A stretch of 64,000 nt of DNA, taken from NCBI RefSeq assembly GCF_017874535.1, contig NZ_JAGGLS010000004.1, positions 62,001 to 126,000 of the forward strand, read 5' to 3'. Each line of letters opens with the position of its first letter. Within the stretch, counting starts at the first letter, position 1. Under the pieces are notes generated by a model. That model worked only from the letters and a program-made list of their open reading frames with translations. It had not been told where the DNA came from and searched no databases. Of this stretch, positions 1 to 64,000 are shown in pieces. Position numbers and translations under genes: made by a program. Source of the DNA: Anaerococcus nagyae. GTDB lineage: Bacteria > Bacillota > Clostridia > Tissierellales > Peptoniphilaceae.

Positions 1-390
1 GATCACGGTGCCTATGAAATAGCAAAAAGATCTAGAGGAACACCTAGAATTGCTAATAGATTATTAAAAAGAGTTCGAGATTACGCTATAGTAAAAAAAG
101 ATAAAAAAATAGATCATGAAACCAGCAAGGAAGGCCTTAATTTACTTGAGATAGATGAAATGGGACTTGATACTATGGATAAAAAAATAATTATGACTAT
201 GTATCAAAACTTTAATGGTGGTCCAGTAGGCATAGATACTATAGCTGCCTCTACTGGTATTGAAAATGTAACTATAGAAGATGTATATGAACCATATTTG
301 CTCCAGATAGGATTCTTGTCGAGAACACCTAGAGGTCGTGTTCTAACAAGATTTGCGTATGAGCATTATGGATTAAGATTTGAGGAATAA
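1..390 (+). CDS. ruvB: Holliday junction branch migration helicase RuvB, C-terminal part
   Basis: The window opens inside this gene; 129 C-terminal residues are present in frame from base 1 to the TAA. RuvB is the hexameric AAA+ motor that drives Holliday junction branch migration with RuvA. Visible are the sensor-2 motif [11 protein letters not shown] just after the cut and the C-terminal winged-helix DNA-binding domain, ending in [15 protein letters not shown], typical of RuvB. The Walker motifs lie upstream of the window. It abuts queA with no gap, the usual ruvB-queA-tgt order of Firmicutes. Confidence 0.95.
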
Positions 391-2539
<2,149 letters not shown>

Positions 2540-2540
<1 letters not shown>

Positions 2541-2800
2541 TGAAAATTGAATATTTAATACTAATTATCCTTTGCTTTGGATTCTATCAAAAGTCTATAA
2601 AAGATGATATCAAATTCCGAAAAAATAAAGAATTTATAAATGATAATTTAGAAATAGGATGCCATATAGTAACACAATCTGGTATTATTGGAGAAGTTAC
2701 TAATATTGAGGGCGAAATTATTACTATTTTGAGTGGAGATAATGAATCTATAAATAAATTAAAAATACAAAAATCAGAAATAAAAAATCTAATTTCTTAG
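2540..2800 (+). CDS. yajC: YajC-like preprotein translocase accessory subunit
   Basis: A short 86-residue protein with one N-terminal hydrophobic segment (about residues 3-15) followed by the small YajC domain: the pattern GCHIVTQSGIIGEVTNIEG corresponds to the conserved G-D-x-V-x-T-x-G-G-I-x-G motif, with one Gly of the GG pair replaced by Ser. YajC associates with SecDF and the Sec translocon. The location after tgt is the standard one and supports the call. The membrane segment is shorter than usual. Its stop codon lies in the left arm of the terminator at 2799-2822. Confidence 0.82.
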
Positions 2801-2822
2801 AGGCATAGTAGCCTCTTTTTCT
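2799..2822 (+). terminator. Intrinsic terminator after yajC
   Basis: Six-base stem AGAGGC / GCCTCT (2799-2804 with 2811-2816), loop ATAGTA, followed by TTTTCTTT. It overlaps the yajC stop codon and ends the ruvB-queA-tgt-yajC unit. Confidence 0.8.
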
Positions 2823-2840
2823 TTATAAATTGTTAAAAAA

Positions 2841-2849
2841 TGGTATAAT
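2841..2849 (+). promoter_or_regulatory. Extended -10 promoter for recJ operon
   Basis: TGGTATAAT (TGn plus consensus TATAAT at 2844-2849) about 25 bases before the recJ start and just after the yajC terminator. No good -35 is visible at 17 bases; an extended -10 can compensate. The same 9-mer occurs before mutS and rny. Confidence 0.65.
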
Positions 2850-2873
2850 TTTTCTATATGAAAGGGTGATGCA

Positions 2874-4604
2874 ATGAGTAATTGGTTTATATATAATAAG
2901 AAAGAAAACTATATTAATAATCTGAAAAATGAGAATATAACAAAGCTTCAAGCACTTGTTTTAGGAAATCGTGATATAGTTAAACCCAGCACTGTGGATA
3001 TGTTCTTAAGACCAAGCTTATCAAAGTTGCATGATCCTTTTTTACTTGAAGATATGGATAAAGCTGTTGATCTTATTATGGAAACTATGAAAAATGGTGG
3101 AGAAATTAGAATCTTTGGTGACTATGATCAAGACGGCATAGCTTCTGTAATGACTCTTTTAGATGGGTTATTATATTATTATGATTTTATTAGCTATGAT
3201 ATCCCACAAAGAGTCAAAGAAGGTTATGGTATATCTGTTAGTATGGCTAAAAAAGCTATTGATGATAATGTTAGTTTAATAATAACTTGCGATAATGGTA
3301 TAACTGGATTTGAACAAGTAAAGATGCTAAAAGATGCTGGAATTAATGTAATTGTTACAGACCACCATGAAATAGAAACTAATACTAATGGAGAATGGCA
3401 AAGTCAAATTTTACCAGAAGCTGATGCTGTAATAAATCCTAAAAGATTAGATTCATCATATCCATTTGATGATTTATGTGGAGCAGGAGTTTGCTTTAAG
3501 TTAATGACTGCTTTATTTAATAAATTAGATGGTGATTTAGACTATCTTTTTGGATTACTGGAATATGTAGCTATGGGAACAGTTTGTGATATGGTGTCTC
3601 TTACTGATGAAAATAGGATTTTTGTTATAGAAGGTTTAAAAAGATTAAATTATACAGATAAATTAGCCATTAAAGCAATACTTGAAGAAAGTTCATGGGA
3701 TAAGGAAATAGACGTTTATACATTAGGATTTATATTAGGACCAACTATGAATGCAACAGGTAGATTATCAACGGCGAAAGATGCTATCAAGCTATTAATG
3801 GAAGAAGATATTGACGAAATTTATAGCTTAGCAAAAGACTTAGTAGAATTAAATAACGAGCGTAAAACTTTAACCGAAGAAGGTTTAGATAAATGCATAA
3901 AAATTATAGAAGAAAATAACTACTATAAAGATGATGTAATTGTTGTATATGAAAACTCTATAAACGAGTCAATATGTGGAATAGTAGCTGGAAGAATAAA
4001 AGAAAAATATTATAGACCAACTATTATTCTCTCTAGTTCTAATACTGAAGGTCTTGCAAAAGGGTCTGGTAGATCCATTGATTCTTATAATATATATGAA
4101 GAAGTATCAAAATATAAAGATAAGCTAGACTCGTTTGGTGGTCATCCAATGGCTTGTGGTTTATCCATTAAAACTAATCTTATAGATGATTTTAGAAAGT
4201 TTTTAAATGAAAACTCAAAGCTAAATCAAAAGCAAAAGGAAAAGGTAATTAATATAGATAAAGCCATAGATATATCAAAATTATCTTTAGAATTTGCTCA
4301 AAGTCTTAAAAGTCTAGAACCATTTGGTAAAGACTTTGAAAAGCCTATATTTGCTGATAAAAAAGTAGTAATAGCAAGATGCGATATGATTGGCAAAGAT
4401 AAGAAAACCATGAGATTATCACTTCAAAAAAATGGAACTTATATCAATGCTATAAAATTTCATGCAGTAGATGAATATGAATATTTAAAAGAAAAATATG
4501 GAGATAATATTGTAGGTAATAAAATCGATATTGTGTATTACCCAGATGTCAATGAGTTCAGGGGCAATATAAATCTTCAGTTAAAACTAATTGATATAAG
4601 ATGA
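2874..4604 (+). CDS. recJ: Single-stranded-DNA-specific 5'-3' exonuclease RecJ
   Basis: RecJ degrades single-stranded DNA 5' to 3' in RecF-pathway recombination, mismatch repair and base excision repair. The 576-residue protein has the DHH-family motifs: DYDQDG (D83 onward), DHHE (D163-H165) and GGHPMACG in the DHHA1 domain (H424), then a C-terminal OB-like domain. It is near the length of the shorter RecJ proteins and lacks the long Bacillus C-terminal extension. The ATG is preceded by AGGGTG. It is the first gene of a long operon running through plsY. Confidence 0.95.
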   Translation: MSNWFIYNKKENYINNLKNENITKLQALVLGNRDIVKPSTVDMFLRPSLSKLHDPFLLEDMDKAVDLIMETMKNGGEIRIFGDYDQDGIASVMTLLDGLLYYYDFISYDIPQRVKEGYGISVSMAKKAIDDNVSLIITCDNGITGFEQVKMLKDAGINVIVTDHHEIETNTNGEWQSQILPEADAVINPKRLDSSYPFDDLCGAGVCFKLMTALFNKLDGDLDYLFGLLEYVAMGTVCDMVSLTDENRIFVIEGLKRLNYTDKLAIKAILEESSWDKEIDVYTLGFILGPTMNATGRLSTAKDAIKLLMEEDIDEIYSLAKDLVELNNERKTLTEEGLDKCIKIIEENNYYKDDVIVVYENSINESICGIVAGRIKEKYYRPTIILSSSNTEGLAKGSGRSIDSYNIYEEVSKYKDKLDSFGGHPMACGLSIKTNLIDDFRKFLNENSKLNQKQKEKVINIDKAIDISKLSLEFAQSLKSLEPFGKDFEKPIFADKKVVIARCDMIGKDKKTMRLSLQKNGTYINAIKFHAVDEYEYLKEKYGDNIVGNKIDIVYYPDVNEFRGNINLQLKLIDIR

Positions 4605-4611
4605 GGTAAAT

Positions 4612-6801
4612 ATGACAACAGACTTTAAAGAAGAATATGAAGAATTTAAAAAAAATATATTATATAATAATCCTAATGCAGATATTGGTTTAATAAAAAA
4701 AGCATATTTTTTTGGTGAAATAAATCATAGAGGCCAGAAAAGAAATTCAGGAGAAGATTATTTCATCCATCCTATAGCTGTAGCTACGACATTATCAAAC
4801 ATGAAGCTTGATGATCAGACAATCTGTGCAGGACTAATGCATGATGTTTTGGAAGATACAGAAGTTACTTATGATGAAATGGAAGAAAAATTTGGTCATG
4901 AAATAACTTTCTTAGTAGATGGAGTAACCAAGCTTAAAAACTTAAATTATAGTTCTAGAGAAGAAAAACAAGCTGAAAATATTAGAAAAATGGTCATGGC
5001 AATGAGCAATGACGTAAGGGTTGTTTTAATAAAGCTTGCTGATAGACTCCATAATATGAGAACTTTAGAATATAAGACTCGTGAAAAACAAGTTCAAACA
5101 GCTACGGAAACCTTAGAAATCTATGTTCCTCTTGCTCATAGACTTGGAATATATTCTATAAAGTGGGAACTAGAAGACTTATGTTTTAGGTACCAAGAAC
5201 CTGAAAAATATTATGAACTTGCAGAGATGGTTTCTCAAAAAAGACGTGAAAGAGAAGCATATATCAATGAAATAATAGAGACTTTGACAGAGTCCTTGCA
5301 AGGTACCAATATAGATTTCGAGATAAGTGGTAGACCTAAATCACTTTATTCAATTTATAAAAAGATGATGCGAAATAATATCGTATTTGAAGAAATATAT
5401 GATTTAACAGCAGTGAGAGTATTAGTGGATACTATAGCAGAATGTTATGAGGTTTTAGGTAAGGTTCATTCACTTTGGAGACCCATACCAAATAGGATAA
5501 AAGATTATATAGGTCAGCCTAAACCTAATGGATACAGATCACTTCATACGACGGTTTTTGGTGAGGATTCTAGACCATTTGAAGTTCAAATAAGAACTCG
5601 CCAAATGCACAAAGAATGTGAGTACGGTGTTGCAGCTCATTGGAGGTATAAAGAAGGTAAGACAAAAGAATCGGATTTTGATGATGCCATGGAATTTTTA
5701 AGACGTATTATGGAATGGCAAAGAGAAGGTGGAGCTGATGAAGATAGTAAAGCTTTTATGGAAACTCTAAAAACCGATTTCTTTTCTAGAGAAATATATA
5801 TATATTCTCCTGCTGGAGAAATCTATTCCTTACCAATTGGCTCATGTGCTATAGACTTTGCTTATAAGATTCATACTGAAGTGGGCAACAAATGTATAGG
5901 AGCAAAAGTAAATGGAGCAATTGTTCCTATAACTCAAAAGCTTAAAACAGGTGATGTAGTAGAAATCTTAACGAGCAAAAATTCGAAAGGCCCTAGCAGA
6001 GATTGGTTAAATATAGTAAAAAGTAACCAAGCTAAGAATAAGATCAAGCAATTTTTTAAAAGAAATGAAAAAGAAGAAAATATTGAGCTTGGTAAAAATC
6101 AAGTTATTAAAGATATAAAAAAACATAGATCAGCCTATAAATCTTTACTAAAAGATGATTGGATAAATGATATATCAAATGAGCTAGGTTTTCCATCTGA
6201 AGAAGAAATGTATGCTTCAGTTGGTTATGGTAAAATCACAAGTGAACAAGTTGTTCAAAAACTCCTGAAAAAAGAAAAAGAATTAGAAGATAAGGATAAG
6301 GATTTATCAAAACCAATCGAGTTTACTAACAAAGAAAATCAATCAAATAATTCTAAGGGAGAGGTAAGAGTTAGTGACTTTGGAGATGATATAGAAGTTA
6401 AGTTTGCAAAATGCTGTACACCAGTTCCAGGAGATTCAATTATTGGTTTTATTACTAAGGGCAACGGTATATCAGTACATACCAAATCTTGCCCAAATAT
6501 AATTAAGACACATGCGCCAGAAAGACTTATTGATGTTTATTGGCAAAATGAATCAACTGATAAGTTTCCAGTTAACATACAAATTGTTTGTGCAAATTCT
6601 CCAACAGTAATATATGATATTACCAAAATGATAACTACTGTAAATGTAAATATTTCTGGAATGAATGCTAGACTTACTGATAGTCAAGAAGGAATTATAG
6701 ATCTTACAGTTGAAGTTAATAGCACAAGCCAGTTAGATGATGTTATAGCAAAATTAAAATCTATAAATACAGTTTATAGTGTATATAGGGTGAATAATTA
6801 A
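4612..6801 (+). CDS. relA: Bifunctional (p)ppGpp synthetase/hydrolase (Rel)
   Basis: This long RSH protein (729 residues) makes and degrades (p)ppGpp during the stringent response. Domains in order: HD hydrolase with intact GLMHDVLEDT (H77, D78), synthetase with RIKDYIGQPKPNGYRSLHTT around residues 300-320, TGS domain (about 390-450), a conserved CC motif region (FAKCCTPVPGD, about 600) and a C-terminal ACT domain. Both catalytic halves look complete, so it is probably a single bifunctional Rel as in most Firmicutes. The downstream dtd overlaps by one base. Confidence 0.96.
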   Translation: MTTDFKEEYEEFKKNILYNNPNADIGLIKKAYFFGEINHRGQKRNSGEDYFIHPIAVATTLSNMKLDDQTICAGLMHDVLEDTEVTYDEMEEKFGHEITFLVDGVTKLKNLNYSSREEKQAENIRKMVMAMSNDVRVVLIKLADRLHNMRTLEYKTREKQVQTATETLEIYVPLAHRLGIYSIKWELEDLCFRYQEPEKYYELAEMVSQKRREREAYINEIIETLTESLQGTNIDFEISGRPKSLYSIYKKMMRNNIVFEEIYDLTAVRVLVDTIAECYEVLGKVHSLWRPIPNRIKDYIGQPKPNGYRSLHTTVFGEDSRPFEVQIRTRQMHKECEYGVAAHWRYKEGKTKESDFDDAMEFLRRIMEWQREGGADEDSKAFMETLKTDFFSREIYIYSPAGEIYSLPIGSCAIDFAYKIHTEVGNKCIGAKVNGAIVPITQKLKTGDVVEILTSKNSKGPSRDWLNIVKSNQAKNKIKQFFKRNEKEENIELGKNQVIKDIKKHRSAYKSLLKDDWINDISNELGFPSEEEMYASVGYGKITSEQVVQKLLKKEKELEDKDKDLSKPIEFTNKENQSNNSKGEVRVSDFGDDIEVKFAKCCTPVPGDSIIGFITKGNGISVHTKSCPNIIKTHAPERLIDVYWQNESTDKFPVNIQIVCANSPTVIYDITKMITTVNVNISGMNARLTDSQEGIIDLTVEVNSTSQLDDVIAKLKSINTVYSVYRVNN

Positions 6802-7250
6802 TGAGAGCAGTAATACAAAAAGTTACAAAATCAAATGTAGTAGTAGATAATGAAGAAATATCAAATATAGATCAAGGTTTGTTAGTTTTACTAGCTGTAA
6901 AAGAAAACGATGATAAAGATGATCTAGCCTATATTAAAAAGAAAATAGAAAAGCTTAGAATATTTGAAGATAATGAAGGTAAGATGAACTTATCTATAGA
7001 AGAAGTGGGAGGAGAGATACTCTTAGTATCTCAATTTACTCTTTATGGAGACGTAAGAAAAGGAAATAGACCAAGTTTTATAGACTCTGCAAAACCAGAT
7101 AAAGCAAATGAATTTTATGAAATATTAAAAGAAGAACTTGTTGCTGATGGTTTATCTGTAAAAACAGGTAAGTTTCAAACTCATATGGAAGTTAGTCTTA
7201 CAAATGATGGACCTTGTACTATAATATTAGATAGTGAGAGGATATTATAA
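6801..7250 (+). CDS. dtd: D-aminoacyl-tRNA deacylase
   Basis: Dtd removes D-amino acids, and glycine from tRNA-Ala, mischarged onto tRNA. The 149-residue product is the usual length, begins MRAVIQKVTKSNV and has both active-site signatures: SQFTLYGD (S77, Q78) and the cis-proline loop NDGPCT near the C-terminus. Its start overlaps the relA stop (TAATG), which implies translational coupling. The relA-dtd pair is widely conserved in Firmicutes. Confidence 0.96.
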   Translation: MRAVIQKVTKSNVVVDNEEISNIDQGLLVLLAVKENDDKDDLAYIKKKIEKLRIFEDNEGKMNLSIEEVGGEILLVSQFTLYGDVRKGNRPSFIDSAKPDKANEFYEILKEELVADGLSVKTGKFQTHMEVSLTNDGPCTIILDSERIL

Positions 7251-7850
7251 ATGCAAATAAAGAAGTTTACTCTAGGACCAGTTCTAACAAATTTATATGT
7301 AATGAGCGAAAATGGTCATGGATTTATAGTAGATGCAGCGGATAAAAGTGATTATGTAACGGACTATATAAAAGAAAATAAAATTGAAATAGATTTTATT
7401 TTGCAAACACATACTCACTATGATCATGTACTGGGTTTAGAATACTATAAAAACTTATATAATGTAGATGTATATGCTTCTAGTGAGTCAAAGCAAATTG
7501 CTAATGATTTAAATTATAACCTTGGGTTTAATTACCCTAGTTTATTCGTACCTATAGATAAGTATTTAGAAGATGGTGAAGTTTTTAGCGATTTTAATAT
7601 AAAAGCTATAAAAACACCAGGACATAGCTTGGATTCTATAAGTTATCTTATAGGAAATAGTTTATTTAGTGGAGACACTTTATTTAATTTATCCATTGGT
7701 AGAACTGATTTACCAGGTGGGAATTATGCTACTATTATGGAATCATTAAATAAATATAGGCAACTTAATCCAAATACTGATGTATATTCAGGACATGGAG
7801 AGAACACAAATCTTTATTATGAATTAGAGAATAATCCGTTTTTAAACTAA
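7251..7850 (+). CDS. MBL-fold metallo-hydrolase, glyoxalase II-like
   Basis: A 199-residue metallo-beta-lactamase-fold hydrolase. The metal-binding motif HTHYDH (H54, H56, D58, H59) is intact, followed by TPGHS (third His), FSGDTLF (bridging Asp) and SGHGENT near the C-terminus (last His), the pattern of YcbL/GloB-like hydrolases. The substrate cannot be told from sequence. It follows dtd with no gap. In many Firmicutes hisS lies between this gene and aspS, but here aspS follows directly. Confidence 0.9.
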   Translation: MQIKKFTLGPVLTNLYVMSENGHGFIVDAADKSDYVTDYIKENKIEIDFILQTHTHYDHVLGLEYYKNLYNVDVYASSESKQIANDLNYNLGFNYPSLFVPIDKYLEDGEVFSDFNIKAIKTPGHSLDSISYLIGNSLFSGDTLFNLSIGRTDLPGGNYATIMESLNKYRQLNPNTDVYSGHGENTNLYYELENNPFLN

Positions 7851-7859
7851 GGAGATATA

Positions 7860-9632
7860 ATGGAATTTAAAAGAAGCCACATGTGTGGAGAATTAAGAAG
7901 TGAAAATATTGGACAATCTGTAGTACTTATGGGATGGGTTGCCAAAAAAAGAAATCTTGGATCATTAGTATTCTTTGATCTAAGAGATAAGACTGGTATT
8001 ACCCAAGTAGTTGTAAGAGAAGAAGATGAAGTAAATCATGAACTAGCAAGTCATTTAGGAAGTGAATACGTCGTTGAGGTTAAAGGTGATGTGCGCGAAA
8101 GGGAATCTAAAAATCCAGATATTCCAACAGGTGACATAGAAATTGTTGTAGAAAAAATAAATATCTTAGATAAGGCAAATACACCGCCAATATATATTAA
8201 AGATAATGATGATGTAGCTGAAAATTTGAAATTAAAATATAGATATCTAGATATGAGAAAGCCTTCTGTACAAAAAAATCTTAAACTAAGATCAGATATC
8301 ATTCGTACAGTAAGAGAGTACATGTATAACAACGATTTTACAGAAGTAGAAACACCATTTTTAACAAAGCCTACACCAGAAGGTGCACGTGATTATGTAG
8401 TACCATCTCGTTTAGAACCAGGTGAATTTTACGCTCTTCCTCAATCACCACAGCTATTTAAACAAATTCTAATGATTGGATCATTGGATAGATATTTCCA
8501 AGTTGTAAAATGTTTTAGAGATGAAGATCTAAGAGCTAATAGACAACCAGAGTTTACCCAATTAGATATGGAATTATCATTTGCAAATCAGGATGATGTA
8601 ATAGCAGTAAATGAGGGTCTTATAAAGGAATTATTTGATAAATATACAGATTATGATCTAACTCTTCCAATTCCTCGTATGGATTATAGTGAAGCTATTA
8701 ATTCTTATGGCTCAGACAAACCAGATTTAAGATTTGGTTATAAAATTAATGATATTTCAGAAATATGGAAAGACAGCGAGTTTAAAGTATTTGCAAGTAA
8801 TACTAGTGATGGAAAATCTGTAAGAGCTATAAATTTTAAAAACTTAGCAGATAAATATTCTAGAAAACAATTAGATAAGTTAACTGATTTTGTAAAAGAT
8901 TATGGTTTAGGTGGTCTATCTTACATTAAGTACGGTGATAAAGTAAATTCATCTATTAGTAAGTTCTTAACAGATGATATCTTAAATGCAATGGTAGAAA
9001 AACTTAATATAGAAGATAATGATTTAGTTTTAATAGCTGCAGATAAGGATAAAAAAGTTTTAGAGGGTCTAGGAGCTTTAAGAAATAAAGTTGCTCGTGA
9101 GAATAATCTTTATGAAAAAGAATATGCCCTAACATGGGTAGTAAATTTCCCAATGTTTGAATATAGCGAAGAAGAAGATAGATACGTTTCTCAACATCAT
9201 CCATTTACAATGCCTAATGAAGAAGATATTGATCTTTTAAAGACTCATCCAGAGAAAGTTAGAACTCAAGCTTACGATATAGTTATAAATGGTGATGAAA
9301 TGGGCGGTGGATCTGTAAGAATTAACAACTCAGAACTTCAAAAAGAAATATTTGAAGCATTAAACTTAACAGATGAAGATATCGAAAAGAAATTTGGTTT
9401 CTTTATTGAAGCTTTAAAATACGGCACACCACCTCATGCAGGTCTTGCTTATGGACTAGATAGGTTGTTAATGTTATTTGCAAAAACAAATAATATAAAA
9501 GATGTAATTGCATTTCCAAAAACTCAATCTGCAACCTGTCCATTGTCTGAAGCACCTACAAAAGTTGATGAAAATACCCTTGAAGAACTATCTATAAATA
9601 TAAGGAGTGATAGTAATGGCAATGATGATTAA
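7860..9632 (+). CDS. aspS: Aspartyl-tRNA synthetase
   Basis: Class IIb synthetase charging tRNA-Asp. The 590-residue protein has an N-terminal OB anticodon-binding domain (about residues 1-105), motif 2 (CFRDEDLRANRQPEFTQLD), a bacterial GAD insertion domain (about 285-415) and motif 3 (GLAYGLDRLLML). This is the long bacterial form. Whether it is discriminating for Asp over Asn cannot be judged here. It has an AAGGAGAT site and overlaps the start of the RseC-like gene. Confidence 0.97.
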   Translation: MEFKRSHMCGELRSENIGQSVVLMGWVAKKRNLGSLVFFDLRDKTGITQVVVREEDEVNHELASHLGSEYVVEVKGDVRERESKNPDIPTGDIEIVVEKINILDKANTPPIYIKDNDDVAENLKLKYRYLDMRKPSVQKNLKLRSDIIRTVREYMYNNDFTEVETPFLTKPTPEGARDYVVPSRLEPGEFYALPQSPQLFKQILMIGSLDRYFQVVKCFRDEDLRANRQPEFTQLDMELSFANQDDVIAVNEGLIKELFDKYTDYDLTLPIPRMDYSEAINSYGSDKPDLRFGYKINDISEIWKDSEFKVFASNTSDGKSVRAINFKNLADKYSRKQLDKLTDFVKDYGLGGLSYIKYGDKVNSSISKFLTDDILNAMVEKLNIEDNDLVLIAADKDKKVLEGLGALRNKVARENNLYEKEYALTWVVNFPMFEYSEEEDRYVSQHHPFTMPNEEDIDLLKTHPEKVRTQAYDIVINGDEMGGGSVRINNSELQKEIFEALNLTDEDIEKKFGFFIEALKYGTPPHAGLAYGLDRLLMLFAKTNNIKDVIAFPKTQSATCPLSEAPTKVDENTLEELSINIRSDSNGNDD

Positions 9633-10032
9633 GCAAGGAATTGTCCTTGATAATGATAATGGAAAATTGACAATAAGTGTTGGTAGATCAGAAGCTTGTG
9701 GAGCTTGTGCTGCAAAAGAATCATGTGGACAAAAAGATGAAACCATTATAGAAGCTTATTCTACTGATGACATTAATACTGGAGATAAGGTTATATTAGA
9801 AAGTAGATCCCAAGATATAACAAAATACTCTATATATGTATATGTACTTCCAGTTGCACTTATTGTAATTGGAGCAGTTTTACCTAATTTATTATTTAAA
9901 AATTCAGGTTTAGATATAAATTTATTGACTCTTATATCAATATTAATGTTTTTTGCTATATCATTTGTTATAGTAAAAAAAATTGATAATAAGCTAAAAG
10001 ATAATAATGTTATGAAAGTGAGAAAAATATAA
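9616..10032 (+). CDS. SoxR-reducing-system / RseC family membrane protein
   Basis: A small integral membrane protein (138 residues from this ATG) with an N-terminal cysteine cluster ([13 protein letters not shown]) and two transmembrane segments (about residues 75-95 and 100-120 from this start), the arrangement of RseC/RsxC-associated proteins. The family is linked to redox sensing and Rnf-type electron transfer; the role in Firmicutes is not settled. I chose ATG 9616, eight bases after AAGGAG, over an in-frame GTG at 9607 that overlaps that site. It overlaps aspS by 17 bases. Confidence 0.8.
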
Positions 10033-11267
10033 TGGATTATTCCCTTATTAAAGAGTTTGATCCAAAAGCCTATGAATTTTTAAACAAAGAAGTTCATAGG
10101 CAAGAAAATAATATTGAACTCATTGCATCAGAAAACTATGTAAATAAGGAAATTTTAGAATCTTGTGGTAGTTTATTAACAAATAAATATGCTGAGGGTT
10201 TACCTGAAAAAAGATATTATGGTGGCTGCGAAAATATAGATACAATAGAACAATTAGCTATAGATCGTGCTAAGAAACTTTTTGGAGCAGATCATGCTAA
10301 TGTTCAGCCACATTCAGGCTCCAATGCTAATATAGCAGCTTATTTTGCCCTACTTAAACCTAAAGATAAAGTTTTAGCAATGGATCTTACAGAAGGTGGA
10401 CACTTAACTCACGGATCAAAAGTTAATTTTTCTGGAAAACTATATGATTTTCATCATTATGGTGTAAATTATAAAACTGGAAGGATCGATTACGATTATG
10501 TATTAAAAAAAGCAAAAGAAGTGAAACCTAAACTTATAGTATGCGGGGCTAGTGCTTATCCTCGTGAAATTAATTTTAAAAAGTTTAGAGAAATAGCAGA
10601 TGAAGTAGGTGCTTTACTAATGGCCGATATGGCTCATATAGCAGGTTTAGTGGCAGCAGGCGAACATCAAAATCCAGTTTTATATTGTGATGTTGTAACA
10701 TCTACAACTCATAAAACATTAAGAGGTCCTAGATCTGGATTCATACTTTGTAAAGAAGAATATGCTAAAGCTATAGATAAGGCTGTTTTTCCAGGACTAC
10801 AAGGTGGACCGTTAGAACATATTATCCTAGCAAAAGCTTTAGGATTTAAACAAAATTTAGAACCATCTTGGAAAGATTATGCTAAACAAATTAAATTAAA
10901 TGCAAAGTCTATGGAAAAAGCTCTAAGAGAACATGACTTTAAAATGATTTCTGATGGAACAGATAATCATCTCTTATTAATTGATTTAACAAATAAAAAT
11001 ATAACAGGAAGAGAAGCTCAAGATTTACTTGATAAAGTTTATATAACTACAAACAAAAATACTATTCCTAATGAAAAGCTTTCTCCTAATATAACTAGTG
11101 GTCTAAGAATAGGGACAGCTGCAATTACAACTAGGGGTATGAAAGAAGGGGAAGCTCAAAAAATAATTGAGCTTATTTCAAGAACATTAGATAAAAAAGA
11201 AAATTTAGAGATTATTAGAAAAGAAGTACTAGATTTAACCTCTAAATTTCCAGTATATGGAGTTTGA
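10032..11267 (+). CDS. glyA: Serine hydroxymethyltransferase
   Basis: PLP enzyme interconverting serine and glycine while charging tetrahydrofolate with a one-carbon unit. The 411-residue protein has [10 protein letters not shown] at the start, [12 protein letters not shown] (cofactor Asp) and [13 protein letters not shown] with the Schiff-base Lys at K228. It overlaps the preceding RseC-like stop by one base and ends one base before the der ATG, so it lies tightly inside the operon. Confidence 0.97.
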
Positions 11268-11268
11268 T

Positions 11269-12591
11269 ATGGCTATGCCTATAGTAACCCTAGTTGGTAG
11301 AACCAATGTTGGGAAATCTACACTATTTAATAGACTTGTAGGAAAGAAAAAATCAATAACTGAAGATGTAAGTGGAGTAACTCGAGATAGAATCGTTGAT
11401 AAAGTAGAATGGCAAGGAGATGAATTTCTTCTTGTGGATACTGGTGGTCTTGATATTTCCAATAAGGAGATGATGAATCAAGAAATAAAATCACAAGTAG
11501 AAAAAGCTTTGCTAGAAACTGACTTAATACTATTTGTAGTAGATGGTAAAGAAGGTATTAATCCATATGATGATGAAATTGCAGGTGCTATTCGTCATTA
11601 TAAGAAAAAAGTAATAATAGTAGCTAATAAAATAGATAGCCATAAAATACCCGATCATATCTATGACTTTTATTCATTAGGATTTGACGATTTAGCCATT
11701 ATTTCAGCTGAACAAAGTAAAGGTTTGGGAGATTTATTAGATAAGATTTGCGAAAATATCGATTTTCAAGCTTACGAAAATATTGAAGATGAAACAAGAA
11801 TTGCTATAATTGGTAAACCCAATGCTGGTAAGTCTTCTTTAGTTAATTTACTTTTAGATGATGATAGGATGATAGTTACTAATGTAGCAGGAACTACCCG
11901 TGATGCGGTTGATTCTTATTGGACCTATAATGATAAAAATTATGTATTAATAGATACGGCAGGTCTTAGACGTAAAAAAAAGGTTAAAGAAAGTATAGAA
12001 TTCTATGCCAATCAAAGAACTTTCGATGCAGTTGATAGTGCAGAAATAGTATTATTTTTAATTGATGCAACAGTTGGAATTACTGAGCAAGATACAAAAA
12101 TAGCTGGTTATGCTCATAATCAACGCAAAGCAATAATTATTGCTATAAATAAATGGGATGTAGTAGAAAAAGAAACTAACACCATGAAAGACATGGAAAG
12201 AGATATAAGAAACAAATTGGGATTTGCTTTATATGCACCAGTTATTTTTATTTCAGTTCTTAAAAATCAAAGAATTGATAATCTTTTAGATATGATTGAA
12301 GTTGTAGATAGTAATTATCATACAAGAATTTCTACTGGTGTATTAAATAATATTTTACAAGATGCAATTATGCTTAATCAGCCTCCACAGGATAAAGGAA
12401 AAAGACTTAAGATATACTATATGTCTCAAGTTGGCACTGCACCTCCAAAGTTCATGTTATCAGTTAATGACAGAGAATTAATGCATTTTTCGTATATGAG
12501 ATATTTAGAAAATCAAATAAGAAAAAATTATAATTTAATAGGGGTACCGTTTAGTTTTATTCTAAAGGAACGAGGAGGATCTGATCGATGA
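11269..12591 (+). CDS. der: Ribosome biogenesis GTPase Der (EngA)
   Basis: Tandem-GTPase factor needed for 50S assembly. With start ATG 11269 it is 440 residues; an in-frame ATG at 11257 lies inside glyA and would add EFD before the standard MAxPIV start, so I rejected it. First G domain: GRTNVGKST (the usual Pro of GRPNVGKS is Thr), DTGGLD, NKID. Second G domain: GKPNAGKSS, DTAGLR, NKWD. The C-terminal KH-like domain follows (about 350-440). The der-plsY neighbourhood is standard. Confidence 0.96.
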   Translation: MAMPIVTLVGRTNVGKSTLFNRLVGKKKSITEDVSGVTRDRIVDKVEWQGDEFLLVDTGGLDISNKEMMNQEIKSQVEKALLETDLILFVVDGKEGINPYDDEIAGAIRHYKKKVIIVANKIDSHKIPDHIYDFYSLGFDDLAIISAEQSKGLGDLLDKICENIDFQAYENIEDETRIAIIGKPNAGKSSLVNLLLDDDRMIVTNVAGTTRDAVDSYWTYNDKNYVLIDTAGLRRKKKVKESIEFYANQRTFDAVDSAEIVLFLIDATVGITEQDTKIAGYAHNQRKAIIIAINKWDVVEKETNTMKDMERDIRNKLGFALYAPVIFISVLKNQRIDNLLDMIEVVDSNYHTRISTGVLNNILQDAIMLNQPPQDKGKRLKIYYMSQVGTAPPKFMLSVNDRELMHFSYMRYLENQIRKNYNLIGVPFSFILKERGGSDR

Positions 12592-13163
12592 TTATTTTAG
12601 TTGCTATTATAGCTTATATTTTAGGTTCGATTCCATCAGGATATATTATAGGAAAAACTTTTTTTGAAACTGATATTAGAGACTTAGGCTCAGGAAATAT
12701 AGGCTCTACTAATGCTTTAAGAAATTTTGGCAAAAGAGCTGGAATGGCTACTTTTATTCTAGACATATTAAAGGGATTTTTAGCTGTATTAATTGGAAAT
12801 AAGTTAGATGGATATAATGGCATGTCTATAGCCTTTTTATTTGTTGTTTTGGGCCACATGTATAGTTTGTTTTTACACTTTAAAGGTGGCAAAGGAGTAG
12901 CAACAAGTTTTGGAGCACTCTTATACATAGACTATAAATTTGCATTAATTTTGATTGGTATTTTTGCTCTAGTAGTTTTAATAAGCCATATAGTATCTTT
13001 AGGATCTTTAGTAGCAACACTAGCTGCTGCTATTGGTGGATACATAAAATTTGGAAATGCCTATGTGTTTTGGGTATTACTTATTATAACAGTATTAATA
13101 TTTTATAGTCACAGATCAAATATAAAAAGACTAGTAAATAAGGAAGAAGCTAAAATATTTTAA
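12588..13163 (+). CDS. plsY: Acyl-phosphate:glycerol-3-phosphate acyltransferase PlsY
   Basis: Integral membrane enzyme that makes lysophosphatidic acid from acyl-phosphate and glycerol-3-phosphate, starting phospholipid synthesis. The 191-residue protein has several hydrophobic helices and the conserved loops GSIPSGYIIGK, DLGSGNIGSTNALR and FKGGKGVATSFG. Its ATG overlaps the der stop by four bases (ATGA). It is the last gene of the recJ operon; no convincing GC-containing terminator follows. Confidence 0.95.
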   Translation: MIILVAIIAYILGSIPSGYIIGKTFFETDIRDLGSGNIGSTNALRNFGKRAGMATFILDILKGFLAVLIGNKLDGYNGMSIAFLFVVLGHMYSLFLHFKGGKGVATSFGALLYIDYKFALILIGIFALVVLISHIVSLGSLVATLAAAIGGYIKFGNAYVFWVLLIITVLIFYSHRSNIKRLVNKEEAKIF

Positions 13164-13222
13164 AGTTTAATGATAATCTATTGAAATTTTAAATTGGATT
13201 TTTATTATCATACATTTTACGT

Positions 13223-13228
13223 TATAAT
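13223..13228 (+). promoter_or_regulatory. Candidate -10 box for sepF
   Basis: Consensus TATAAT 35 bases before the sepF ATG in the plsY-sepF gap. No good -35 is present at 16-18 bases, so the call is tentative. Confidence 0.4.
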
Positions 13229-13262
13229 AGTAATATATAATTAATAAAGTAAAGGGAATATT

Positions 13263-13889
13263 ATGTTTGACAAATTTAAAGATTTTATTGGCATTGACGA
13301 TAATTACGACGATTATGATGATGAGCAATTATACTATGATGATGAAGAAGGTACAACAAAGAGTTCTTCTAGAGAAGCTTATACAAATTTACTAGATGAA
13401 AAAGAAGAAAATGACGATCAATCAGTAACCTACGAAAGTGGTTATTCATCACCATCTAGTTCAAATTCAACATATAGTTCAACATCTACAGAATATCAAG
13501 CAAAGCCATACACTAGCACATCTAATTCTAGCTCAAGTAACTATCAAAGATCATCAAGAAGAGGAGATAATATAGTAAGCATGACAGAAAGTAATTTCAG
13601 TAGCAGATCATCAATGAGAATTTCTATTCAAGAACCACTTGATTATGAGAAAGACGCACCAAATGTAATTGATGATATTCTAGATAAAAAAGTAGTAGTA
13701 TTAAACTTAGAAATGGTTGATGCAGATATGAGACAAAGAATATTTGATTTCGTATCAGGAGCAGTCTATGCCCTTGAAGGAACTGTAGAAAGAGTTACTA
13801 AAGGTATATTTGTTATAAGTCCAAAAGGTGTTGAAGTTGATAGTAGTGTTACCGATCAAATTTCTGATGGCAACTATAACCAATTATAA
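13263..13889 (+). CDS. sepF: Cell division protein SepF
   Basis: SepF anchors FtsZ to the membrane and bundles its filaments. The 208-residue protein has an N-terminal amphipathic helix (MFDKFKDFIGI), an acidic stretch, a long Ser/Thr/Tyr-rich low-complexity linker (about residues 38-115) and the C-terminal SepF domain (about 118-200; DKKVVVLNLEMVDADMRQR, then GAVYALEGTVERV). The linker is longer than in Bacillus SepF. SD AAAGGGAAT precedes the ATG. The gene is flanked by its own -10 candidate and a terminator, so it may be monocistronic. Confidence 0.93.
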   Translation: MFDKFKDFIGIDDNYDDYDDEQLYYDDEEGTTKSSSREAYTNLLDEKEENDDQSVTYESGYSSPSSSNSTYSSTSTEYQAKPYTSTSNSSSSNYQRSSRRGDNIVSMTESNFSSRSSMRISIQEPLDYEKDAPNVIDDILDKKVVVLNLEMVDADMRQRIFDFVSGAVYALEGTVERVTKGIFVISPKGVEVDSSVTDQISDGNYNQL

Positions 13890-13917
13890 GATCGATTAAT
13901 TCGATCTTTTATTTTTT
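13888..13917 (+). terminator. Intrinsic terminator after sepF, abutting the ylmH start
   Basis: Eight-base perfect stem AAGATCGA / TCGATCTT (13888-13895 with 13901-13908), loop TTAAT, then TTATTTTTT. The ylmH ATG begins at 13918, the base after the T tract. Confidence 0.85.
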
Positions 13918-14685
13918 ATGAGTTTAGTCTATAATTTAGATTTTATAACAGATAAAAGTAAGAAATCTTCCATAAAAAAAGCACTATCAATTCTTGAAAG
14001 GGCTTACTATAAAAATATAGAAGAGTATAGCTTCTTTTTAGATCCCTACGAGCAATATATCTTAGAATCAATATCAAGAAAAAATAATATTGATATCAAA
14101 TTTATTGGAGCTAATAAATTAGCGGAACGAAAAATATTTGTTGCTAATTACTATTATGAACCTATAGATGAATCTAACTATATAAAAGTTTTAGAATTTA
14201 GTCATGATGGACTTAGTCATCCAGATGTTTTAGGTGGCTTAATGAGTCTTAATTTAAGTAGAGAATCTATAGGTGATATAGTTATTAGCGATAATAAATG
14301 TGAATTTGCTGTGCTAAAGGAAGAAGCTTCTTTTATAAAGTTTAATCTGAATAAGATAAAAAGACAACATGTTGATATAAATTTTAAAGAGGATGATAAG
14401 CTTGATATGACTAAAGATTCCTTTGATCTTATGACAGGTTTCGTGTCTTCTTTGAGATTAGATAATATAATTTCAGAGCTTGCAAATATATCTAGATCAA
14501 AAGCAAAAGATATAATTAAATCAAAAAATGTAAAAGTAAATTTTGAAATTATTGAAAATCCAGGAAAGAATATAAAAGAAGGCTCTATGATTTCTATAAG
14601 AAAAGAGGGAAGATTTATATTTGACCAGGTCTTAGGAGAAAGTAAAAAAGGTAATTATCATATTGCCTATAGGAAACTAGTATGA
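13918..14685 (+). CDS. ylmH: YlmH-type S4-domain RNA-binding protein
   Basis: A 255-residue protein of the YlmH family, known from the division cluster next to sepF. Recent work on Bacillus ties YlmH to rescue of stalled 50S-peptidyl-tRNA complexes. It has the FLDPYEQYILESI motif (about residues 40-52) and a C-terminal S4 domain (about 180-255; LDNIISELANISRSKAKDII). The ATG has no Shine-Dalgarno and directly follows a terminator T tract. No alternative ATG, GTG or TTG exists in frame back to the upstream stop at 13897, and the N-terminus fits the family, so the start is probably right. It overlaps lspA by four bases. Confidence 0.88.
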   Translation: MSLVYNLDFITDKSKKSSIKKALSILERAYYKNIEEYSFFLDPYEQYILESISRKNNIDIKFIGANKLAERKIFVANYYYEPIDESNYIKVLEFSHDGLSHPDVLGGLMSLNLSRESIGDIVISDNKCEFAVLKEEASFIKFNLNKIKRQHVDINFKEDDKLDMTKDSFDLMTGFVSSLRLDNIISELANISRSKAKDIIKSKNVKVNFEIIENPGKNIKEGSMISIRKEGRFIFDQVLGESKKGNYHIAYRKLV

Positions 14686-15137
14686 CATACATAATAATTA
14701 TTATTTTAGGTGTTATTCTTGATAGAATAACAAAGATACATGCAATTAATAATTTTATAGATAATCCATATAATGGAACTATATTAAATTTTACTTATTT
14801 AGAAAATAGAGGTGCAGCTTTTGGAATTTTGCAAGATAATAGAGCATTTTTCATTATTTTAACTATAGTCATAATAGGATATTTAATATATTATTTTATT
14901 AAACATTACAAAACCAACACTACTTTATTAAATATTGCTATAACTTTTATAATTACAGGAGCCTTGGGTAACTTTTACGATAGGCTAGTAAAGACTTATG
15001 TAGTAGATTTTATTGAATTTGCCTTTGTTAATTTTCCTGTATTTAATGTTGCTGATATATTTGTTACTGTGGGAAGTATATTAATAATTATTTATCTATT
15101 ATTTTTTGAAGAAGGTGAAAAGAAAAATGAGCGTTAA
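14682..15137 (+). CDS. lspA: Lipoprotein signal peptidase (signal peptidase II)
   Basis: Membrane aspartyl protease that cleaves prolipoprotein signal peptides. The 151-residue protein has four hydrophobic segments and both catalytic Asp motifs: [10 protein letters not shown] and [11 protein letters not shown]; the family motif ENTGAAFG appears as ENRGAAFG. Its substrates in this window would include the two lipoproteins at 54.1-56.1 kb. The partner rluD that normally follows is absent; ung comes next, overlapping the 3' end. Confidence 0.95.
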
Positions 15138-15804
15138 TATTGGTAATGACTGGGATCTATTACTAGCTGATCAATGGGATTTGCCCTATTATAAAAATTT
15201 AAGAAAAAATCTTATAAAGGAATATAAAAATTATACGGTTTATCCAAATATGTATGATATTTTTAATTCATTAAAGTCAGTACCTTATAAAGATTGTAAG
15301 GTAGTTATCTTAGGTCAAGATCCTTATCATGGTCCTAATCAAGCCCATGGATATGCTTTTTCTGTAAAAAAAGGAGTAAAAACACCTCCTTCACTATTAA
15401 ATATTTTTAAAGAAATGCATGATGACATAGGTACTTTTATACCTAACAATGGAAATTTAATAAAATGGGCAGATCAGGGAGTTTTACTATTGAATACATC
15501 TTTAACTGTGAGAAGTGGAGAGGCTAATTCCCATGAAAGGTTAGGATGGGAGATACTTACTGATAGGATAATAAAGTTATTAAATGATAGGGATAAACCA
15601 ATGGTGTTTATACTTTGGGGTAGAAATGCTCAATCTAAGGAGAAATTAATAACAAATCCCAATCATCTGATAATAAAATCAGTTCATCCATCTCCATTAT
15701 CTGCTAGAAGAGGATTCTTTGGATCCAAACCATTTTCTAAAACAAATGGCTTTTTAAAATCAATTGGGGAAGAACCCATTGATTGGCAAATAGAGAACTT
15801 ATAA
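15127..15804 (+). CDS. ung: Uracil-DNA glycosylase (family 1)
   Basis: Removes uracil from DNA. From ATG 15127 the protein is 225 residues. It has the water-activating loop GQDPYHGP (D65) and the intercalation loop HPSPLSA. A TTG at 15106 in frame would add seven basic residues but lies inside lspA and ahead of the GAAGGTG ribosome binding site, so the ATG is preferred. The 3' end overlaps the convergent yprB-like gene by six bases. dUTPase (dut), the other uracil-exclusion enzyme, is at 33.9 kb. Confidence 0.95.
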
Positions 15805-15825
15805 GTGGTTCTCTATTATTTTTTT
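15791..15825 (+). terminator. Intrinsic terminator at the ung 3' end
   Basis: Eight-base stem TAGAGAAC / GTTCTCTA (15791-15798 with 15808-15815), nine-base loop, then TTATTTTTTT. The hairpin contains the ung stop codon and its right arm lies inside the 3' end of the convergent gene. Confidence 0.75.
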
Positions 15826-16704
15826 GCTTAAATTTAATATATTTTTATAATTATATATATAATTTTCACGAATTATAAGCAAATTTGGATCAACTTTCAT
15901 ATTACTTTCATTAGTTAATTCAAATGTATTTAGGCACACATAGCCAGTATTTTCTTTATCAAATTTTCCATATATTAACTGTAAGTTAATCTCTATATCT
16001 TTATCATTTACCGTTAATTCATAAAAATTAGATGTAAAGTATGATTTTTGTATATTATTTGAGCTTATTAACTCTATATGTCCTATATCATTATTAATCA
16101 ATATAGATTTTAAAGTTAATATATTGTCTTCTAAATTAATAGAAAGTTTTTTGTCAAAATGATTTTCTACATTTGCTAATTTTTCAGTAGATATAAGGTC
16201 GTTTTCGTTATGAATCATTATTGGTTTCGGCCTATTACGCTTTTTTATATCTTCACTTAGCTTACTAATAACGTTGTATCTACTAGGGTCGTTTCTGTAG
16301 ATACCAATATATTTTTCTATATCTGTCAGTTTCATGGATTTAAAGTCAAAGTATTTACGCTTAGACGATATTATTTTATATATATCAATACTTTCTGGGA
16401 AAATTGGTAAGAGCATATACTTACTAAGTCTATAATTTAAAAATGGTATATCAAATTTATCTCCGTTATAGGTGATAATTGTTTTGTTTTTTACTTCTCT
16501 TAAATATATTTTAAGAAGCCTTTTTTCTTCACTGTTATCCTGAGCAAAATATTGAATTATATAACATTTATTTTTTTCATATCTTATAAGGCCTAAAAGA
16601 ACTAGGTTATCGATAGTAGGATCTAGTCCTGTAGTTTCAATATCTAATATTATTTCATCTTTATTTAAATTTTCTGCATTATATAACTTTTTATATTTAA
16701 TCAT
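15799..16704 (-). CDS. YprB-like 3'-5' exonuclease / RNase H-fold protein
   Basis: A 301-residue protein with a DnaQ-type exonuclease fold. Exo I is DIETTG (D21, E23) and Exo II lies in [17 protein letters not shown], where N and D match the family; a third acidic motif probably lies around residues 130-150. It matches the ribonuclease H-like domain family of Bacillus YprB. The second half (about 160-301) is not recognised. The substrate is unknown. It is convergent with ung, overlapping by six bases, and divergent from nifS. Confidence 0.75.
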
Positions 16705-16808
16705 GTAATTATTATACTTTATTTGTAATTATAAGAATTACTAATATAATATTATAGTTAAAAAAAGATATTTTGTTATTACAATAATATTTTAGTAAGG
16801 GGAGTATG

Positions 16809-17927
16809 ATGATTTATTTAGATAATGCAGCGACAACTAAAATTTGTAAAAAAGCACAAGAAGCTAGAGCTTTTGCTGAAGAAAGTGCTTTTGCTAATTC
16901 TTCTTCTTTACATAGTTTTGGAATGAAATCCAATGCCTTAATTATAAAAGCAAAGGAAATTATTAGCTCAGTAATAGATTCTAACCCAAATGAATTATAT
17001 TTTACAAAAGGAGCAACAGAAGCTAACAATATTGTTATATCATCCTTAAGTGGAGAGAATTCTATAGCATTAACATCATCAATTGAGCATTCTTCTGTCT
17101 ATGATAGTTTTTCTAATAATGAATATAAAGAAATAGTATATTTAAAAAATGATAACTATGGTTTTATCGATTTAGATGATTTAAAAAATAAACTTAATTC
17201 TGATGTAAAATTGGTGTCACTTATATATGTAAACAATGAAATAGGAACAATACAAGATATAAAAGCTATAAGTAATATAATAAAATCTTATGATAAAAAT
17301 ATCATTTTACATATAGATGCTACACAAGCTTTAGGTAAGATTAGTTGCGATGTTAACAAACTGGGAGTTGATTTGATGAGCTTTTCCTCTCATAAATTTC
17401 ACGGCCCAAAGGGAGTAGGTGGACTTTATGTTAGAAAAGGAATATTAAATAAGATAAAACCTGTTTTATATGGAGGCCACCAGCAAGTAATATCAAGTGG
17501 TACAGATAATCATCCTGAAATATATGCTATGTCCATAGCACTAGAAGAACAAATAGCATCTAATGAGTATGAACATGTTAATGAACTTAACTTATATATG
17601 AGAGACATTATTTTAAATAATATAAAAGAGTGTAGAATTAATACACCACAAGATAACTATTCCCCATATATTTTAAGTGTTGGGTTTTCTAATATAAAAT
17701 CAGAAGTACTGTTACACATGTTTGAAGATAAACAAATCTATGTTTCAAGTGGATCTGCCTGTTCAAAAGGTGATAATAATAGGATTTTACTAGGACTTGG
17801 AATTGATAAAAAATATAGTGATGGAGTAATTAGATTTTCTTTTTCAAATGATATTAGTAAGAAAGATTTAGATTATACATTAGATGTATTAAAAGAGAGT
17901 ATAGATACAATAAGAAAGGTGATGTAA
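16809..17927 (+). CDS. Cysteine desulfurase (NifS/IscS family)
   Basis: PLP enzyme that takes sulfur from cysteine as persulfide. From ATG 16809 it is 372 residues beginning MIYLDNAATT. It has the PLP-Lys motif SSHKFHGPKG and the catalytic Cys in SSGSACSKG. ATG 16809 is spaced better from AAGGGGAG than the adjacent ATG 16806. The following gene is thiI, overlapping by one base, so this is probably the dedicated sulfur donor for 4-thiouridine (the NifZ role in Bacillus) rather than the main Fe-S cluster desulfurase; iscU is absent here. Confidence 0.93.
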   Translation: MIYLDNAATTKICKKAQEARAFAEESAFANSSSLHSFGMKSNALIIKAKEIISSVIDSNPNELYFTKGATEANNIVISSLSGENSIALTSSIEHSSVYDSFSNNEYKEIVYLKNDNYGFIDLDDLKNKLNSDVKLVSLIYVNNEIGTIQDIKAISNIIKSYDKNIILHIDATQALGKISCDVNKLGVDLMSFSSHKFHGPKGVGGLYVRKGILNKIKPVLYGGHQQVISSGTDNHPEIYAMSIALEEQIASNEYEHVNELNLYMRDIILNNIKECRINTPQDNYSPYILSVGFSNIKSEVLLHMFEDKQIYVSSGSACSKGDNNRILLGLGIDKKYSDGVIRFSFSNDISKKDLDYTLDVLKESIDTIRKVM

Positions 17928-19087
17928 TGCAAGCACTATTAGCAATAAGCTTTGGTGAATTATTTTTAAAAGGAGCCAATAGAAGAATTTTTTACGATAG
18001 GTTAGTAAAACATATTAAATCTAATATTGAAAACATTGGCTATAAGGACATGTACTTAGAAAGTGCAAAGCTATATATAGAATCTGATGAAGATAAATAT
18101 GAAAAATTAATAGAAGAAATCAGTAAAGTTTTTGGAATTGCATATATAGATAAGGTATATAGATGCGAAAAAAACATTGATGACATTTATGAAACAGCTA
18201 AATATATAATAGCTAACAATCATTCTAAAAGCAAAGAAACCTTTAAGGTTGAAACTACTAGAGTTGATAAATCATTTCCCTATAAGTCTCCAGAGCTTAG
18301 TGCAGAGATAGGCAGATTAGTACTTGATGATTTTAATAATCTATCAGTAGATATACATAATCCAGATTTTAAGATTTATGTAGATATAAAAAACAGGGTA
18401 TACGTATATACTGAAAGACATCAGGGATTAGGAGGCCTACCATTAGGCACTAGCGGAAGCGGGTTATTACTATTATCTGGAGGGATAGATTCACCTGTGG
18501 CAGGATTTATGATGGCTAAAAGAGGTATGAAAATTAATGCTGTTCATTTTCACTCATATCCTTTCACATCAAAACAAGCTCATCAAAAAGCTATCGACTT
18601 GGCGAAGCTTATGGCTAAATACACAGGACCAATGAAGTTTTATTCTATAAATTTAGCGGAAATTTATAAGGCCATTGCCACTAATTGTGATAGAAGAGAA
18701 ACCACAATATTATCTCGTAGAATAATGATGAGAATAGCAAATGAAATAGCCAAAAAAAATTCATACCAATCTTTAATTACTGGAGAATCTCTAGGTCAAG
18801 TAGCTTCACAAACTTTAGAGTCGATCGCAGTTATTGAAGAATCTTCAGATCTACCAATACTAAGACCATTAATTGCAATTGATAAACAAGATATAGTAGA
18901 TAAAGCTATTAAAATAAATACTTATGAAAAGTCTATAGAGCCATATGATGATTGTTGTTCAATCTTTGCGCCTAATAAACCAGTGACAAAGCCAAAATTA
19001 CATTATATAAAAAAGAGCGAAGAAAACTTAGATATTGAAAAATTAGTAAAAGAAGCTCTTTTTAATATGGAAATAATAGAAATTTAA
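17927..19087 (+). CDS. thiI: tRNA 4-thiouridine synthase ThiI
   Basis: ThiI adenylates U8 of tRNA and installs sulfur, giving the s4U near-UV sensor, and may also serve thiamine thiazole synthesis. The 386-residue protein has an N-terminal ferredoxin-like plus THUMP region (about 1-165) and a PP-loop ATPase domain with LSGGIDSPVAG (about 182-192). There is no C-terminal rhodanese domain, as usual in Gram-positives, so the upstream desulfurase must supply the persulfide. A strong promoter for rplU begins ten bases after its stop. Confidence 0.95.
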   Translation: MQALLAISFGELFLKGANRRIFYDRLVKHIKSNIENIGYKDMYLESAKLYIESDEDKYEKLIEEISKVFGIAYIDKVYRCEKNIDDIYETAKYIIANNHSKSKETFKVETTRVDKSFPYKSPELSAEIGRLVLDDFNNLSVDIHNPDFKIYVDIKNRVYVYTERHQGLGGLPLGTSGSGLLLLSGGIDSPVAGFMMAKRGMKINAVHFHSYPFTSKQAHQKAIDLAKLMAKYTGPMKFYSINLAEIYKAIATNCDRRETTILSRRIMMRIANEIAKKNSYQSLITGESLGQVASQTLESIAVIEESSDLPILRPLIAIDKQDIVDKAIKINTYEKSIEPYDDCCSIFAPNKPVTKPKLHYIKKSEENLDIEKLVKEALFNMEIIEI

Positions 19088-19096
19088 ATTACTAGT

Positions 19097-19125
19097 TTGA
19101 CAAAAGTTTGGATATATAGTATCAT
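19097..19125 (+). promoter_or_regulatory. Strong sigma-A promoter for rplU-prp-rpmA
   Basis: Perfect -35 TTGACA (19097-19102), 17-base spacer, -10 TATCAT (19120-19125). It is the best -35 match in the window and sits about 75 bases before rplU, leaving a leader RNA. Confidence 0.85.
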
Positions 19126-19131
19126 TTAACG

Positions 19132-19190
19132 GTAAACCGCACAGTTTAGGTTCTGATCACCTACGCTGGCGAGAATCTAAGAATAAAGGA
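19132..19190 (+). ncRNA. Candidate L21-type ribosomal leader RNA
   Basis: The leader between the rplU promoter and its ribosome binding site contains a stem TTAGGTTC / GAATCTAA (19146-19153 with 19173-19180, one G-U pair) enclosing CACCTACGCTGGCGA, after CCGCACAG. This agrees with my memory of the Firmicute L21 leader, a cis-regulatory structure upstream of rplU. The family match is from memory; the stem is seen directly. Confidence 0.6.
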
Positions 19191-19198
19191 GGACACCT

Positions 19199-19510
19199 AT
19201 GTACGCAATAATTAAAACAGGTGGCAAACAATATAAAGTATCAGAAGGTGACTTAGTAAGAGTAGAAAAATTACCTTACCAAGTTGGTGAAACTGTTGAT
19301 TTTGAAGAAGTACTACTAGTTGCTGGTGATGAAGATGTTAAAGTTGGAGCACCAATAGTTGAAAATGCTAAGGTTACAGCTACAGTTGAGGACCAAGCAA
19401 AAGATAAAAAAATCGTAGTATTTAAATACAAACCTAAAAAAATGTATAGAAAAAAACAAGGTCACAGACAACCTTATACTTTAGTTAAAATAGATAGCAT
19501 CTCATGCTAG
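19199..19510 (+). CDS. rplU: Ribosomal protein L21
   Basis: Large-subunit protein binding 23S rRNA near L20. The 103-residue product is of normal length with the hallmarks [14 protein letters not shown] and [16 protein letters not shown] strong AAAGGAGG ribosome binding site precedes the ATG. It leads the conserved rplU-prp-rpmA unit, with a dedicated promoter and structured leader. Confidence 0.98.
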
Positions 19511-19514
19511 GTAA

Positions 19515-19826
19515 ATGATTAAAGTAACTACACTTTATGACAAAGATACTTTAAAAGGCTTTAAAATTATAGGACATGCTGATTATGGTGAGCATGGAAA
19601 AGATATAGTTTGTGCAGCTGTTTCTATGCTTGCATATACAACAGTAAATTCACTTGATAGTTATAATTATGAAGTTGATTTTTCTGATGATGAAGAAATT
19701 ATGGAATTATTAGTAAAAAATCCATCACATGATTCTGAAGTAATTTTAAATACTTTTAGTACAGGTATTCGGACACTAACACAAAGTTATGGTGACTTTG
19801 TAGAGGCTTATACAACAATATTATAA
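19515..19826 (+). CDS. prp: Ribosomal-processing cysteine protease Prp
   Basis: Prp cleaves the N-terminal extension of ribosomal protein L27 in Firmicutes and relatives. The 103-residue protein has the catalytic pair H21 (in GHADYGEHG) and C33 (in DIVCAAVSM). It lies between rplU and rpmA, its substrate gene. The L27 in this window does carry a cleavable extension, so enzyme and substrate match. Confidence 0.95.
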
Positions 19827-19837
19827 GGAGATATGAA

Positions 19838-20131
19838 ATGATTTTAAATATTAACTTACAAAGATTTTCAAGTAAAAAAGGGGTATCTTCTTCAAAGAAC
19901 GGTAGAGATTCTGAAGCTAAAAGACTTGGAACCAAAAGAGCAGATGGTCAATTTGTAAACGCTGGAACAATTATCGTTAGACAAAGAGGAACAAAAATTC
20001 ACCCAGGCAACAATGTAAAAAAGGGTGGAGATGATACACTTTATGCTAAATGTGAAGGAATCGTAAAATTTGAAAGAAAAGGACGTGACAGAAAACAAGT
20101 TTCTGTTTATCCAAAACAAGATATTGCTTAA
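19838..20131 (+). CDS. rpmA: Ribosomal protein L27 with Prp-cleavable N-terminus
   Basis: Large-subunit protein whose N-terminus reaches the peptidyl-transferase centre. The 97-residue precursor begins [10 protein letters not shown]; by analogy with the Staphylococcus NLQFF/A site, Prp should cut after F10 and expose [15 protein letters not shown]. Downstream, [15 protein letters not shown] is diagnostic. The mature N-terminus starts with SS where many L27 have A-H or A-S. It is closed by a strong terminator. Confidence 0.97.
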
Positions 20132-20138
20132 AAAATAG

Positions 20139-20166
20139 AAGCTTGCCTTTTCGGCAAGCTTTTTTT
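20139..20166 (+). terminator. Strong intrinsic terminator after rpmA
   Basis: Nine-base perfect stem AAGCTTGCC / GGCAAGCTT (20139-20147 with 20053-type right arm at 20153-20161), loop TTTTC, then a T tract to 20166. obgE starts only 20 bases later with no visible promoter, so some readthrough is likely. Confidence 0.9.
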
Positions 20167-20185
20167 CATATGAGAGGATATTTAT

Positions 20186-21466
20186 ATGATTGATTATGCA
20201 AGAATAAATCTTAAAGCAGGAGACGGCGGTAATGGAGCTGTTGCTTGGAGACGTGAAAAATACGAACCTACTGGAGGTCCTGCCGGAGGAGATGGTGGAG
20301 ATGGGGGTAGCATAATAATAAAATCTACTAGAAATCTCTCTACTCTAGATGACTTTAAATATAAGACAAAATACAAGGCGCAAAATGGTGAGCCGGGTGG
20401 AAAGTCTAAAAAATTTGGTAAAAAAGGTGAAGATCTTATATTAAAAGTTCCTGTAGGTACAATTTTAAGAGAAGCAGAATCTAATACTATTATAAAAGAC
20501 TTTAAATTTGATGGTGAAGAATTAATTATCGCGAGAGGTGGTCGTGGTGGTAGAGGTAATGTTCACTTTAAAAACTCTATAAGACAAGCACCTAGATTTG
20601 CAGAAAATGGAAAAAAAGGTCAAGAAATTGATTTGGTTTTAGAGCTAAAAGTATTAGCAGATGTGGGATTAGTAGGACTTCCTAATGTAGGCAAATCTAC
20701 TTTAATATCTGTAATTACTTCTGCTAAACCTAAAATAGCAAATTATCACTTTACCACTTTAGATCCAAATCTAGGAGTAGTAAATATAGATAAAGAGAGA
20801 TCTTTTATTGTTGCAGACATACCGGGACTTATCGAAGGAGCAAACGAAGGTCAAGGGTTAGGTCATGATTTTTTAAAACATATAGAAAGATGCAGGTTAT
20901 TAGTCCATTTAGTAGATATATCCGGTATTGAGGGTAGAGATCCAATAGAAGATTTTAAGCTTATTAACAAAGAACTCTCTCTTTACAATAGTAAACTATC
21001 AGATAAACCGATGATTGTAGCACTTAATAAAATAGATTTAGACTTTAATGATAATGCATCTAAATTTATAGAAGAATTTAAAGAATCTTACAAAATATTT
21101 AAAATTTCAGCAGCTACAACTGAAGGTATAAGAGACTTGCTAGATTCTACCTATGATCTTTTATTAGAATCAGGAGATAAGCAATATGATTTAATAGAGG
21201 ATGCTGACAATACATTTTTAGAAGAATACTACAACAAAGAAATAGATTATGACTTAGAATTTACCAAAGAAGATAATATCTATATAGTTTATGGTAAGAG
21301 AATAGATAATCTTTTGGAAAGAGTTAATCTAGAAGACTATGATTCAAGAATGTATTTTGAACAAAAATTAAGAGAAATGGAAGTTTTTGATAAACTTAAA
21401 GAAATGGGGATAGAAGAAGGAGACAATGTAGCAGTAGGAGATATTGTATTTGAATATTTTGACTAG
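20186..21466 (+). CDS. obgE: Ribosome-associated GTPase Obg
   Basis: Essential GTPase in late 50S maturation and stress signalling. The 426-residue protein has the Gly-rich Obg fold (about 1-157; ARGGRGGRGN), a G domain with GLPNVGKSTL, DIPGLIEGA and NKID (about 158-330), and a C-terminal OCT domain (about 345-426) found in Gram-positive Obg. It starts just after the rpmA terminator. AGAGGA precedes the ATG. Confidence 0.97.
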   Translation: MIDYARINLKAGDGGNGAVAWRREKYEPTGGPAGGDGGDGGSIIIKSTRNLSTLDDFKYKTKYKAQNGEPGGKSKKFGKKGEDLILKVPVGTILREAESNTIIKDFKFDGEELIIARGGRGGRGNVHFKNSIRQAPRFAENGKKGQEIDLVLELKVLADVGLVGLPNVGKSTLISVITSAKPKIANYHFTTLDPNLGVVNIDKERSFIVADIPGLIEGANEGQGLGHDFLKHIERCRLLVHLVDISGIEGRDPIEDFKLINKELSLYNSKLSDKPMIVALNKIDLDFNDNASKFIEEFKESYKIFKISAATTEGIRDLLDSTYDLLLESGDKQYDLIEDADNTFLEEYYNKEIDYDLEFTKEDNIYIVYGKRIDNLLERVNLEDYDSRMYFEQKLREMEVFDKLKEMGIEEGDNVAVGDIVFEYFD

Positions 21467-21474
21467 GAGGACTT

Positions 21475-21759
21475 ATGTTAACTGGTAAAAACCGTGCAAT
21501 GCTTAAAGCAGAAAGCCATGATTATAAACCTATAATAAATATAGGAAAATTTTCTGTATCAGATGATGTAATCAGGGCAATAGAAGAAGCACTTGAAGCA
21601 AGAGAATTAATTAAAATAAAGATATTAAATAATAATTTAGATGATCCCGATGAAATTTTACAGACTATCTTAGAAAAAACTAATTCGGAATTTGTAAATC
21701 ATATTGGTAGTATTTTTACAATATATAGAAAAAACAAAGAAAATAAATTTAACTTATAG
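21475..21759 (+). CDS. yhbY: CRS1-YhbY (CRM) domain RNA-binding protein
   Basis: A 94-residue single CRM-domain protein associated with pre-50S particles. It begins MLTGKNRAMLKAESH and has GKFSVSDDVIRAIEEALEARELIKIKI, where family members carry the GxxG-like RNA-binding surface. The obgE-yhbY-nadD-yqeK-rsfS order is the classic Firmicute ribosome/NAD cluster. AGGAGG lies before the ATG. Confidence 0.93.
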   Translation: MLTGKNRAMLKAESHDYKPIINIGKFSVSDDVIRAIEEALEARELIKIKILNNNLDDPDEILQTILEKTNSEFVNHIGSIFTIYRKNKENKFNL

Positions 21760-21767
21760 GCATATTG

Positions 21768-22364
21768 ATGAAAATAGGATTGTATGGCGGTACTTTTGAT
21801 CCAATTCATATAGGGCATTTGATAGTTATGGAAAACACTCTTAATTATATGAAACTAGATAAAATAATAGTATTACCAAGTGCTAACCCGCCTCATAAAC
21901 AAAACAAGAAGAAAACAGAAACTTCAATCCGTGTAAATATGGTTAAAGAAGCTATAAAAGACAATGATAGGCTAGAACTATCTACTTTTGAGTCTGATGA
22001 TGAAAAAGTAGTTTATACTCACCAAACTTTAAACTATTTTAAAGAAAAATATCCTAATGATGAATTTTACTATATTATGGGCGAGGATTCATTAATGAGT
22101 ATAGATACATGGTCAAACTACCAAAAGATCTTAAATGATAGAATTATAGTATTTGCAAGGACCAGTATAAATGAAGATAGCCCTTTAATAAAAAAAATAA
22201 ACGAAGTAAAAAAAGATAACGAAAAAATTTATCTTATTGATAATCTAAATGTAAATATTTCATCAACGCTAATAAGATCTTTAGTTAAAGAAAAAAAGAG
22301 TATAAAGTATTTAGTTCCTGATCCAGTTATTAAAATAATTGAGGAGTATAAGCTTTATGTATGA
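21768..22364 (+). CDS. nadD: Nicotinate-nucleotide adenylyltransferase
   Basis: Converts nicotinate mononucleotide to deamido-NAD in NAD synthesis. From ATG 21768 it is 198 residues. Nucleotidyltransferase motifs are GLYGGTFDPIHIGHL at the start and NISSTLIRS near the C-terminus. A TTG directly before the ATG (21765) is in frame but less likely; the SD is weak (TAGG). It overlaps yqeK by eight bases. Confidence 0.96.
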   Translation: MKIGLYGGTFDPIHIGHLIVMENTLNYMKLDKIIVLPSANPPHKQNKKKTETSIRVNMVKEAIKDNDRLELSTFESDDEKVVYTHQTLNYFKEKYPNDEFYYIMGEDSLMSIDTWSNYQKILNDRIIVFARTSINEDSPLIKKINEVKKDNEKIYLIDNLNVNISSTLIRSLVKEKKSIKYLVPDPVIKIIEEYKLYV

Positions 22365-22917
22365 TTTGGAAAATTGGAAAGAACAGTTACTATCTGATAT
22401 AGGAGATAAAAGGTTTAAACATAGCATGAGAGTTATGGAAACTTCTATTGAACTTAATAAAAAATACAATATTGATGAAGATAAACTAAAAACAGCAGCT
22501 ATTTTACATGACTGTGCTAAATATAATGAAGATAAATATTATAATTTATATGGAAAAAATTTAGAAAGTTATCAAAAAGAATTTAAGCAAGTCTTACATT
22601 CTTTTTTAGGGGCGGAAGTTGCTAGATTAGTGTATAATATAAAAGATGAAGAAGTTTTGGATGCAATAAGATTTCATACAACTGCTAAGGAAAATATGAG
22701 TGATTTTGAAAAAATTATATACCTTGCAGATGCCATAGAACCTAAAAGAGATTATCCGTGTGTGGATAAAATTAGAAGTCTTGCTAAAAAGGATTTAGAT
22801 CAGGCAATGCTTTATAGCTTGGACCATAATATAGAATTTATAATTTCAAGAAAAGCTCTTATTCATCCACTTACTATAGATGCAAGAAATTTCTTAATTA
22901 AGGAGAAAAATGAATAA
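22357..22917 (+). CDS. yqeK: YqeK-type HD hydrolase (symmetrical Ap4A hydrolase)
   Basis: HD-domain phosphohydrolase; YqeK enzymes hydrolyse diadenosine tetraphosphate to two ADP. With ATG 22357 it is 186 residues; the metal motif is ILHDCAKY with a further His in RFHTTA and Asp in YLADAIEP. I chose ATG 22357 because GAGGAG lies ten bases upstream; an in-frame TTG at 22339 overlaps that site. It sits between nadD and rsfS as usual. Confidence 0.92.
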   Translation: MYDLENWKEQLLSDIGDKRFKHSMRVMETSIELNKKYNIDEDKLKTAAILHDCAKYNEDKYYNLYGKNLESYQKEFKQVLHSFLGAEVARLVYNIKDEEVLDAIRFHTTAKENMSDFEKIIYLADAIEPKRDYPCVDKIRSLAKKDLDQAMLYSLDHNIEFIISRKALIHPLTIDARNFLIKEKNE

Positions 22918-23218
22918 ATTAGAAACAATACTTAAAGTATTAGATGATAGAAAAGCAGAAGATGTAAATATCATAGCACTAGATGATTCCTCTATAGCAG
23001 ATACCTTTGTTGTAGCTACAGGTACTTCAGTTATTCAAACTAAAGCTTTGGCAGATTATATTGAAGAAGAATTAGAAAAAAATGGTTATTCGTTATTATC
23101 TAAAGAAGGTTTTCGTGAAGGAGAATGGATACTTATGGATGCTGAAGATATCATAGTTCATATATTTACAAGAAAACAAAGAGAATTTTATGGCATTGAT
23201 GATTTATGGGAAGAATAG
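22910..23218 (+). CDS. rsfS: Ribosomal silencing factor RsfS
   Basis: RsfS binds L14 and blocks subunit joining when nutrients are short. The 102-residue protein is of normal length; DTFVVATGTS and EGEWILMDAEDIIVHIF are conserved. It overlaps yqeK by eight bases. Its stop codon falls in the tetraloop of a 15-bp hairpin (23200-23233). Confidence 0.94.
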   Translation: MNKLETILKVLDDRKAEDVNIIALDDSSIADTFVVATGTSVIQTKALADYIEEELEKNGYSLLSKEGFREGEWILMDAEDIIVHIFTRKQREFYGIDDLWEE

Positions 23219-23245
23219 TCTTTCCATAAATCATTAGCCTTTTAT
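23200..23245 (+). terminator. Long hairpin, probable terminator at rsfS end
   Basis: Fifteen-base stem (23200-23214 with 23219-23233, one G-U pair) with tetraloop ATAG that contains the rsfS stop codon. It is followed by the T-rich but interrupted tail TTAGCCTTTTATT. The stem is long enough for a terminator; the poor T tract leaves some doubt. Confidence 0.6.
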
Positions 23246-23258
23246 TAGTGTTTATAAA

Positions 23259-23894
23259 ATGAATGATAAAAATAAAGACAAAATTATAGTTGGTTTAATA
23301 ATAGCTATAGCTTTATTATTAGGAAATAACATAGTAAAAAGTCATTCTGATAAAACTATAGGCAATAAGCAAAGTCTTTTTGAAGCAGAAGATGATATGA
23401 TTTTAGATAGTAATCAAGCATCATCCGAAAACTTTGCCGAAGATATTAAGGAAGATTCAGAAAAGAAAGTACATATAAGTGGAGAAATTAATCAAGAAGG
23501 GGTCTACATAATAGATGATGGTGAGAGACTAGATGATTTGATTAAACAAGCAGGTGGATTAACAAGTGAAGCTAATGTTAATAGTCTTAATCTGGCTATG
23601 AAGTTAGAAGATCAAATGAAAATTTATATACCAAATAAAAATGAAATTCCTGCTGAAGAATTAACTACACAAATAGTAACTTCTCCAGAACTATCTAACA
23701 ATTCGGATAAAATTAATATAAATCAAGCAAGCAAAGAAGAACTTATGACTTTGCCAAATATAGGCGAAAAAAGAGCTGAAGCTATAATTGAATACAGAAA
23801 TGTAAATAAATTTGAAAATATAGAAGATATAAAGAACGTAACTGGAATTGGCGATAAATTTTTTGAAGCCATGAAAGATTTAATAACTGTATAG
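23259..23894 (+). CDS. comEA: ComEA-like helix-hairpin-helix DNA-binding protein
   Basis: A 211-residue membrane-anchored protein: transmembrane helix (about residues 9-26), acidic linker, SLBB domain (about 70-125; KVHISGEINQEGVY) and tandem HhH motifs (about 150-211; NINQASKEELMTLPNIG, then NVTGIGDKFFEAM). ComEA binds incoming DNA at the cell surface during competence; comEC is not adjacent. The ATG has no Shine-Dalgarno and follows the rsfS hairpin. The transmembrane helix so close to the ATG argues the start is right. Confidence 0.88.
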   Translation: MNDKNKDKIIVGLIIAIALLLGNNIVKSHSDKTIGNKQSLFEAEDDMILDSNQASSENFAEDIKEDSEKKVHISGEINQEGVYIIDDGERLDDLIKQAGGLTSEANVNSLNLAMKLEDQMKIYIPNKNEIPAEELTTQIVTSPELSNNSDKININQASKEELMTLPNIGEKRAEAIIEYRNVNKFENIEDIKNVTGIGDKFFEAMKDLITV

Positions 23895-23904
23895 GTGGTA
23901 TTTA

Positions 23905-24315
23905 ATGAAATTATCAACAAGGAGTAAATATGGTTTAAGAGCCATTTGTTATTTAGCTGAGAATGAAGATAAAGGATATATATCTGTATCTGAAATTTCA
24001 ACTAATCTAAACTTATCTGAAAATTATTTAGAACAACTTATTAGACTCCTAAAAAAAGAAAATATTGTAAAGTCTGCTAGAGGCCCAAAAGGTGGGTATA
24101 AGTTGGTAAAAAATATAGGTCAAATAACAGTAGGTGAGGTACTAAGAGTACTTGAAGGAGATATAGGTAAAAGTGGGTGTCTTGAAGATGGCAGTCACTG
24201 TGATGATAAATGTAATGCATACTTTGCATTTAGTAAATTAGATGAAGCGATAAATGACACTATAGATTCTATAACAATAGATGAAATAATAAATCAAGAT
24301 AGTATAGGAGAATAA
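23905..24315 (+). CDS. Rrf2-family transcriptional regulator
   Basis: A 136-residue winged-helix regulator beginning MKLSTRSKYGLRA, with the family motif ARGPKGGYKL. Three cysteines in GCLEDGSHCDDKC (spacing C-x6-C-x3-C) are placed like the Fe-S ligands of IscR-type Rrf2 proteins, so it may sense Fe-S or redox state. It abuts alaS. In many Firmicutes the rrf2-iscS-iscU-mnmA set precedes alaS; only rrf2 remains here, so its target operon must be elsewhere. Confidence 0.9.
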   Translation: MKLSTRSKYGLRAICYLAENEDKGYISVSEISTNLNLSENYLEQLIRLLKKENIVKSARGPKGGYKLVKNIGQITVGEVLRVLEGDIGKSGCLEDGSHCDDKCNAYFAFSKLDEAINDTIDSITIDEIINQDSIGE

Positions 24316-26931
24316 ATGAAAAATTTAGGAATGAATGAGCTTAGAAAATCATATATTGATTTTTTTGGTAACGAAAAGAATCACACTATTTTAAAATCTT
24401 TTCCTCTTATTCCACAAGATGATGAATCTTTATTATTAATTAATGCTGGAATGGCACCTTTAAAAAAATATTTTATAGGTGAGAAAAAGATTAAAAATAA
24501 TAGGGCTACATCTTCACAAAGATGCGTAAGAACTGGTGATATTGAAAGAGTAGGCAAGACAGAAAGACATGGAACCTACTTTGAAATGTTAGGTAACTTT
24601 TCGTTTGGTGATTATTTTAAAAAAGAAGCTATTACTTGGGCTTACGAATTCCTAACTGATAGACTTCAGATAGATAAAGAAGATATATGGGTAACAGTAT
24701 TTCATGAAGATGATGAAGCTTATAATATTTGGCATGAACAAGTTGGACTTAGTACAGATAGAATTTTAAAGCAGGGTAAAGAAGATAATTTTTGGGAGCT
24801 TGAAGTTGGTCCTTGTGGTCCTTGTTCCGAAATATTTGTAGATCGTGGTCAATCTCGAGCTATAGATGAAAATGATAATCAACCTGGAAATGATGATTCA
24901 GATAGATTCCTTGAAGTATGGAATCTAGTATTTACTCAGTTTAACAAGGATAAGGAAAATAATTATACTCCACTAGCTCATCCTAATATAGATACAGGTA
25001 TGGGACTTGAAAGAATAGCTATGGTTGTACAAAATAAAGACAATATCTTTGAAATTGATGTAATGCAAGATATAATTTCAGAAATAGAGAAAGTTTCTGG
25101 AGTTAAATATAAAAATAATCCGAAGACTGATATTTCAATTAGAGTTATTGCTGATCATGCTAAAGCCATGACTTTCCTTATATCTGATGGCATCATACCT
25201 TCAAACGAAAAACGTGGTTACGTACTAAGAAGACTTATAAGAAGAGCATATAGACATGGAAAACTACTAGGAATAAAAGGTGAATTTTTATCACAAATAG
25301 TTGAAAAAGTAATTGATACTTATAAGTCAGAATATGAAGAATTAGTTTTTAATAAGGAAAATATAATAAATGCTATAGTTGATGAAGAAGAAAGATTCCA
25401 AAATACTATAGATCAAGGTCTAGATAGACTTAATTCATTAATTGATGAAATGAAAGAAAATGGTGAAAAAGAATTAAGTGGTAGTGAGGCATTTAAGTTA
25501 TATGATACCTATGGTTTTCCTTTAGATTTAACTAAAGAAATACTCAATGAAGAAAACTTTGATGTAGACATAAATAAGTTTAATGAAGAAATGGAAAATC
25601 AAAGAGAATTAGCTCGTAATGCTCGTAAGAAAGATTCTGGTTGGTCATTAGATAATATAGTTACTGATGGTATAAGTCCTACAGAATTTGTTGGATATGA
25701 TGATTTAGAAGTTAAAGCAAAAATCATCAGTATATTTGATGATAGTGAAAATAAAAAATCGATAGATGCTTCTGATAAGGGTATAATAGTTAGTGATAAG
25801 ACTTCATTTTATGCCCAAGGGGGCGGACAAGTTTCCGATACAGGTTATATTTTATCAGAAAATACAAAAGCCTGTGTTACAGATGTCCAAAAGAAAAATG
25901 ATATATATTTTCATTATGTAGAAGTTATAGAAGGCAGCTTACAATTAAATAATGAGTATTTATTTAAAGTAGATCGAAATAGAAGACTTGATATAACAAG
26001 AAATCACTCAGCAACTCATTTATTAGATCAAGCTCTAAGAGATGTTTTAAAAGATACAGTAAAACAAGCTGGATCTTTGGTAGATGAAGATAAATTAAGA
26101 TTTGATTTTACTTATAATGAAGCTTTAACAAAAGAACAAAAAAGGGAAATTGAAGATATAATAAACGAAAAAATAAGAGAAGAACTTCCAGTTAGAAAAA
26201 ATATTGTTTCATTTAAAGAATCTCAAGAAATAGGAGCAATAGGATTATTTGAAGATAAGTATAAAGATAATGTTAGAGTAGTTTCTATAGGGGAATATTC
26301 TAAAGAATTATGTGGAGGTTGTCACGTTAATAATTCTTCTAATATACTTATGTTTAAGATTATTTCAGAATCTTCAGTTTCGGCAGGTGTACGTAGAATA
26401 GAAGCTGTAACAGGAAAAAAAGTTTACGATTTATTAGTAAATCAAAAAAATATAATTGATGATACTGCCCAATTTCTAAATACTAGACCTAATCAAATTA
26501 AGCAAAGAATTGAATCTTTAGAAGAAGAAATTCAAAATCAAAAAGAAGAAATAAAAAGACTAAGGTCTTCATCAATCAAAGATATTTATAAGGATTTGGA
26601 ATCCAATATAGTAAAAAAAGATGATCACAACTCAGTGGTTTATAAATTTAAAAATACTAGTATAGGTGAATTGCGTGATTATGAAAATAGATTAAAGAAC
26701 TCATATGATAATCTTATTATTGTATTTGCTAGTGTATCAGACGAAAAAATTGTATTTACTGTATCAGTAGATGATAATTTGACCGATAAATATAATGCAG
26801 GAAATATAGTAAGAGAAATAAGTCAAATTACTGGCGGTAATGGTGGAGGAAGAAGAAACTTTGCTCAAGCTGGAGGAAAGGATATTTCTAAATTAGATAG
26901 TGCTTTAGAAAAAGCATTTGAAATCATTTAA
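24316..26931 (+). CDS. alaS: Alanyl-tRNA synthetase
   Basis: Class II synthetase charging tRNA-Ala with editing. The 871-residue protein has catalytic motifs in the first about 450 residues ([18 protein letters not shown]), an editing domain with HSATH and CGGCH zinc ligands, and a C-Ala domain ending [15 protein letters not shown]. The start ATG directly follows the rrf2 stop. No T-box leader is present because there is no intergenic space. Confidence 0.98.
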
Positions 26932-26942
26932 AGGGGATTATA

Positions 26943-27206
26943 ATGACTGATAAGGATAACAAATTTAATGAGACTATGCTCTTTAAACCTGAAAGAGAAG
27001 AAGAAAAGGATATAAGAGAAATTTTGACTACAGTTTATAATGCGCTTGATGAAAAAGGCTATAAACCATCCGGCCAAATTGTTGGATATCTTCTTTCAGG
27101 AGATCCAACCTACATTACAGCTCATAATGGAGCTCGTAAATTAATAAGAGCTGTTGACCGTGATGAAATTTTAGAAGAATTATTGAATAGTTACATCAAT
27201 GACTAG
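26943..27206 (+). CDS. ireB: IreB family regulatory protein (UPF0297)
   Basis: An 87-residue protein of the IreB/YrzL family, a phosphorylation target of the PASTA kinase IreK in Enterococcus, where it affects cephalosporin resistance. [17 protein letters not shown] and [21 protein letters not shown] are highly conserved. The alaS-ireB-ruvX-DUF1292 order is standard. AAGGGG precedes the ATG. The kinase itself is not in this window. Confidence 0.93.
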
Positions 27207-27618
27207 AATAATGGGTTTGGATGTTGGAGATAAAACAATTGGGGTTGCATTAAGCGACCCTATGTTTTTGATGGCACATCCATTAGAAACTATAAAAAGA
27301 AAAAAGGCTAGCTTAGATATAGCTAAGTTAGTAGAAATAATAGATAGGGAAGATGTAGAAACAATTGTAGTAGGGCTACCTAAAAATATGAATAATTCTA
27401 TAGGTCCTCAATCTATGAAAGTGATGAGTTTTGTTGACCTATTAAAAAAGCAAACTGATAAAGAAATTATCTATGAAGACGAGAGAATGACAACTATCCA
27501 ATCAGAAAAAGTTCTTATAGATATGAAAGTTAGACGAGAAAATAGAAAAGAACATATAGATAAGATAGCTGCTAGCTTTATTCTACAAACCTATCTAGAT
27601 AGGAGAAAAAATGGATAG
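27199..27618 (+). CDS. ruvX: RuvX/YqgF putative Holliday junction resolvase
   Basis: RNase H-fold nuclease linked to Holliday junction resolution and 16S rRNA 5'-end processing. The 139-residue protein has [16 protein letters not shown] (catalytic Asp), VGLPKNMN and DERMTT (catalytic Glu). The start [10 protein letters not shown] matches the family better than the inner ATG at 27211. It overlaps ireB by eight bases and the DUF1292 gene by eight bases. Confidence 0.95.
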
Positions 27619-27853
27619 TATTATTTTATATAATGAAAATAACAATGAAGTTGAATTTAATATAATAGATACTTTCGGAGTAGATGACAGGAATTTCTGT
27701 GCTTTACAAGAAGATGACGATGAATTAATCCTCATTATGGAAATCATTAATAAAGATGATGAAATAGAATTTAAATCTATTGAAAATCAAGATGAACTTG
27801 ATGAGATCATTAAATTATATGAAGAAATGAGAGAAGAAAGCAATGGAAACTAA
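27611..27853 (+). CDS. DUF1292 family protein (YrzB-like)
   Basis: An 80-residue acidic protein of the DUF1292 family: IILYNENNNEVEFNIIDTFGVD at the start, then YCALQ-like FCALQEDDDELILI and a Glu-rich C-terminus. The function is unknown. It is found after ruvX in most Firmicutes, and the position supports the call. TAGGAG precedes the ATG. It overlaps the fur-type gene by eleven bases. Confidence 0.9.
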   Translation: MDSIILYNENNNEVEFNIIDTFGVDDRNFCALQEDDDELILIMEIINKDDEIEFKSIENQDELDEIIKLYEEMREESNGN

Positions 27854-28280
27854 TGAAATTAGAAAAATTTTTGAGAAAAATAATCAAAAATTTACTAAGC
27901 AAAGAGAAATAATTTTTAATGTATTAAAGGATAGCTCGCCAAAACATGTAACACCAGAAGAGCTTTTTTCAAAAGTACATGAAGATCATAAGCAAGTTGG
28001 TATAGCTACAATTTATAGAACTTTAAATATTTTTGAAGAACTTGGTATTGTAAATAAACAAGAATTTACAGATCAAGCTTATACTTACGAGTTAATAGAT
28101 CCTGTAAATGATCATCACGATCATATTATATGTACTAATTGCGGGAAAATCATGGAAGATAAATGCCTATCAAATAATGAATTAGCTAATTCATTAAAAA
28201 AAGATTACGGTTTTGATTTAAAATATTATTCATTAAGAATTTATGGAATTTGCTCCGATTGTCAAGATAAAAAGGAGTAA
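27843..28280 (+). CDS. Fur-family metalloregulator
   Basis: A 145-residue Fur/PerR/Zur-type repressor: N-terminal winged helix (FTKQREIIFNVLK, ATIYRTLNIFEELG) and a C-terminal dimerisation domain with two CxxC pairs (CTNC and CSDC) for structural zinc and HHDHIIC. Where Fur proteins usually carry His in the N-H-x-L-x-x-Y-G segment this one has Tyr (KYYSLRIYG). The subfamily (iron, zinc or peroxide) cannot be told from sequence. It lies between DUF1292 and rnj, not beside a transporter. Confidence 0.88.
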   Translation: METNEIRKIFEKNNQKFTKQREIIFNVLKDSSPKHVTPEELFSKVHEDHKQVGIATIYRTLNIFEELGIVNKQEFTDQAYTYELIDPVNDHHDHIICTNCGKIMEDKCLSNNELANSLKKDYGFDLKYYSLRIYGICSDCQDKKE

Positions 28281-28282
28281 AA

Positions 28283-29977
28283 ATGTCAAAAGAAAAGAAA
28301 CTAAGAGTAATACCTTTAGGTGGTTTACAAGAAATAGGTAAAAATTGTACTGTAGTTGAATATGGTAACGATATGGTTATGATAGATTGTGGTCTAACAT
28401 TTCCAGATGAAGAAATGTTAGGCGTAGATATAGTAATACCTGATTTTACTTATGTAGAAGAAAATAAAAATAAACTAGGCGGAATATTTGTGACTCATGG
28501 CCATGAAGACCATATCGGTGCTATTCCTTATTTTTTAAAGAATGTGGATACTAATGTTTACTGTTCAAAACTAACTAAAGGACTTTTAGAAAATAAATTT
28601 AAAGAACACGGCCTTAATCCGAATAAGATTAAAATGGTTAATGTGAATAATAAGGTAAAAGTTGGCGAACTTAGCATGGAATTTATAAGAGTAAGCCACT
28701 CTATTCCTGATTCATGTTCTATTGCTGTAAAAAGTCCAGTAGGTACCATATTATTCACTGGAGACTTTAAAATGGATTTTACACCAATCGATGGTGATCC
28801 AACTGATGTTCAAAGAATAGCAGAACTTGGTAAGAGAGGTTTATTAGCATTATTTGCAGATAGTACAAATGTGGAAAGACCTGGACATTCTGTAAGCGAA
28901 AAAGATGTTGGTGATACTTTTATAAAAATATTTGGACAAGTTTCAGGCAGAATTATTGTAGCTACATTTGCATCAAATCTTCATAGAGTTCAACAAGTTA
29001 TCTATGCTGCAGAAAAATATAATAGAAAAGTAGCTTTATCTGGTAGATCAATGATAAATAACGTAAGAATAGCTAGTGAACTTGGTTATCTTCATGTTAA
29101 GACAAATACACTTATAGATATGAAAAATGTCAAAAATTATGCAGATGATGAAGTAGTAGTTCTATCTACAGGAACTCAGGGAGAACCTCTATCAGCTCTT
29201 ACTCGTATGGCCAATAGAGAACATAAGCAAATTAGCTTAAATGAATCTGATACAGTTATCCTTTCATCATCTGCAATACCAGGTAACGAAATAGCTATAA
29301 ATAATACGATAAATAAACTTACTAAAATTGGTTGTAATATAATATATTCTTCATTAGCTAAAGTCCATGCATCAGGTCACGCCTGTCAAGAAGAAATAAA
29401 ACTAATGTATCAATTAACTACACCAAAATATCTTTTACCTGCTCATGGTGAAGCTAGACAGTTACAAACACATGAAAATCTTGCTATAGATATGGGAATG
29501 AAGAAAGAAAATATATTTATATTAGAGAATGGAGATGTAGTTGAATTTACTAAAAAATCTGCTACTAAGAATGGGAAAGTACAAGCTGGAAATGTTTTAG
29601 TAGATGGATCTGGAATTGGCGATGTGGGTAATATTGTGCTTAAAGATAGGAAACACTTATCAGAAGATGGTTTAATGGTAGTTTCTATAACTTTTGATAG
29701 AAATACTCAAACATTACTTGCAGGTCCTGAGATAGTATCCCGTGGCTTTGTTTATGTAAAAGAAAACCAAGATATTATAGAAAATGCTAAAGAAGTTGTA
29801 ATTAGATCATTCGAAAAATGTCAAAAAGAAGAAATTAGAGCTATTAGCCAAATAAAATATCAAATTAGAGAAGATTTAAAATCATATTTATACAATGAAC
29901 TTGGTCGTGATCCGATGATTCTTCCAGTAATATCTGAAGTGGAAAATAATGAAATATATAAATTATCCTCATACTAG
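28283..29977 (+). CDS. rnj: Ribonuclease J
   Basis: Beta-CASP metallo-ribonuclease with 5'-3' exonuclease and endonuclease activity, central in Firmicute RNA turnover. The 564-residue protein has THGHEDHIGA (metal ligands), FTGDFKMD, DSTNVERPGHS and KVHASGHACQEE. It begins three bases after the fur-type gene. Only one RNase J is in the window; RNase Y is at 42.8 kb. The 3' end overlaps the methyltransferase gene by 29 bases. Confidence 0.97.
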   Translation: MSKEKKLRVIPLGGLQEIGKNCTVVEYGNDMVMIDCGLTFPDEEMLGVDIVIPDFTYVEENKNKLGGIFVTHGHEDHIGAIPYFLKNVDTNVYCSKLTKGLLENKFKEHGLNPNKIKMVNVNNKVKVGELSMEFIRVSHSIPDSCSIAVKSPVGTILFTGDFKMDFTPIDGDPTDVQRIAELGKRGLLALFADSTNVERPGHSVSEKDVGDTFIKIFGQVSGRIIVATFASNLHRVQQVIYAAEKYNRKVALSGRSMINNVRIASELGYLHVKTNTLIDMKNVKNYADDEVVVLSTGTQGEPLSALTRMANREHKQISLNESDTVILSSSAIPGNEIAINNTINKLTKIGCNIIYSSLAKVHASGHACQEEIKLMYQLTTPKYLLPAHGEARQLQTHENLAIDMGMKKENIFILENGDVVEFTKKSATKNGKVQAGNVLVDGSGIGDVGNIVLKDRKHLSEDGLMVVSITFDRNTQTLLAGPEIVSRGFVYVKENQDIIENAKEVVIRSFEKCQKEEIRAISQIKYQIREDLKSYLYNELGRDPMILPVISEVENNEIYKLSSY

Positions 29978-30578
29978 TCAATATTTATCAGATATTATTG
30001 AAGATAGTGACTTTTTAGATCTAAGAGAGTATGCTTTAAATAATAATGTTCCTATTATGAATGTTGAAACTAAGGAGTTTATCAAAACAATACTTAAAAT
30101 TAAACAGCCCAAATCTATACTTGAAATAGGAGCTGCTATAGGATATTCATCTCTAGTATTTGAGAAATATACAAATGCAAATATTACAACCATAGAATTA
30201 GACAGTGAAATAGCTGATATTGCTCGTAATAATTTCAAAAAATATAATACAAATATAAATTTAATAAATGATGATGCACAAAAAGCCTTGAATGATATAA
30301 ATCAAGGCTTTGATTTTGTTTTTATTGATGCAAACAAAGCGCATTACGAATATTACTTTAAACGCTCAGCTGAACTTTTAAATGAAAATGGGATAATAGT
30401 AGCTGACAATGTATTATTTAAAGGCATGGTTACAAATGATGATCTAATAGATCGTAGAATGATAACTATAGTAAAAAGATTAAGAAATTATCTTGCCTAT
30501 GTCATGGATAGAGAAGATTTTTTTACAACTATAATTCCAATAGGTGATGGATTAACATTAAGTTATAAGGAGAAATAA
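29949..30578 (+). CDS. trmR: SAM-dependent O-methyltransferase, probable tRNA 5-hydroxyuridine methyltransferase
   Basis: A 209-residue class I O-methyltransferase with SAM motif LEIGAAIGYSS, DFVFIDANKAHYEYY (metal-binding Asp) and VADNVLFKG. Bacillus TrmR (YrrM) converts ho5U34 to mo5U34 in tRNA. The next gene is a U32-family protein like TrhP, which makes ho5U, so both steps are neighbours as in Bacillus. It starts inside rnj (29-base overlap) with a weak SD. Confidence 0.87.
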   Translation: MKYINYPHTSQYLSDIIEDSDFLDLREYALNNNVPIMNVETKEFIKTILKIKQPKSILEIGAAIGYSSLVFEKYTNANITTIELDSEIADIARNNFKKYNTNINLINDDAQKALNDINQGFDFVFIDANKAHYEYYFKRSAELLNENGIIVADNVLFKGMVTNDDLIDRRMITIVKRLRNYLAYVMDREDFFTTIIPIGDGLTLSYKEK

Positions 30579-31810
30579 TGACAGATAAAAAAGTAGAATT
30601 ACTAGCCCCCGCTGGAGATATGGAAAGATTAAAAGCAGCAGTAAAATTTGGAGCTAATGCTGTATTTATGGCTGGAGATAGTTTTGGTCTTCGTGCAAAT
30701 GCCAAAAACTTCGATCATCAAGCTATGATTGATGCTGTAGAATATGCACATAAAAATGGTGTAAGAATTCATATAACTATGAATATTGTACCTCATGATA
30801 ATGACTTGGATGGAATAGAAGATTATTTAAAGTTTTTAAATGAGATAGGGGTAGATGCATTAATTATATCTGATCCTGGTATATTTATGAAAGCTAAAGA
30901 ACTGACTAATATAGATTTACATATTTCTACTCAAGCGTCTGTAACTAATACAGATACAGTCAACTTTTGGTATAAGATGGGGGCAAAAAGAGTAATCTTA
31001 GCTCGTGAATTGTCATTAGAAGAAATTATTGAGGTAAGGAAAAATACTCCTAAAGATTTAGAAATAGAAGTTTTTGTGCATGGAGCTATGTGCATTTCTT
31101 ATTCTGGAAGATGCTTATTAAGTAACTATATGACAGGACGTGATGCAAATAGAGGGGACTGTGCCCAAGCTTGTAGGTGGAAATACTCAATACAAGAAGA
31201 AAATAGACCAGGTGAATATTATCCAATTGAAGAAGACGGGTCTGGCACTTATATAATGAACTCTAAAGATTTATGTCTAATAGATGAATTAGATAAGTTA
31301 ATAGAAGCAGGAATAGATAGTTTCAAAATAGAAGGAAGAATGAAAACTGCTTTTTATGTAGCAACAGTTGTAAGATCTTATAGACAAGTTATAGATGCTT
31401 ATTATGATGGGAACTACAATAAAGAAATTGTTCAAAAATACTTTAATGAATTAGAAAAAGCTAGTCATAGACATTATACTAAAGCTTTCTTTTATAATAA
31501 ACCAGATAGCAATACTCAAATCTATGAAAATTCTTCATATATTAGGAAATATGATTTTATAGGAGTCGTATTAGAATATAATTCAAAAACTAAAGAAGCT
31601 ATTATCGAACAAAGAAATAGATTCTTTTTAGGCGATGAAATAGAAATTTTTGGAAATTATAAAGATTATTATAATTATAAAATTGATAATATGAGAAATA
31701 ATAAGGGTGAAGAACTAGAAGTAGCAAATAGACCTAAAGAAAAAATATCAATGACCATAAATCTTCCACTTGAAGCTGGAGATATGCTTAGAAAAGTCAT
31801 TGAAGGATAA
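30578..31810 (+). CDS. trhP: U32-family tRNA hydroxylation protein (TrhP-like)
   Basis: A 410-residue peptidase U32-family protein with VELLAPAGDMERLKAAVKFG, FVHGAMCISYSGRC and the Cys-rich RDANRGDCAQACRW signature. In Bacillus and E. coli members of this family hydroxylate U34 of tRNA using prephenate-derived chemistry. It overlaps trmR by one base and is the last gene of the comEA-to-trhP series. No GC-containing terminator follows; an AT-only palindrome lies at 31826-31843. Confidence 0.85.
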   Translation: MTDKKVELLAPAGDMERLKAAVKFGANAVFMAGDSFGLRANAKNFDHQAMIDAVEYAHKNGVRIHITMNIVPHDNDLDGIEDYLKFLNEIGVDALIISDPGIFMKAKELTNIDLHISTQASVTNTDTVNFWYKMGAKRVILARELSLEEIIEVRKNTPKDLEIEVFVHGAMCISYSGRCLLSNYMTGRDANRGDCAQACRWKYSIQEENRPGEYYPIEEDGSGTYIMNSKDLCLIDELDKLIEAGIDSFKIEGRMKTAFYVATVVRSYRQVIDAYYDGNYNKEIVQKYFNELEKASHRHYTKAFFYNKPDSNTQIYENSSYIRKYDFIGVVLEYNSKTKEAIIEQRNRFFLGDEIEIFGNYKDYYNYKIDNMRNNKGEELEVANRPKEKISMTINLPLEAGDMLRKVIEG

Positions 31811-31924
31811 ATTTTAAATAATTTATTTATAATCAATTATAAAATCTTGTTCATGTGTAGTAAGTCTATAATCTGGGTATAAATTTAAGTAGTTAAGTTG
31901 ATAAAATAAAAAGGAGTTAATAAT

Positions 31925-32209
31925 ATGACAGAAAATAAAAAAGAAAAAGATACAATAATTGATCCACAAACAGGAAAAGAATCAGAGGCTAGCCAATTTG
32001 AAGGGGATAAGAATTTAGAGAAAAATGTAAAAAATAACAAAGAAACTAATGGTGGGGATGATCCAGATGTAAAATTCACTACTGACACTGAATATAGGAA
32101 TACAACTATTGATGAAGCTGGACAAGTATCAGCACCAAGTGCTGAAGGAAGAAGAACTAGAGTTGATGAAATATCAGAAAATCCATCTGAAGATTCTGAT
32201 AATAATTAA
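31925..32209 (+). CDS. Small acidic disordered protein, paralog A (unknown function)
   Basis: I do not recognise this family. The 94-residue product has no signal peptide, no membrane segment, no Cys or Trp and very few hydrophobics; it is rich in D, E, K, N, S and T and is probably intrinsically disordered. Conserved blocks shared with the convergent gene at 32309 are IDPxTG, SQxxG, TxGGDDxDxK, DEAxQxS and RRTRxDxxSENPS. A good AAGGAG ribosome binding site precedes the ATG, and a strong terminator follows three bases after the stop. Hydrophilin-like stress protection is possible but unproven. Confidence 0.85.
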   Translation: MTENKKEKDTIIDPQTGKESEASQFEGDKNLEKNVKNNKETNGGDDPDVKFTTDTEYRNTTIDEAGQVSAPSAEGRRTRVDEISENPSEDSDNN

Positions 32210-32211
32210 AT

Positions 32212-32250
32212 AAAAAATCAGAGGTTGTTATAATTACCTCTGATTTTTTT
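32212..32250. terminator. Bidirectional terminator between the convergent paralogs
   Basis: Fourteen-base perfect stem (32212-32225 with 32236-32249; core ATCAGAGGT) and ten-base loop. A T tract follows on + and the complementary A tract gives one on -, so it can end transcripts from both sides. Confidence 0.9.
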
Positions 32251-32308
32251 GTTAAAGCTTATTTATATTGAAATTAGAATAAAATTTTTATAATTTTATT
32301 AGTATTAA

Positions 32309-32578
32309 TTATTTATCTCTTGATGGATTTTCTGACAAATCATCTTCGCGAGTTCTTCTTGCCTCAACACCAACATTTGAAATTTGATCTGCTTCATCCA
32401 CTTCAGTTTTTAGATGCTCTTGATCTGAAGAGTATTTTTTATCTAGATCATCTCCACCTTTCGTATCATTGCTTTCACGACTACTTTTATCTAGTTCTTC
32501 ATTACCGTGATATTGTGATGAATCTTTTACTTCTCCTGTGCTAGGATCAATTACTTGATGTTTATTTTTATCTGACAT
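32309..32578 (-). CDS. Small acidic disordered protein, paralog B (unknown function)
   Basis: Unrecognised family; the 89-residue product is clearly homologous to the convergent 94-residue protein at 31925: 37 of 79 aligned residues are identical by hand alignment, including GGDDxDxK, RRTRxD and SENPS. It too lacks Cys, Trp and hydrophobic segments and looks disordered. AGGGAG precedes the ATG. It lies 57 bases downstream of pepT on the same strand and may be cotranscribed with it. Confidence 0.85.
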   Translation of the reverse strand: MSDKNKHQVIDPSTGEVKDSSQYHGNEELDKSSRESNDTKGGDDLDKKYSSDQEHLKTEVDEADQISNVGVEARRTREDDLSENPSRDK

Positions 32579-32635
32579 TATTTACTCCCTTTCTTAGTAT
32601 GTATTGCTTTAACTTCTATATCAATTATAATACTA

Positions 32636-33856
32636 CTAACTATTTTTTGCAATAACTTTAACAATTTCTATAATTGTTTCTGAAGATTTAATCAAAAACT
32701 CAACTGGAAGAATCTCATAAACTCCGTGGAAGTTTAAACCTCCAGCAAATATATTAGGACAAGGCAGTCCCATAAATGAAAGCTTAGATCCATCAGTACC
32801 TCCACGTACTGGACTAGTTATAACTTTAATACCAAGATTTTTCATAGCTTCTTTTGCATAATCTATAATTTCTGGTTTATCTTTTAATATTTCACCCATA
32901 TTATAATAGCTATCTTTTATATTTACTGATACTATATCCCCATATTTATTATTAAGATATTCTTTGTTTAATATAACTTGTTTTTTCATTGATTCAAATT
33001 TATCTCTGTCATGATCTCTAATTATATATTCCATTTTTGTATTTTCTACATCACCTTCAATGGAAACTAAATGATAAAAACCATCATAGCATTCTGTATG
33101 TTCTGGACGTTTAAATTCACCTAATAATCTATCAAATTCAAATGCCACTGATGTAGAATTTACCATAGTGTCTTTTGCTGAACCTGGATGTACTGATTTT
33201 CCATTTATATTAACTTTGGCTGATGCAGCATTAAAAGTTTCATATTCTAGTTCGCCTAAATAACCTCCGTCAATTGTATAAGCGAAATCTGCATCGAAAT
33301 ATTCTATATCAAAAGTATCAGCACCTGTACCAATTTCTTCATCTGGTGTGAAAGCTATTTTAATATCTCCATGTTCAATTTTAGGATTATTTATAAAGTA
33401 TTCTGCCATATTCATAATAGCAGCAATACCTGCCTTATCATCAGCTCCAAGTAAAGTTTCGCCACGAGTAGTGATTAAAGTTAGTCCTACTAAGTCTTTT
33501 AATACTGGGAAATCATTAACTGTAATCGATCTTTTATCATTTAGTTTAATATCTCCACCTTTATAATCGATAATTTGTGGATTTTCAATTTTTCCATCCA
33601 TTTCAGGCGAAGTATCCATATGTGCAATAAATCCAACTGTAGGGAGTTTTTTATCTGTATTAGATTTTATTTCAGAAAATACAAAACATTCATCATTTAT
33701 ACTCGCATCAAGTCCTAATTTTTCTAATTCGCTTTTTAGTGCTTTAGCTAAATCCCATTGGCCTTTACTAGAGGGTTTTTCTTTTTCGCCATTTTGGGGA
33801 TCACTTTTTGTATCATAACTTATATATTTTAAGAATCTTTCTATTACCTTTTCCAT
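32636..33856 (-). CDS. pepT: Peptidase T (tripeptide aminopeptidase)
   Basis: M20-family zinc aminopeptidase that removes N-terminal residues from tripeptides. The 406-residue protein has the metal and catalytic motifs GFIAHMDTSPEM, TLLGADDKAG, FTPDEEIGTG, TIDGG and, at the end, GLNFHGVYE. It is divergent from dut with overlapping promoters. A peptide-scavenging enzyme fits an amino-acid-fermenting anaerobic coccus. Confidence 0.96.
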   Translation of the reverse strand: MEKVIERFLKYISYDTKSDPQNGEKEKPSSKGQWDLAKALKSELEKLGLDASINDECFVFSEIKSNTDKKLPTVGFIAHMDTSPEMDGKIENPQIIDYKGGDIKLNDKRSITVNDFPVLKDLVGLTLITTRGETLLGADDKAGIAAIMNMAEYFINNPKIEHGDIKIAFTPDEEIGTGADTFDIEYFDADFAYTIDGGYLGELEYETFNAASAKVNINGKSVHPGSAKDTMVNSTSVAFEFDRLLGEFKRPEHTECYDGFYHLVSIEGDVENTKMEYIIRDHDRDKFESMKKQVILNKEYLNNKYGDIVSVNIKDSYYNMGEILKDKPEIIDYAKEAMKNLGIKVITSPVRGGTDGSKLSFMGLPCPNIFAGGLNFHGVYEILPVEFLIKSSETIIEIVKVIAKNS

Positions 33857-33878
33857 TGTTACCTCTTTTCTTAAATTT

Positions 33879-33906
33879 ACTATACTTTCTTTGTAATTTT
33901 ACACAA
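33879..33906 (-). promoter_or_regulatory. Promoter for pepT
   Basis: On the minus strand: -35 TTGTGT (33901-33906), 16-base spacer, -10 TATAGT (33879-33884), 23 bases before the ATG. It overlaps the divergent dut promoter. Confidence 0.5.
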
Positions 33907-33919
33907 AAATTGGTATATT
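33891..33919 (+). promoter_or_regulatory. Promoter for dut
   Basis: -35 TTGTAA (33891-33896), 17-base spacer containing the extended TGG, -10 TATATT (33914-33919), 22 bases before the ATG. Confidence 0.65.
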
Positions 33920-33941
33920 AATCTTTAGAAAAGGTGATTAA

Positions 33942-34373
33942 ATGAATGAGAAATTAAAAATTGTATATAAGGATAATTTACCAGCATATCAAACTAAGGG
34001 AGCAGCTGGACTAGATTTACATTGTAAAACTGATAAGGATATAGTAATTGAACCTAAAAAAACAGTTAAAATAGATACAGGGATTAAAGTCCAGATTCCA
34101 GAAGGTTATTTTGGAGCGATCTATCCAAGATCTTCAACAGGAGTTAAGAAAAAAATAATGTTAGCTAATACTGTTGGAATAATTGATTCTGACTATAGGG
34201 GAGAGATAATGATTTATCTTTATAATTATGGAGAAGAAGAACAAACAATAGAAAATGGTGATAGAATAGCTCAATTAATAGTCCAACCCTATAAACAATT
34301 TGAAATAGAAGTTGTTGATAGTTTAGATGATACGGATAGGGGTGAAGGCGGATTTGGTTCCACTGGCAAATAA
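33942..34373 (+). CDS. dut: Deoxyuridine 5'-triphosphate nucleotidohydrolase
   Basis: Trimeric dUTPase that keeps uracil out of DNA. The 143-residue protein has all five motifs: AAGLDLHC, PRSSTG, GIIDSDYRGE, GDRIAQLIV and the C-terminal RGEGGFGSTG P-loop-like arm. The next gene overlaps its stop by one base (TAATG). It complements ung (15.1 kb) functionally. Confidence 0.97.
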   Translation: MNEKLKIVYKDNLPAYQTKGAAGLDLHCKTDKDIVIEPKKTVKIDTGIKVQIPEGYFGAIYPRSSTGVKKKIMLANTVGIIDSDYRGEIMIYLYNYGEEEQTIENGDRIAQLIVQPYKQFEIEVVDSLDDTDRGEGGFGSTGK

Positions 34374-34909
34374 TGGCAAAAAAGAAAGTAAAGAAGAGAC
34401 TAAAAAGAAATAAATATAGATTGATAATATCATTAGTAGCTATTGCCGCTATTTTTATATTATCCTTTAGTATAAGAAACTATTCTAAAGAAAGAGATCT
34501 TTCTAAGTACGATCATGAAATACTTATTTTAAAGTCAAATGGTGATCAGATAGATTCTATGACATTAAAAGAGATTAGAAAAAAAGGATCTGAAAATAAA
34601 GTAGTTTATTATAATAATGGATTAGAGAAAGTAAATATTGATGGTGTTCCTATAGAAAAAATTATAGGAAATCAAGATATAAATTTAAAAGATAGAGCTT
34701 ATTTAGTTTTAGAAGATAGTGAAGGAAATTTAGAAAAGTTATCTATGTCTGCAGCTTTAGAGCCTGATAGAGTTTACTTAGTATATAAAATAGACGGTAC
34801 ACCAATATATGAATTAGGGGAAAATTATGGTAAGATGGCTATTATTGATACAAGTTTAGATGATTCTAATAATTGGATAAAGAATGTAAAAGTAATTGAT
34901 ATACAGTAA
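34373..34909 (+). CDS. Single-pass membrane protein of unknown function
   Basis: A 178-residue protein with a basic N-terminus (KKKVKKRLKRNK), one transmembrane segment (about residues 17-34) and an extracytoplasmic domain (about 45-178). The domain pattern INIDGVPIEKIIG-like VNIDGVPIEKIIGN, AYLVLEDSEGN and VYLVYKIDGTPIYELGENYG loosely recalls the beta-rich molybdopterin-binding (sulfite oxidase) fold, but the cofactor Cys is absent, so any such link would be structural only. It is translationally coupled to dut and followed by a strong terminator. No function is assigned. Confidence 0.75.
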   Translation: MAKKKVKKRLKRNKYRLIISLVAIAAIFILSFSIRNYSKERDLSKYDHEILILKSNGDQIDSMTLKEIRKKGSENKVVYYNNGLEKVNIDGVPIEKIIGNQDINLKDRAYLVLEDSEGNLEKLSMSAALEPDRVYLVYKIDGTPIYELGENYGKMAIIDTSLDDSNNWIKNVKVIDIQ

Positions 34910-34915
34910 TTCCAT

Positions 34916-34945
34916 AAATACTCACAAATATGTGAGTATTTTTTT
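34916..34945 (+). terminator. Intrinsic terminator of the dut unit
   Basis: Eleven-base perfect stem AAATACTCACA / TGTGAGTATTT (34916-34926 with 34931-34941), loop AATA, then a T tract to 34945. Confidence 0.92.
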
Positions 34946-34946
34946 A

Positions 34947-34955
34947 TGGTATAAT
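34947..34955 (+). promoter_or_regulatory. Extended -10 promoter for mutS operon
   Basis: TGGTATAAT directly after the dut-unit terminator and 25 bases before the mutS ATG. No good -35. Confidence 0.65.
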
Positions 34956-34980
34956 ATTATATAGAAATGAGGATAGACAA

Positions 34981-37590
34981 ATGAAAGAAAACTTTACTTA
35001 TGAGAAATTAACTCCAATGCTAAAACACTATGTTGATGTAAAAGATAATTTTAAAGATTCTCTTTTATTATATAGAGTTGGGGATTTTTATGAAAGCTTT
35101 TTTGACGATGCTATAATAACTAGTAAAGTTATAGGTCTTACCCTTACTGGAAAAGAATGCGGACATGATAAAAAAGCTCCTATGTGTGGTGTTCCTCATC
35201 ATGTTATAGATAATTATGTTAACAAGCTTGTAAAAAAAGGATACAAGGTTGCTTTATGTGATCAAGTAGAAGATCCTAGGAAAGCAAAGGGATTAGTAAA
35301 ACGTGCAATAACTCGAGTTGTTACACCTGGTACTATAACTGATATGGAATCGCTAGATACAAGAGAGAATAATTATCTATTATCCATTTTTCAAAATAAT
35401 TATGGATTAGGTATTTCTTATTGTGATATATCTACAGGGGCTTTATATACGATTGAAATCAAGGGTTCTAACGACTTAATAGCTAAACAAGCTATAGATC
35501 AAATAGAGAAGATAAATCCTTCCGAAATTATAATTAACAATGATCTTAAATTAACGGAAATAAAAAAATATTTAAACATAAATAATGATATATTTATTAA
35601 TTATATAGAAGATGATAGGGAATATTATAAAAGAATAAAAACTATTATAGAGTACTTAGGAGATGAGAATTTAGAAAAAGTTTCAGACAAAAGGTTGTCT
35701 CTTGTATCCTTAGCAAATTTATTAGATTATATTTATAAATTTTACGACGCTAAACTTAATCATATAAATAATATAGAAGTTCTTGAAATATCCAATTATC
35801 TAGAATTGGAAGCAAACACTAGAAAAAATCTAGAACTTCATAGGAACTTAAACAATAATAGTAAAGAGGATACAGTACTTAAAATTCTTGACCAAGCCGA
35901 TACTGTTATGGGTTCTAGGATAATTAATGAATGGTTGGAAAGACCATTAATTGATATAGAAAAAATCAATCGCAGATTAGATATAGTGGATTATTTTAAA
36001 GATAATACAATTGATTCTCAAAATGTATCAAATTATCTCTCAGATGTTTATGATTTAGAAAGACTATTAGGAAAGATTTCATATAAAAGAGCAAATGCAA
36101 GAGATTTTATTTCTTTAAAAAACTCTCTTAAGAATATGCCAGATCTCAAAAAATATCTATCTGATATTAATGATAGTAATATTAAAAACCTAGGATTAAA
36201 CTTACCAGAAATGGATGAATTATATGAGCTTTTAGATAAAGCAATTGTTGATGATCCGCCTATATCTATAACAGATGGCGGGATCATTAAAGAGAACTTT
36301 AATGATAATTTAGATAAGTTAAAATCTGATTCTAAAAATGCCCTAGAAAAGTTGACTAATTATGAGATTCAAGAGCGAGAGACTACAGGAATTAAAAACT
36401 ATAAAATAGTTTATAATAAAAATAATGGATACTCAATAGAAATAACTAAATCTAATCTAGATAAGGTACCTAATTCTTATATAAGAAAACAAACTCTTAA
36501 AAATCAGGAAAGATATACAACCGAAACTTTAGAAAATCTTTCAAATCTTATTATAGGTGGAAAAGATAAGGTCAATGATTTAGAATATGAGATTTTTAAT
36601 GATATTAGGAATCAAATACTTGATCAAACTTTAAAATTACAGTCTTTAGCAAAGATGATAGCTAATATTGACGCTCTAAACACACTTTCACAAGTAGCGC
36701 TAACCAATAACTATGTAAGACCAATAATAAATAATGAAAATATGATTAATATTAAAAATGGTAGACATCCAGTAATTGAAAAAAAACTTAACGAGAATGA
36801 GTTTATAGCAAATGACACTAATATAGGTGAAGACGATAATATCATTCAAATAATAACAGGACCTAACATGGCTGGCAAGTCTACTTATATGAGACAAATG
36901 GCCATAATAATTATTATGGCTCAAATGGGGTCTTTTGTACCAGCAAGCTATGCTGAAATAGGTATATGTGATAAAGTTTTTACTAGGATTGGTGCAAGTG
37001 ATAATATCTCTAAGGGTGAATCTACTTTTATGTTAGAAATGAATGAAGTTTCTAATATTTTAAAAAATGCTACAAATAATTCTTTTGTCATACTTGACGA
37101 AGTTGGCAGAGGAACGTCTTCGGATGATGGTTTGAGCATTGCTATGGCTTTAGTAGATTATATTTCAAAGAAAAAGAAATTTAAGACAGTATTTGCTACA
37201 CATTTTCATGAGTTAACCATTCTTGAAGATGAGCTTAACAATGTTAAAAACTTAAAAATGGAAATATTAAAAGAGAATAATAATTTAGTATTTTTAAGAA
37301 AAATTAAAGAAGGTAGATCAAGCAGGAGTTATGGAATAGATGTAGCTAAATTAAGTGGTTTACCAGAAGAAATTACTGATAATGCTCAAAAATTTATGAA
37401 TAATCTTAACTCTGAAGTTGGTATTAATCTTAATAAAGATTCTGATATTAAATCTACTATATATGAAATAAATGAAAATAAATATAAAAATTTAAAATCA
37501 GAAGCTAATAATATAAATATTAATGAGCTAACTCCTATAGAAGCAATAAATAAGTTAAATAAACTTATAGAAAGTATAGGAGAGTTATAA
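34981..37590 (+). CDS. mutS: DNA mismatch repair protein MutS
   Basis: Mismatch-recognising ATPase. The 869-residue protein has the N-terminal mismatch-binding domain with the GDFYESFFDDA motif (Phe-x-Glu), the connector and lever/clamp domains, and the ATPase domain with TGPNMAGKSTYMRQMA (about residues 627-642), STFMLEMNE and LDEVGRGTSSDDG. It leads the mutS-mutL-miaA-ynbB operon; mutL overlaps by one base. Confidence 0.98.
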   Translation: MKENFTYEKLTPMLKHYVDVKDNFKDSLLLYRVGDFYESFFDDAIITSKVIGLTLTGKECGHDKKAPMCGVPHHVIDNYVNKLVKKGYKVALCDQVEDPRKAKGLVKRAITRVVTPGTITDMESLDTRENNYLLSIFQNNYGLGISYCDISTGALYTIEIKGSNDLIAKQAIDQIEKINPSEIIINNDLKLTEIKKYLNINNDIFINYIEDDREYYKRIKTIIEYLGDENLEKVSDKRLSLVSLANLLDYIYKFYDAKLNHINNIEVLEISNYLELEANTRKNLELHRNLNNNSKEDTVLKILDQADTVMGSRIINEWLERPLIDIEKINRRLDIVDYFKDNTIDSQNVSNYLSDVYDLERLLGKISYKRANARDFISLKNSLKNMPDLKKYLSDINDSNIKNLGLNLPEMDELYELLDKAIVDDPPISITDGGIIKENFNDNLDKLKSDSKNALEKLTNYEIQERETTGIKNYKIVYNKNNGYSIEITKSNLDKVPNSYIRKQTLKNQERYTTETLENLSNLIIGGKDKVNDLEYEIFNDIRNQILDQTLKLQSLAKMIANIDALNTLSQVALTNNYVRPIINNENMINIKNGRHPVIEKKLNENEFIANDTNIGEDDNIIQIITGPNMAGKSTYMRQMAIIIIMAQMGSFVPASYAEIGICDKVFTRIGASDNISKGESTFMLEMNEVSNILKNATNNSFVILDEVGRGTSSDDGLSIAMALVDYISKKKKFKTVFATHFHELTILEDELNNVKNLKMEILKENNNLVFLRKIKEGRSSRSYGIDVAKLSGLPEEITDNAQKFMNNLNSEVGINLNKDSDIKSTIYEINENKYKNLKSEANNININELTPIEAINKLNKLIESIGEL

Positions 37591-39377
37591 TGGCTATTGT
37601 AAAGCTAGATACCTATACAATAGAACAGATTGCAGCAGGTGAAGTTATAGAAGCACCTGTTTCAGTAGTAAAAGAACTTGTGGAAAACTCTATAGATGCT
37701 AATTCCAAAAATATAGTTGTTGAAATAAAAAATGGGGGCAAAACTTTTATTAGAGTTACAGATGATGGGACTGGTATAGATAAGGCTGACATGATATTAG
37801 CATTTGAAAAACATGCAACATCTAAAATTGGTAACTTTAATGATTTATATGATATATGTTCTTTAGGATTTAGAGGAGAAGCCTTATCAAGTATAGCAAG
37901 TGTAAGCGACTTAGTGGCTATATCTAAAACCAAAGAAGAGGAAATAGGCAAAAAATTAGAATTTAAAAATAATAAATATAAAGAATCTTCCATAGCAACA
38001 AATACTGGAACAAGCATCATAGTAAAAGATTTATTTAATAACTTACCAGTAAGGAAAAAGTTTCTCAAATCTGATATTGCTGAAACAAATGCTATATCTA
38101 AGCTTATATATTCATTAGCAATAGGCTACAATGATATATCTTTTAAATACATTAAGAATGGAAGAGTAGAGTTTATAAGTCATGGGAGTGAAGATTTGGA
38201 GACTAAAATTCCAAATCTTTTAGATCCTAATTTAAAAGATAAACTTATTAAAATTTCTGCTAATAATGATATATATAATATTGATGGGTTCATATCAAGT
38301 CCTAATTATTATAGAGGAAGTAGATCTTTACAACACTTATTTATAAATAATAGATTAATAGATAGTAATATAATAACTAACAATATAGAAAAAGAATATA
38401 GATCTTATATACCTAATGGTAGATTTCCTGCATTCTTTTTATTTGTAAATACTAATCCTAAAAATTTAGATGTAAATGTTCATCCTAATAAAAAAACTAT
38501 AAAATTTAACTATGAAGATGACTTGATTAGTTTACTATCTACAAGCATATATAAAAGTTTAATTAAAGAAAATAATCCAGCCGAAATTACCAATAAAAAG
38601 ATAGAAAATAAACAAATACCAGATTTAAGTAACTATCAAAATCTATTAGATTCATATAAATCTTTTAATATTGTAAAAGAAGATGCTAAATTATATGAAA
38701 ACGATGATTTTTTTAATGAAGATAAAAAAATAATTTCTAGTAATGAACAAAGTTTTAATAATAACGATTATACTAAAATTAAATCAGATCAACAAAAAAG
38801 CTTATTAGAAGGCAAATTTTCTTATTTATATTTAACAAGTATTTTTGGAAAGTATTCTTTATTTAAAAAATCTGAAGATGAAATAATTGTTTTAGATCAT
38901 AGACGTGCTGATGAGGCTATAAAATATAATGAATTCATAAAAAATATGTCTAACAAGAGTGTTAGTAGTCAAATTCTCTTAGAGCCTATTATAATAAATT
39001 TAAAAGCAAATGATAAAGATAAATTTGATAATAAAAAAGAATCCATAATGGATTTAGGTTTTGATATTGATCAAATTGGAGAATCTCAAATAATCATTAG
39101 ATCTATTCCTCAAATATTTGATATTCCAGAAAGTGAAAGCTTTTTTTACGATATTTTAGATATAGATTTTAAAAATAAAAATGAAATTTTTTATAAGAAT
39201 ATTGGAAAGTTTATTAGAAGTAATATTTTTAGAAAAGGTCATAATATAAATAAAGATGAATCTATCAATTTATTAAACGAATTATTTAAACTTGATAATC
39301 CTTATAAAACCAATGATGGTAAGTTAACTTTGTTAGTTTTAAATAAAGATAGTTTGGAGAATTTTTTTGAAAGATAA
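37590..39377 (+). CDS. mutL: DNA mismatch repair protein MutL with degenerate endonuclease domain
   Basis: GHKL-ATPase that links MutS to downstream repair. The 595-residue protein has intact N-terminal ATPase motifs (ELVENSIDANS, DDGTGI, GFRGEALSS, VHPNK). The C-terminal domain aligns with Bacillus MutL but its nuclease and metal motifs are changed: DQHAxxE-type becomes DHRRADE (436-442) with N447 in place of the last Glu; the SCK motif becomes RSN (543-545); CPHGRP becomes TNDGKL (574-579). The ATP-switch part should work; the nicking activity probably does not. It overlaps miaA by eleven bases. Confidence 0.95.
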   Translation: MAIVKLDTYTIEQIAAGEVIEAPVSVVKELVENSIDANSKNIVVEIKNGGKTFIRVTDDGTGIDKADMILAFEKHATSKIGNFNDLYDICSLGFRGEALSSIASVSDLVAISKTKEEEIGKKLEFKNNKYKESSIATNTGTSIIVKDLFNNLPVRKKFLKSDIAETNAISKLIYSLAIGYNDISFKYIKNGRVEFISHGSEDLETKIPNLLDPNLKDKLIKISANNDIYNIDGFISSPNYYRGSRSLQHLFINNRLIDSNIITNNIEKEYRSYIPNGRFPAFFLFVNTNPKNLDVNVHPNKKTIKFNYEDDLISLLSTSIYKSLIKENNPAEITNKKIENKQIPDLSNYQNLLDSYKSFNIVKEDAKLYENDDFFNEDKKIISSNEQSFNNNDYTKIKSDQQKSLLEGKFSYLYLTSIFGKYSLFKKSEDEIIVLDHRRADEAIKYNEFIKNMSNKSVSSQILLEPIIINLKANDKDKFDNKKESIMDLGFDIDQIGESQIIIRSIPQIFDIPESESFFYDILDIDFKNKNEIFYKNIGKFIRSNIFRKGHNINKDESINLLNELFKLDNPYKTNDGKLTLLVLNKDSLENFFER

Positions 39378-40314
39378 ATTAATAATAATTACAGGACCCA
39401 CAGCTAGTGGCAAAAGTGATATAGCTATCAAAGTTGCAAAAACTTTTAATGGAGAAGTTATTTCCTGTGATAGTCAACAGATCTATAAAGACATGGATAT
39501 TGGCACTAATAAGGAATCTGATTTCAGAGGTATTAAGCATCATATGATTGATATTATTAATCCTAATGAAAATTTTACAGTGGAAGATTTTTCTAGTTTA
39601 GTAAAGCCAATAGTACACGATATAAATAATAATGGAAATATACCAATACTTACTGGTGGAACAGGATTTTATATAGACTCTTTATTATTTGAAATGAATT
39701 ATGGGAATACACCAAAAGATCCCAAAATAAGAAAAAAGTTACAAGATATATCTGATTCAAAGGGTAACTCATTTTTATATAATAAATTAAAAGAACTAGA
39801 TCCAAAAACAGCAGATAAATATCATGAAAATGAGTCCCAAAGAATAATTAGAGCTTTAGAAATATATGAGATGACAGGCAAAAAACCTTCAGAACTTAGA
39901 AAAGGTGAGAGAGTTTTAAATAATACTATAGATCCAATTTTATTTTTCTTAAATTATGAAGACAGAAGCAAACTTTATGAAAATATTAACAATCGTGTAA
40001 TAAAAATGTTAGATGCTGGACTTATAAATGAATTTGTTAGTGTAATTAAAAAATATAAACTTACTAAAGATTCTCAATCTATGGCAGCTATAGGATATAA
40101 AGAACTGTTTCCTTATTTTGATAAAGAGATTGATATAGATGAACTTATAGATTTGATTCAAAAGAATACCAGACATTATGCAAAAAGGCAAATAACCTGG
40201 ATGAAAAGATATAAATTATATAATTTTACCCATGAAATTATGATGGATAATTTAAATAAAGATGATGCTAATGATATAATAATAAGTATAATTAAGGATG
40301 TTTATGAATTTTAA
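39367..40314 (+). CDS. miaA: tRNA dimethylallyltransferase
   Basis: Adds the dimethylallyl group to A37 of tRNAs reading UNN codons. The 315-residue protein has the P-loop GPTASGKS, SCDSQQIYKDMDIGT, and AIGYKEL. The start codon is TTG, seven bases after GGAG; no ATG lies near and the N-terminus fits the family. It starts inside mutL and overlaps ynbB. The hfq gene that often follows miaA in Firmicutes is not here. Confidence 0.95.
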   Translation: MKDKLIIITGPTASGKSDIAIKVAKTFNGEVISCDSQQIYKDMDIGTNKESDFRGIKHHMIDIINPNENFTVEDFSSLVKPIVHDINNNGNIPILTGGTGFYIDSLLFEMNYGNTPKDPKIRKKLQDISDSKGNSFLYNKLKELDPKTADKYHENESQRIIRALEIYEMTGKKPSELRKGERVLNNTIDPILFFLNYEDRSKLYENINNRVIKMLDAGLINEFVSVIKKYKLTKDSQSMAAIGYKELFPYFDKEIDIDELIDLIQKNTRHYAKRQITWMKRYKLYNFTHEIMMDNLNKDDANDIIISIIKDVYEF

Positions 40315-41581
40315 TGAAATATACACTCATTATAAAATCGATGAGTCATTTGATAATTTAATAATAGATAAAGAGAAAAAGCTAACAAAAGATTTTGAGA
40401 ATCTTGAAGCTATAGCTGAATACAATCAGCTTAAAGTTTTAAAATCTTTTAACAAAAATAATTTAAATACACAAGATTTTATAACTGCAACTGGTTATGG
40501 TTATGCTGATATTGGTCGTGAAAAAGTTGAAAAAATTTTTGCTGATATATTCAAAGCTGAAGATGCTCTTGTAAGGCCTAGTATAGTTGCAGGTACTCAT
40601 GCGCTTTCATTAGTCTTATTCGCATTATTAAATAATGGAGATCAAATGGTTGCAATAACTGATGATCCATATGATACAATGCAACAAGTTATCGGTATAG
40701 CTGGAGACAAAAAAGGAAATTTATTATCAAAAGGTATCAAGTACAAAAAATTATCTCTTGATGATAATAATAAGATAGATTATAAAAATATCTCTAAAGT
40801 AGTTGATTCTAATACAAAGCTAGCTTTGATTCAAAGATCAACTGGATATACGCAAAGACGTGCTTTTACAATTGAAGAAATAAAAAAAGCAATTGAGGAA
40901 ATAAAAACTATAAATCCAGATACAATTATATTTATAGATAATTGCTACGGAGAATTTACAGAATATAAAGAACCTATTGAAATTGGTGCAGATATACTTG
41001 CTGGTTCTTTAATCAAAAATCTAGGTGGCGGAATCGCTATAACAGGTGGTTATATTTGTGGAAAATCTGATTTAATCGAATATTGTTCTAATACACTAAC
41101 CGCTCCAGGTATTGGCAAAGATGAAGGCTTAAGTTTTGGTACAAGCAGATCCGTTTTACAAGGCTTATATTTTGCACCACAAATAGTAAAAGAAGCTATA
41201 AAAGTTGGAATGCTTTTTGGCAGAGTTTTTAATGATTTAGGTTATGAAGTTGTTCCTAAAATTGATGAACCTCAAAGTGATGTGGTTCAAGCTATAAAAT
41301 TTAAAGATCCTGATAAAGTTATAACTTTTTGCAAAGCTATACAAGAAGCTTCAACTGTAGATTCTAACTTAGTGCCAGAACCTTTTCCAATGCCAGGATA
41401 TGAAGATCCTGTAATTATGGCTGCAGGTGGTTTTGTAGAAGGTTCTACATCAGAACTTTCGGCTGATGGTCCTTTAAGAGAACCATATATAGCTTACTTG
41501 CAAGGTGGACTTAATTATTATCATGGAAAGCTTGCCTTAAAACTCGTTTTAAGCCGTTTTAAAAAACAAGGATACATATAA
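40304..41581 (+). CDS. ynbB: YnbB-type methionine gamma-lyase-like PLP protein (aluminium resistance family)
   Basis: PLP-dependent enzyme of the family annotated as aluminium resistance or methionine gamma-lyase-like; the true reaction is not established. From ATG 40304 it is 425 residues. GSLIKNLGGGIAITGGYI carries the likely PLP lysine, and TGYGYADIGREK and RSTGYTQRR are family motifs. ATG 40304 lies six bases after AAGG; the earlier in-frame ATG 40298 touches it. The mutL-miaA-ynbB order matches Bacillus. Confidence 0.9.
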   Translation: MNFNEIYTHYKIDESFDNLIIDKEKKLTKDFENLEAIAEYNQLKVLKSFNKNNLNTQDFITATGYGYADIGREKVEKIFADIFKAEDALVRPSIVAGTHALSLVLFALLNNGDQMVAITDDPYDTMQQVIGIAGDKKGNLLSKGIKYKKLSLDDNNKIDYKNISKVVDSNTKLALIQRSTGYTQRRAFTIEEIKKAIEEIKTINPDTIIFIDNCYGEFTEYKEPIEIGADILAGSLIKNLGGGIAITGGYICGKSDLIEYCSNTLTAPGIGKDEGLSFGTSRSVLQGLYFAPQIVKEAIKVGMLFGRVFNDLGYEVVPKIDEPQSDVVQAIKFKDPDKVITFCKAIQEASTVDSNLVPEPFPMPGYEDPVIMAAGGFVEGSTSELSADGPLREPYIAYLQGGLNYYHGKLALKLVLSRFKKQGYI

Positions 41582-41592
41582 GTACCCTTGTT
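41561..41592 (-). terminator. Intrinsic terminator downstream of xerC
   Basis: Stem AACAAGG / CCTTGTT (41565-41571 with 41586-41592), extended inside by TAC / GTA across one mismatch. On the minus strand it is followed by a six-T run. It lies within the last codons of ynbB and may also pause + transcripts. Confidence 0.75.
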
Positions 41593-41593
41593 C

Positions 41594-42574
41594 TTATATC
41601 TCCATATCAGACAATGGGTTTTTATTTATTGCTTTTTTTAAGTCTTCATCTTCAAGATGGGTGTATATTTGAGTAGTGGAAATGCTAGTATGTCCTAATA
41701 TATCTTTTAAAGCCCTTATATCTACATTACCATATTTATACATTAATGTAGCTGCTGTATGTCTTAACTTATGAGTAGAATATATAGATGTATCAAATCC
41801 TGCTTTTTCTAAATATTTTTCTATAGTGGCCTGAACTGTGCGATTACTAATACGTTTTTTTCTAGTTGAAACAAATAAGGCATCTACATATTTATCTCCT
41901 AAATAATCGTTTCTTACTTTTAAATAATGATGAATTAATCTTAAAGCATTGTCAGTAAGATAGATAGTTCTTTCCTTATTACCCTTACCAACTATTGAAA
42001 AATGATCATTTTCTATATCGTTTACATTAATACTAACTAGCTCAGATAATCTCATACCTGTAGTTAAAAACGTAAAAACTATAGCTAAATCACGAGCTCT
42101 CAAGAAGTCATTTTTCTCTGCATTTATTACATAAAGTAGTCTTTCAGTTTCATCTAATGTGAGATATACAGGTTGTCTTTTGCTAATTTTGGGATTTTTG
42201 AGCTTAATAGTAATATTTTTATCAATCACTTCAATTTCTTGATATAAGTAATTATAAAATGACTTTAAAGCTGAAATTTTACGAGATCTTGTAGTAGGAT
42301 TATCATTCTTTTCATTATCTAAATAAGAAAGATAAGAGTAAAAATCAGTAATATTTAAATCTCCTAAAAAATCAGGATTTATTATTTTGTTTATATCTGA
42401 GTCTTTAAAATCTTTTTCATAAGATGATCTATCTCCGTAATATATTTTTCTTATAATTTGATATTCAAAAAAAACTTCTAAGTCATAAGAGTATTCCTTA
42501 ATAGTCATTAAAGATAGACCGCGAATAGACTTTAAATAATTTAGATAATCTACAAGTACAATAGGTCTAGTCAT
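41594..42574 (-). CDS. xerC: Tyrosine site-specific recombinase (XerC/XerA-like)
   Basis: A 326-residue tyrosine recombinase: N-terminal SAM-like core-binding domain (about 5-120) and a catalytic domain with GMRLSELV (first Arg), GKGNKERTI (Lys), HKLRHTAAT (His-x-x-Arg), LGHTSISTTQIYTHL (His and nucleophile Tyr). Length and position in a housekeeping region suggest a chromosomal Xer recombinase for dimer resolution, not a phage integrase; whether it acts alone or with a partner is unknown. A perfect palindrome abuts its promoter. Confidence 0.88.
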   Translation of the reverse strand: MTRPIVLVDYLNYLKSIRGLSLMTIKEYSYDLEVFFEYQIIRKIYYGDRSSYEKDFKDSDINKIINPDFLGDLNITDFYSYLSYLDNEKNDNPTTRSRKISALKSFYNYLYQEIEVIDKNITIKLKNPKISKRQPVYLTLDETERLLYVINAEKNDFLRARDLAIVFTFLTTGMRLSELVSINVNDIENDHFSIVGKGNKERTIYLTDNALRLIHHYLKVRNDYLGDKYVDALFVSTRKKRISNRTVQATIEKYLEKAGFDTSIYSTHKLRHTAATLMYKYGNVDIRALKDILGHTSISTTQIYTHLEDEDLKKAINKNPLSDMEI

Positions 42575-42644
42575 AAAAAATATAAAACTCCTTAAAATTT
42601 ATTATTATATAAGAAAATATCTAATTCATTTATAATATAATCTT

Positions 42645-42672
42645 ATTGTACCTCTATTATTTTTTTATACAA
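42645..42672 (-). promoter_or_regulatory. Candidate promoter for xerC
   Basis: On the minus strand: -35 TTGTAT (42667-42672), 16-base spacer, -10 TACAAT (42645-42650), about 70 bases before the ATG. The -35 overlaps the edge of the inverted repeat at 42671-42706. Confidence 0.5.
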
Positions 42673-42706
42673 TTATTGCACAAAATTATTATTTTGTGCA
42701 ATAATT
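42671..42706. repeat. Perfect 16-bp inverted repeat upstream of xerC
   Basis: Arms at 42671-42686 and 42691-42706 (AATTATTGCACAAAAT and its exact complement) with spacer TATT. No T tract follows on either strand, so it is not a standard terminator. Its place at the -35 edge of the putative xerC promoter suggests an operator. The rest of the 263-base gap 42575-42837 is AT-rich with nothing else recognised apart from the promoter and the rny terminator. Confidence 0.85.
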
Positions 42707-42783
42707 TATAGGGATATTTGTATTGTTTTTCTCTTCCCTATAACTATAAATCTTAAATTTCATTAAATTATTTTAATCTAATT

Positions 42784-42814
42784 AAAAAACTGCCCTCAAA
42801 GGCAGTTTTATTTT
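42784..42814. terminator. Terminator after rny (bidirectional form)
   Basis: Nine-base stem AAAACTGCC / GGCAGTTTT (42786-42794 with 42801-42809), loop CTCAAA. On the minus strand a six-T run follows, ending rny; on + there is TTTTATTTT. Confidence 0.9.
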
Positions 42815-42837
42815 AGATTGTCATTATGAATAATAAA

Positions 42838-44379
42838 TTATCTTGCATATTCAATTGCATTTGATTCTCTTAGTACGTTAACTTTAATTTCACCAGGATA
42901 TTCTAATTCATCTTCGACTCTTTTTGCAATCTCTCTAGCAACTACAATCATTTCATCGTCAGATATCTTATCTGGTTTGACCATTATCCTTAACTCACGA
43001 CCTGCTTGAAGGGCAAATGATTTTTCTATTCCATCATAGGAATTAGCTATAGCTTCAAGACTTTCAAGCCTTTTAATATAATTTTCTAAGCTTTCACGCC
43101 TTGCTCCAGGTCTAGCAGCAGATATTGCATCTGCAGTCTGTACAAGAATTGACTCTATACAATTCGGCTCTACCTCACCGTGATGAGATTGTATAGCATT
43201 TACAACATATTTATTCTCACCATATCTTGTAGCTACATCAATTCCCAATTCGACATGTGTGCCTTCTAATTCATGATCTATAGCTTTACCTATGTCATGC
43301 AAAAGTCCCCCACGTCTAGCTATTTGTGCATCCGCGCCAATTTCTTCAGCTAGCATTCCAGCAATATTAGCCACCTCCACTGAATGTTTCATAATATTTT
43401 GTCCATAACTTGTTCTATATTTCATCTTACCAACTAATTTTACTAGTTGAGGATGTAAGTTATGAACACCTGCTGCTTCAGTGGATATTTCACCATCTTC
43501 AATCATTCTTTGTTCAATTTCTTCTTCAGACTTTTGCAAAGTTTCTTCTATTCTAGAAGGATTGATACGTCCATCCTGAATTAATCTTTCGAGAGCTATT
43601 TTCGCAATTTCACGTCTCACAGGTTCAAATGATGATATTACAACTGCTTCTGGAGTATCATCGATAATAAGATCAACACCAGCTAACTGCTCAAAGGCTC
43701 TTATATTTCTACCTTCACGACCGATAATTCGACCTTTCATTTCATCATTTGGCAAAGTAACCACTGATACAGTATTTTCTGCTACTTGATCTGCTGCATA
43801 TCTTTGTATTGTTGTAGCAAGAATCTCAGTAGCTATTTTTTTACTTTCAGATTTTACTTTCTCTTCAGCTTCTTTTATAAGTTTGGCTGATTCATGGATG
43901 GTATCTTTTTTAACGTTTTCTAAGATAATTTCTTTAGCTTCACTATTGGTAAGGCCTGCAATTCTTTGTAATTCTAATTGTTTTTGTTCAATCAGTTTAT
44001 CAATGCTGTCTTCTTTTTGTTTTAACCTCTTCTGATCACTAGAGATTTGATCAGCCTTTTTGTCAATCAATAAAGCTCTATTGTCAAGACTTTCTTCTTT
44101 TTTAAATAGGCGAGATTCTTTTTTATCAAGTTCTTCGCCTCTTTTGTTTAACTTCTTATCATTTTCTAATCTTAATTGGGAGATTTCATCCTTTGCTTCA
44201 ACAAGACTTTCACGTCTTAGTGTTTCTGCTTGCCTATTAGCATCTTCAATGATTTGACGACTTAGTTCATCTGCTGAGCCTATCTTTTTTTCACTAGATT
44301 TTTTTTGATAAATGAAGCCTAAAATAAAAGCTAACAATACGAAGGCGACAGTAACGATTATAAAAACTGGATTATCCAT
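42838..44379 (-). CDS. rny: Ribonuclease Y
   Basis: Membrane-anchored endoribonuclease initiating mRNA decay. The 513-residue protein has an N-terminal transmembrane helix (about 4-24), a long coiled coil (about 30-200), a KH domain (GRIIGREGRNIRAFE) and an HD domain (RRGGLLHDIGKA). AGGAGGTGAT lies just before the ATG. It is monocistronic here, between its own extended -10 promoter and a terminator. RNase J is at 28.3 kb, completing the Firmicute decay pair. Confidence 0.97.
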   Translation of the reverse strand: MDNPVFIIVTVAFVLLAFILGFIYQKKSSEKKIGSADELSRQIIEDANRQAETLRRESLVEAKDEISQLRLENDKKLNKRGEELDKKESRLFKKEESLDNRALLIDKKADQISSDQKRLKQKEDSIDKLIEQKQLELQRIAGLTNSEAKEIILENVKKDTIHESAKLIKEAEEKVKSESKKIATEILATTIQRYAADQVAENTVSVVTLPNDEMKGRIIGREGRNIRAFEQLAGVDLIIDDTPEAVVISSFEPVRREIAKIALERLIQDGRINPSRIEETLQKSEEEIEQRMIEDGEISTEAAGVHNLHPQLVKLVGKMKYRTSYGQNIMKHSVEVANIAGMLAEEIGADAQIARRGGLLHDIGKAIDHELEGTHVELGIDVATRYGENKYVVNAIQSHHGEVEPNCIESILVQTADAISAARPGARRESLENYIKRLESLEAIANSYDGIEKSFALQAGRELRIMVKPDKISDDEMIVVAREIAKRVEDELEYPGEIKVNVLRESNAIEYAR

Positions 44380-44428
44380 TTATTATCACCTCCTATGAAA
44401 TTTTACTTGGAATTTACATTCCTTTATA

Positions 44429-44437
44429 ATTATACCA
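44429..44437 (-). promoter_or_regulatory. Extended -10 promoter for rny
   Basis: TGGTATAAT on the minus strand (-10 at 44429-44434), about 50 bases before the rny ATG; -35 is weak (TTCGTA at 44452-44457). Confidence 0.6.
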
Positions 44438-44508
44438 TAAATTGAGTTTTATACGAAAGATACTTAAGAAAAAAACAATTGCTATGCAGATCCTTATAGG
44501 CGCTGTAC

Positions 44509-44533
44509 AAACTACCAGTTTGGCTGGTAGTTT
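44509..44533. terminator. Second hairpin downstream of tsf
   Basis: Ten-base perfect stem AAACTACCAG / CTGGTAGTTT (44509-44518 with 44524-44533), five-base loop. The T tract is short on both strands, so it may be a backup terminator or part of a small RNA. Confidence 0.5.
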
Positions 44534-44537
44534 TGAT

Positions 44538-44574
44538 TGAAAATACCACCTACATTATTAAAAATATAGGTGGT
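44538..44574 (-). terminator. Terminator after tsf
   Basis: Eight-base stem ACCACCTA / TAGGTGGT (44545-44552 with 44567-44574), 14-base loop; on the minus strand ATTTTC follows. Confidence 0.65.
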
Positions 44575-44594
44575 TATAAATAAAATTTATTTAA

Positions 44595-45263
44595 TTAAGC
44601 ATTCATTTGTGAAGCTACTTCTGCAGCGAAATCCTCTTCTTTTTTCTCGATTCCTTCACCAACTTCAAATCTAGCGAATCTTCTAATTTTTATATTTTCT
44701 CCAACATTATTAGCTGTATCTCTTAGATATGATTCTACTGTTTGATCAGGATTTTTAATGTATGGTTGATCTAATAAGCATACTTCTGATAAGTATTTTT
44801 TAAGTCTACCCTCAACTTTTTTTTCAGCAATCATTTTTTTCTTATCTTCTGGCATATTATCAGAAGCTTCGTTAATTGCTTGATTTACAAGAATTTCTCT
44901 TTGTTGTGCTATATCATTTTCATCTGCATCTTCTTCAGAGATATAAAGAGGATTTGCAGCTGCAATATGCATGGCAATATCACGTGCAAAGTCTTTTACA
45001 GTATCCGTGTTTGCTGAAAAGTCAGTTTCAGTATTAATTTCTACGATCACACCAATTTTATTATTGTGAATATATGAACCAATTACACCCTCAGCTGCTA
45101 TTCTACCAGCTTTTTTGTCTAAAGTAGCTTGTCCTTTTTCTTTTAAAAGTTTAACAGCTGCGTCAATATCAGCATTAGTTTCTTCTAATGCTTTTTTACA
45201 GTCCATCATTCCAGCGCCTGTCATTTCTCTTAATTCTTTAACTAAACTTGCACTTACTGCCAT
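44595..45263 (-). CDS. tsf: Translation elongation factor Ts
   Basis: Nucleotide exchange factor for EF-Tu. From the ATG at 45263 it is 222 residues beginning MAVSASLVKELREMTGAGM, with the EF-Tu contact region TETDFSANTD. A longer reading frame extends into rpsB, but AAGGAG sits just before this ATG and the start fits the family. One base separates it from the rpsB stop. pyrH and frr, which usually follow tsf, are absent; rny follows instead. Confidence 0.97.
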   Translation of the reverse strand: MAVSASLVKELREMTGAGMMDCKKALEETNADIDAAVKLLKEKGQATLDKKAGRIAAEGVIGSYIHNNKIGVIVEINTETDFSANTDTVKDFARDIAMHIAAANPLYISEEDADENDIAQQREILVNQAINEASDNMPEDKKKMIAEKKVEGRLKKYLSEVCLLDQPYIKNPDQTVESYLRDTANNVGENIKIRRFARFEVGEGIEKKEEDFAAEVASQMNA

Positions 45264-45264
45264 C

Positions 45265-46131
45265 TTATTCTCCTTGATTTTCTTCGTTTTTATCTTCATA
45301 TGCAGCTGTTTCAATTTCTTCTGCTGCATCAGCTATTTCTTCAGATGAAAGTTCTTTAGTTTCTTCGTTTTTTTCTTCTTTTACTTCTTGATCGTCTGAT
45401 TCTTCTAAAAATTCATTTGCTAAGTTGTCATTGGATGGATCAAATTCGTTACCTTGATTTGCTTCCACTACAGCATCAGCCATTACAGATGTTATTAATT
45501 TTACTGCACGAATAGCATCGTCATTTCCTGGTATAGCTAAATCAACTTCATCTGGGTCACAGTTTGTATCTACTATCGCTACAACTGGAATACCTAATAT
45601 TCTTGCTTCATGAACCGCTATAGATTCTTCTCCTGGATCTACTACAAATATTACGTCTGGTAGTTTATCCATTTCTTTAATACCGCCAAGATTCTTTTCT
45701 AATTTATCCATTTCTTTTTGGTACTGTAGTACTTCTTTTTTAGGTAGAAGATCAAATGTTCCATCTTCTTCCATTTGTTCATATCTTTTTAGTTTGTCTA
45801 TACTTTTTCTTATTGTATCAAAGTTTGTAAGCATTCCGCCTAACCATCTATTTGACACATAGTATTGGCCACATCTTTTAGCTTCATGTTCAATAGAATC
45901 TTGTGCTTGTTTTTTTGTTCCAACAAATAAAACATCACCGCCATCTGCAGCTATATCCCTAATCATTGCATAGGCATCTTCTATTTGAACCGCTGTCTTT
46001 TGTAAATCTATTATATAGATTCCATTTCTTTCTGTGAAGATGTATTTAGCCATCTTAGGATTCCATCTTCTTGTTTGGTGACCAAAGTGTACACCAGCTT
46101 CTAGTAATTTTTTCATTGAGACTACTGCCAT
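45265..46131 (-). CDS. rpsB: Ribosomal protein S2 with acidic C-terminal tail
   Basis: Small-subunit protein. From the ATG at 46131 it is 288 residues beginning [25 protein letters not shown] precedes this ATG, and the longer in-frame start at 46158 has no support. [15 protein letters not shown] and [19 protein letters not shown] are diagnostic. The last 55 or so residues form a Glu/Asp-rich tail ([15 protein letters not shown] onward) beyond the usual S2 fold; its role is unknown. Confidence 0.97.
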
Positions 46132-46237
46132 ATAAATTCCTCCGTTTTCTTCTTCCACTATCTTCTTTTGGGTATTTAACCATTGTTGGCAACGAAATAT
46201 CCATCGGATAATGTGTATATTTTTGTAGTACTGTACT

Positions 46238-46266
46238 ATTTTACTATAGACTTATTAAAATATCAA
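46238..46266 (-). promoter_or_regulatory. Promoter for rpsB-tsf
   Basis: On the minus strand: -35 TTGATA (46261-46266), 17-base spacer, -10 TAAAAT (46238-46243). It leaves an untranslated leader of about 100 bases containing a small palindrome TATCC-ATC-GGATA (46198-46210). Confidence 0.75.
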
Positions 46267-46269
46267 TAG

Positions 46270-47526
46270 TTAAAACATAGCGTCTACAAAAGATTTAGAA
46301 TCGAATTTTTCTAAGTTATCAATTCCTTCTCCTAGGCCTATATATTTTACTGGAACATTTAGTTCATATTGAAGTGGAAATATAATTCCTCCCTTTGCTG
46401 TTCCATCCAATTTTGTCAGTATAAGACCAGTAATATCAGTTACATTTTTAAATTCACGCAATTGATTAACTGCATTTTGACCAGTAGTAGCATCAAGAAC
46501 TAGTAAATTTTCACGTGTTGCTGATCCAGCATGACTATCTATGGTTTTATTAATCTTTTCCAACTCTTTCATTAGATTCTTTTTATTGTGAAGTCTACCT
46601 GCTGTATCACAAATTAATACATCAATATCTTTATTTTTAGCAGATTTAATTGCATCAAATATCACTGCTGAAGGATCAGCTCCTTCGCTATGGGCTATCA
46701 TTTCTACATTTGCTTTATCAGCCCATTCTCCTAATTGCTCAATAGCTGCTGCTCTAAATGTATCAGCTGCAGCAAGCATTACAGATTTTCCTTCTTTTTC
46801 GAGATTATAAGCTAATTTACCTATTGTTGTAGTTTTACCAACGCCATTTACACCTATAACTAAAATAATAGCTAATTCATTATTTCTAAAGTTTAAATCG
46901 TTATCTAAATTATCACGATCTAGGTGCCTTACCATTATTTCTTCTAGTAATGGATATATTTCATCAGAATCTTTAATATTTCTTTCATTTATTTCATATC
47001 TTAATGAATCAACAATAGCTAAAGTTGTCTCCATGCCTATGTCAGCTGAGATTAGAATGTCTTCTAACTCTTCATACATTTCGTCATCAATTTTTACATT
47101 AGAAGTAAAAAGATTCTTAATTTGAGAAGAAAATTGATCTCTTGTCTTTAATAAACCATCTCTAAGTTTTCCAAAGAAACCTTTATTCTCTGATTCTTCA
47201 TAAGATTGATTATAAATTTCTTCTTTTTTATAATTATTACTTTCTTCATAATTAAAATCACTAGAATTAGTGAGGTCTTCAGTGGAGATATGATTTGAAT
47301 CTAAGTTCTCATTATGTTCAGATTCATCATAACTAAATTCTTCTTCAAGATCAGCATTAGATGATTCAAAAACTAAAGTTTCTCCACCTTCTAATGGTTT
47401 AAAATCTTCTTCATACTCATCTTCAACCTGCCACTCTTCCTCAGCTTCATCATCTTGATATGTTTCTTCTAAATATTCTTTCTTATTTTCATCCTCTTTC
47501 TTCTTTTTCTTAAAAAAATCAAACAT
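46270..47526 (-). CDS. ftsY: Signal recognition particle receptor FtsY
   Basis: SRP receptor GTPase that delivers ribosome-nascent chains to the Sec translocon. The 418-residue protein has a very acidic N-terminal A domain (about 12-110, rich in Glu, Asp, Asn, Ser) after a short basic start (MFDFFKKKKKE), an N domain (about 115-200) and a G domain with GVNGVGKTTTIGKLA, DTAGR and TKLDGTAKGG. It lies ten bases after priA; ffh is not nearby. Confidence 0.97.
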   Translation of the reverse strand: MFDFFKKKKKEDENKKEYLEETYQDDEAEEEWQVEDEYEEDFKPLEGGETLVFESSNADLEEEFSYDESEHNENLDSNHISTEDLTNSSDFNYEESNNYKKEEIYNQSYEESENKGFFGKLRDGLLKTRDQFSSQIKNLFTSNVKIDDEMYEELEDILISADIGMETTLAIVDSLRYEINERNIKDSDEIYPLLEEIMVRHLDRDNLDNDLNFRNNELAIILVIGVNGVGKTTTIGKLAYNLEKEGKSVMLAAADTFRAAAIEQLGEWADKANVEMIAHSEGADPSAVIFDAIKSAKNKDIDVLICDTAGRLHNKKNLMKELEKINKTIDSHAGSATRENLLVLDATTGQNAVNQLREFKNVTDITGLILTKLDGTAKGGIIFPLQYELNVPVKYIGLGEGIDNLEKFDSKSFVDAMF

Positions 47527-47536
47527 TTAAAACTCC

Positions 47537-49906
47537 TTAATTAATACTTATTGGATTTATAGCTGGTATAAAGCTCGTGTCCTTATATTTACTTATATAC
47601 AAATTTTTAAGTTTATTAATTATATATACAACCTGGCTTAAGTCTTTATCTTTAGCTTTAACAATAATATTATACCTATGTTTATTATTAATTCTTGATA
47701 TTTTGCAAGGATTTGGGCCGATAATCTCAACTTCTAAATATTCTCCTAGATGATTTTTTAAATCAATAGCAAATCTTCTTGAAATATCTATTGTTTGAGT
47801 TCTAGATTCATTTATAATTTTAATCGTTAATAAGTTTTTAAATGGAGGATAGGAAAAGGCCTGTCTTTCCATGAGCTCATTTTTATAAAAACTATCGTAA
47901 TCATTATTCTTAACTGCCTGTATAACAAAATTATCTGGCCTATAACTTTGAATTATTACTTTTCCTTTTTTCTTATCTCTTCCACTTCTACCTGCAACCT
48001 GAGTCAATAATTCAAATGTATTCTCTTGAGATCTAAAATCTCCAACATTTAAACTTAAATCTGCTGAGATTATTCCAACCAAAGTAACATTTTTAAAATC
48101 AAGTCCTTTAGCTATCATTTGAGTTCCTAATAAGATATCGATCTTTTTTTCTTTCATACCTTTATACATATATTCATAAGCAGCTTTATTATTTGATGTC
48201 ATGCTATCCATTCTAAGAATATTTGCCTTAGGAAATAAATTTCTCACTTCTTCTTCAAGCTTCTCCGTACCTGCTCCAAATTCTTTTATTTTTTTAGAAT
48301 GACAATTAGGACAAACTCTAGGTTGTTTTATTGTTCTACCACAATAATGACAAACTAATCTATCTACATTCTTATGATAAGTCATGGCTACATCACAAGC
48401 TTCACATTTTATGACATAACCACAGGTCCTACAGAAGGTGTAGGAATCATGACCTATTTTGTTTAAAAATAAAATGATTTGTTCTTTTTTTTTCAAATTA
48501 TTATCTATTTCTTCATATAATCTACGACTAATAATTGAATAGTTAGAGTTTTTGAGCTCCTCTTTTAGATCTACTATTTCTATATCTGGCATAGAATTAT
48601 TTATTCTATTTTTTAGATGGATTAGTTGATACTCACCTTCTTCTGCTTTTTTCATAGTATTTATAGAAGGGGTAGCAGAAGCTAATATAAGATTGCATTT
48701 ATTATAGTCAGCTCTAAATCTTGCAATTTCATCTGTATGATATTTGGGATCTTTTGAAGAAATATAAGAAACATCATGCTCCTCATCAATTATTATTATT
48801 CCAAGATTTTTAAAAGGGGCAAATATAGCAGATCTCGCACCTATAACTATTTTAACTTCCCCATTATTTATCATCCTCCATTGATCAAACCTTTCTGAAG
48901 CTGTCAATCCAGAATGAATTATAGCAATTCTTTCATTAAATCTACCCTTAAATCTTTCAATGGTTTGCGGTGTAAGTGAAATTTCTGGAACTAAAATAAT
49001 TGCCTCTTGTCCTCTTTTTATAACTTCTTCCACCATTTGTAGAAATATTTCCGTTTTACCTGATCCGGTTACTCCAAATAATAAGAATTGTCCTTTAGGA
49101 TTAGCTTTTATAATATTAAAAGCATTGTCTTGATCATTATTTAAGGAAAATTTTTGGTAAGGATTGTATGAGATATCTAATTCTTTGTTTCTTTCTTGCT
49201 TAGATACTTTTATAAATCCCTTATTTATAAGTGACTTAAAACTTGATCTAGGTGCATTTGTTTTACTAAGTAATTCACTTACTTTTATTTTTCCATTAGC
49301 TTTTAAATAATCTATTATTTCAGCCTGTTTTTTTGCATTTTTAGTTAAGTTAATACTTATATCGTCTACTAATTCCACATATTCGTCATATTTTACAGTT
49401 TGAGTATCTTTAGTATCGTAATACACACCTATTTCATTTTTTTTAACAAGATTTAAAACTTTATCTTTTATGTCCCCAAATTTATTTATTATGTCAGACA
49501 TCTGACGCTTTTTATTTAGATAATTAGAGAGATCTCCATCTATCATTTTTTTATTATAGTAATATATTTTAACATTTTTAATATCTGTTGGAGGCATAAC
49601 TTGTTTTATCGAAGCTTGTATTGGAGACATATAATTTTTGCTCATAAAAAAAGCTAATTTCATAAGTTCATCTGAAATTAGTCTATTATCATCAATAATA
49701 TCTAAAATATCTTTTATCTCATAACTTGCATCGATATTTTCTATTATTTCATAAACAAAAGCAACGCTAGTCTTATTTCCTTTGCCAAAAGGAACTAAGA
49801 CTCTCATTGCTATATCTATTTTCTTATTGAATTTTTCTGGTATATGATAAGTAAAACTACGATTTAAAAATCTACTTTTACTATCAATTATTACTTTTGC
49901 GTAAAT
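47537..49906 (-). CDS. priA: Primosomal replication restart helicase PriA, probable AUU start
   Basis: Helicase that reloads the replisome at stalled forks. It has GVTGSGKTEIFLQM (Walker A), DEEHD, and four CxxC pairs for two zinc ions (CRTC, CEAC, CHYC, CPNC). The first ATG (49807) starts at MRVLVPFGKG, but upstream in the same open frame the family N-terminus is encoded: YAKVIIDSKSRFLNRSFTYH then IPEKF. Between the in-frame stop and that ATG there is no ATG, GTG or TTG. The ATT at 49904-49906 is placed well after AGGTGAT, giving MYAKVIID and 789 residues. The start is inferred; the gene call is secure. Confidence 0.93.
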   Translation of the reverse strand: MYAKVIIDSKSRFLNRSFTYHIPEKFNKKIDIAMRVLVPFGKGNKTSVAFVYEIIENIDASYEIKDILDIIDDNRLISDELMKLAFFMSKNYMSPIQASIKQVMPPTDIKNVKIYYYNKKMIDGDLSNYLNKKRQMSDIINKFGDIKDKVLNLVKKNEIGVYYDTKDTQTVKYDEYVELVDDISINLTKNAKKQAEIIDYLKANGKIKVSELLSKTNAPRSSFKSLINKGFIKVSKQERNKELDISYNPYQKFSLNNDQDNAFNIIKANPKGQFLLFGVTGSGKTEIFLQMVEEVIKRGQEAIILVPEISLTPQTIERFKGRFNERIAIIHSGLTASERFDQWRMINNGEVKIVIGARSAIFAPFKNLGIIIIDEEHDVSYISSKDPKYHTDEIARFRADYNKCNLILASATPSINTMKKAEEGEYQLIHLKNRINNSMPDIEIVDLKEELKNSNYSIISRRLYEEIDNNLKKKEQIILFLNKIGHDSYTFCRTCGYVIKCEACDVAMTYHKNVDRLVCHYCGRTIKQPRVCPNCHSKKIKEFGAGTEKLEEEVRNLFPKANILRMDSMTSNNKAAYEYMYKGMKEKKIDILLGTQMIAKGLDFKNVTLVGIISADLSLNVGDFRSQENTFELLTQVAGRSGRDKKKGKVIIQSYRPDNFVIQAVKNNDYDSFYKNELMERQAFSYPPFKNLLTIKIINESRTQTIDISRRFAIDLKNHLGEYLEVEIIGPNPCKISRINNKHRYNIIVKAKDKDLSQVVYIINKLKNLYISKYKDTSFIPAINPISIN

Positions 49907-49909
49907 AAT

Positions 49910-49916
49910 ATCACCT
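49910..49916 (-). promoter_or_regulatory. Ribosome binding site that supports the AUU start of priA
   Basis: AGGTGAT on the minus strand, overlapping the coaBC stop codon. Its GG lies seven bases before the ATT at 49904-49906, the normal spacing. It matches seven bases of the anti-Shine-Dalgarno complement. Confidence 0.65.
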
Positions 49917-51083
49917 AATTAAGTTTAGTATTTCGTTAGCTAATTCTTTTTTACTCATTATCTCTAGATCTTTTACACCATCTTTTGATATAAAACTTGC
50001 TACATTAGTATCTGTATTAAATCCTGCACCTTCTTTTTTTAGATCATTAGCTACAATATAATCAGCATTTTTAACATTTAATTTTTTATTTGCATTTTCT
50101 ATCAAATCATCTGTTTCAGCAGCAAATCCAATAATAGTCTGATCTTTTTTCTTACTACCAAAATATTTTAGTATGTCTAAATTTTCTATAAATTCAAAAT
50201 TTATAGATTCTCCAGATTTTTTTATCTTTCTATCACTTACCGTGCTAGGTCTATAATCAACAGGAGCCGCAGCCATAATAAGAGCACTTGCATCATCGAA
50301 GTTTTCTTCAATAGCATTTTTCATCTCTTCATTTGTTTTAACTTCTATTTTATTAATACCATTAATTTCAAAAGGATTAACAGGACCTGATACTAAAGTA
50401 ACATCTGCTCCTCTTTTTTTTGCCTCATTAGCAATATTATACCCCATTTTACCACTAGAGTGATTTGTTATGTATCTTACATAATCAATTGGTTCAATAG
50501 TAGGACCAGCTGATACTATTATTTTTTTACCAACAAGATCTTTATCAGTAAAATAATCTTCCAAATATTTAACTATATTTTTCGGCTCTTCCATACGACC
50601 ATCACCAACAGTATTACAAGCTAGGACACCAGATTCTGGAGCTATAACTTTTACCCCATATTCTCTTAAAGTCTGAAGATTTCTTTGAGTTGCTGGATTT
50701 AAAAGCATCTGTGTGTTCATAGAAGGAGCTATAATAACATCTTTTTGACAGGCTAAATATGAAGCAATTAAAAAGTTATCTGCTATACCATTTGCCATTT
50801 TACCAATAGTACTAGCTGATGTAGGTGCAATAAGCATAAGGTCTGCCCACTTTGGTAATTCTATGTGGTGAACTTCTTCATGATGGCCTTCCCACATATC
50901 TGAATAAACTAAACCCTTAGCCATTGTTTCAAAAGTTACAGGTCTTACAAACTCTTTAGCAGATTCTGTCATTATGACTTTAATATTTACATTCTTTTTA
51001 ACTAATCTAGAACAAAGTTCCAGTGTTTTGTAACAAGCAATGCCACCAGAAACACCTAATAAAATATTTTTATTATCAATCAT
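49911..51083 (-). CDS. coaBC: Bifunctional phosphopantothenoylcysteine decarboxylase/synthetase
   Basis: Two consecutive steps of coenzyme A synthesis: the C-terminal CoaB half joins cysteine to phosphopantothenate, the N-terminal CoaC half decarboxylates it with FMN. The 390-residue protein begins NILLGVSGGIACYKTLEL (flavoprotein), has APSMNTQM (decarboxylase motif) and the CoaB domain from about residue 185 (VSAGPTIEPIDYVRYITN). Its ATG overlaps the rpoZ stop by four bases. Confidence 0.96.
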   Translation of the reverse strand: MIDNKNILLGVSGGIACYKTLELCSRLVKKNVNIKVIMTESAKEFVRPVTFETMAKGLVYSDMWEGHHEEVHHIELPKWADLMLIAPTSASTIGKMANGIADNFLIASYLACQKDVIIAPSMNTQMLLNPATQRNLQTLREYGVKVIAPESGVLACNTVGDGRMEEPKNIVKYLEDYFTDKDLVGKKIIVSAGPTIEPIDYVRYITNHSSGKMGYNIANEAKKRGADVTLVSGPVNPFEINGINKIEVKTNEEMKNAIEENFDDASALIMAAAPVDYRPSTVSDRKIKKSGESINFEFIENLDILKYFGSKKKDQTIIGFAAETDDLIENANKKLNVKNADYIVANDLKKEGAGFNTDTNVASFISKDGVKDLEIMSKKELANEILNLIR

Positions 51084-51265
51084 TTTTTTCTTACTTGACC
51101 TTCTACAACTTCATTTAAAGCTTGTGTTACAGGTTTTGCTTCTACTTTTTTTGTAAGAGGAGCTGAGCCACTTACAATTCTTCTAGCCCTTTTTGATACC
51201 ATCATACATATATCATATCTACTTGGACTAATCTCTGATAATTCTTTAAAAGATGGATTATTCAT
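51080..51265 (-). CDS. rpoZ: RNA polymerase omega subunit
   Basis: A 61-residue small polymerase subunit: PSRYDICMMVSKRARRI is the conserved core, then KPVTQALNEVVEG. It is short, as in Firmicutes. AAGGAG lies before the ATG. It overlaps gmk by eight bases and coaBC by four, the usual gmk-rpoZ-coaBC-priA order. Confidence 0.95.
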   Translation of the reverse strand: MNNPSFKELSEISPSRYDICMMVSKRARRIVSGSAPLTKKVEAKPVTQALNEVVEGQVRKK

Positions 51266-51866
51266 CTAAGATCTCCTTTATATCAAAATCTTCTTCTCTA
51301 AAAACTTTATGTTTTTCAGCATTAATTATTTCATTTACAGAGTTAATAGCGGTATTAATATGATCATTTACAACTAAATAATCATAATATTTAATATACT
51401 CTAACTCTCTTCTTGCATTTTTCATTCTAAGGTTAATGTCATTTTCTGTTTCTGTCCCACGACCGACAATTCGATTTTTAAGTTCTGATAAGCTAGGGGG
51501 CGCTAAAAATATGAAGACGGCATTGTCAGTATTCTTTTTTACATTAACAGCACCTTGAACATCTATTTCAAGAACGACAATTTTACCATCATTAATCTTA
51601 TTTTCTACAAATTCCTTTGGAGTTCCATAATAATTATTATGTACATGAGCATATTCCAAAAACTGATCATCATCAATCATTTGTTTAAATTCTTCATGAG
51701 ACTTATAAAAATAGCTTACACCTTCTATTTCTCCATCTCTCTTATCACGAGTTGTTGCAGATACAGAATAAACTAAATTTTTTTGAGTATTCATCAAGTC
51801 GTGAAGAACTGTACCCTTACCTACTCCAGATGGTCCAGATATAACTAATAAAAAACCTTTCTTCAT
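51258..51866 (-). CDS. gmk: Guanylate kinase
   Basis: Phosphorylates GMP to GDP; in Firmicutes also a (p)ppGpp target. From the ATG at 51866 it is 202 residues; P-loop GPSGVGKGT, GMP-binding STATTRxxR-type SATTRDKRDGE and ENDINLRMKNARRE. The GTG just before the ATG is in frame but only one base from AAGGAGG, so the ATG is preferred. Confidence 0.96.
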   Translation of the reverse strand: MKKGFLLVISGPSGVGKGTVLHDLMNTQKNLVYSVSATTRDKRDGEIEGVSYFYKSHEEFKQMIDDDQFLEYAHVHNNYYGTPKEFVENKINDGKIVVLEIDVQGAVNVKKNTDNAVFIFLAPPSLSELKNRIVGRGTETENDINLRMKNARRELEYIKYYDYLVVNDHINTAINSVNEIINAEKHKVFREEDFDIKEILDE

Positions 51867-51886
51867 CACGCCTCCTTATTATATTT

Positions 51887-51914
51887 ATTTTACTTTTAAG
51901 GACCCTTATTACAA
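51887..51914 (-). promoter_or_regulatory. Candidate promoter for gmk operon
   Basis: On the minus strand: -35 TTGTAA (51909-51914), 16-base spacer, -10 TAAAAT (51887-51892), about 20 bases before the gmk ATG. It lies in the 84-base gap shared with the divergent rqcH. Confidence 0.5.
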
Positions 51915-51950
51915 GTAGCTTTTATAGTATAGTATTTAAGAGGTGAAAAT

Positions 51951-53693
51951 ATGAGTTATGATGGAATAGTAACAAGAAAAGTAGTAAATGAAATTAGAGA
52001 AAAACTTTTAGGAGGTAAAATTCAAAAAATTACTCAACCTTCTAAAAATGATATAGTGTTAAATGTTTATTCTATGGGCAAAAGTTATAAATTACTTTTA
52101 AGTGCCAATAATAATGAAGCGAGAATAAATTTGACTCAAAAAAAATATGAAAATCCAGATATTCCACCAAATTTTACTATGGTTTTAAGAAAACATATTA
52201 ACCAAGCCAAAATAATTGACATAATTCAGAAAGATTTGGATAGGGTTGTAATTTTTTCTATAAGTTCTATTGATGAAATGGGTTTTGATACAAGCAAAAA
52301 ACTCATAGTGGAAATCATGGGTAAGTATTCTAATATAATACTAGTTGATGATAATTATAAAGTTATTGACTCTATAAAAAGAGTAAATGAAAATATGTCA
52401 TCAATCAGACAAATTTTACCAGGTGTAAAATATGAATTTGTTGATAATGATAAATATGATATTACAGATGAATCATTTGATTATGACATAAAAAAGTTAG
52501 ATCAGAAATTATCTGACAGTACTAGACCTGATAAAATATTTCATAAAACATACACTGGTTTCTCACCTATCGTTGGAAAAGAACTGATTTATAGAGCTGG
52601 AATTGATTCTAGAATAAATTGGGGGTTAGTTAGTGAATCAGAAAAAGATAGATTAAATAATCTATTATATGAATTAAGAGATGAGATAATTAATGGTAAT
52701 CTTAAGAGCTTTACTTATAGTGATGATAAAAAGATAAAAGAATTCCATACAATAAAGCTATCACATTTAGATTTTAAGGAAAAGTCTTACTCAACTATGA
52801 GTGAATCTATCGAAGAATTTTATAATATAAATAAATCTCATGACAGACTTAATCAAATAAAAACAAGTCTTATAAAAAAAATAAACTCTCATATAAAGAA
52901 TACAAATAAGAAACTAAATATTTTAAGTAATAATATTCTCCAAGAATCAAAAATAGAAGGTCTACGAAAAAATGGTGACTTATTATCTGCGAATGTTCAT
53001 AAAATTAGTAAGGGAGATAATAAAATAGTATTAGATGATTTTTATGACAATAATAAAAAAATAGAAATAAAATTAGATCCTACTAAAACTCCATGGGAAA
53101 ATACTGAAAACTATTATACCAAAGCCAAAAAGATTAAAAATTCTGTAGATTATGCAAAAAAAGATATTCCTAGACAAAATGATTATTTAGAATACTTAAA
53201 TCAACTATGTGATTTTATAAATAGATCTCAAAGTATTGAAGATCTAAATGACATAAGAGATGAAATGATAGAAAATAACTTAATTAAAAAAAGTCACAAA
53301 CACAAAATTAAAAATAAAAAATCAAAGCCATATCATTATAAAACAAAAAACGGTTCTGATATCTATGTTGGTAAAAATAGTAAGCAAAATGACTATATAA
53401 CACTTAAATTAGCCAACAAAGATGACTTATGGTTTCATGTAAAGGATGTTCCTGGAAGTCATGTTATACTAAGAAGTGATAATATAAATGATGAAGATAT
53501 AAATATAGCATCATATTTAGCAGCTGTAAATTCATCAATATCCTCCGATAATAAAATTAATATTGACTACACAGAAAAAAAGAATGTGAATAAAGCTAAG
53601 GGCGCAAAACCAGGCATGGTATATTATGAAAATTTCTCAACTATAACTATTGACACTAATTTAAAAGTAAGTGATAAATACAAAGAAATATAA
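51951..53693 (+). CDS. rqcH: Ribosome quality-control factor RqcH (NFACT family)
   Basis: RqcH binds stalled 50S-peptidyl-tRNA and recruits tRNA-Ala to add C-terminal alanine tails. The 580-residue protein, often annotated as fibronectin-binding, has NFACT-N (about 1-210; MSYDGIVTRKVVNEIREKL), a coiled-coil region (about 270-430) and NFACT-R (about 440-560; YVGKNSKQNDYITLKLA, DLWFHVKDVPGSHVIL). YlmH (13.9 kb) belongs to the same rescue pathway in Bacillus. It is alone on + between two minus-strand operons. Confidence 0.94.
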   Translation: MSYDGIVTRKVVNEIREKLLGGKIQKITQPSKNDIVLNVYSMGKSYKLLLSANNNEARINLTQKKYENPDIPPNFTMVLRKHINQAKIIDIIQKDLDRVVIFSISSIDEMGFDTSKKLIVEIMGKYSNIILVDDNYKVIDSIKRVNENMSSIRQILPGVKYEFVDNDKYDITDESFDYDIKKLDQKLSDSTRPDKIFHKTYTGFSPIVGKELIYRAGIDSRINWGLVSESEKDRLNNLLYELRDEIINGNLKSFTYSDDKKIKEFHTIKLSHLDFKEKSYSTMSESIEEFYNINKSHDRLNQIKTSLIKKINSHIKNTNKKLNILSNNILQESKIEGLRKNGDLLSANVHKISKGDNKIVLDDFYDNNKKIEIKLDPTKTPWENTENYYTKAKKIKNSVDYAKKDIPRQNDYLEYLNQLCDFINRSQSIEDLNDIRDEMIENNLIKKSHKHKIKNKKSKPYHYKTKNGSDIYVGKNSKQNDYITLKLANKDDLWFHVKDVPGSHVILRSDNINDEDINIASYLAAVNSSISSDNKINIDYTEKKNVNKAKGAKPGMVYYENFSTITIDTNLKVSDKYKEI

Positions 53694-53728
53694 AAACCGG
53701 ACCTTTATTTCAAGTTCCGGTTTTATTT
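53693..53728. terminator. Bidirectional terminator between rqcH and hup
   Basis: Nine-base stem AAAACCGGA / TCCGGTTTT (53693-53701 with 53716-53724), with ATTTT after it on + and a TTTTTATATTT tail on -, serving both convergent genes. Confidence 0.9.
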
Positions 53729-53736
53729 TCATTAAA

Positions 53737-54015
53737 TTATTTATTAACTGCTTCTTTTAAAGTTTTTCCAGCTTTGAATACTGGTGCTTTGCTTGCAGGT
53801 ATTTTTATAACTTCATCAGGTTTTCTTGGGTTTCTTCCTTCACGAGCTTTTCTATCTCTTGTTTCGAAAGTACCAAAACCTACTAATTGAACTTTTTCCC
53901 CTTCAGTTAAAGTTTCTGTAATTGTCTCTATCATTGCATTTAGTGCTTTTTCAGAATCGCTTTTTTTAAGTCCACTTTTTTCTGAAATACTAACTAATAA
54001 TTCTGATTTATTCAT
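53737..54015 (-). CDS. hup: HU-type nucleoid protein
   Basis: A 92-residue DNA-bending protein of normal HU length: MNKSELLVSISEKSGL, VQLVGFGTFETRDRKAREGR and NPRKPDEVIKIPASKAPVFK with the intercalating Pro in the arm. ATAGGAGG precedes the ATG. It has its own strong promoter and terminator, consistent with high expression. Confidence 0.97.
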   Translation of the reverse strand: MNKSELLVSISEKSGLKKSDSEKALNAMIETITETLTEGEKVQLVGFGTFETRDRKAREGRNPRKPDEVIKIPASKAPVFKAGKTLKEAVNK

Positions 54016-54062
54016 ATTTCCTCCTATAAATCAATAATTAATTCTGTTTAACTCTAATCTTG

Positions 54063-54091
54063 ATTATACAAAATAATTTTAGGTTTTTCAA
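54063..54091 (-). promoter_or_regulatory. Strong promoter for hup
   Basis: On the minus strand: -35 TTGAAA (54086-54091), 17-base spacer, -10 TATAAT (54063-54068), about 48 bases before the ATG and just beyond the stop of the upstream lipoprotein gene. Confidence 0.8.
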
Positions 54092-54098
54092 GCATTTG

Positions 54099-54998
54099 TT
54101 AAATAAAAACCCTGATTTTAGACTTCTTTACCAGCTTATTAAGATATTCTTCATACTTTTCTTTTAAATATATATCCTTAGTTTTTAATAATAGTTCATT
54201 TTCATTATCGTTATAGGAATTAACCATTAATATCATATATTTATTATCAAATGAAAATACATTACTAACATTATTTTTCTCTTTTATTTTTGATTCTTTT
54301 AATAAATGATCATCTTCATATACAAAATCAGAGTTGATTATATCATAATTTTTAATAGATTTATTTAAAAATCCTTTAAAATCTTCAGAAGAATTAATTT
54401 GTTTTCTAATTTTATTAGCTAAATTTTCATCATCAAATACTAACACGTTATATTTATATTGTCTTTGATATTTATCATTACTTTTATAAAATTCAAGTAT
54501 ATCACTATCTTTTATATCATTATTACTCAAAAAGTAGTCATAGTGTTGCTTTCTAATTGAATCATTATACAAAATATCATTAAAATTACTTTCACTTACT
54601 TCTAGAGCAGCTACATTTGCTTTTAATGATTCTTTTCCTCCAAGGCTTTTCTCTAAATCATTTCTTATAGAACTTGCTATATTATCATCCACTTTTATTT
54701 TATTTTGTTTTAAATCATTTATCATCACTTGATCTTTTATCAAGGAATCTACAAGTTCTTTTTGAAGAATGTCATTATTGCTTTTGCCTCTTTGCACTTC
54801 TTTTTCTAAATAATCTTCGCCATACTCCTGAGTATAAAACTTTTGATAAAATTCCAGCTCTTCAGTATAAGTTTCTTTGCTTATGGGATTACCATCGACA
54901 ATAGCTATATTATTTGTATAATTATCTTTTTTACCGCAAGCATTTAAAGTTAAAACTAAGCTTAAAATTAAGCTAGTTTTAATTATCTTTGCTCTCAT
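54099..54998 (-). CDS. SurA/PrsA-like foldase lipoprotein without a clear parvulin domain
   Basis: A 299-residue predicted lipoprotein: basic N-terminus, hydrophobic h-region and lipobox LNAC (Cys at about 21). The N-terminal half resembles the SurA-N/PrsA chaperone region ([20 protein letters not shown]). The part where a parvulin domain would sit (about 180-260) keeps the spacing but lacks the usual HILV and GWH motifs, so it is probably an inactive or chaperone-only form. It overlaps the preceding prsA-like gene by 20 bases, so the two are translated together. Confidence 0.75.
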
Positions 54999-56100
54999 TT
55001 TCTTTTACTTCATCTTTATCAGATTTTTCTTCATCAATTACTTTTTCTTCAGAATCATCTTTTTTATCAGATTTTTCTTTATCGGTTGCTTTTTCTTTAG
55101 AATCTTCTTTTGTTTTATCTGATGTAGGTTCATCACTTTTTTCTTCTTTATCTGCATCTTCAGTTACTATATCAGCATTATCATTTAATTCTGTAATATA
55201 ATCTTTGTATTTTTTCTCTTGTAAAGTGGATTTTATTTCATCTTTAGAATCTTCAAAAGAATTAATTACCTTATTAACCTTAATAATATGCCATCCAAAT
55301 TGTGTTTTAACAGGATCGCTAATTTCTCCTTCTTTCATAGAAAATGCTTTATCTTCAAATTCAGCAACCATTTGTCCTTTACCAAATTCACCTAATTTTC
55401 CACCTTCAGAAGCGTTAGCTGTATCTTTAGAGTATTCTTTAGCAAGAGCTGCAAAATCTTCTCCATTATCAAGCTTTGCTTTTACTTCCTTTGCAGTTTT
55501 TTCATCTTCTACTAATATATGAGATGCATCTATTTTACTAAAATCATCTTTATTTTCATCATAGTATTTTTTAATTTCATCATCTGTAACTTTATGATTT
55601 TCATCAAACCATTCTTTATGTTTTTGGTACATTAAATCTTTTTTTACAGTATCCTTAAACTTATCGACATCCATATTATAGTCATCAAGCATTTTATCAA
55701 ATTTACTTTCTCCACCCATTCTATTAACTGTTTCCATAAAAGCATCAGAGACTTCTTTATCGCTTACTTTTATGTCATTTTTATCTAAGTCATCTGATAT
55801 TAATCTATCTTGAACCATCATTTGAACTATAGATGACTTTAATCCTTGTTGGCTAGCGAGCATAGATCCATAAAATGAAATTTCTTTTTTATAATCATCT
55901 TTGCTTATTTTATCTCCATTGATTGTAGCTACAGTATCATCTGGAAGTTTTGACTCTTTTTTCTTATCAGAATCTTTGCTTTCTACAGCTTCAGTCTTAT
56001 TAGTATCATTGTTACCATTCTTAGCTGAGTTGTTATCACAAGCAGCAAAAAGCATAGAACTTGCAAGCATTATTGTTAATAGTTTATTTGTCTTCTTCAT
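54979..56100 (-). CDS. prsA: PrsA-like peptidyl-prolyl isomerase lipoprotein
   Basis: Extracytoplasmic foldase. The 373-residue protein has a signal peptide with lipobox FAAC, an N-terminal chaperone region ([16 protein letters not shown]) and a complete parvulin domain: [43 protein letters not shown] (about 190-285). The last 60 residues are a charged tail holding a 16-residue unit repeated in tandem (331-362). It overlaps the mfd 3' end by 17 bases. Confidence 0.9.
55015..55110 (-). repeat. 48-bp in-frame tandem duplication in the prsA tail
   Basis: Two adjacent 48-base units (55015-55062 and 55063-55110) differ at six bases by my count. They encode [16 protein letters not shown] and [16 protein letters not shown]. 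The unit length is a multiple of three, so copy changes keep the frame. Confidence 0.85.
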
Positions 56101-59100
56101 TATTATTACTCCTTATATTATAAATTATTTCTAATAAATCGTATGTATCTATTAGTTTAGTAGATGTACTAGGTAATTTAAATGCTGGATTATTTGATAA
56201 ATCAAGCTTCATTTCTCCTTTGTATGACTCACTAATTTCCTTTAGCTCATCAAGACTAAATAATTCTCTGTCGCTAAACTTAAGATTAACATAATCTTTT
56301 TGTTCCCTTATCTCCTTAAAACCTATCATTTCAGCAAGAGTTTTTATAAGGGATACATACATAATATTATCCACCATTACAGGTATATCTCCATAAACAT
56401 CAATTAAATCTTCAACTAATAAATTATAGTCGTCTTTATTATTTATATTAGATATTCTAGTATACATCTCTATTTTTTGAGATTGATCGTTAATGTAGGT
56501 ACTAGGTATATAAGCATCTACTTTTATGTCAATATATACATCTGATTTCTTCTTAATATCAACTTTTTTACCTGAAGCTTTTTCTACAGCTTCTTGTAAA
56601 AACTTTACATAAAGATCATAACCCACTGCTTCAACATGGCCACTCTGACTCTCTCCCAAGAGATTTCCAGCACCTCGAAGCTCTAAATCTTTCATTGCTA
56701 TTTTATAGCCGCTACCAAAATCAGAAAAGTCCCTAATTGATTTTAACCTTTTTTCACTAATCTCACTTAATACTTTACCTTTTCTATAAGTAAAGTAAGC
56801 ATATGAGGATCTATTCCCTCTACCTATTCTACCCTTTAATTGATAAAGTTGTGATAATCCCATCATATCTGAATCATATATTATAATAGTGTTAACATTT
56901 GCTATATCCATACCTGTTTCTATTATTGTAGTTGACAATAAGATATCTATTTCACCATTAATGAAGTCTTGCATAATAGTTTCTATATGCTTAGGTGTAA
57001 GTTTTCCATGGATAATTTCTACTCTTGCTTCTGGGAGAAGTTCAACTATATGATTATATAATAAATCTATATTATGAACTCTATTGTATACAAAATATAC
57101 TTGTCCATTCCTACTAAGTTCCCTATCAATAGCTGATTTTATAATATTTTCATCATATTCTATAACATAGGTATTTACAGGTAGTCTCTCACTAGGTGGT
57201 TCATCTAGAGTAGAAAGATCCCTTATTCCAGCTAATGACATTTGAAGGGTTCTTGGAATCGGAGTTGCAGATAAAGTTAAAACATCTAGACTTGTTTTTA
57301 GTTGTTTTAATTTTTCTTTATGTTTTACTCCAAATCTTTGCTCTTCGTCTATTATGAGTAGTCCCAATTTTTTAAACTCAACATCTTTAGATAGAACTCT
57401 ATGGGTACCGACTACTATGTCTACTTTACCCGATTTAAGATCTTTTATTATTTCATCCTGTTCTTTTTTCGAATTAAACCTTGATAGAAGTCTTGCCTCT
57501 ATAGGAAAACCTTTAAATCTTTCTTGCATAGTCTCAAAATGTTGACTTGCGAGAATAGTTGTGGGTACTAAAAATGCTACTTGATAACCATCTACTATAG
57601 CTTTAAAAGCTGCTCTTAAAGCTACTTCAGTTTTTCCATAACCTACATCCCCTGTCAGAAGCCTATCCATAGGTTTATCTATTTGCATGTCAGCTTTAAT
57701 TTCTTCTATACTTCTAAGCTGGCTATAAGTTTCTTCATAAGGAAATGATTCTTCAAATTCTTTTTGCCAAGGTGTATCAGGAGTAAATGCATGACCGACT
57801 TCTTTTGATCTTTTTGCATAAAGTTTTACTAAATCGTCTGCGATTTCATCTACAGCTTTTTTAGCTCTTTGTTTAGCCTTTGACCAAGTTGGAGATCCAA
57901 GAGTTGATAATTTTGGTTTTTCGCCTTTATTACCTATATATTTACTAACCAGATTCATTTGATCTATAGGTACATAAACTTTATCATTACCCTTATACTT
58001 GATTACAATAAAGTCTTTTTGTATATTGTTTACTTCTATTTTCTCAAGTCCGCTATAAACTCCAATACCATTATTCTCATGAACTACATAATCCCCTATA
58101 TCTAAATCAGAATAATTAATTATATCTGAAGAGGATAGCTTATTTTTAGACTTTCTTTTTTGGTTTTTCTTACTTGTACCATATATTTCTTTTTGAGTAT
58201 ATACGTATAATTTTTCCGAAGGAATAAAATATCCTTCTTTAGCATAATCTGAGCTTATAGTAATTTTTTCATTACCAGTATCAGAGACATTGGGTATAGC
58301 ATTTTGACTAAAATTTTCTAAAAGTCTATCTTTGTTTTCTTCATTTCCACTTAAAATATAAATCTTAGATTTATCATCTAACTTATCTAAATTTTTAATA
58401 AATTCTATAATATTTTTATTATAGTTTTCAGCTTCTAATGACTTTAGCTCTAATAATAGTTTTGGATTAAATAATTTTGATCTTTTTAATATAGACGTTA
58501 AGTTTATAATTGAATAGCTTTCTAATTTTTCGTAAATTATTTCTTTTTTGATAAGTAAATCAGCAAAACTATTAAAAACCTCACCTTTTTCTCTTTGATA
58601 AGTCACATCTTCTAAAAATTTTCTATCAATGTCAATTTCATTTTCATAGATTCTTGATATATCATCAAATATAAATAGTGTATCTTCTGTAAGATAATCA
58701 ATAAAATCTGCATAGTTAGAATCTCTATAAGAATTTATTAAATCCCAATTTGCTACATAAGCCCTTTCTTTAACGAAACTTAGTATTTGCTTATATTTGT
58801 CTACAAGCTTTTGATCATTGCTATTTTCTTTACTTTTAGAAAGCTTATTTATATCTTTATCTATGGATTCTATTGCTTTCCCAATATCAGCTTTATCATA
58901 TATAAGTTCATTTATTGGTGAAATTACTACTTCAGTTATCTTTTCTATAGTCCTTTGGTTTTTTTCATTAAAAACTCTTATAGAATCAACTTCATCATCA
59001 AAAAGTTCTAGCCTTATTGGATGTTCATATTCACTAGGCCAAAAATCTATAATAGATCCACGTTTAGCATACTCACCTTTCTTTTCTACTAAACTATTTG

Positions 59101-59581
59101 CATCATAATTTAAAGATGTAAGTTTATTTAATAAATCATCAATATTCACTACATCTTCACCAGTGATTTTAACAAAGCTATTGTTAAATTTGTTTAAAGG
59201 TGTTAGCTTATTTCTCAAAGCAGATAAAGTTGTAACAGTTATAAATTTTTCCTTATTTCTTTGCTTTATTAAGACTTCCATTCTAAGAGAACTTTTATTT
59301 TCATCCAAGGATTTTATATTATAAAAATTAATATCATAGGATGGATATAGGTAGGCAGTTTCTTCTAAATTATTTATTGAATTTATATAATCGTTTGCCT
59401 TTTTTTCATCTTCAGCAATGAGAATTAGGTTTTTGTCTAAGCGATTAAAAAGAGATAAAACCAAATGTGCTTTTATCCCTTCACTAAGTCCATGCAAATA
59501 TATAGGAGAATTATCTTTGTAATTCGCCTCAATTGTATTTAATTGTTCTAGATTTTCTAAATTTTTAATAAGTGAATTCAT
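56084..59581 (-). CDS. mfd: Transcription-repair coupling factor
   Basis: Removes RNA polymerase stalled at lesions and recruits UvrA. The 1165-residue protein has UvrB-homology domains at the N-terminus, a CarD-like RNA polymerase interaction domain (about 495-560; [19 protein letters not shown]), RecG-like helicase motors with [14 protein letters not shown] and DEEQRFG, and a C-terminal D7 domain. It follows pth directly, as is standard. Confidence 0.97.
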
Positions 59582-60165
59582 TAATTATCATCTTCTAACA
59601 AATTTATAGAGTTGTATTTATTCATAGCCTTATCTATATTAGTATCTAGCATCATTTCTATAGCTTCAGCAGACATTATTATTTCTTCCCTAACTATGTC
59701 CACTTCTTTTTCGTTAAAACCACTTAATACAAAATTTGCTAAATCCATATAATCTGGCTTTTTGCCAACTGCTATCTTTATTCTAGGAAATTTATCATTT
59801 TTAATTTGATATATTATTGATTTCATACCATTATGTGTGCCAGCAGAACCTTTTTTCTTAAGTCTTATTCTTCCAAAATCAATATCTATGTCATCAACTA
59901 TGACTATTAGTTTATCTTCATCAAATTTAAAATAATTTTTAATCTCTCTAACTGCTTCACCAGAATTATTCATGTAAGTTTGTGGTTTTACAAGCATAAC
60001 TTTTTGGCCAGAGATTTCTCCCTGACCATATAGAGATTTAAATTTAAGTTTTTTCACAGGAATATTATGTTTTTGAGCTAAATAGTCTATAGTCAAAAAT
60101 CCAACGTTATGTCTAGTATTTTCGTATTGTAAGCCTGGATTACCTAATCCTACTATAACATACAT
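59581..60165 (-). CDS. pth: Peptidyl-tRNA hydrolase
   Basis: Recycles tRNA from prematurely released peptidyl-tRNA. The 194-residue protein begins MYVIVGLGNPGLQYENTRHN with catalytic His in NTRHNVGF, then KPQTYMNNSGEAV and DDIDIDFGRIRLKKKGSAG. It starts directly after the prs stop and shares one base with mfd. Confidence 0.97.
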   Translation of the reverse strand: MYVIVGLGNPGLQYENTRHNVGFLTIDYLAQKHNIPVKKLKFKSLYGQGEISGQKVMLVKPQTYMNNSGEAVREIKNYFKFDEDKLIVIVDDIDIDFGRIRLKKKGSAGTHNGMKSIIYQIKNDKFPRIKIAVGKKPDYMDLANFVLSGFNEKEVDIVREEIIMSAEAIEMMLDTNIDKAMNKYNSINLLEDDN

Positions 60166-61152
60166 TTATTCAGCATCCTCAAATAAACCACTAATTGATT
60201 CATAAGTATTTATTCTATGAATTGCTTCTGCTAGTAATGGACCTACATTTAGTTGTTTAATTTTATCTATTTTTTTATATTCTGGTAATTCTATAGTATT
60301 TGTAATAACTACTTCTTTTACGCTTGAATCTTGTAATTTTTCTATTGCCTGTCCTGATAAAACTCCATGAGTTGCTGTTATATAAACGCCTTTCGCTCCA
60401 TTTTCCATTAAATAATTGGCAGCATTTGTAATTGTTCCAGCTGTATCAACCATATCATCAACGAGTATTGCATATTTTCCTTTAAAATCACCTATAACAC
60501 TCATTACTTCCGAAACATTTGGCATAGGTCTTCTTTTTTCAATAATAGCTATAGGAAGTTTTAGATAATCCGAAAATTGTCTAGCACGTCTTACTCCACC
60601 TAAATCTGGACTAACTACCACAAATTCATCTGGTTTGTCATAAGCAATATCATTGAAATATTCTGCAAGTAGCCTAATAGCTGAAAAATGATCTACTGGT
60701 ATATCAAAATAACCTTGGATTTGTCCAGCATGTAAATCCATGGTAATTACTCTATCAGCTCCAGCCTGAGTAATAAGATTTGCTACGAGTTTAGCAGTTA
60801 TTGGTTCACGACCCCTAGTTTTTCTATCCTGTCTTGCATATCCATAATAAGGAATAATTGCATTAACATAACCTGCTGAAGCACGTCTGCAAGCATCTAT
60901 CATAATTAGTAATTCCATAAGATTATCATTTGTTGGGAATGAAGTTGGTTGTATTATATAAACATCCTTTCCTCTTATGGATTCATTAATCATTATCTTT
61001 ATTTCGCCATCACTGAATTTTTCTATTTCAGATGCTCCCAATGGAGTATTTAAATTATCAGCTATACATTTAGCAAGTGGTAAATTTGCATTTCCACTTA
61101 TCAATTTTAGTTCCCCTCTTTGAACAAATGCTTGCGAATTATCAGATGTCAT
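60166..61152 (-). CDS. prs: Ribose-phosphate pyrophosphokinase
   Basis: Makes PRPP from ribose-5-phosphate and ATP. The 328-residue protein has EKFSDGEIKIMINESIRGKD, YYGYARQDRKTRGREPITAK, DLHAGQIQGYFDIPVDH and the PRPP-binding VDDMVDTAGT. The glmU-prs-pth-mfd order is classic for Firmicutes. It overlaps glmU by four bases. RpiB (63.4 kb) supplies its substrate. Confidence 0.97.
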   Translation of the reverse strand: MTSDNSQAFVQRGELKLISGNANLPLAKCIADNLNTPLGASEIEKFSDGEIKIMINESIRGKDVYIIQPTSFPTNDNLMELLIMIDACRRASAGYVNAIIPYYGYARQDRKTRGREPITAKLVANLITQAGADRVITMDLHAGQIQGYFDIPVDHFSAIRLLAEYFNDIAYDKPDEFVVVSPDLGGVRRARQFSDYLKLPIAIIEKRRPMPNVSEVMSVIGDFKGKYAILVDDMVDTAGTITNAANYLMENGAKGVYITATHGVLSGQAIEKLQDSSVKEVVITNTIELPEYKKIDKIKQLNVGPLLAEAIHRINTYESISGLFEDAE

Positions 61153-62543
61153 TTTCTCTCCTTTTCTTTTTCTAAATCTCTTTTTTTCTTTCTCTCTACG
61201 TAACCTTCTATATTTTTTTGCTCAGCTCTTTCAATAGATAGATACCCTTCTTTAACATCTTGTGTAATAGTAGAACCTGCAGCAATATATCCTTCATTTT
61301 CTATATTAACTGGCGCAACTATGTTTGAATTTGATCCTATAAATGCATCATTACCAACATTGCTTCTATGTTTAAATTTGCCATCATAATTAACAAATAT
61401 AACACCACAGCCAACATTAATATTAGATCCTAAATCAGCATCACCTATATAAGCTAAATGTCCAGCCTTACTGCCATCTCCTACATTTGAATTTTTAACT
61501 TCAACAAAATTACCTATATGAACATTTTTACCAAGCTTTGCTTTAGGTCTTAAGTGTGAAAAAGGTCCTATATCTGTACCTTCTCCTACTTCTGATTTTT
61601 CTATTACAGAATTATCAATTTTAACATTGTCATGTATTATTGAATCTTCAATCCTAGTTGAACCTTCTAATATACACTCTCTACCTATAACTGTCTTACC
61701 TAAAAGTTTTACGGGACCTGATATAATTGTATCTTGTCCTATTTCAACTTCTGGAGCAATATAAGCTAAATCAGGATCATCTATTATTACACCATTAATC
61801 ATATGATTTTCATTAATACGTTTTTGTAGGATTTTTTTTGCTTCTGCTAACTCTTTTTTAGTGTTAATCCCATAGAACTCATTTGGATCGCTAGCCGTAA
61901 AAGCCATAACTTTTTTACCTTGGTTATAAAGTATTTCTATACAATCTGTAAGATAAAGTTCATTTTGAGTATTATCTGTATCTATATCTTCAATAGCTGT
62001 TTTTAAATCAGAACCTTTAAATATATAAATTCCAGTGTTGATCTCATCTATTATATGTTGGTTGATTTCTAAATCTTTATGCTCAACAATCCCTATAAAA
62101 TCACTATTTTCATCCCTAATTATTCTTCCGTAGCCTATAGGATTAACAACTTTAGTGGATAATACAGATGCGCTATTATCATAAGATATATGGTTATCTA
62201 CAAATTCTTCTAATGAAGCTTTAGTTATTAATGGAATATCCCCATTTAAAACTAGAACTTGGTCATCATCTTCAATATTATCCAAAGCAAGAGATGCTGC
62301 ATATCCTGTTCCATATGGATATTCATCGCCTATTTTTTGCTCTATGATAGTTACATCATTTAATAAATTTTCTAAATCAACCTTATTCTTACCACCAATT
62401 ACTATTGTTTCTGAATTATCAAATTTTGATGCATCTACTACGTATCTTATTATTTCTCTATTTAAAAGTTTATGTAAGACCTTGGAAGTGGATGACTTCA
62501 TCCTAGTACCTTCACCTGCGGCCATTATTATTGTTTTTAGCAT
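61149..62543 (-). CDS. glmU: Bifunctional GlmU (UDP-GlcNAc synthesis)
   Basis: Acetylates glucosamine-1-phosphate and transfers UMP to it, making UDP-GlcNAc for peptidoglycan. The 464-residue protein has an N-terminal pyrophosphorylase domain (IIMAAGEGTRMKSSTSKVLH, VLNGDIPL) and a C-terminal left-handed beta-helix of hexapeptide repeats (about 250-445) with the acetyltransferase residues in GPFSHLRPKA and VNYDGKFKHRS. MurC at the window end uses its product downstream. Confidence 0.97.
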   Translation of the reverse strand: MLKTIIMAAGEGTRMKSSTSKVLHKLLNREIIRYVVDASKFDNSETIVIGGKNKVDLENLLNDVTIIEQKIGDEYPYGTGYAASLALDNIEDDDQVLVLNGDIPLITKASLEEFVDNHISYDNSASVLSTKVVNPIGYGRIIRDENSDFIGIVEHKDLEINQHIIDEINTGIYIFKGSDLKTAIEDIDTDNTQNELYLTDCIEILYNQGKKVMAFTASDPNEFYGINTKKELAEAKKILQKRINENHMINGVIIDDPDLAYIAPEVEIGQDTIISGPVKLLGKTVIGRECILEGSTRIEDSIIHDNVKIDNSVIEKSEVGEGTDIGPFSHLRPKAKLGKNVHIGNFVEVKNSNVGDGSKAGHLAYIGDADLGSNINVGCGVIFVNYDGKFKHRSNVGNDAFIGSNSNIVAPVNIENEGYIAAGSTITQDVKEGYLSIERAEQKNIEGYVERKKKRDLEKEKERK

Positions 62544-62546
62544 AAA

Positions 62547-63266
62547 TTATTCACCTACTACTTCGAGAGCTAATTTCATCATATTCGTATATGATTTTTC
62601 CCTATTTTCTGCACTATCTGAAACATCTTCTATCAAAGAATCACTTATAGTAAATATACCAAGTCCTTTTTTACTATATTTTCTAGCAGTCATAAACAAG
62701 CCATAGCTCTCCATTTCTACACATAATACTCCATATTTACGAAGATTTTCAAAAACTTCTTTTGGCAAATTATTATAGAATTGATCAGAACTATGAACTT
62801 GACCACAATGAGTTGTATATCCTAATTCCATAGATTTATTGTAAGTTTTAAATAATAAATCAAAATCTGGAGTAGGAGAAAAATTTATATTTGCGAATAA
62901 GTTATCATTAATTGAACTTTCAGAGCAAGCGCTAGTTGCTATAACTATATCATGAAGTTTTATATTTTCTTGCATAGATCCTGCAGTTCCTATTCTTATA
63001 ATGGTATCGACATCATAGCCACCAAATAATTCATTATAATAAATCATTGATGAAGGAATACCCATTCCTGATCCCATAACTGACACTCTTTTTCCATTAT
63101 AATATCCGGTAAATCCAAGCATACCACGTGTCTCATTAAATTGAGTCACGTCTTCTAAGAAATTTTCTGCTATGAATTTCGCACGGAGTGGATCACCAGG
63201 CATCAAAACAGTTTTTGCTATTTCATCAGCACTAGTAGCTGATATATGTGGTGTAGGTATATTCAT
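62547..63266 (-). CDS. deoD: Purine nucleoside phosphorylase (DeoD type)
   Basis: Phosphorolyses purine nucleosides. The 239-residue protein is a hexameric-type phosphorylase: MNIPTPHISA, MPGDPLRAKFIAENFL, GSGMGIPSSMIYYNEL, CVEMESYGLF and a catalytic Asp in TISDSL. It precedes glmU by three bases and probably heads the deoD-glmU-prs-pth-mfd series. The freed ribose-1-phosphate can feed the pentose pool with RpiB and Prs. Confidence 0.95.
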   Translation of the reverse strand: MNIPTPHISATSADEIAKTVLMPGDPLRAKFIAENFLEDVTQFNETRGMLGFTGYYNGKRVSVMGSGMGIPSSMIYYNELFGGYDVDTIIRIGTAGSMQENIKLHDIVIATSACSESSINDNLFANINFSPTPDFDLLFKTYNKSMELGYTTHCGQVHSSDQFYNNLPKEVFENLRKYGVLCVEMESYGLFMTARKYSKKGLGIFTISDSLIEDVSDSAENREKSYTNMMKLALEVVGE

Positions 63267-63295
63267 TAATATCTCCTTATTAAATTTTTCATAAT

Positions 63296-63301
63296 ATTAT
63301 A
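63296..63301 (-). promoter_or_regulatory. Candidate -10 box for deoD operon
   Basis: TATAAT on the minus strand, 30 bases before the deoD ATG and after the rpiB terminator; no convincing -35. Confidence 0.45.
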
Positions 63302-63324
63302 ATAACATTTTTGCTATTTTTTTT

Positions 63325-63362
63325 AAACTAAAAAAGATAGATGTGTATAAACCTATCTTTTT
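63325..63362 (-). terminator. Intrinsic terminator after rpiB
   Basis: Ten-base stem AAAAAGATAG / CTATCTTTTT (63331-63340 with 63353-63362), 12-base loop, T run on the minus strand. It contains the rpiB stop codon. Confidence 0.8.
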
Positions 63363-63793
63363 TCAAGCTCTGTTATTTTATCTATCCTTCTTTGATGTCG
63401 TCCAGCTTCAAATTCTGTACTAGCGAATTCACTTACTATCATCTTTGCAGTTTCGTTTCCAATAACTCTAGCTCCTATACATAAACAATTAGCGTTATTA
63501 TGAGCTCGACTCATTTTTGCGGAATAGCATTCTGATACAGCAGCTGCTCTTATACCATCTATTTTATTAGCAGACATACTCATACCAAGTCCTGTCCCAC
63601 AAATTAAAATAGCAAAATCAGCTTTCCCATTTAATACTTTTTCACAAGCTAAAGATGCATAATCTGAATAATCTACACTTTCACGACTATCTGTACCTAC
63701 ATGTATAACTTCATGGCCTAGATTTTCTAAAACTTCTTTTACTGGTTGATATAAATCTATTCCACCATGATCATTTCCTATAACATACTTCAT
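63353..63793 (-). CDS. rpiB: Ribose-5-phosphate isomerase B
   Basis: Interconverts ribose-5-phosphate and ribulose-5-phosphate. From ATG 63793 it is 146 residues beginning MKYVIGNDHGG, with the catalytic Cys in ICGTGLGMSM and conserved AAAVSECYSAKMSRAHNNAN. A TTG at 63805 is in frame but lies in the GGAGG site that serves the ATG. It is separate from deoD by a terminator. Confidence 0.96.
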   Translation of the reverse strand: MKYVIGNDHGGIDLYQPVKEVLENLGHEVIHVGTDSRESVDYSDYASLACEKVLNGKADFAILICGTGLGMSMSANKIDGIRAAAVSECYSAKMSRAHNNANCLCIGARVIGNETAKMIVSEFASTEFEAGRHQRRIDKITELEKR

Positions 63794-63890
63794 AATTTCC
63801 TCCAAAAATTTCCTTATAATAAAATGGTATCATAGGAAATAAATCTTTACAAGTTCGTAAAAAAGCATATGATATATTGTAATATATTAA

Positions 63891-63899
63891 TGTTATACT
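63891..63899 (+). promoter_or_regulatory. Candidate extended -10 promoter for murC
   Basis: TGTTATACT (TGn plus TATACT) 16 bases before the murC ATG; weak -35. Confidence 0.4.
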
Positions 63900-63915
63900 T
63901 AGACTAGGAGAAAAA

Positions 63916-64000
63916 ATGTTTGAATTTAATTTAGATGAACATAATATTTCTTATGTTCATTTTATTGGAATAGGCGGTATTTCTATGAGTGGTATCGCTT
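63916..64000 (+). CDS. murC: UDP-N-acetylmuramate--L-alanine ligase, N-terminal part
   Basis: Only 28 codons fall inside the window. The N-terminus ends in HFIGIGGISMSGIA, the nucleotide-binding start of MurC, which adds L-Ala to UDP-MurNAc. AGGAG lies five bases before the ATG. MurC is divergent from rpiB. Confidence 0.9.
   Translation, partial: MFEFNLDEHNISYVHFIGIGGISMSGIA

Follow-up and report, generated by a model that had tools for sequence, protein, structure and literature searches.

The locus examined here raises the question of where translation of priA begins. The window (the whole stretch of 64,000 nucleotides that was analyzed) belongs to a 1.75-Mb draft genome of Anaerococcus (G000), and its priA frame, read on the minus strand, is open from an in-frame TAA (49919..49921) through the first in-frame ATG (49805..49807; codon 34 of priA). 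The codons at the start region read TTA GGT GAT ATT ATT TAC GCA AAA, and neither ATG, GTG, TTG nor CTG occurs in this frame between the upstream stop and codon 34. The earlier note had described a frame open back to a stop near 49918, with 33 codons before ATG 49807 that lack ATG, GTG and TTG, and had proposed that priA is translated from AUU; the open frame and the start-free codons were recovered, and the exact position of the stop differed only trivially. These 33 codons encode the beginning of the PriA 3'-DNA-binding domain, in agreement with the match to the PriA N terminus noticed before: the Pfam domain PriA_3primeBD was matched with an E value of 3.3e-21 (profile 1-96/96; residues 5-106 when numbered from 49909), and from residue 3 onward the protein also matched NCBIfam NF004066 above its cut-off. 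The protein has the 3'-DNA-binding domain, DEAD/helicase core, Zn ribbon and C-terminal domain of PriA helicases (PF17764, PF00270, PF00271, PF18319 and PF18074, besides NF004066). Read from AUU, priA (47537..49906, minus strand) would encode 789 amino acids, presumably with fMet at the AUU; it has full-length Pfam and NCBIfam matches and 30 orthologues in the genus. Among 64 open reading frames of at least 80 amino acids picked in the window, priA alone combined a long start-free extension (37 codons) with gene-like codon usage (0.31 vs 0.34 bits per codon) and the lack of a Shine-Dalgarno (SD) sequence at the first ATG.

Comparison across the genus fixed the start place. A priA gene was identified in 30 of the 31 Anaerococcus genomes, all but G021, which is 82% complete. 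The codon aligned to 49904-49906 (minus strand) was ATT in nine of these genomes, TTG in 21, and ATG or GTG in none, and the SD core GGTGA was kept in position before it in all 30. Two ATT codons are adjacent here, and the second is the start. The first (49907..49909, minus strand) was rejected as a start, being AGT in G011 and G022 and variable elsewhere; among the 30 genomes, the codon preceding the start was free to vary (ATT, AGT, AAT, GAT, GTT, TTT, ATA, AAA or AAC). Outside the genus, 98 genomes of the family had a priA match and starts were read in 62, of which 61 had ATG, GTG or TTG (mostly ATG) no more than three codons from the aligned start, a place that was extrapolated where the match begins some codons in. 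In the nearest genus (g17), both genomes had TTG. The one exception, the incomplete genome G063 (C65:1237-1467), had GTT at the start place after AGGAG, and a pair of GTG codons lay six to seven codons ahead of it.

The nine ATT genomes, which include A. octavius NCTC9810, sp. Marseille-Q5996, sp. mt242, sp. 9403502 and A. provencensis, formed one clade in trees of PriA (residues 41 onward; SH-aLRT 97) and CoaBC (SH-aLRT 99), both built by a quick method from 30 rows, with the first 40 residues of PriA removed and G002 and G029 left out. One change of state suffices. Within the clade, priA DNA identity was 69-95% (median 72%), and all nine genomes lacked ATG, GTG and TTG before codon 34. First, codons 2-33 were under strong protein constraint (pS 0.42, pN 0.06, pN/pS 0.15), compared with pN/pS values of 0.29 for codons 34-65, 0.43 for codons 66-250 and 0.20 for codons 251-789; a silent leader would be expected to lose its protein. 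Second, 50 columns of the alignment were Ile in every one of the nine; ATT was used throughout in the start column alone, and ATA throughout in one other. An ordinary Ile codon within a gene would seldom show such a pattern. On this comparison we regard the start position, the lack of a usual start codon, the protein constraint before the first ATG, the single origin and the persistence of the ATT as established, and we have little doubt that priA of this clade starts at the AUU at 49904-49906, as first suggested.

The upstream gene, coaBC (49911..51083, minus strand; Pfam Flavoprotein and DFP), ends in a TGA (49911..49913, minus strand) that lies inside the SD sequence AGGTGAT (49910..49916, minus strand), 4 nt before the AUU. 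The spacing of seven bases from the GG to the ATT, also pointed out previously, was seen again, and AGGTGAT is a strong, 7-nt match to the usual anti-SD. The anti-SD was assumed, because a search of the draft genome G000 for the 16S tail pattern gave no match, perhaps because the rRNA is incompletely assembled. With this assumed anti-SD, the computed pairing at priA was -9.3 kcal/mol versus a median of -7.2 for 542 ATG open reading frames; this median is probably too weak, since each start in the control was taken as the first usual codon. The distance from the coaBC stop to the priA start was 4 nt in 21 of 28 aligned genus genomes, including all nine with ATT, and coaBC ended 8-14 nt ahead of the start, in other frames, in six; in the sister genus (two genomes) it ended directly at the priA start. 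In G028, the coaBC frame was broken. Across the genus and sister genus, the SD sequence and the start place were independent of these changes in the coaBC frame. Such proximity of stop and start, with the SD sequence in the end of the upstream gene, is that of a coupled pair, and we consider it reasonably probable, as the earlier note had proposed, that priA translation is coupled to coaBC. No common hairpin was visible by eye at the priA start when the 30 sequences were folded singly.

Several other explanations were weighed. The one that survives best accepts the AUU start and denies it regulatory meaning: UUG, itself a weak start in the ancestor, would have drifted to another weak codon, tolerated through the strong SD sequence and the translation of the overlapping coaBC. 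The chance of this seems to fall slightly short of even. Against it, ATG is only one base away and was never regained in nine species as divergent as these, and other genes of the genus also have lasting AUU, AUA or AUC starts (see below). Much less tenable is translation from ATG 49807, which would make PriA 33 residues shorter in the clade. No usual start codon precedes this ATG, which is conserved in all nine genomes; however, no SD sequence stands ahead of it, the strongly constrained codons 2-33 would be left outside the protein, and the 3'-DNA-binding domain, over which the Pfam match extends, would lose about 30 residues, as the earlier note had anticipated. In addition, the aligned position was ATG in 15 and another codon in four of 19 TTG species. 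We thus find a start at this ATG very improbable; its conservation would allow a second, shorter PriA product as a possibility, yet such a product is unneeded. A frameshift from coaBC into priA, giving a fusion protein, is more improbable still: coaBC does end 4 nt before the priA start in a different frame, but the frame relation of the two genes varies while the SD sequence and start stay unmoved, an in-frame stop three to four codons upstream of the start leaves few codons for the shift, and sister species hold TTG at the exact start place. Finally, draft genomes do carry single-base errors, but the same ATT in nine separate genomes makes it practically inconceivable that a sequencing or assembly error masks ATG, GTG or TTG.

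We therefore favor, with high confidence, an explanation in which priA is initiated at AUU by an ordinary initiator tRNA with the help of a strong SD sequence, after a single replacement of UUG, and probably with low synthesis of PriA. The SD sequence would keep the 30S subunit at the AUU, ribosomes that end coaBC at the stop within it would probably help to load the start, and together they would bring the start codon into the P site. There, the ordinary initiator tRNA would decode the AUU at 49904-49906; its first two base pairs should hold and the third fail, with IF3 hastening rejection, so that the yield is low. A low yield of PriA from this codon appears likely. UUG was replaced by AUU once, at the base of the nine-species clade, and the AUU was then kept; a point against the explanation is that a change from TTG to ATT takes two base substitutions. 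Since IF3 rejects AUU, PriA synthesis may rise when IF3 is scarce, but a response to IF3 that matters to the cell seems doubtful, the ATA at the infC start place in the genus (see below) being circumstantial evidence for it. In E. coli, elevated IF3 is reported to inhibit non-canonical starts and re-initiation (PMC2268962). E. coli IF2 is reported to influence PriA-dependent restart (PMC3334882), which gives no more than a hint that initiation factors and replication restart can be linked.

The initiation machinery was analyzed in the same genomes. An initiator anticodon-loop pattern had matches in 28 of 31 genus genomes, carrying CAT in 27 of these 28; the loop in G000 was ordinary (GGGCTCATAACCC; two matches, both CAT). 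A changed initiator tRNA was rejected on this pattern. The sole match in the incomplete genome G021 (C12:56433-56445) was GGGCTAATAACCC, with AAT, in a putative tRNA, and G008 and G010 each had one extra match with TAT, also in putative tRNAs. In an alignment of IF3, the infC proteins of the nine and the 21 remaining ones had no residue in common at two columns. The infC gene itself (G000:C5:15345-15842) had ATA at its start place, and ATA after GGAGG was found in all 30 genus loci read, 10 of which had no usual in-frame start before the upstream stop. Because of this uniform ATA, near-cognate starts seem functional in the genus. Outside it, the infC start place was ATT, ATA or ATC in all 26 loci read (28 genomes searched, 27 matched). 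According to the accessible text of two studies, infC starts at ATT in B. subtilis (PMC6097659) and at AUA in S. aureus (PMC13009471), and near-cognate initiation of infC likewise looks normal in this family.

To place priA among other genes, we surveyed 860,573 bases (49%) of the G000 genome, comprising 841 open reading frames, for a coding N terminus with an SD sequence and an AUH codon (AUU, AUA or AUC) and no usual start in G000. Besides priA, four such genes, which the earlier note had not noticed, were found: infC, smc, cvfB and a gene for an SH3 lipoprotein. Of the 31 genus genomes with an smc match, 30 loci were read, and the start (G000:C2:34028) was ATT in 29 and ATA in one. The protein matched the SMC_prok_B model from residue 2. 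Its Walker A motif lies at residue 31, ahead of the earliest usual start codon in G000 (ATG 61), so that initiation at a usual codon would cost SMC this motif. In six of the 30 loci, GTG GTG lay in frame inside the SD sequence and could compete, and smc of G020 had ATG at codon 8. Among outgroups, both g17 genomes had ATA and the other 24 of 26 loci read (28 genomes searched) had usual starts. Stops or short frames inside priA (G029 and G002) and smc (G002, G003, G028 and G029) reflect either genuine gene decay or sequencing indels.

The cvfB start (G000:C4:46235) was ATT in 18, ATA in seven and ATC in four of 30 genus loci, with one misaligned (G029), and its product had CvfB winged helix and S1 domains above the Pfam cut-off. 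A usual codon lay in frame upstream in G001, G003, G010, G013 and G020, that of G003 being a TTG one codon before the start place, and all 24 outgroup loci read (27 matches) had a usual start available. The SH3 lipoprotein gene (G000:C1:214694-215008) had AUH in all 25 loci read (ATA 16, ATT 5, ATC 2 and two ATA off-alignment by two codons), the last of its 26 matched genomes matching in the SH3 part only. Its SD sequence in G000 (ggggtgat) overlaps the end of the upstream reading frame. In several orthologues a usual codon (TTG, ATG or GTG) follows within nine codons or a GTG precedes by four, and the N terminus was weakly constrained (pN/pS 0.54); for these two reasons, it is the weakest case. 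SH3_3 was just under the Pfam cut-off in this protein, and an NCBIfam search with the cvfB and SH3 lipoprotein queries returned no family. In a PDB sequence search, the match of the N-terminal domain was only weak in the one alignment listed. ATG was present at the start place in none of the genus loci read for smc, cvfB and infC, though only one base away. With the assumed anti-SD, pairing was -11.2 kcal/mol for smc, -11.5 for the lipoprotein, -10.7 for infC and -6.8 for cvfB (ATG median -7.2). A rule described in the consulted part of an S. aureus study, a weak start with an extended SD sequence (PMC13009471), was fitted by four of the five Anaerococcus genes, cvfB being the exception. Other candidates of the survey were rejected: a truA-like gene had ATG GTG just upstream, C6:40886 had an ordinary ATG with an SD sequence, and the frame of a capA-like gene breaks at C2:106856 (both names presumably apply, from the appearance of the proteins). 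The frame shift near C2:106856 in G000 may mark a broken gene, and C4:23948 was dropped after reading.

It is conceivable, if rather unlikely, that these genes form an IF3-gated set in Anaerococcus, made up of infC (AUA), smc (AUU), cvfB (AUU/AUA/AUC), the SH3 lipoprotein gene (AUA/AUU/AUC) and, within a single clade, priA (AUU). Through the weak codon that they share, chromosome maintenance (SMC and PriA) and control at the RNA level (CvfB) would depend on the amount of IF3, and hence on the condition of the translation apparatus. If so, weak AUH starts would be a lasting means of regulating chromosome genes across a whole genus, and natural targets would become available for testing what purpose, beyond infC, discrimination by IF3 serves, a question of long standing. 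A practical consequence concerns annotation: a gene finder limited to ATG, GTG and TTG must leave the first 33 residues off PriA here and would truncate the SMC of G000 past its Walker A motif. The AUU of priA appears to be a weak signal held over long evolutionary time in one Anaerococcus clade. As comparative genomics the finding seems solid, albeit modest in kind, and the set would weigh more than priA alone.

A literature search that covered few subscription papers and no preprints or supplements found no AUU start named for priA, smc or cvfB, no paper joining priA with a non-canonical AUU start codon, and none on an AUU start codon in Anaerococcus. AUH starts, including small sets in Firmicutes, are already known, and priA is a further member of that class; as members, priA, smc, cvfB and the SH3 lipoprotein were not met in the literature searched. 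The infC gene of E. coli starts at AUU. Like infC, priA combines a fixed near-cognate start with a strong SD sequence, the infC start being discriminated by IF3. However, the product of infC controls its own synthesis, and the gene has ATA, ATT or ATC in all family loci read, whereas priA is a DNA helicase gene with AUU in one clade only. In E. coli pcnB, an AUU start reportedly limits the yield of a nucleic-acid enzyme; pcnB and Anaerococcus priA have the AUU in common, but their sequences are unrelated and the bacteria different. In S. aureus, cvfC1 (AUU) and ccpN (AUA) begin at non-canonical codons that are conserved and have an extended SD sequence close to the start, and AUU and AUA give about 10% of the AUG yield in poor medium, as far as the accessible text reports (PMC13009471). 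These are other genes, demonstrated there by ribosome profiling and reporters, whereas the priA start is known from comparison, and priA did not appear in the accessible main text of that paper. For Listeria monocytogenes, the available text describes six fixed non-canonical starts, including infC (ATT) and rnhC (ATC), and a start strength of AUG > AUA > AUU (PMC13068326); priA and smc were absent from its main text as accessible, the six being listed in a supplementary table. By analogy, the start behavior of S. aureus, Listeria and E. coli may extend to Anaerococcus, whose genome, like that of Listeria (PMC13068326), appears to contain a few non-canonical starts that are fixed.
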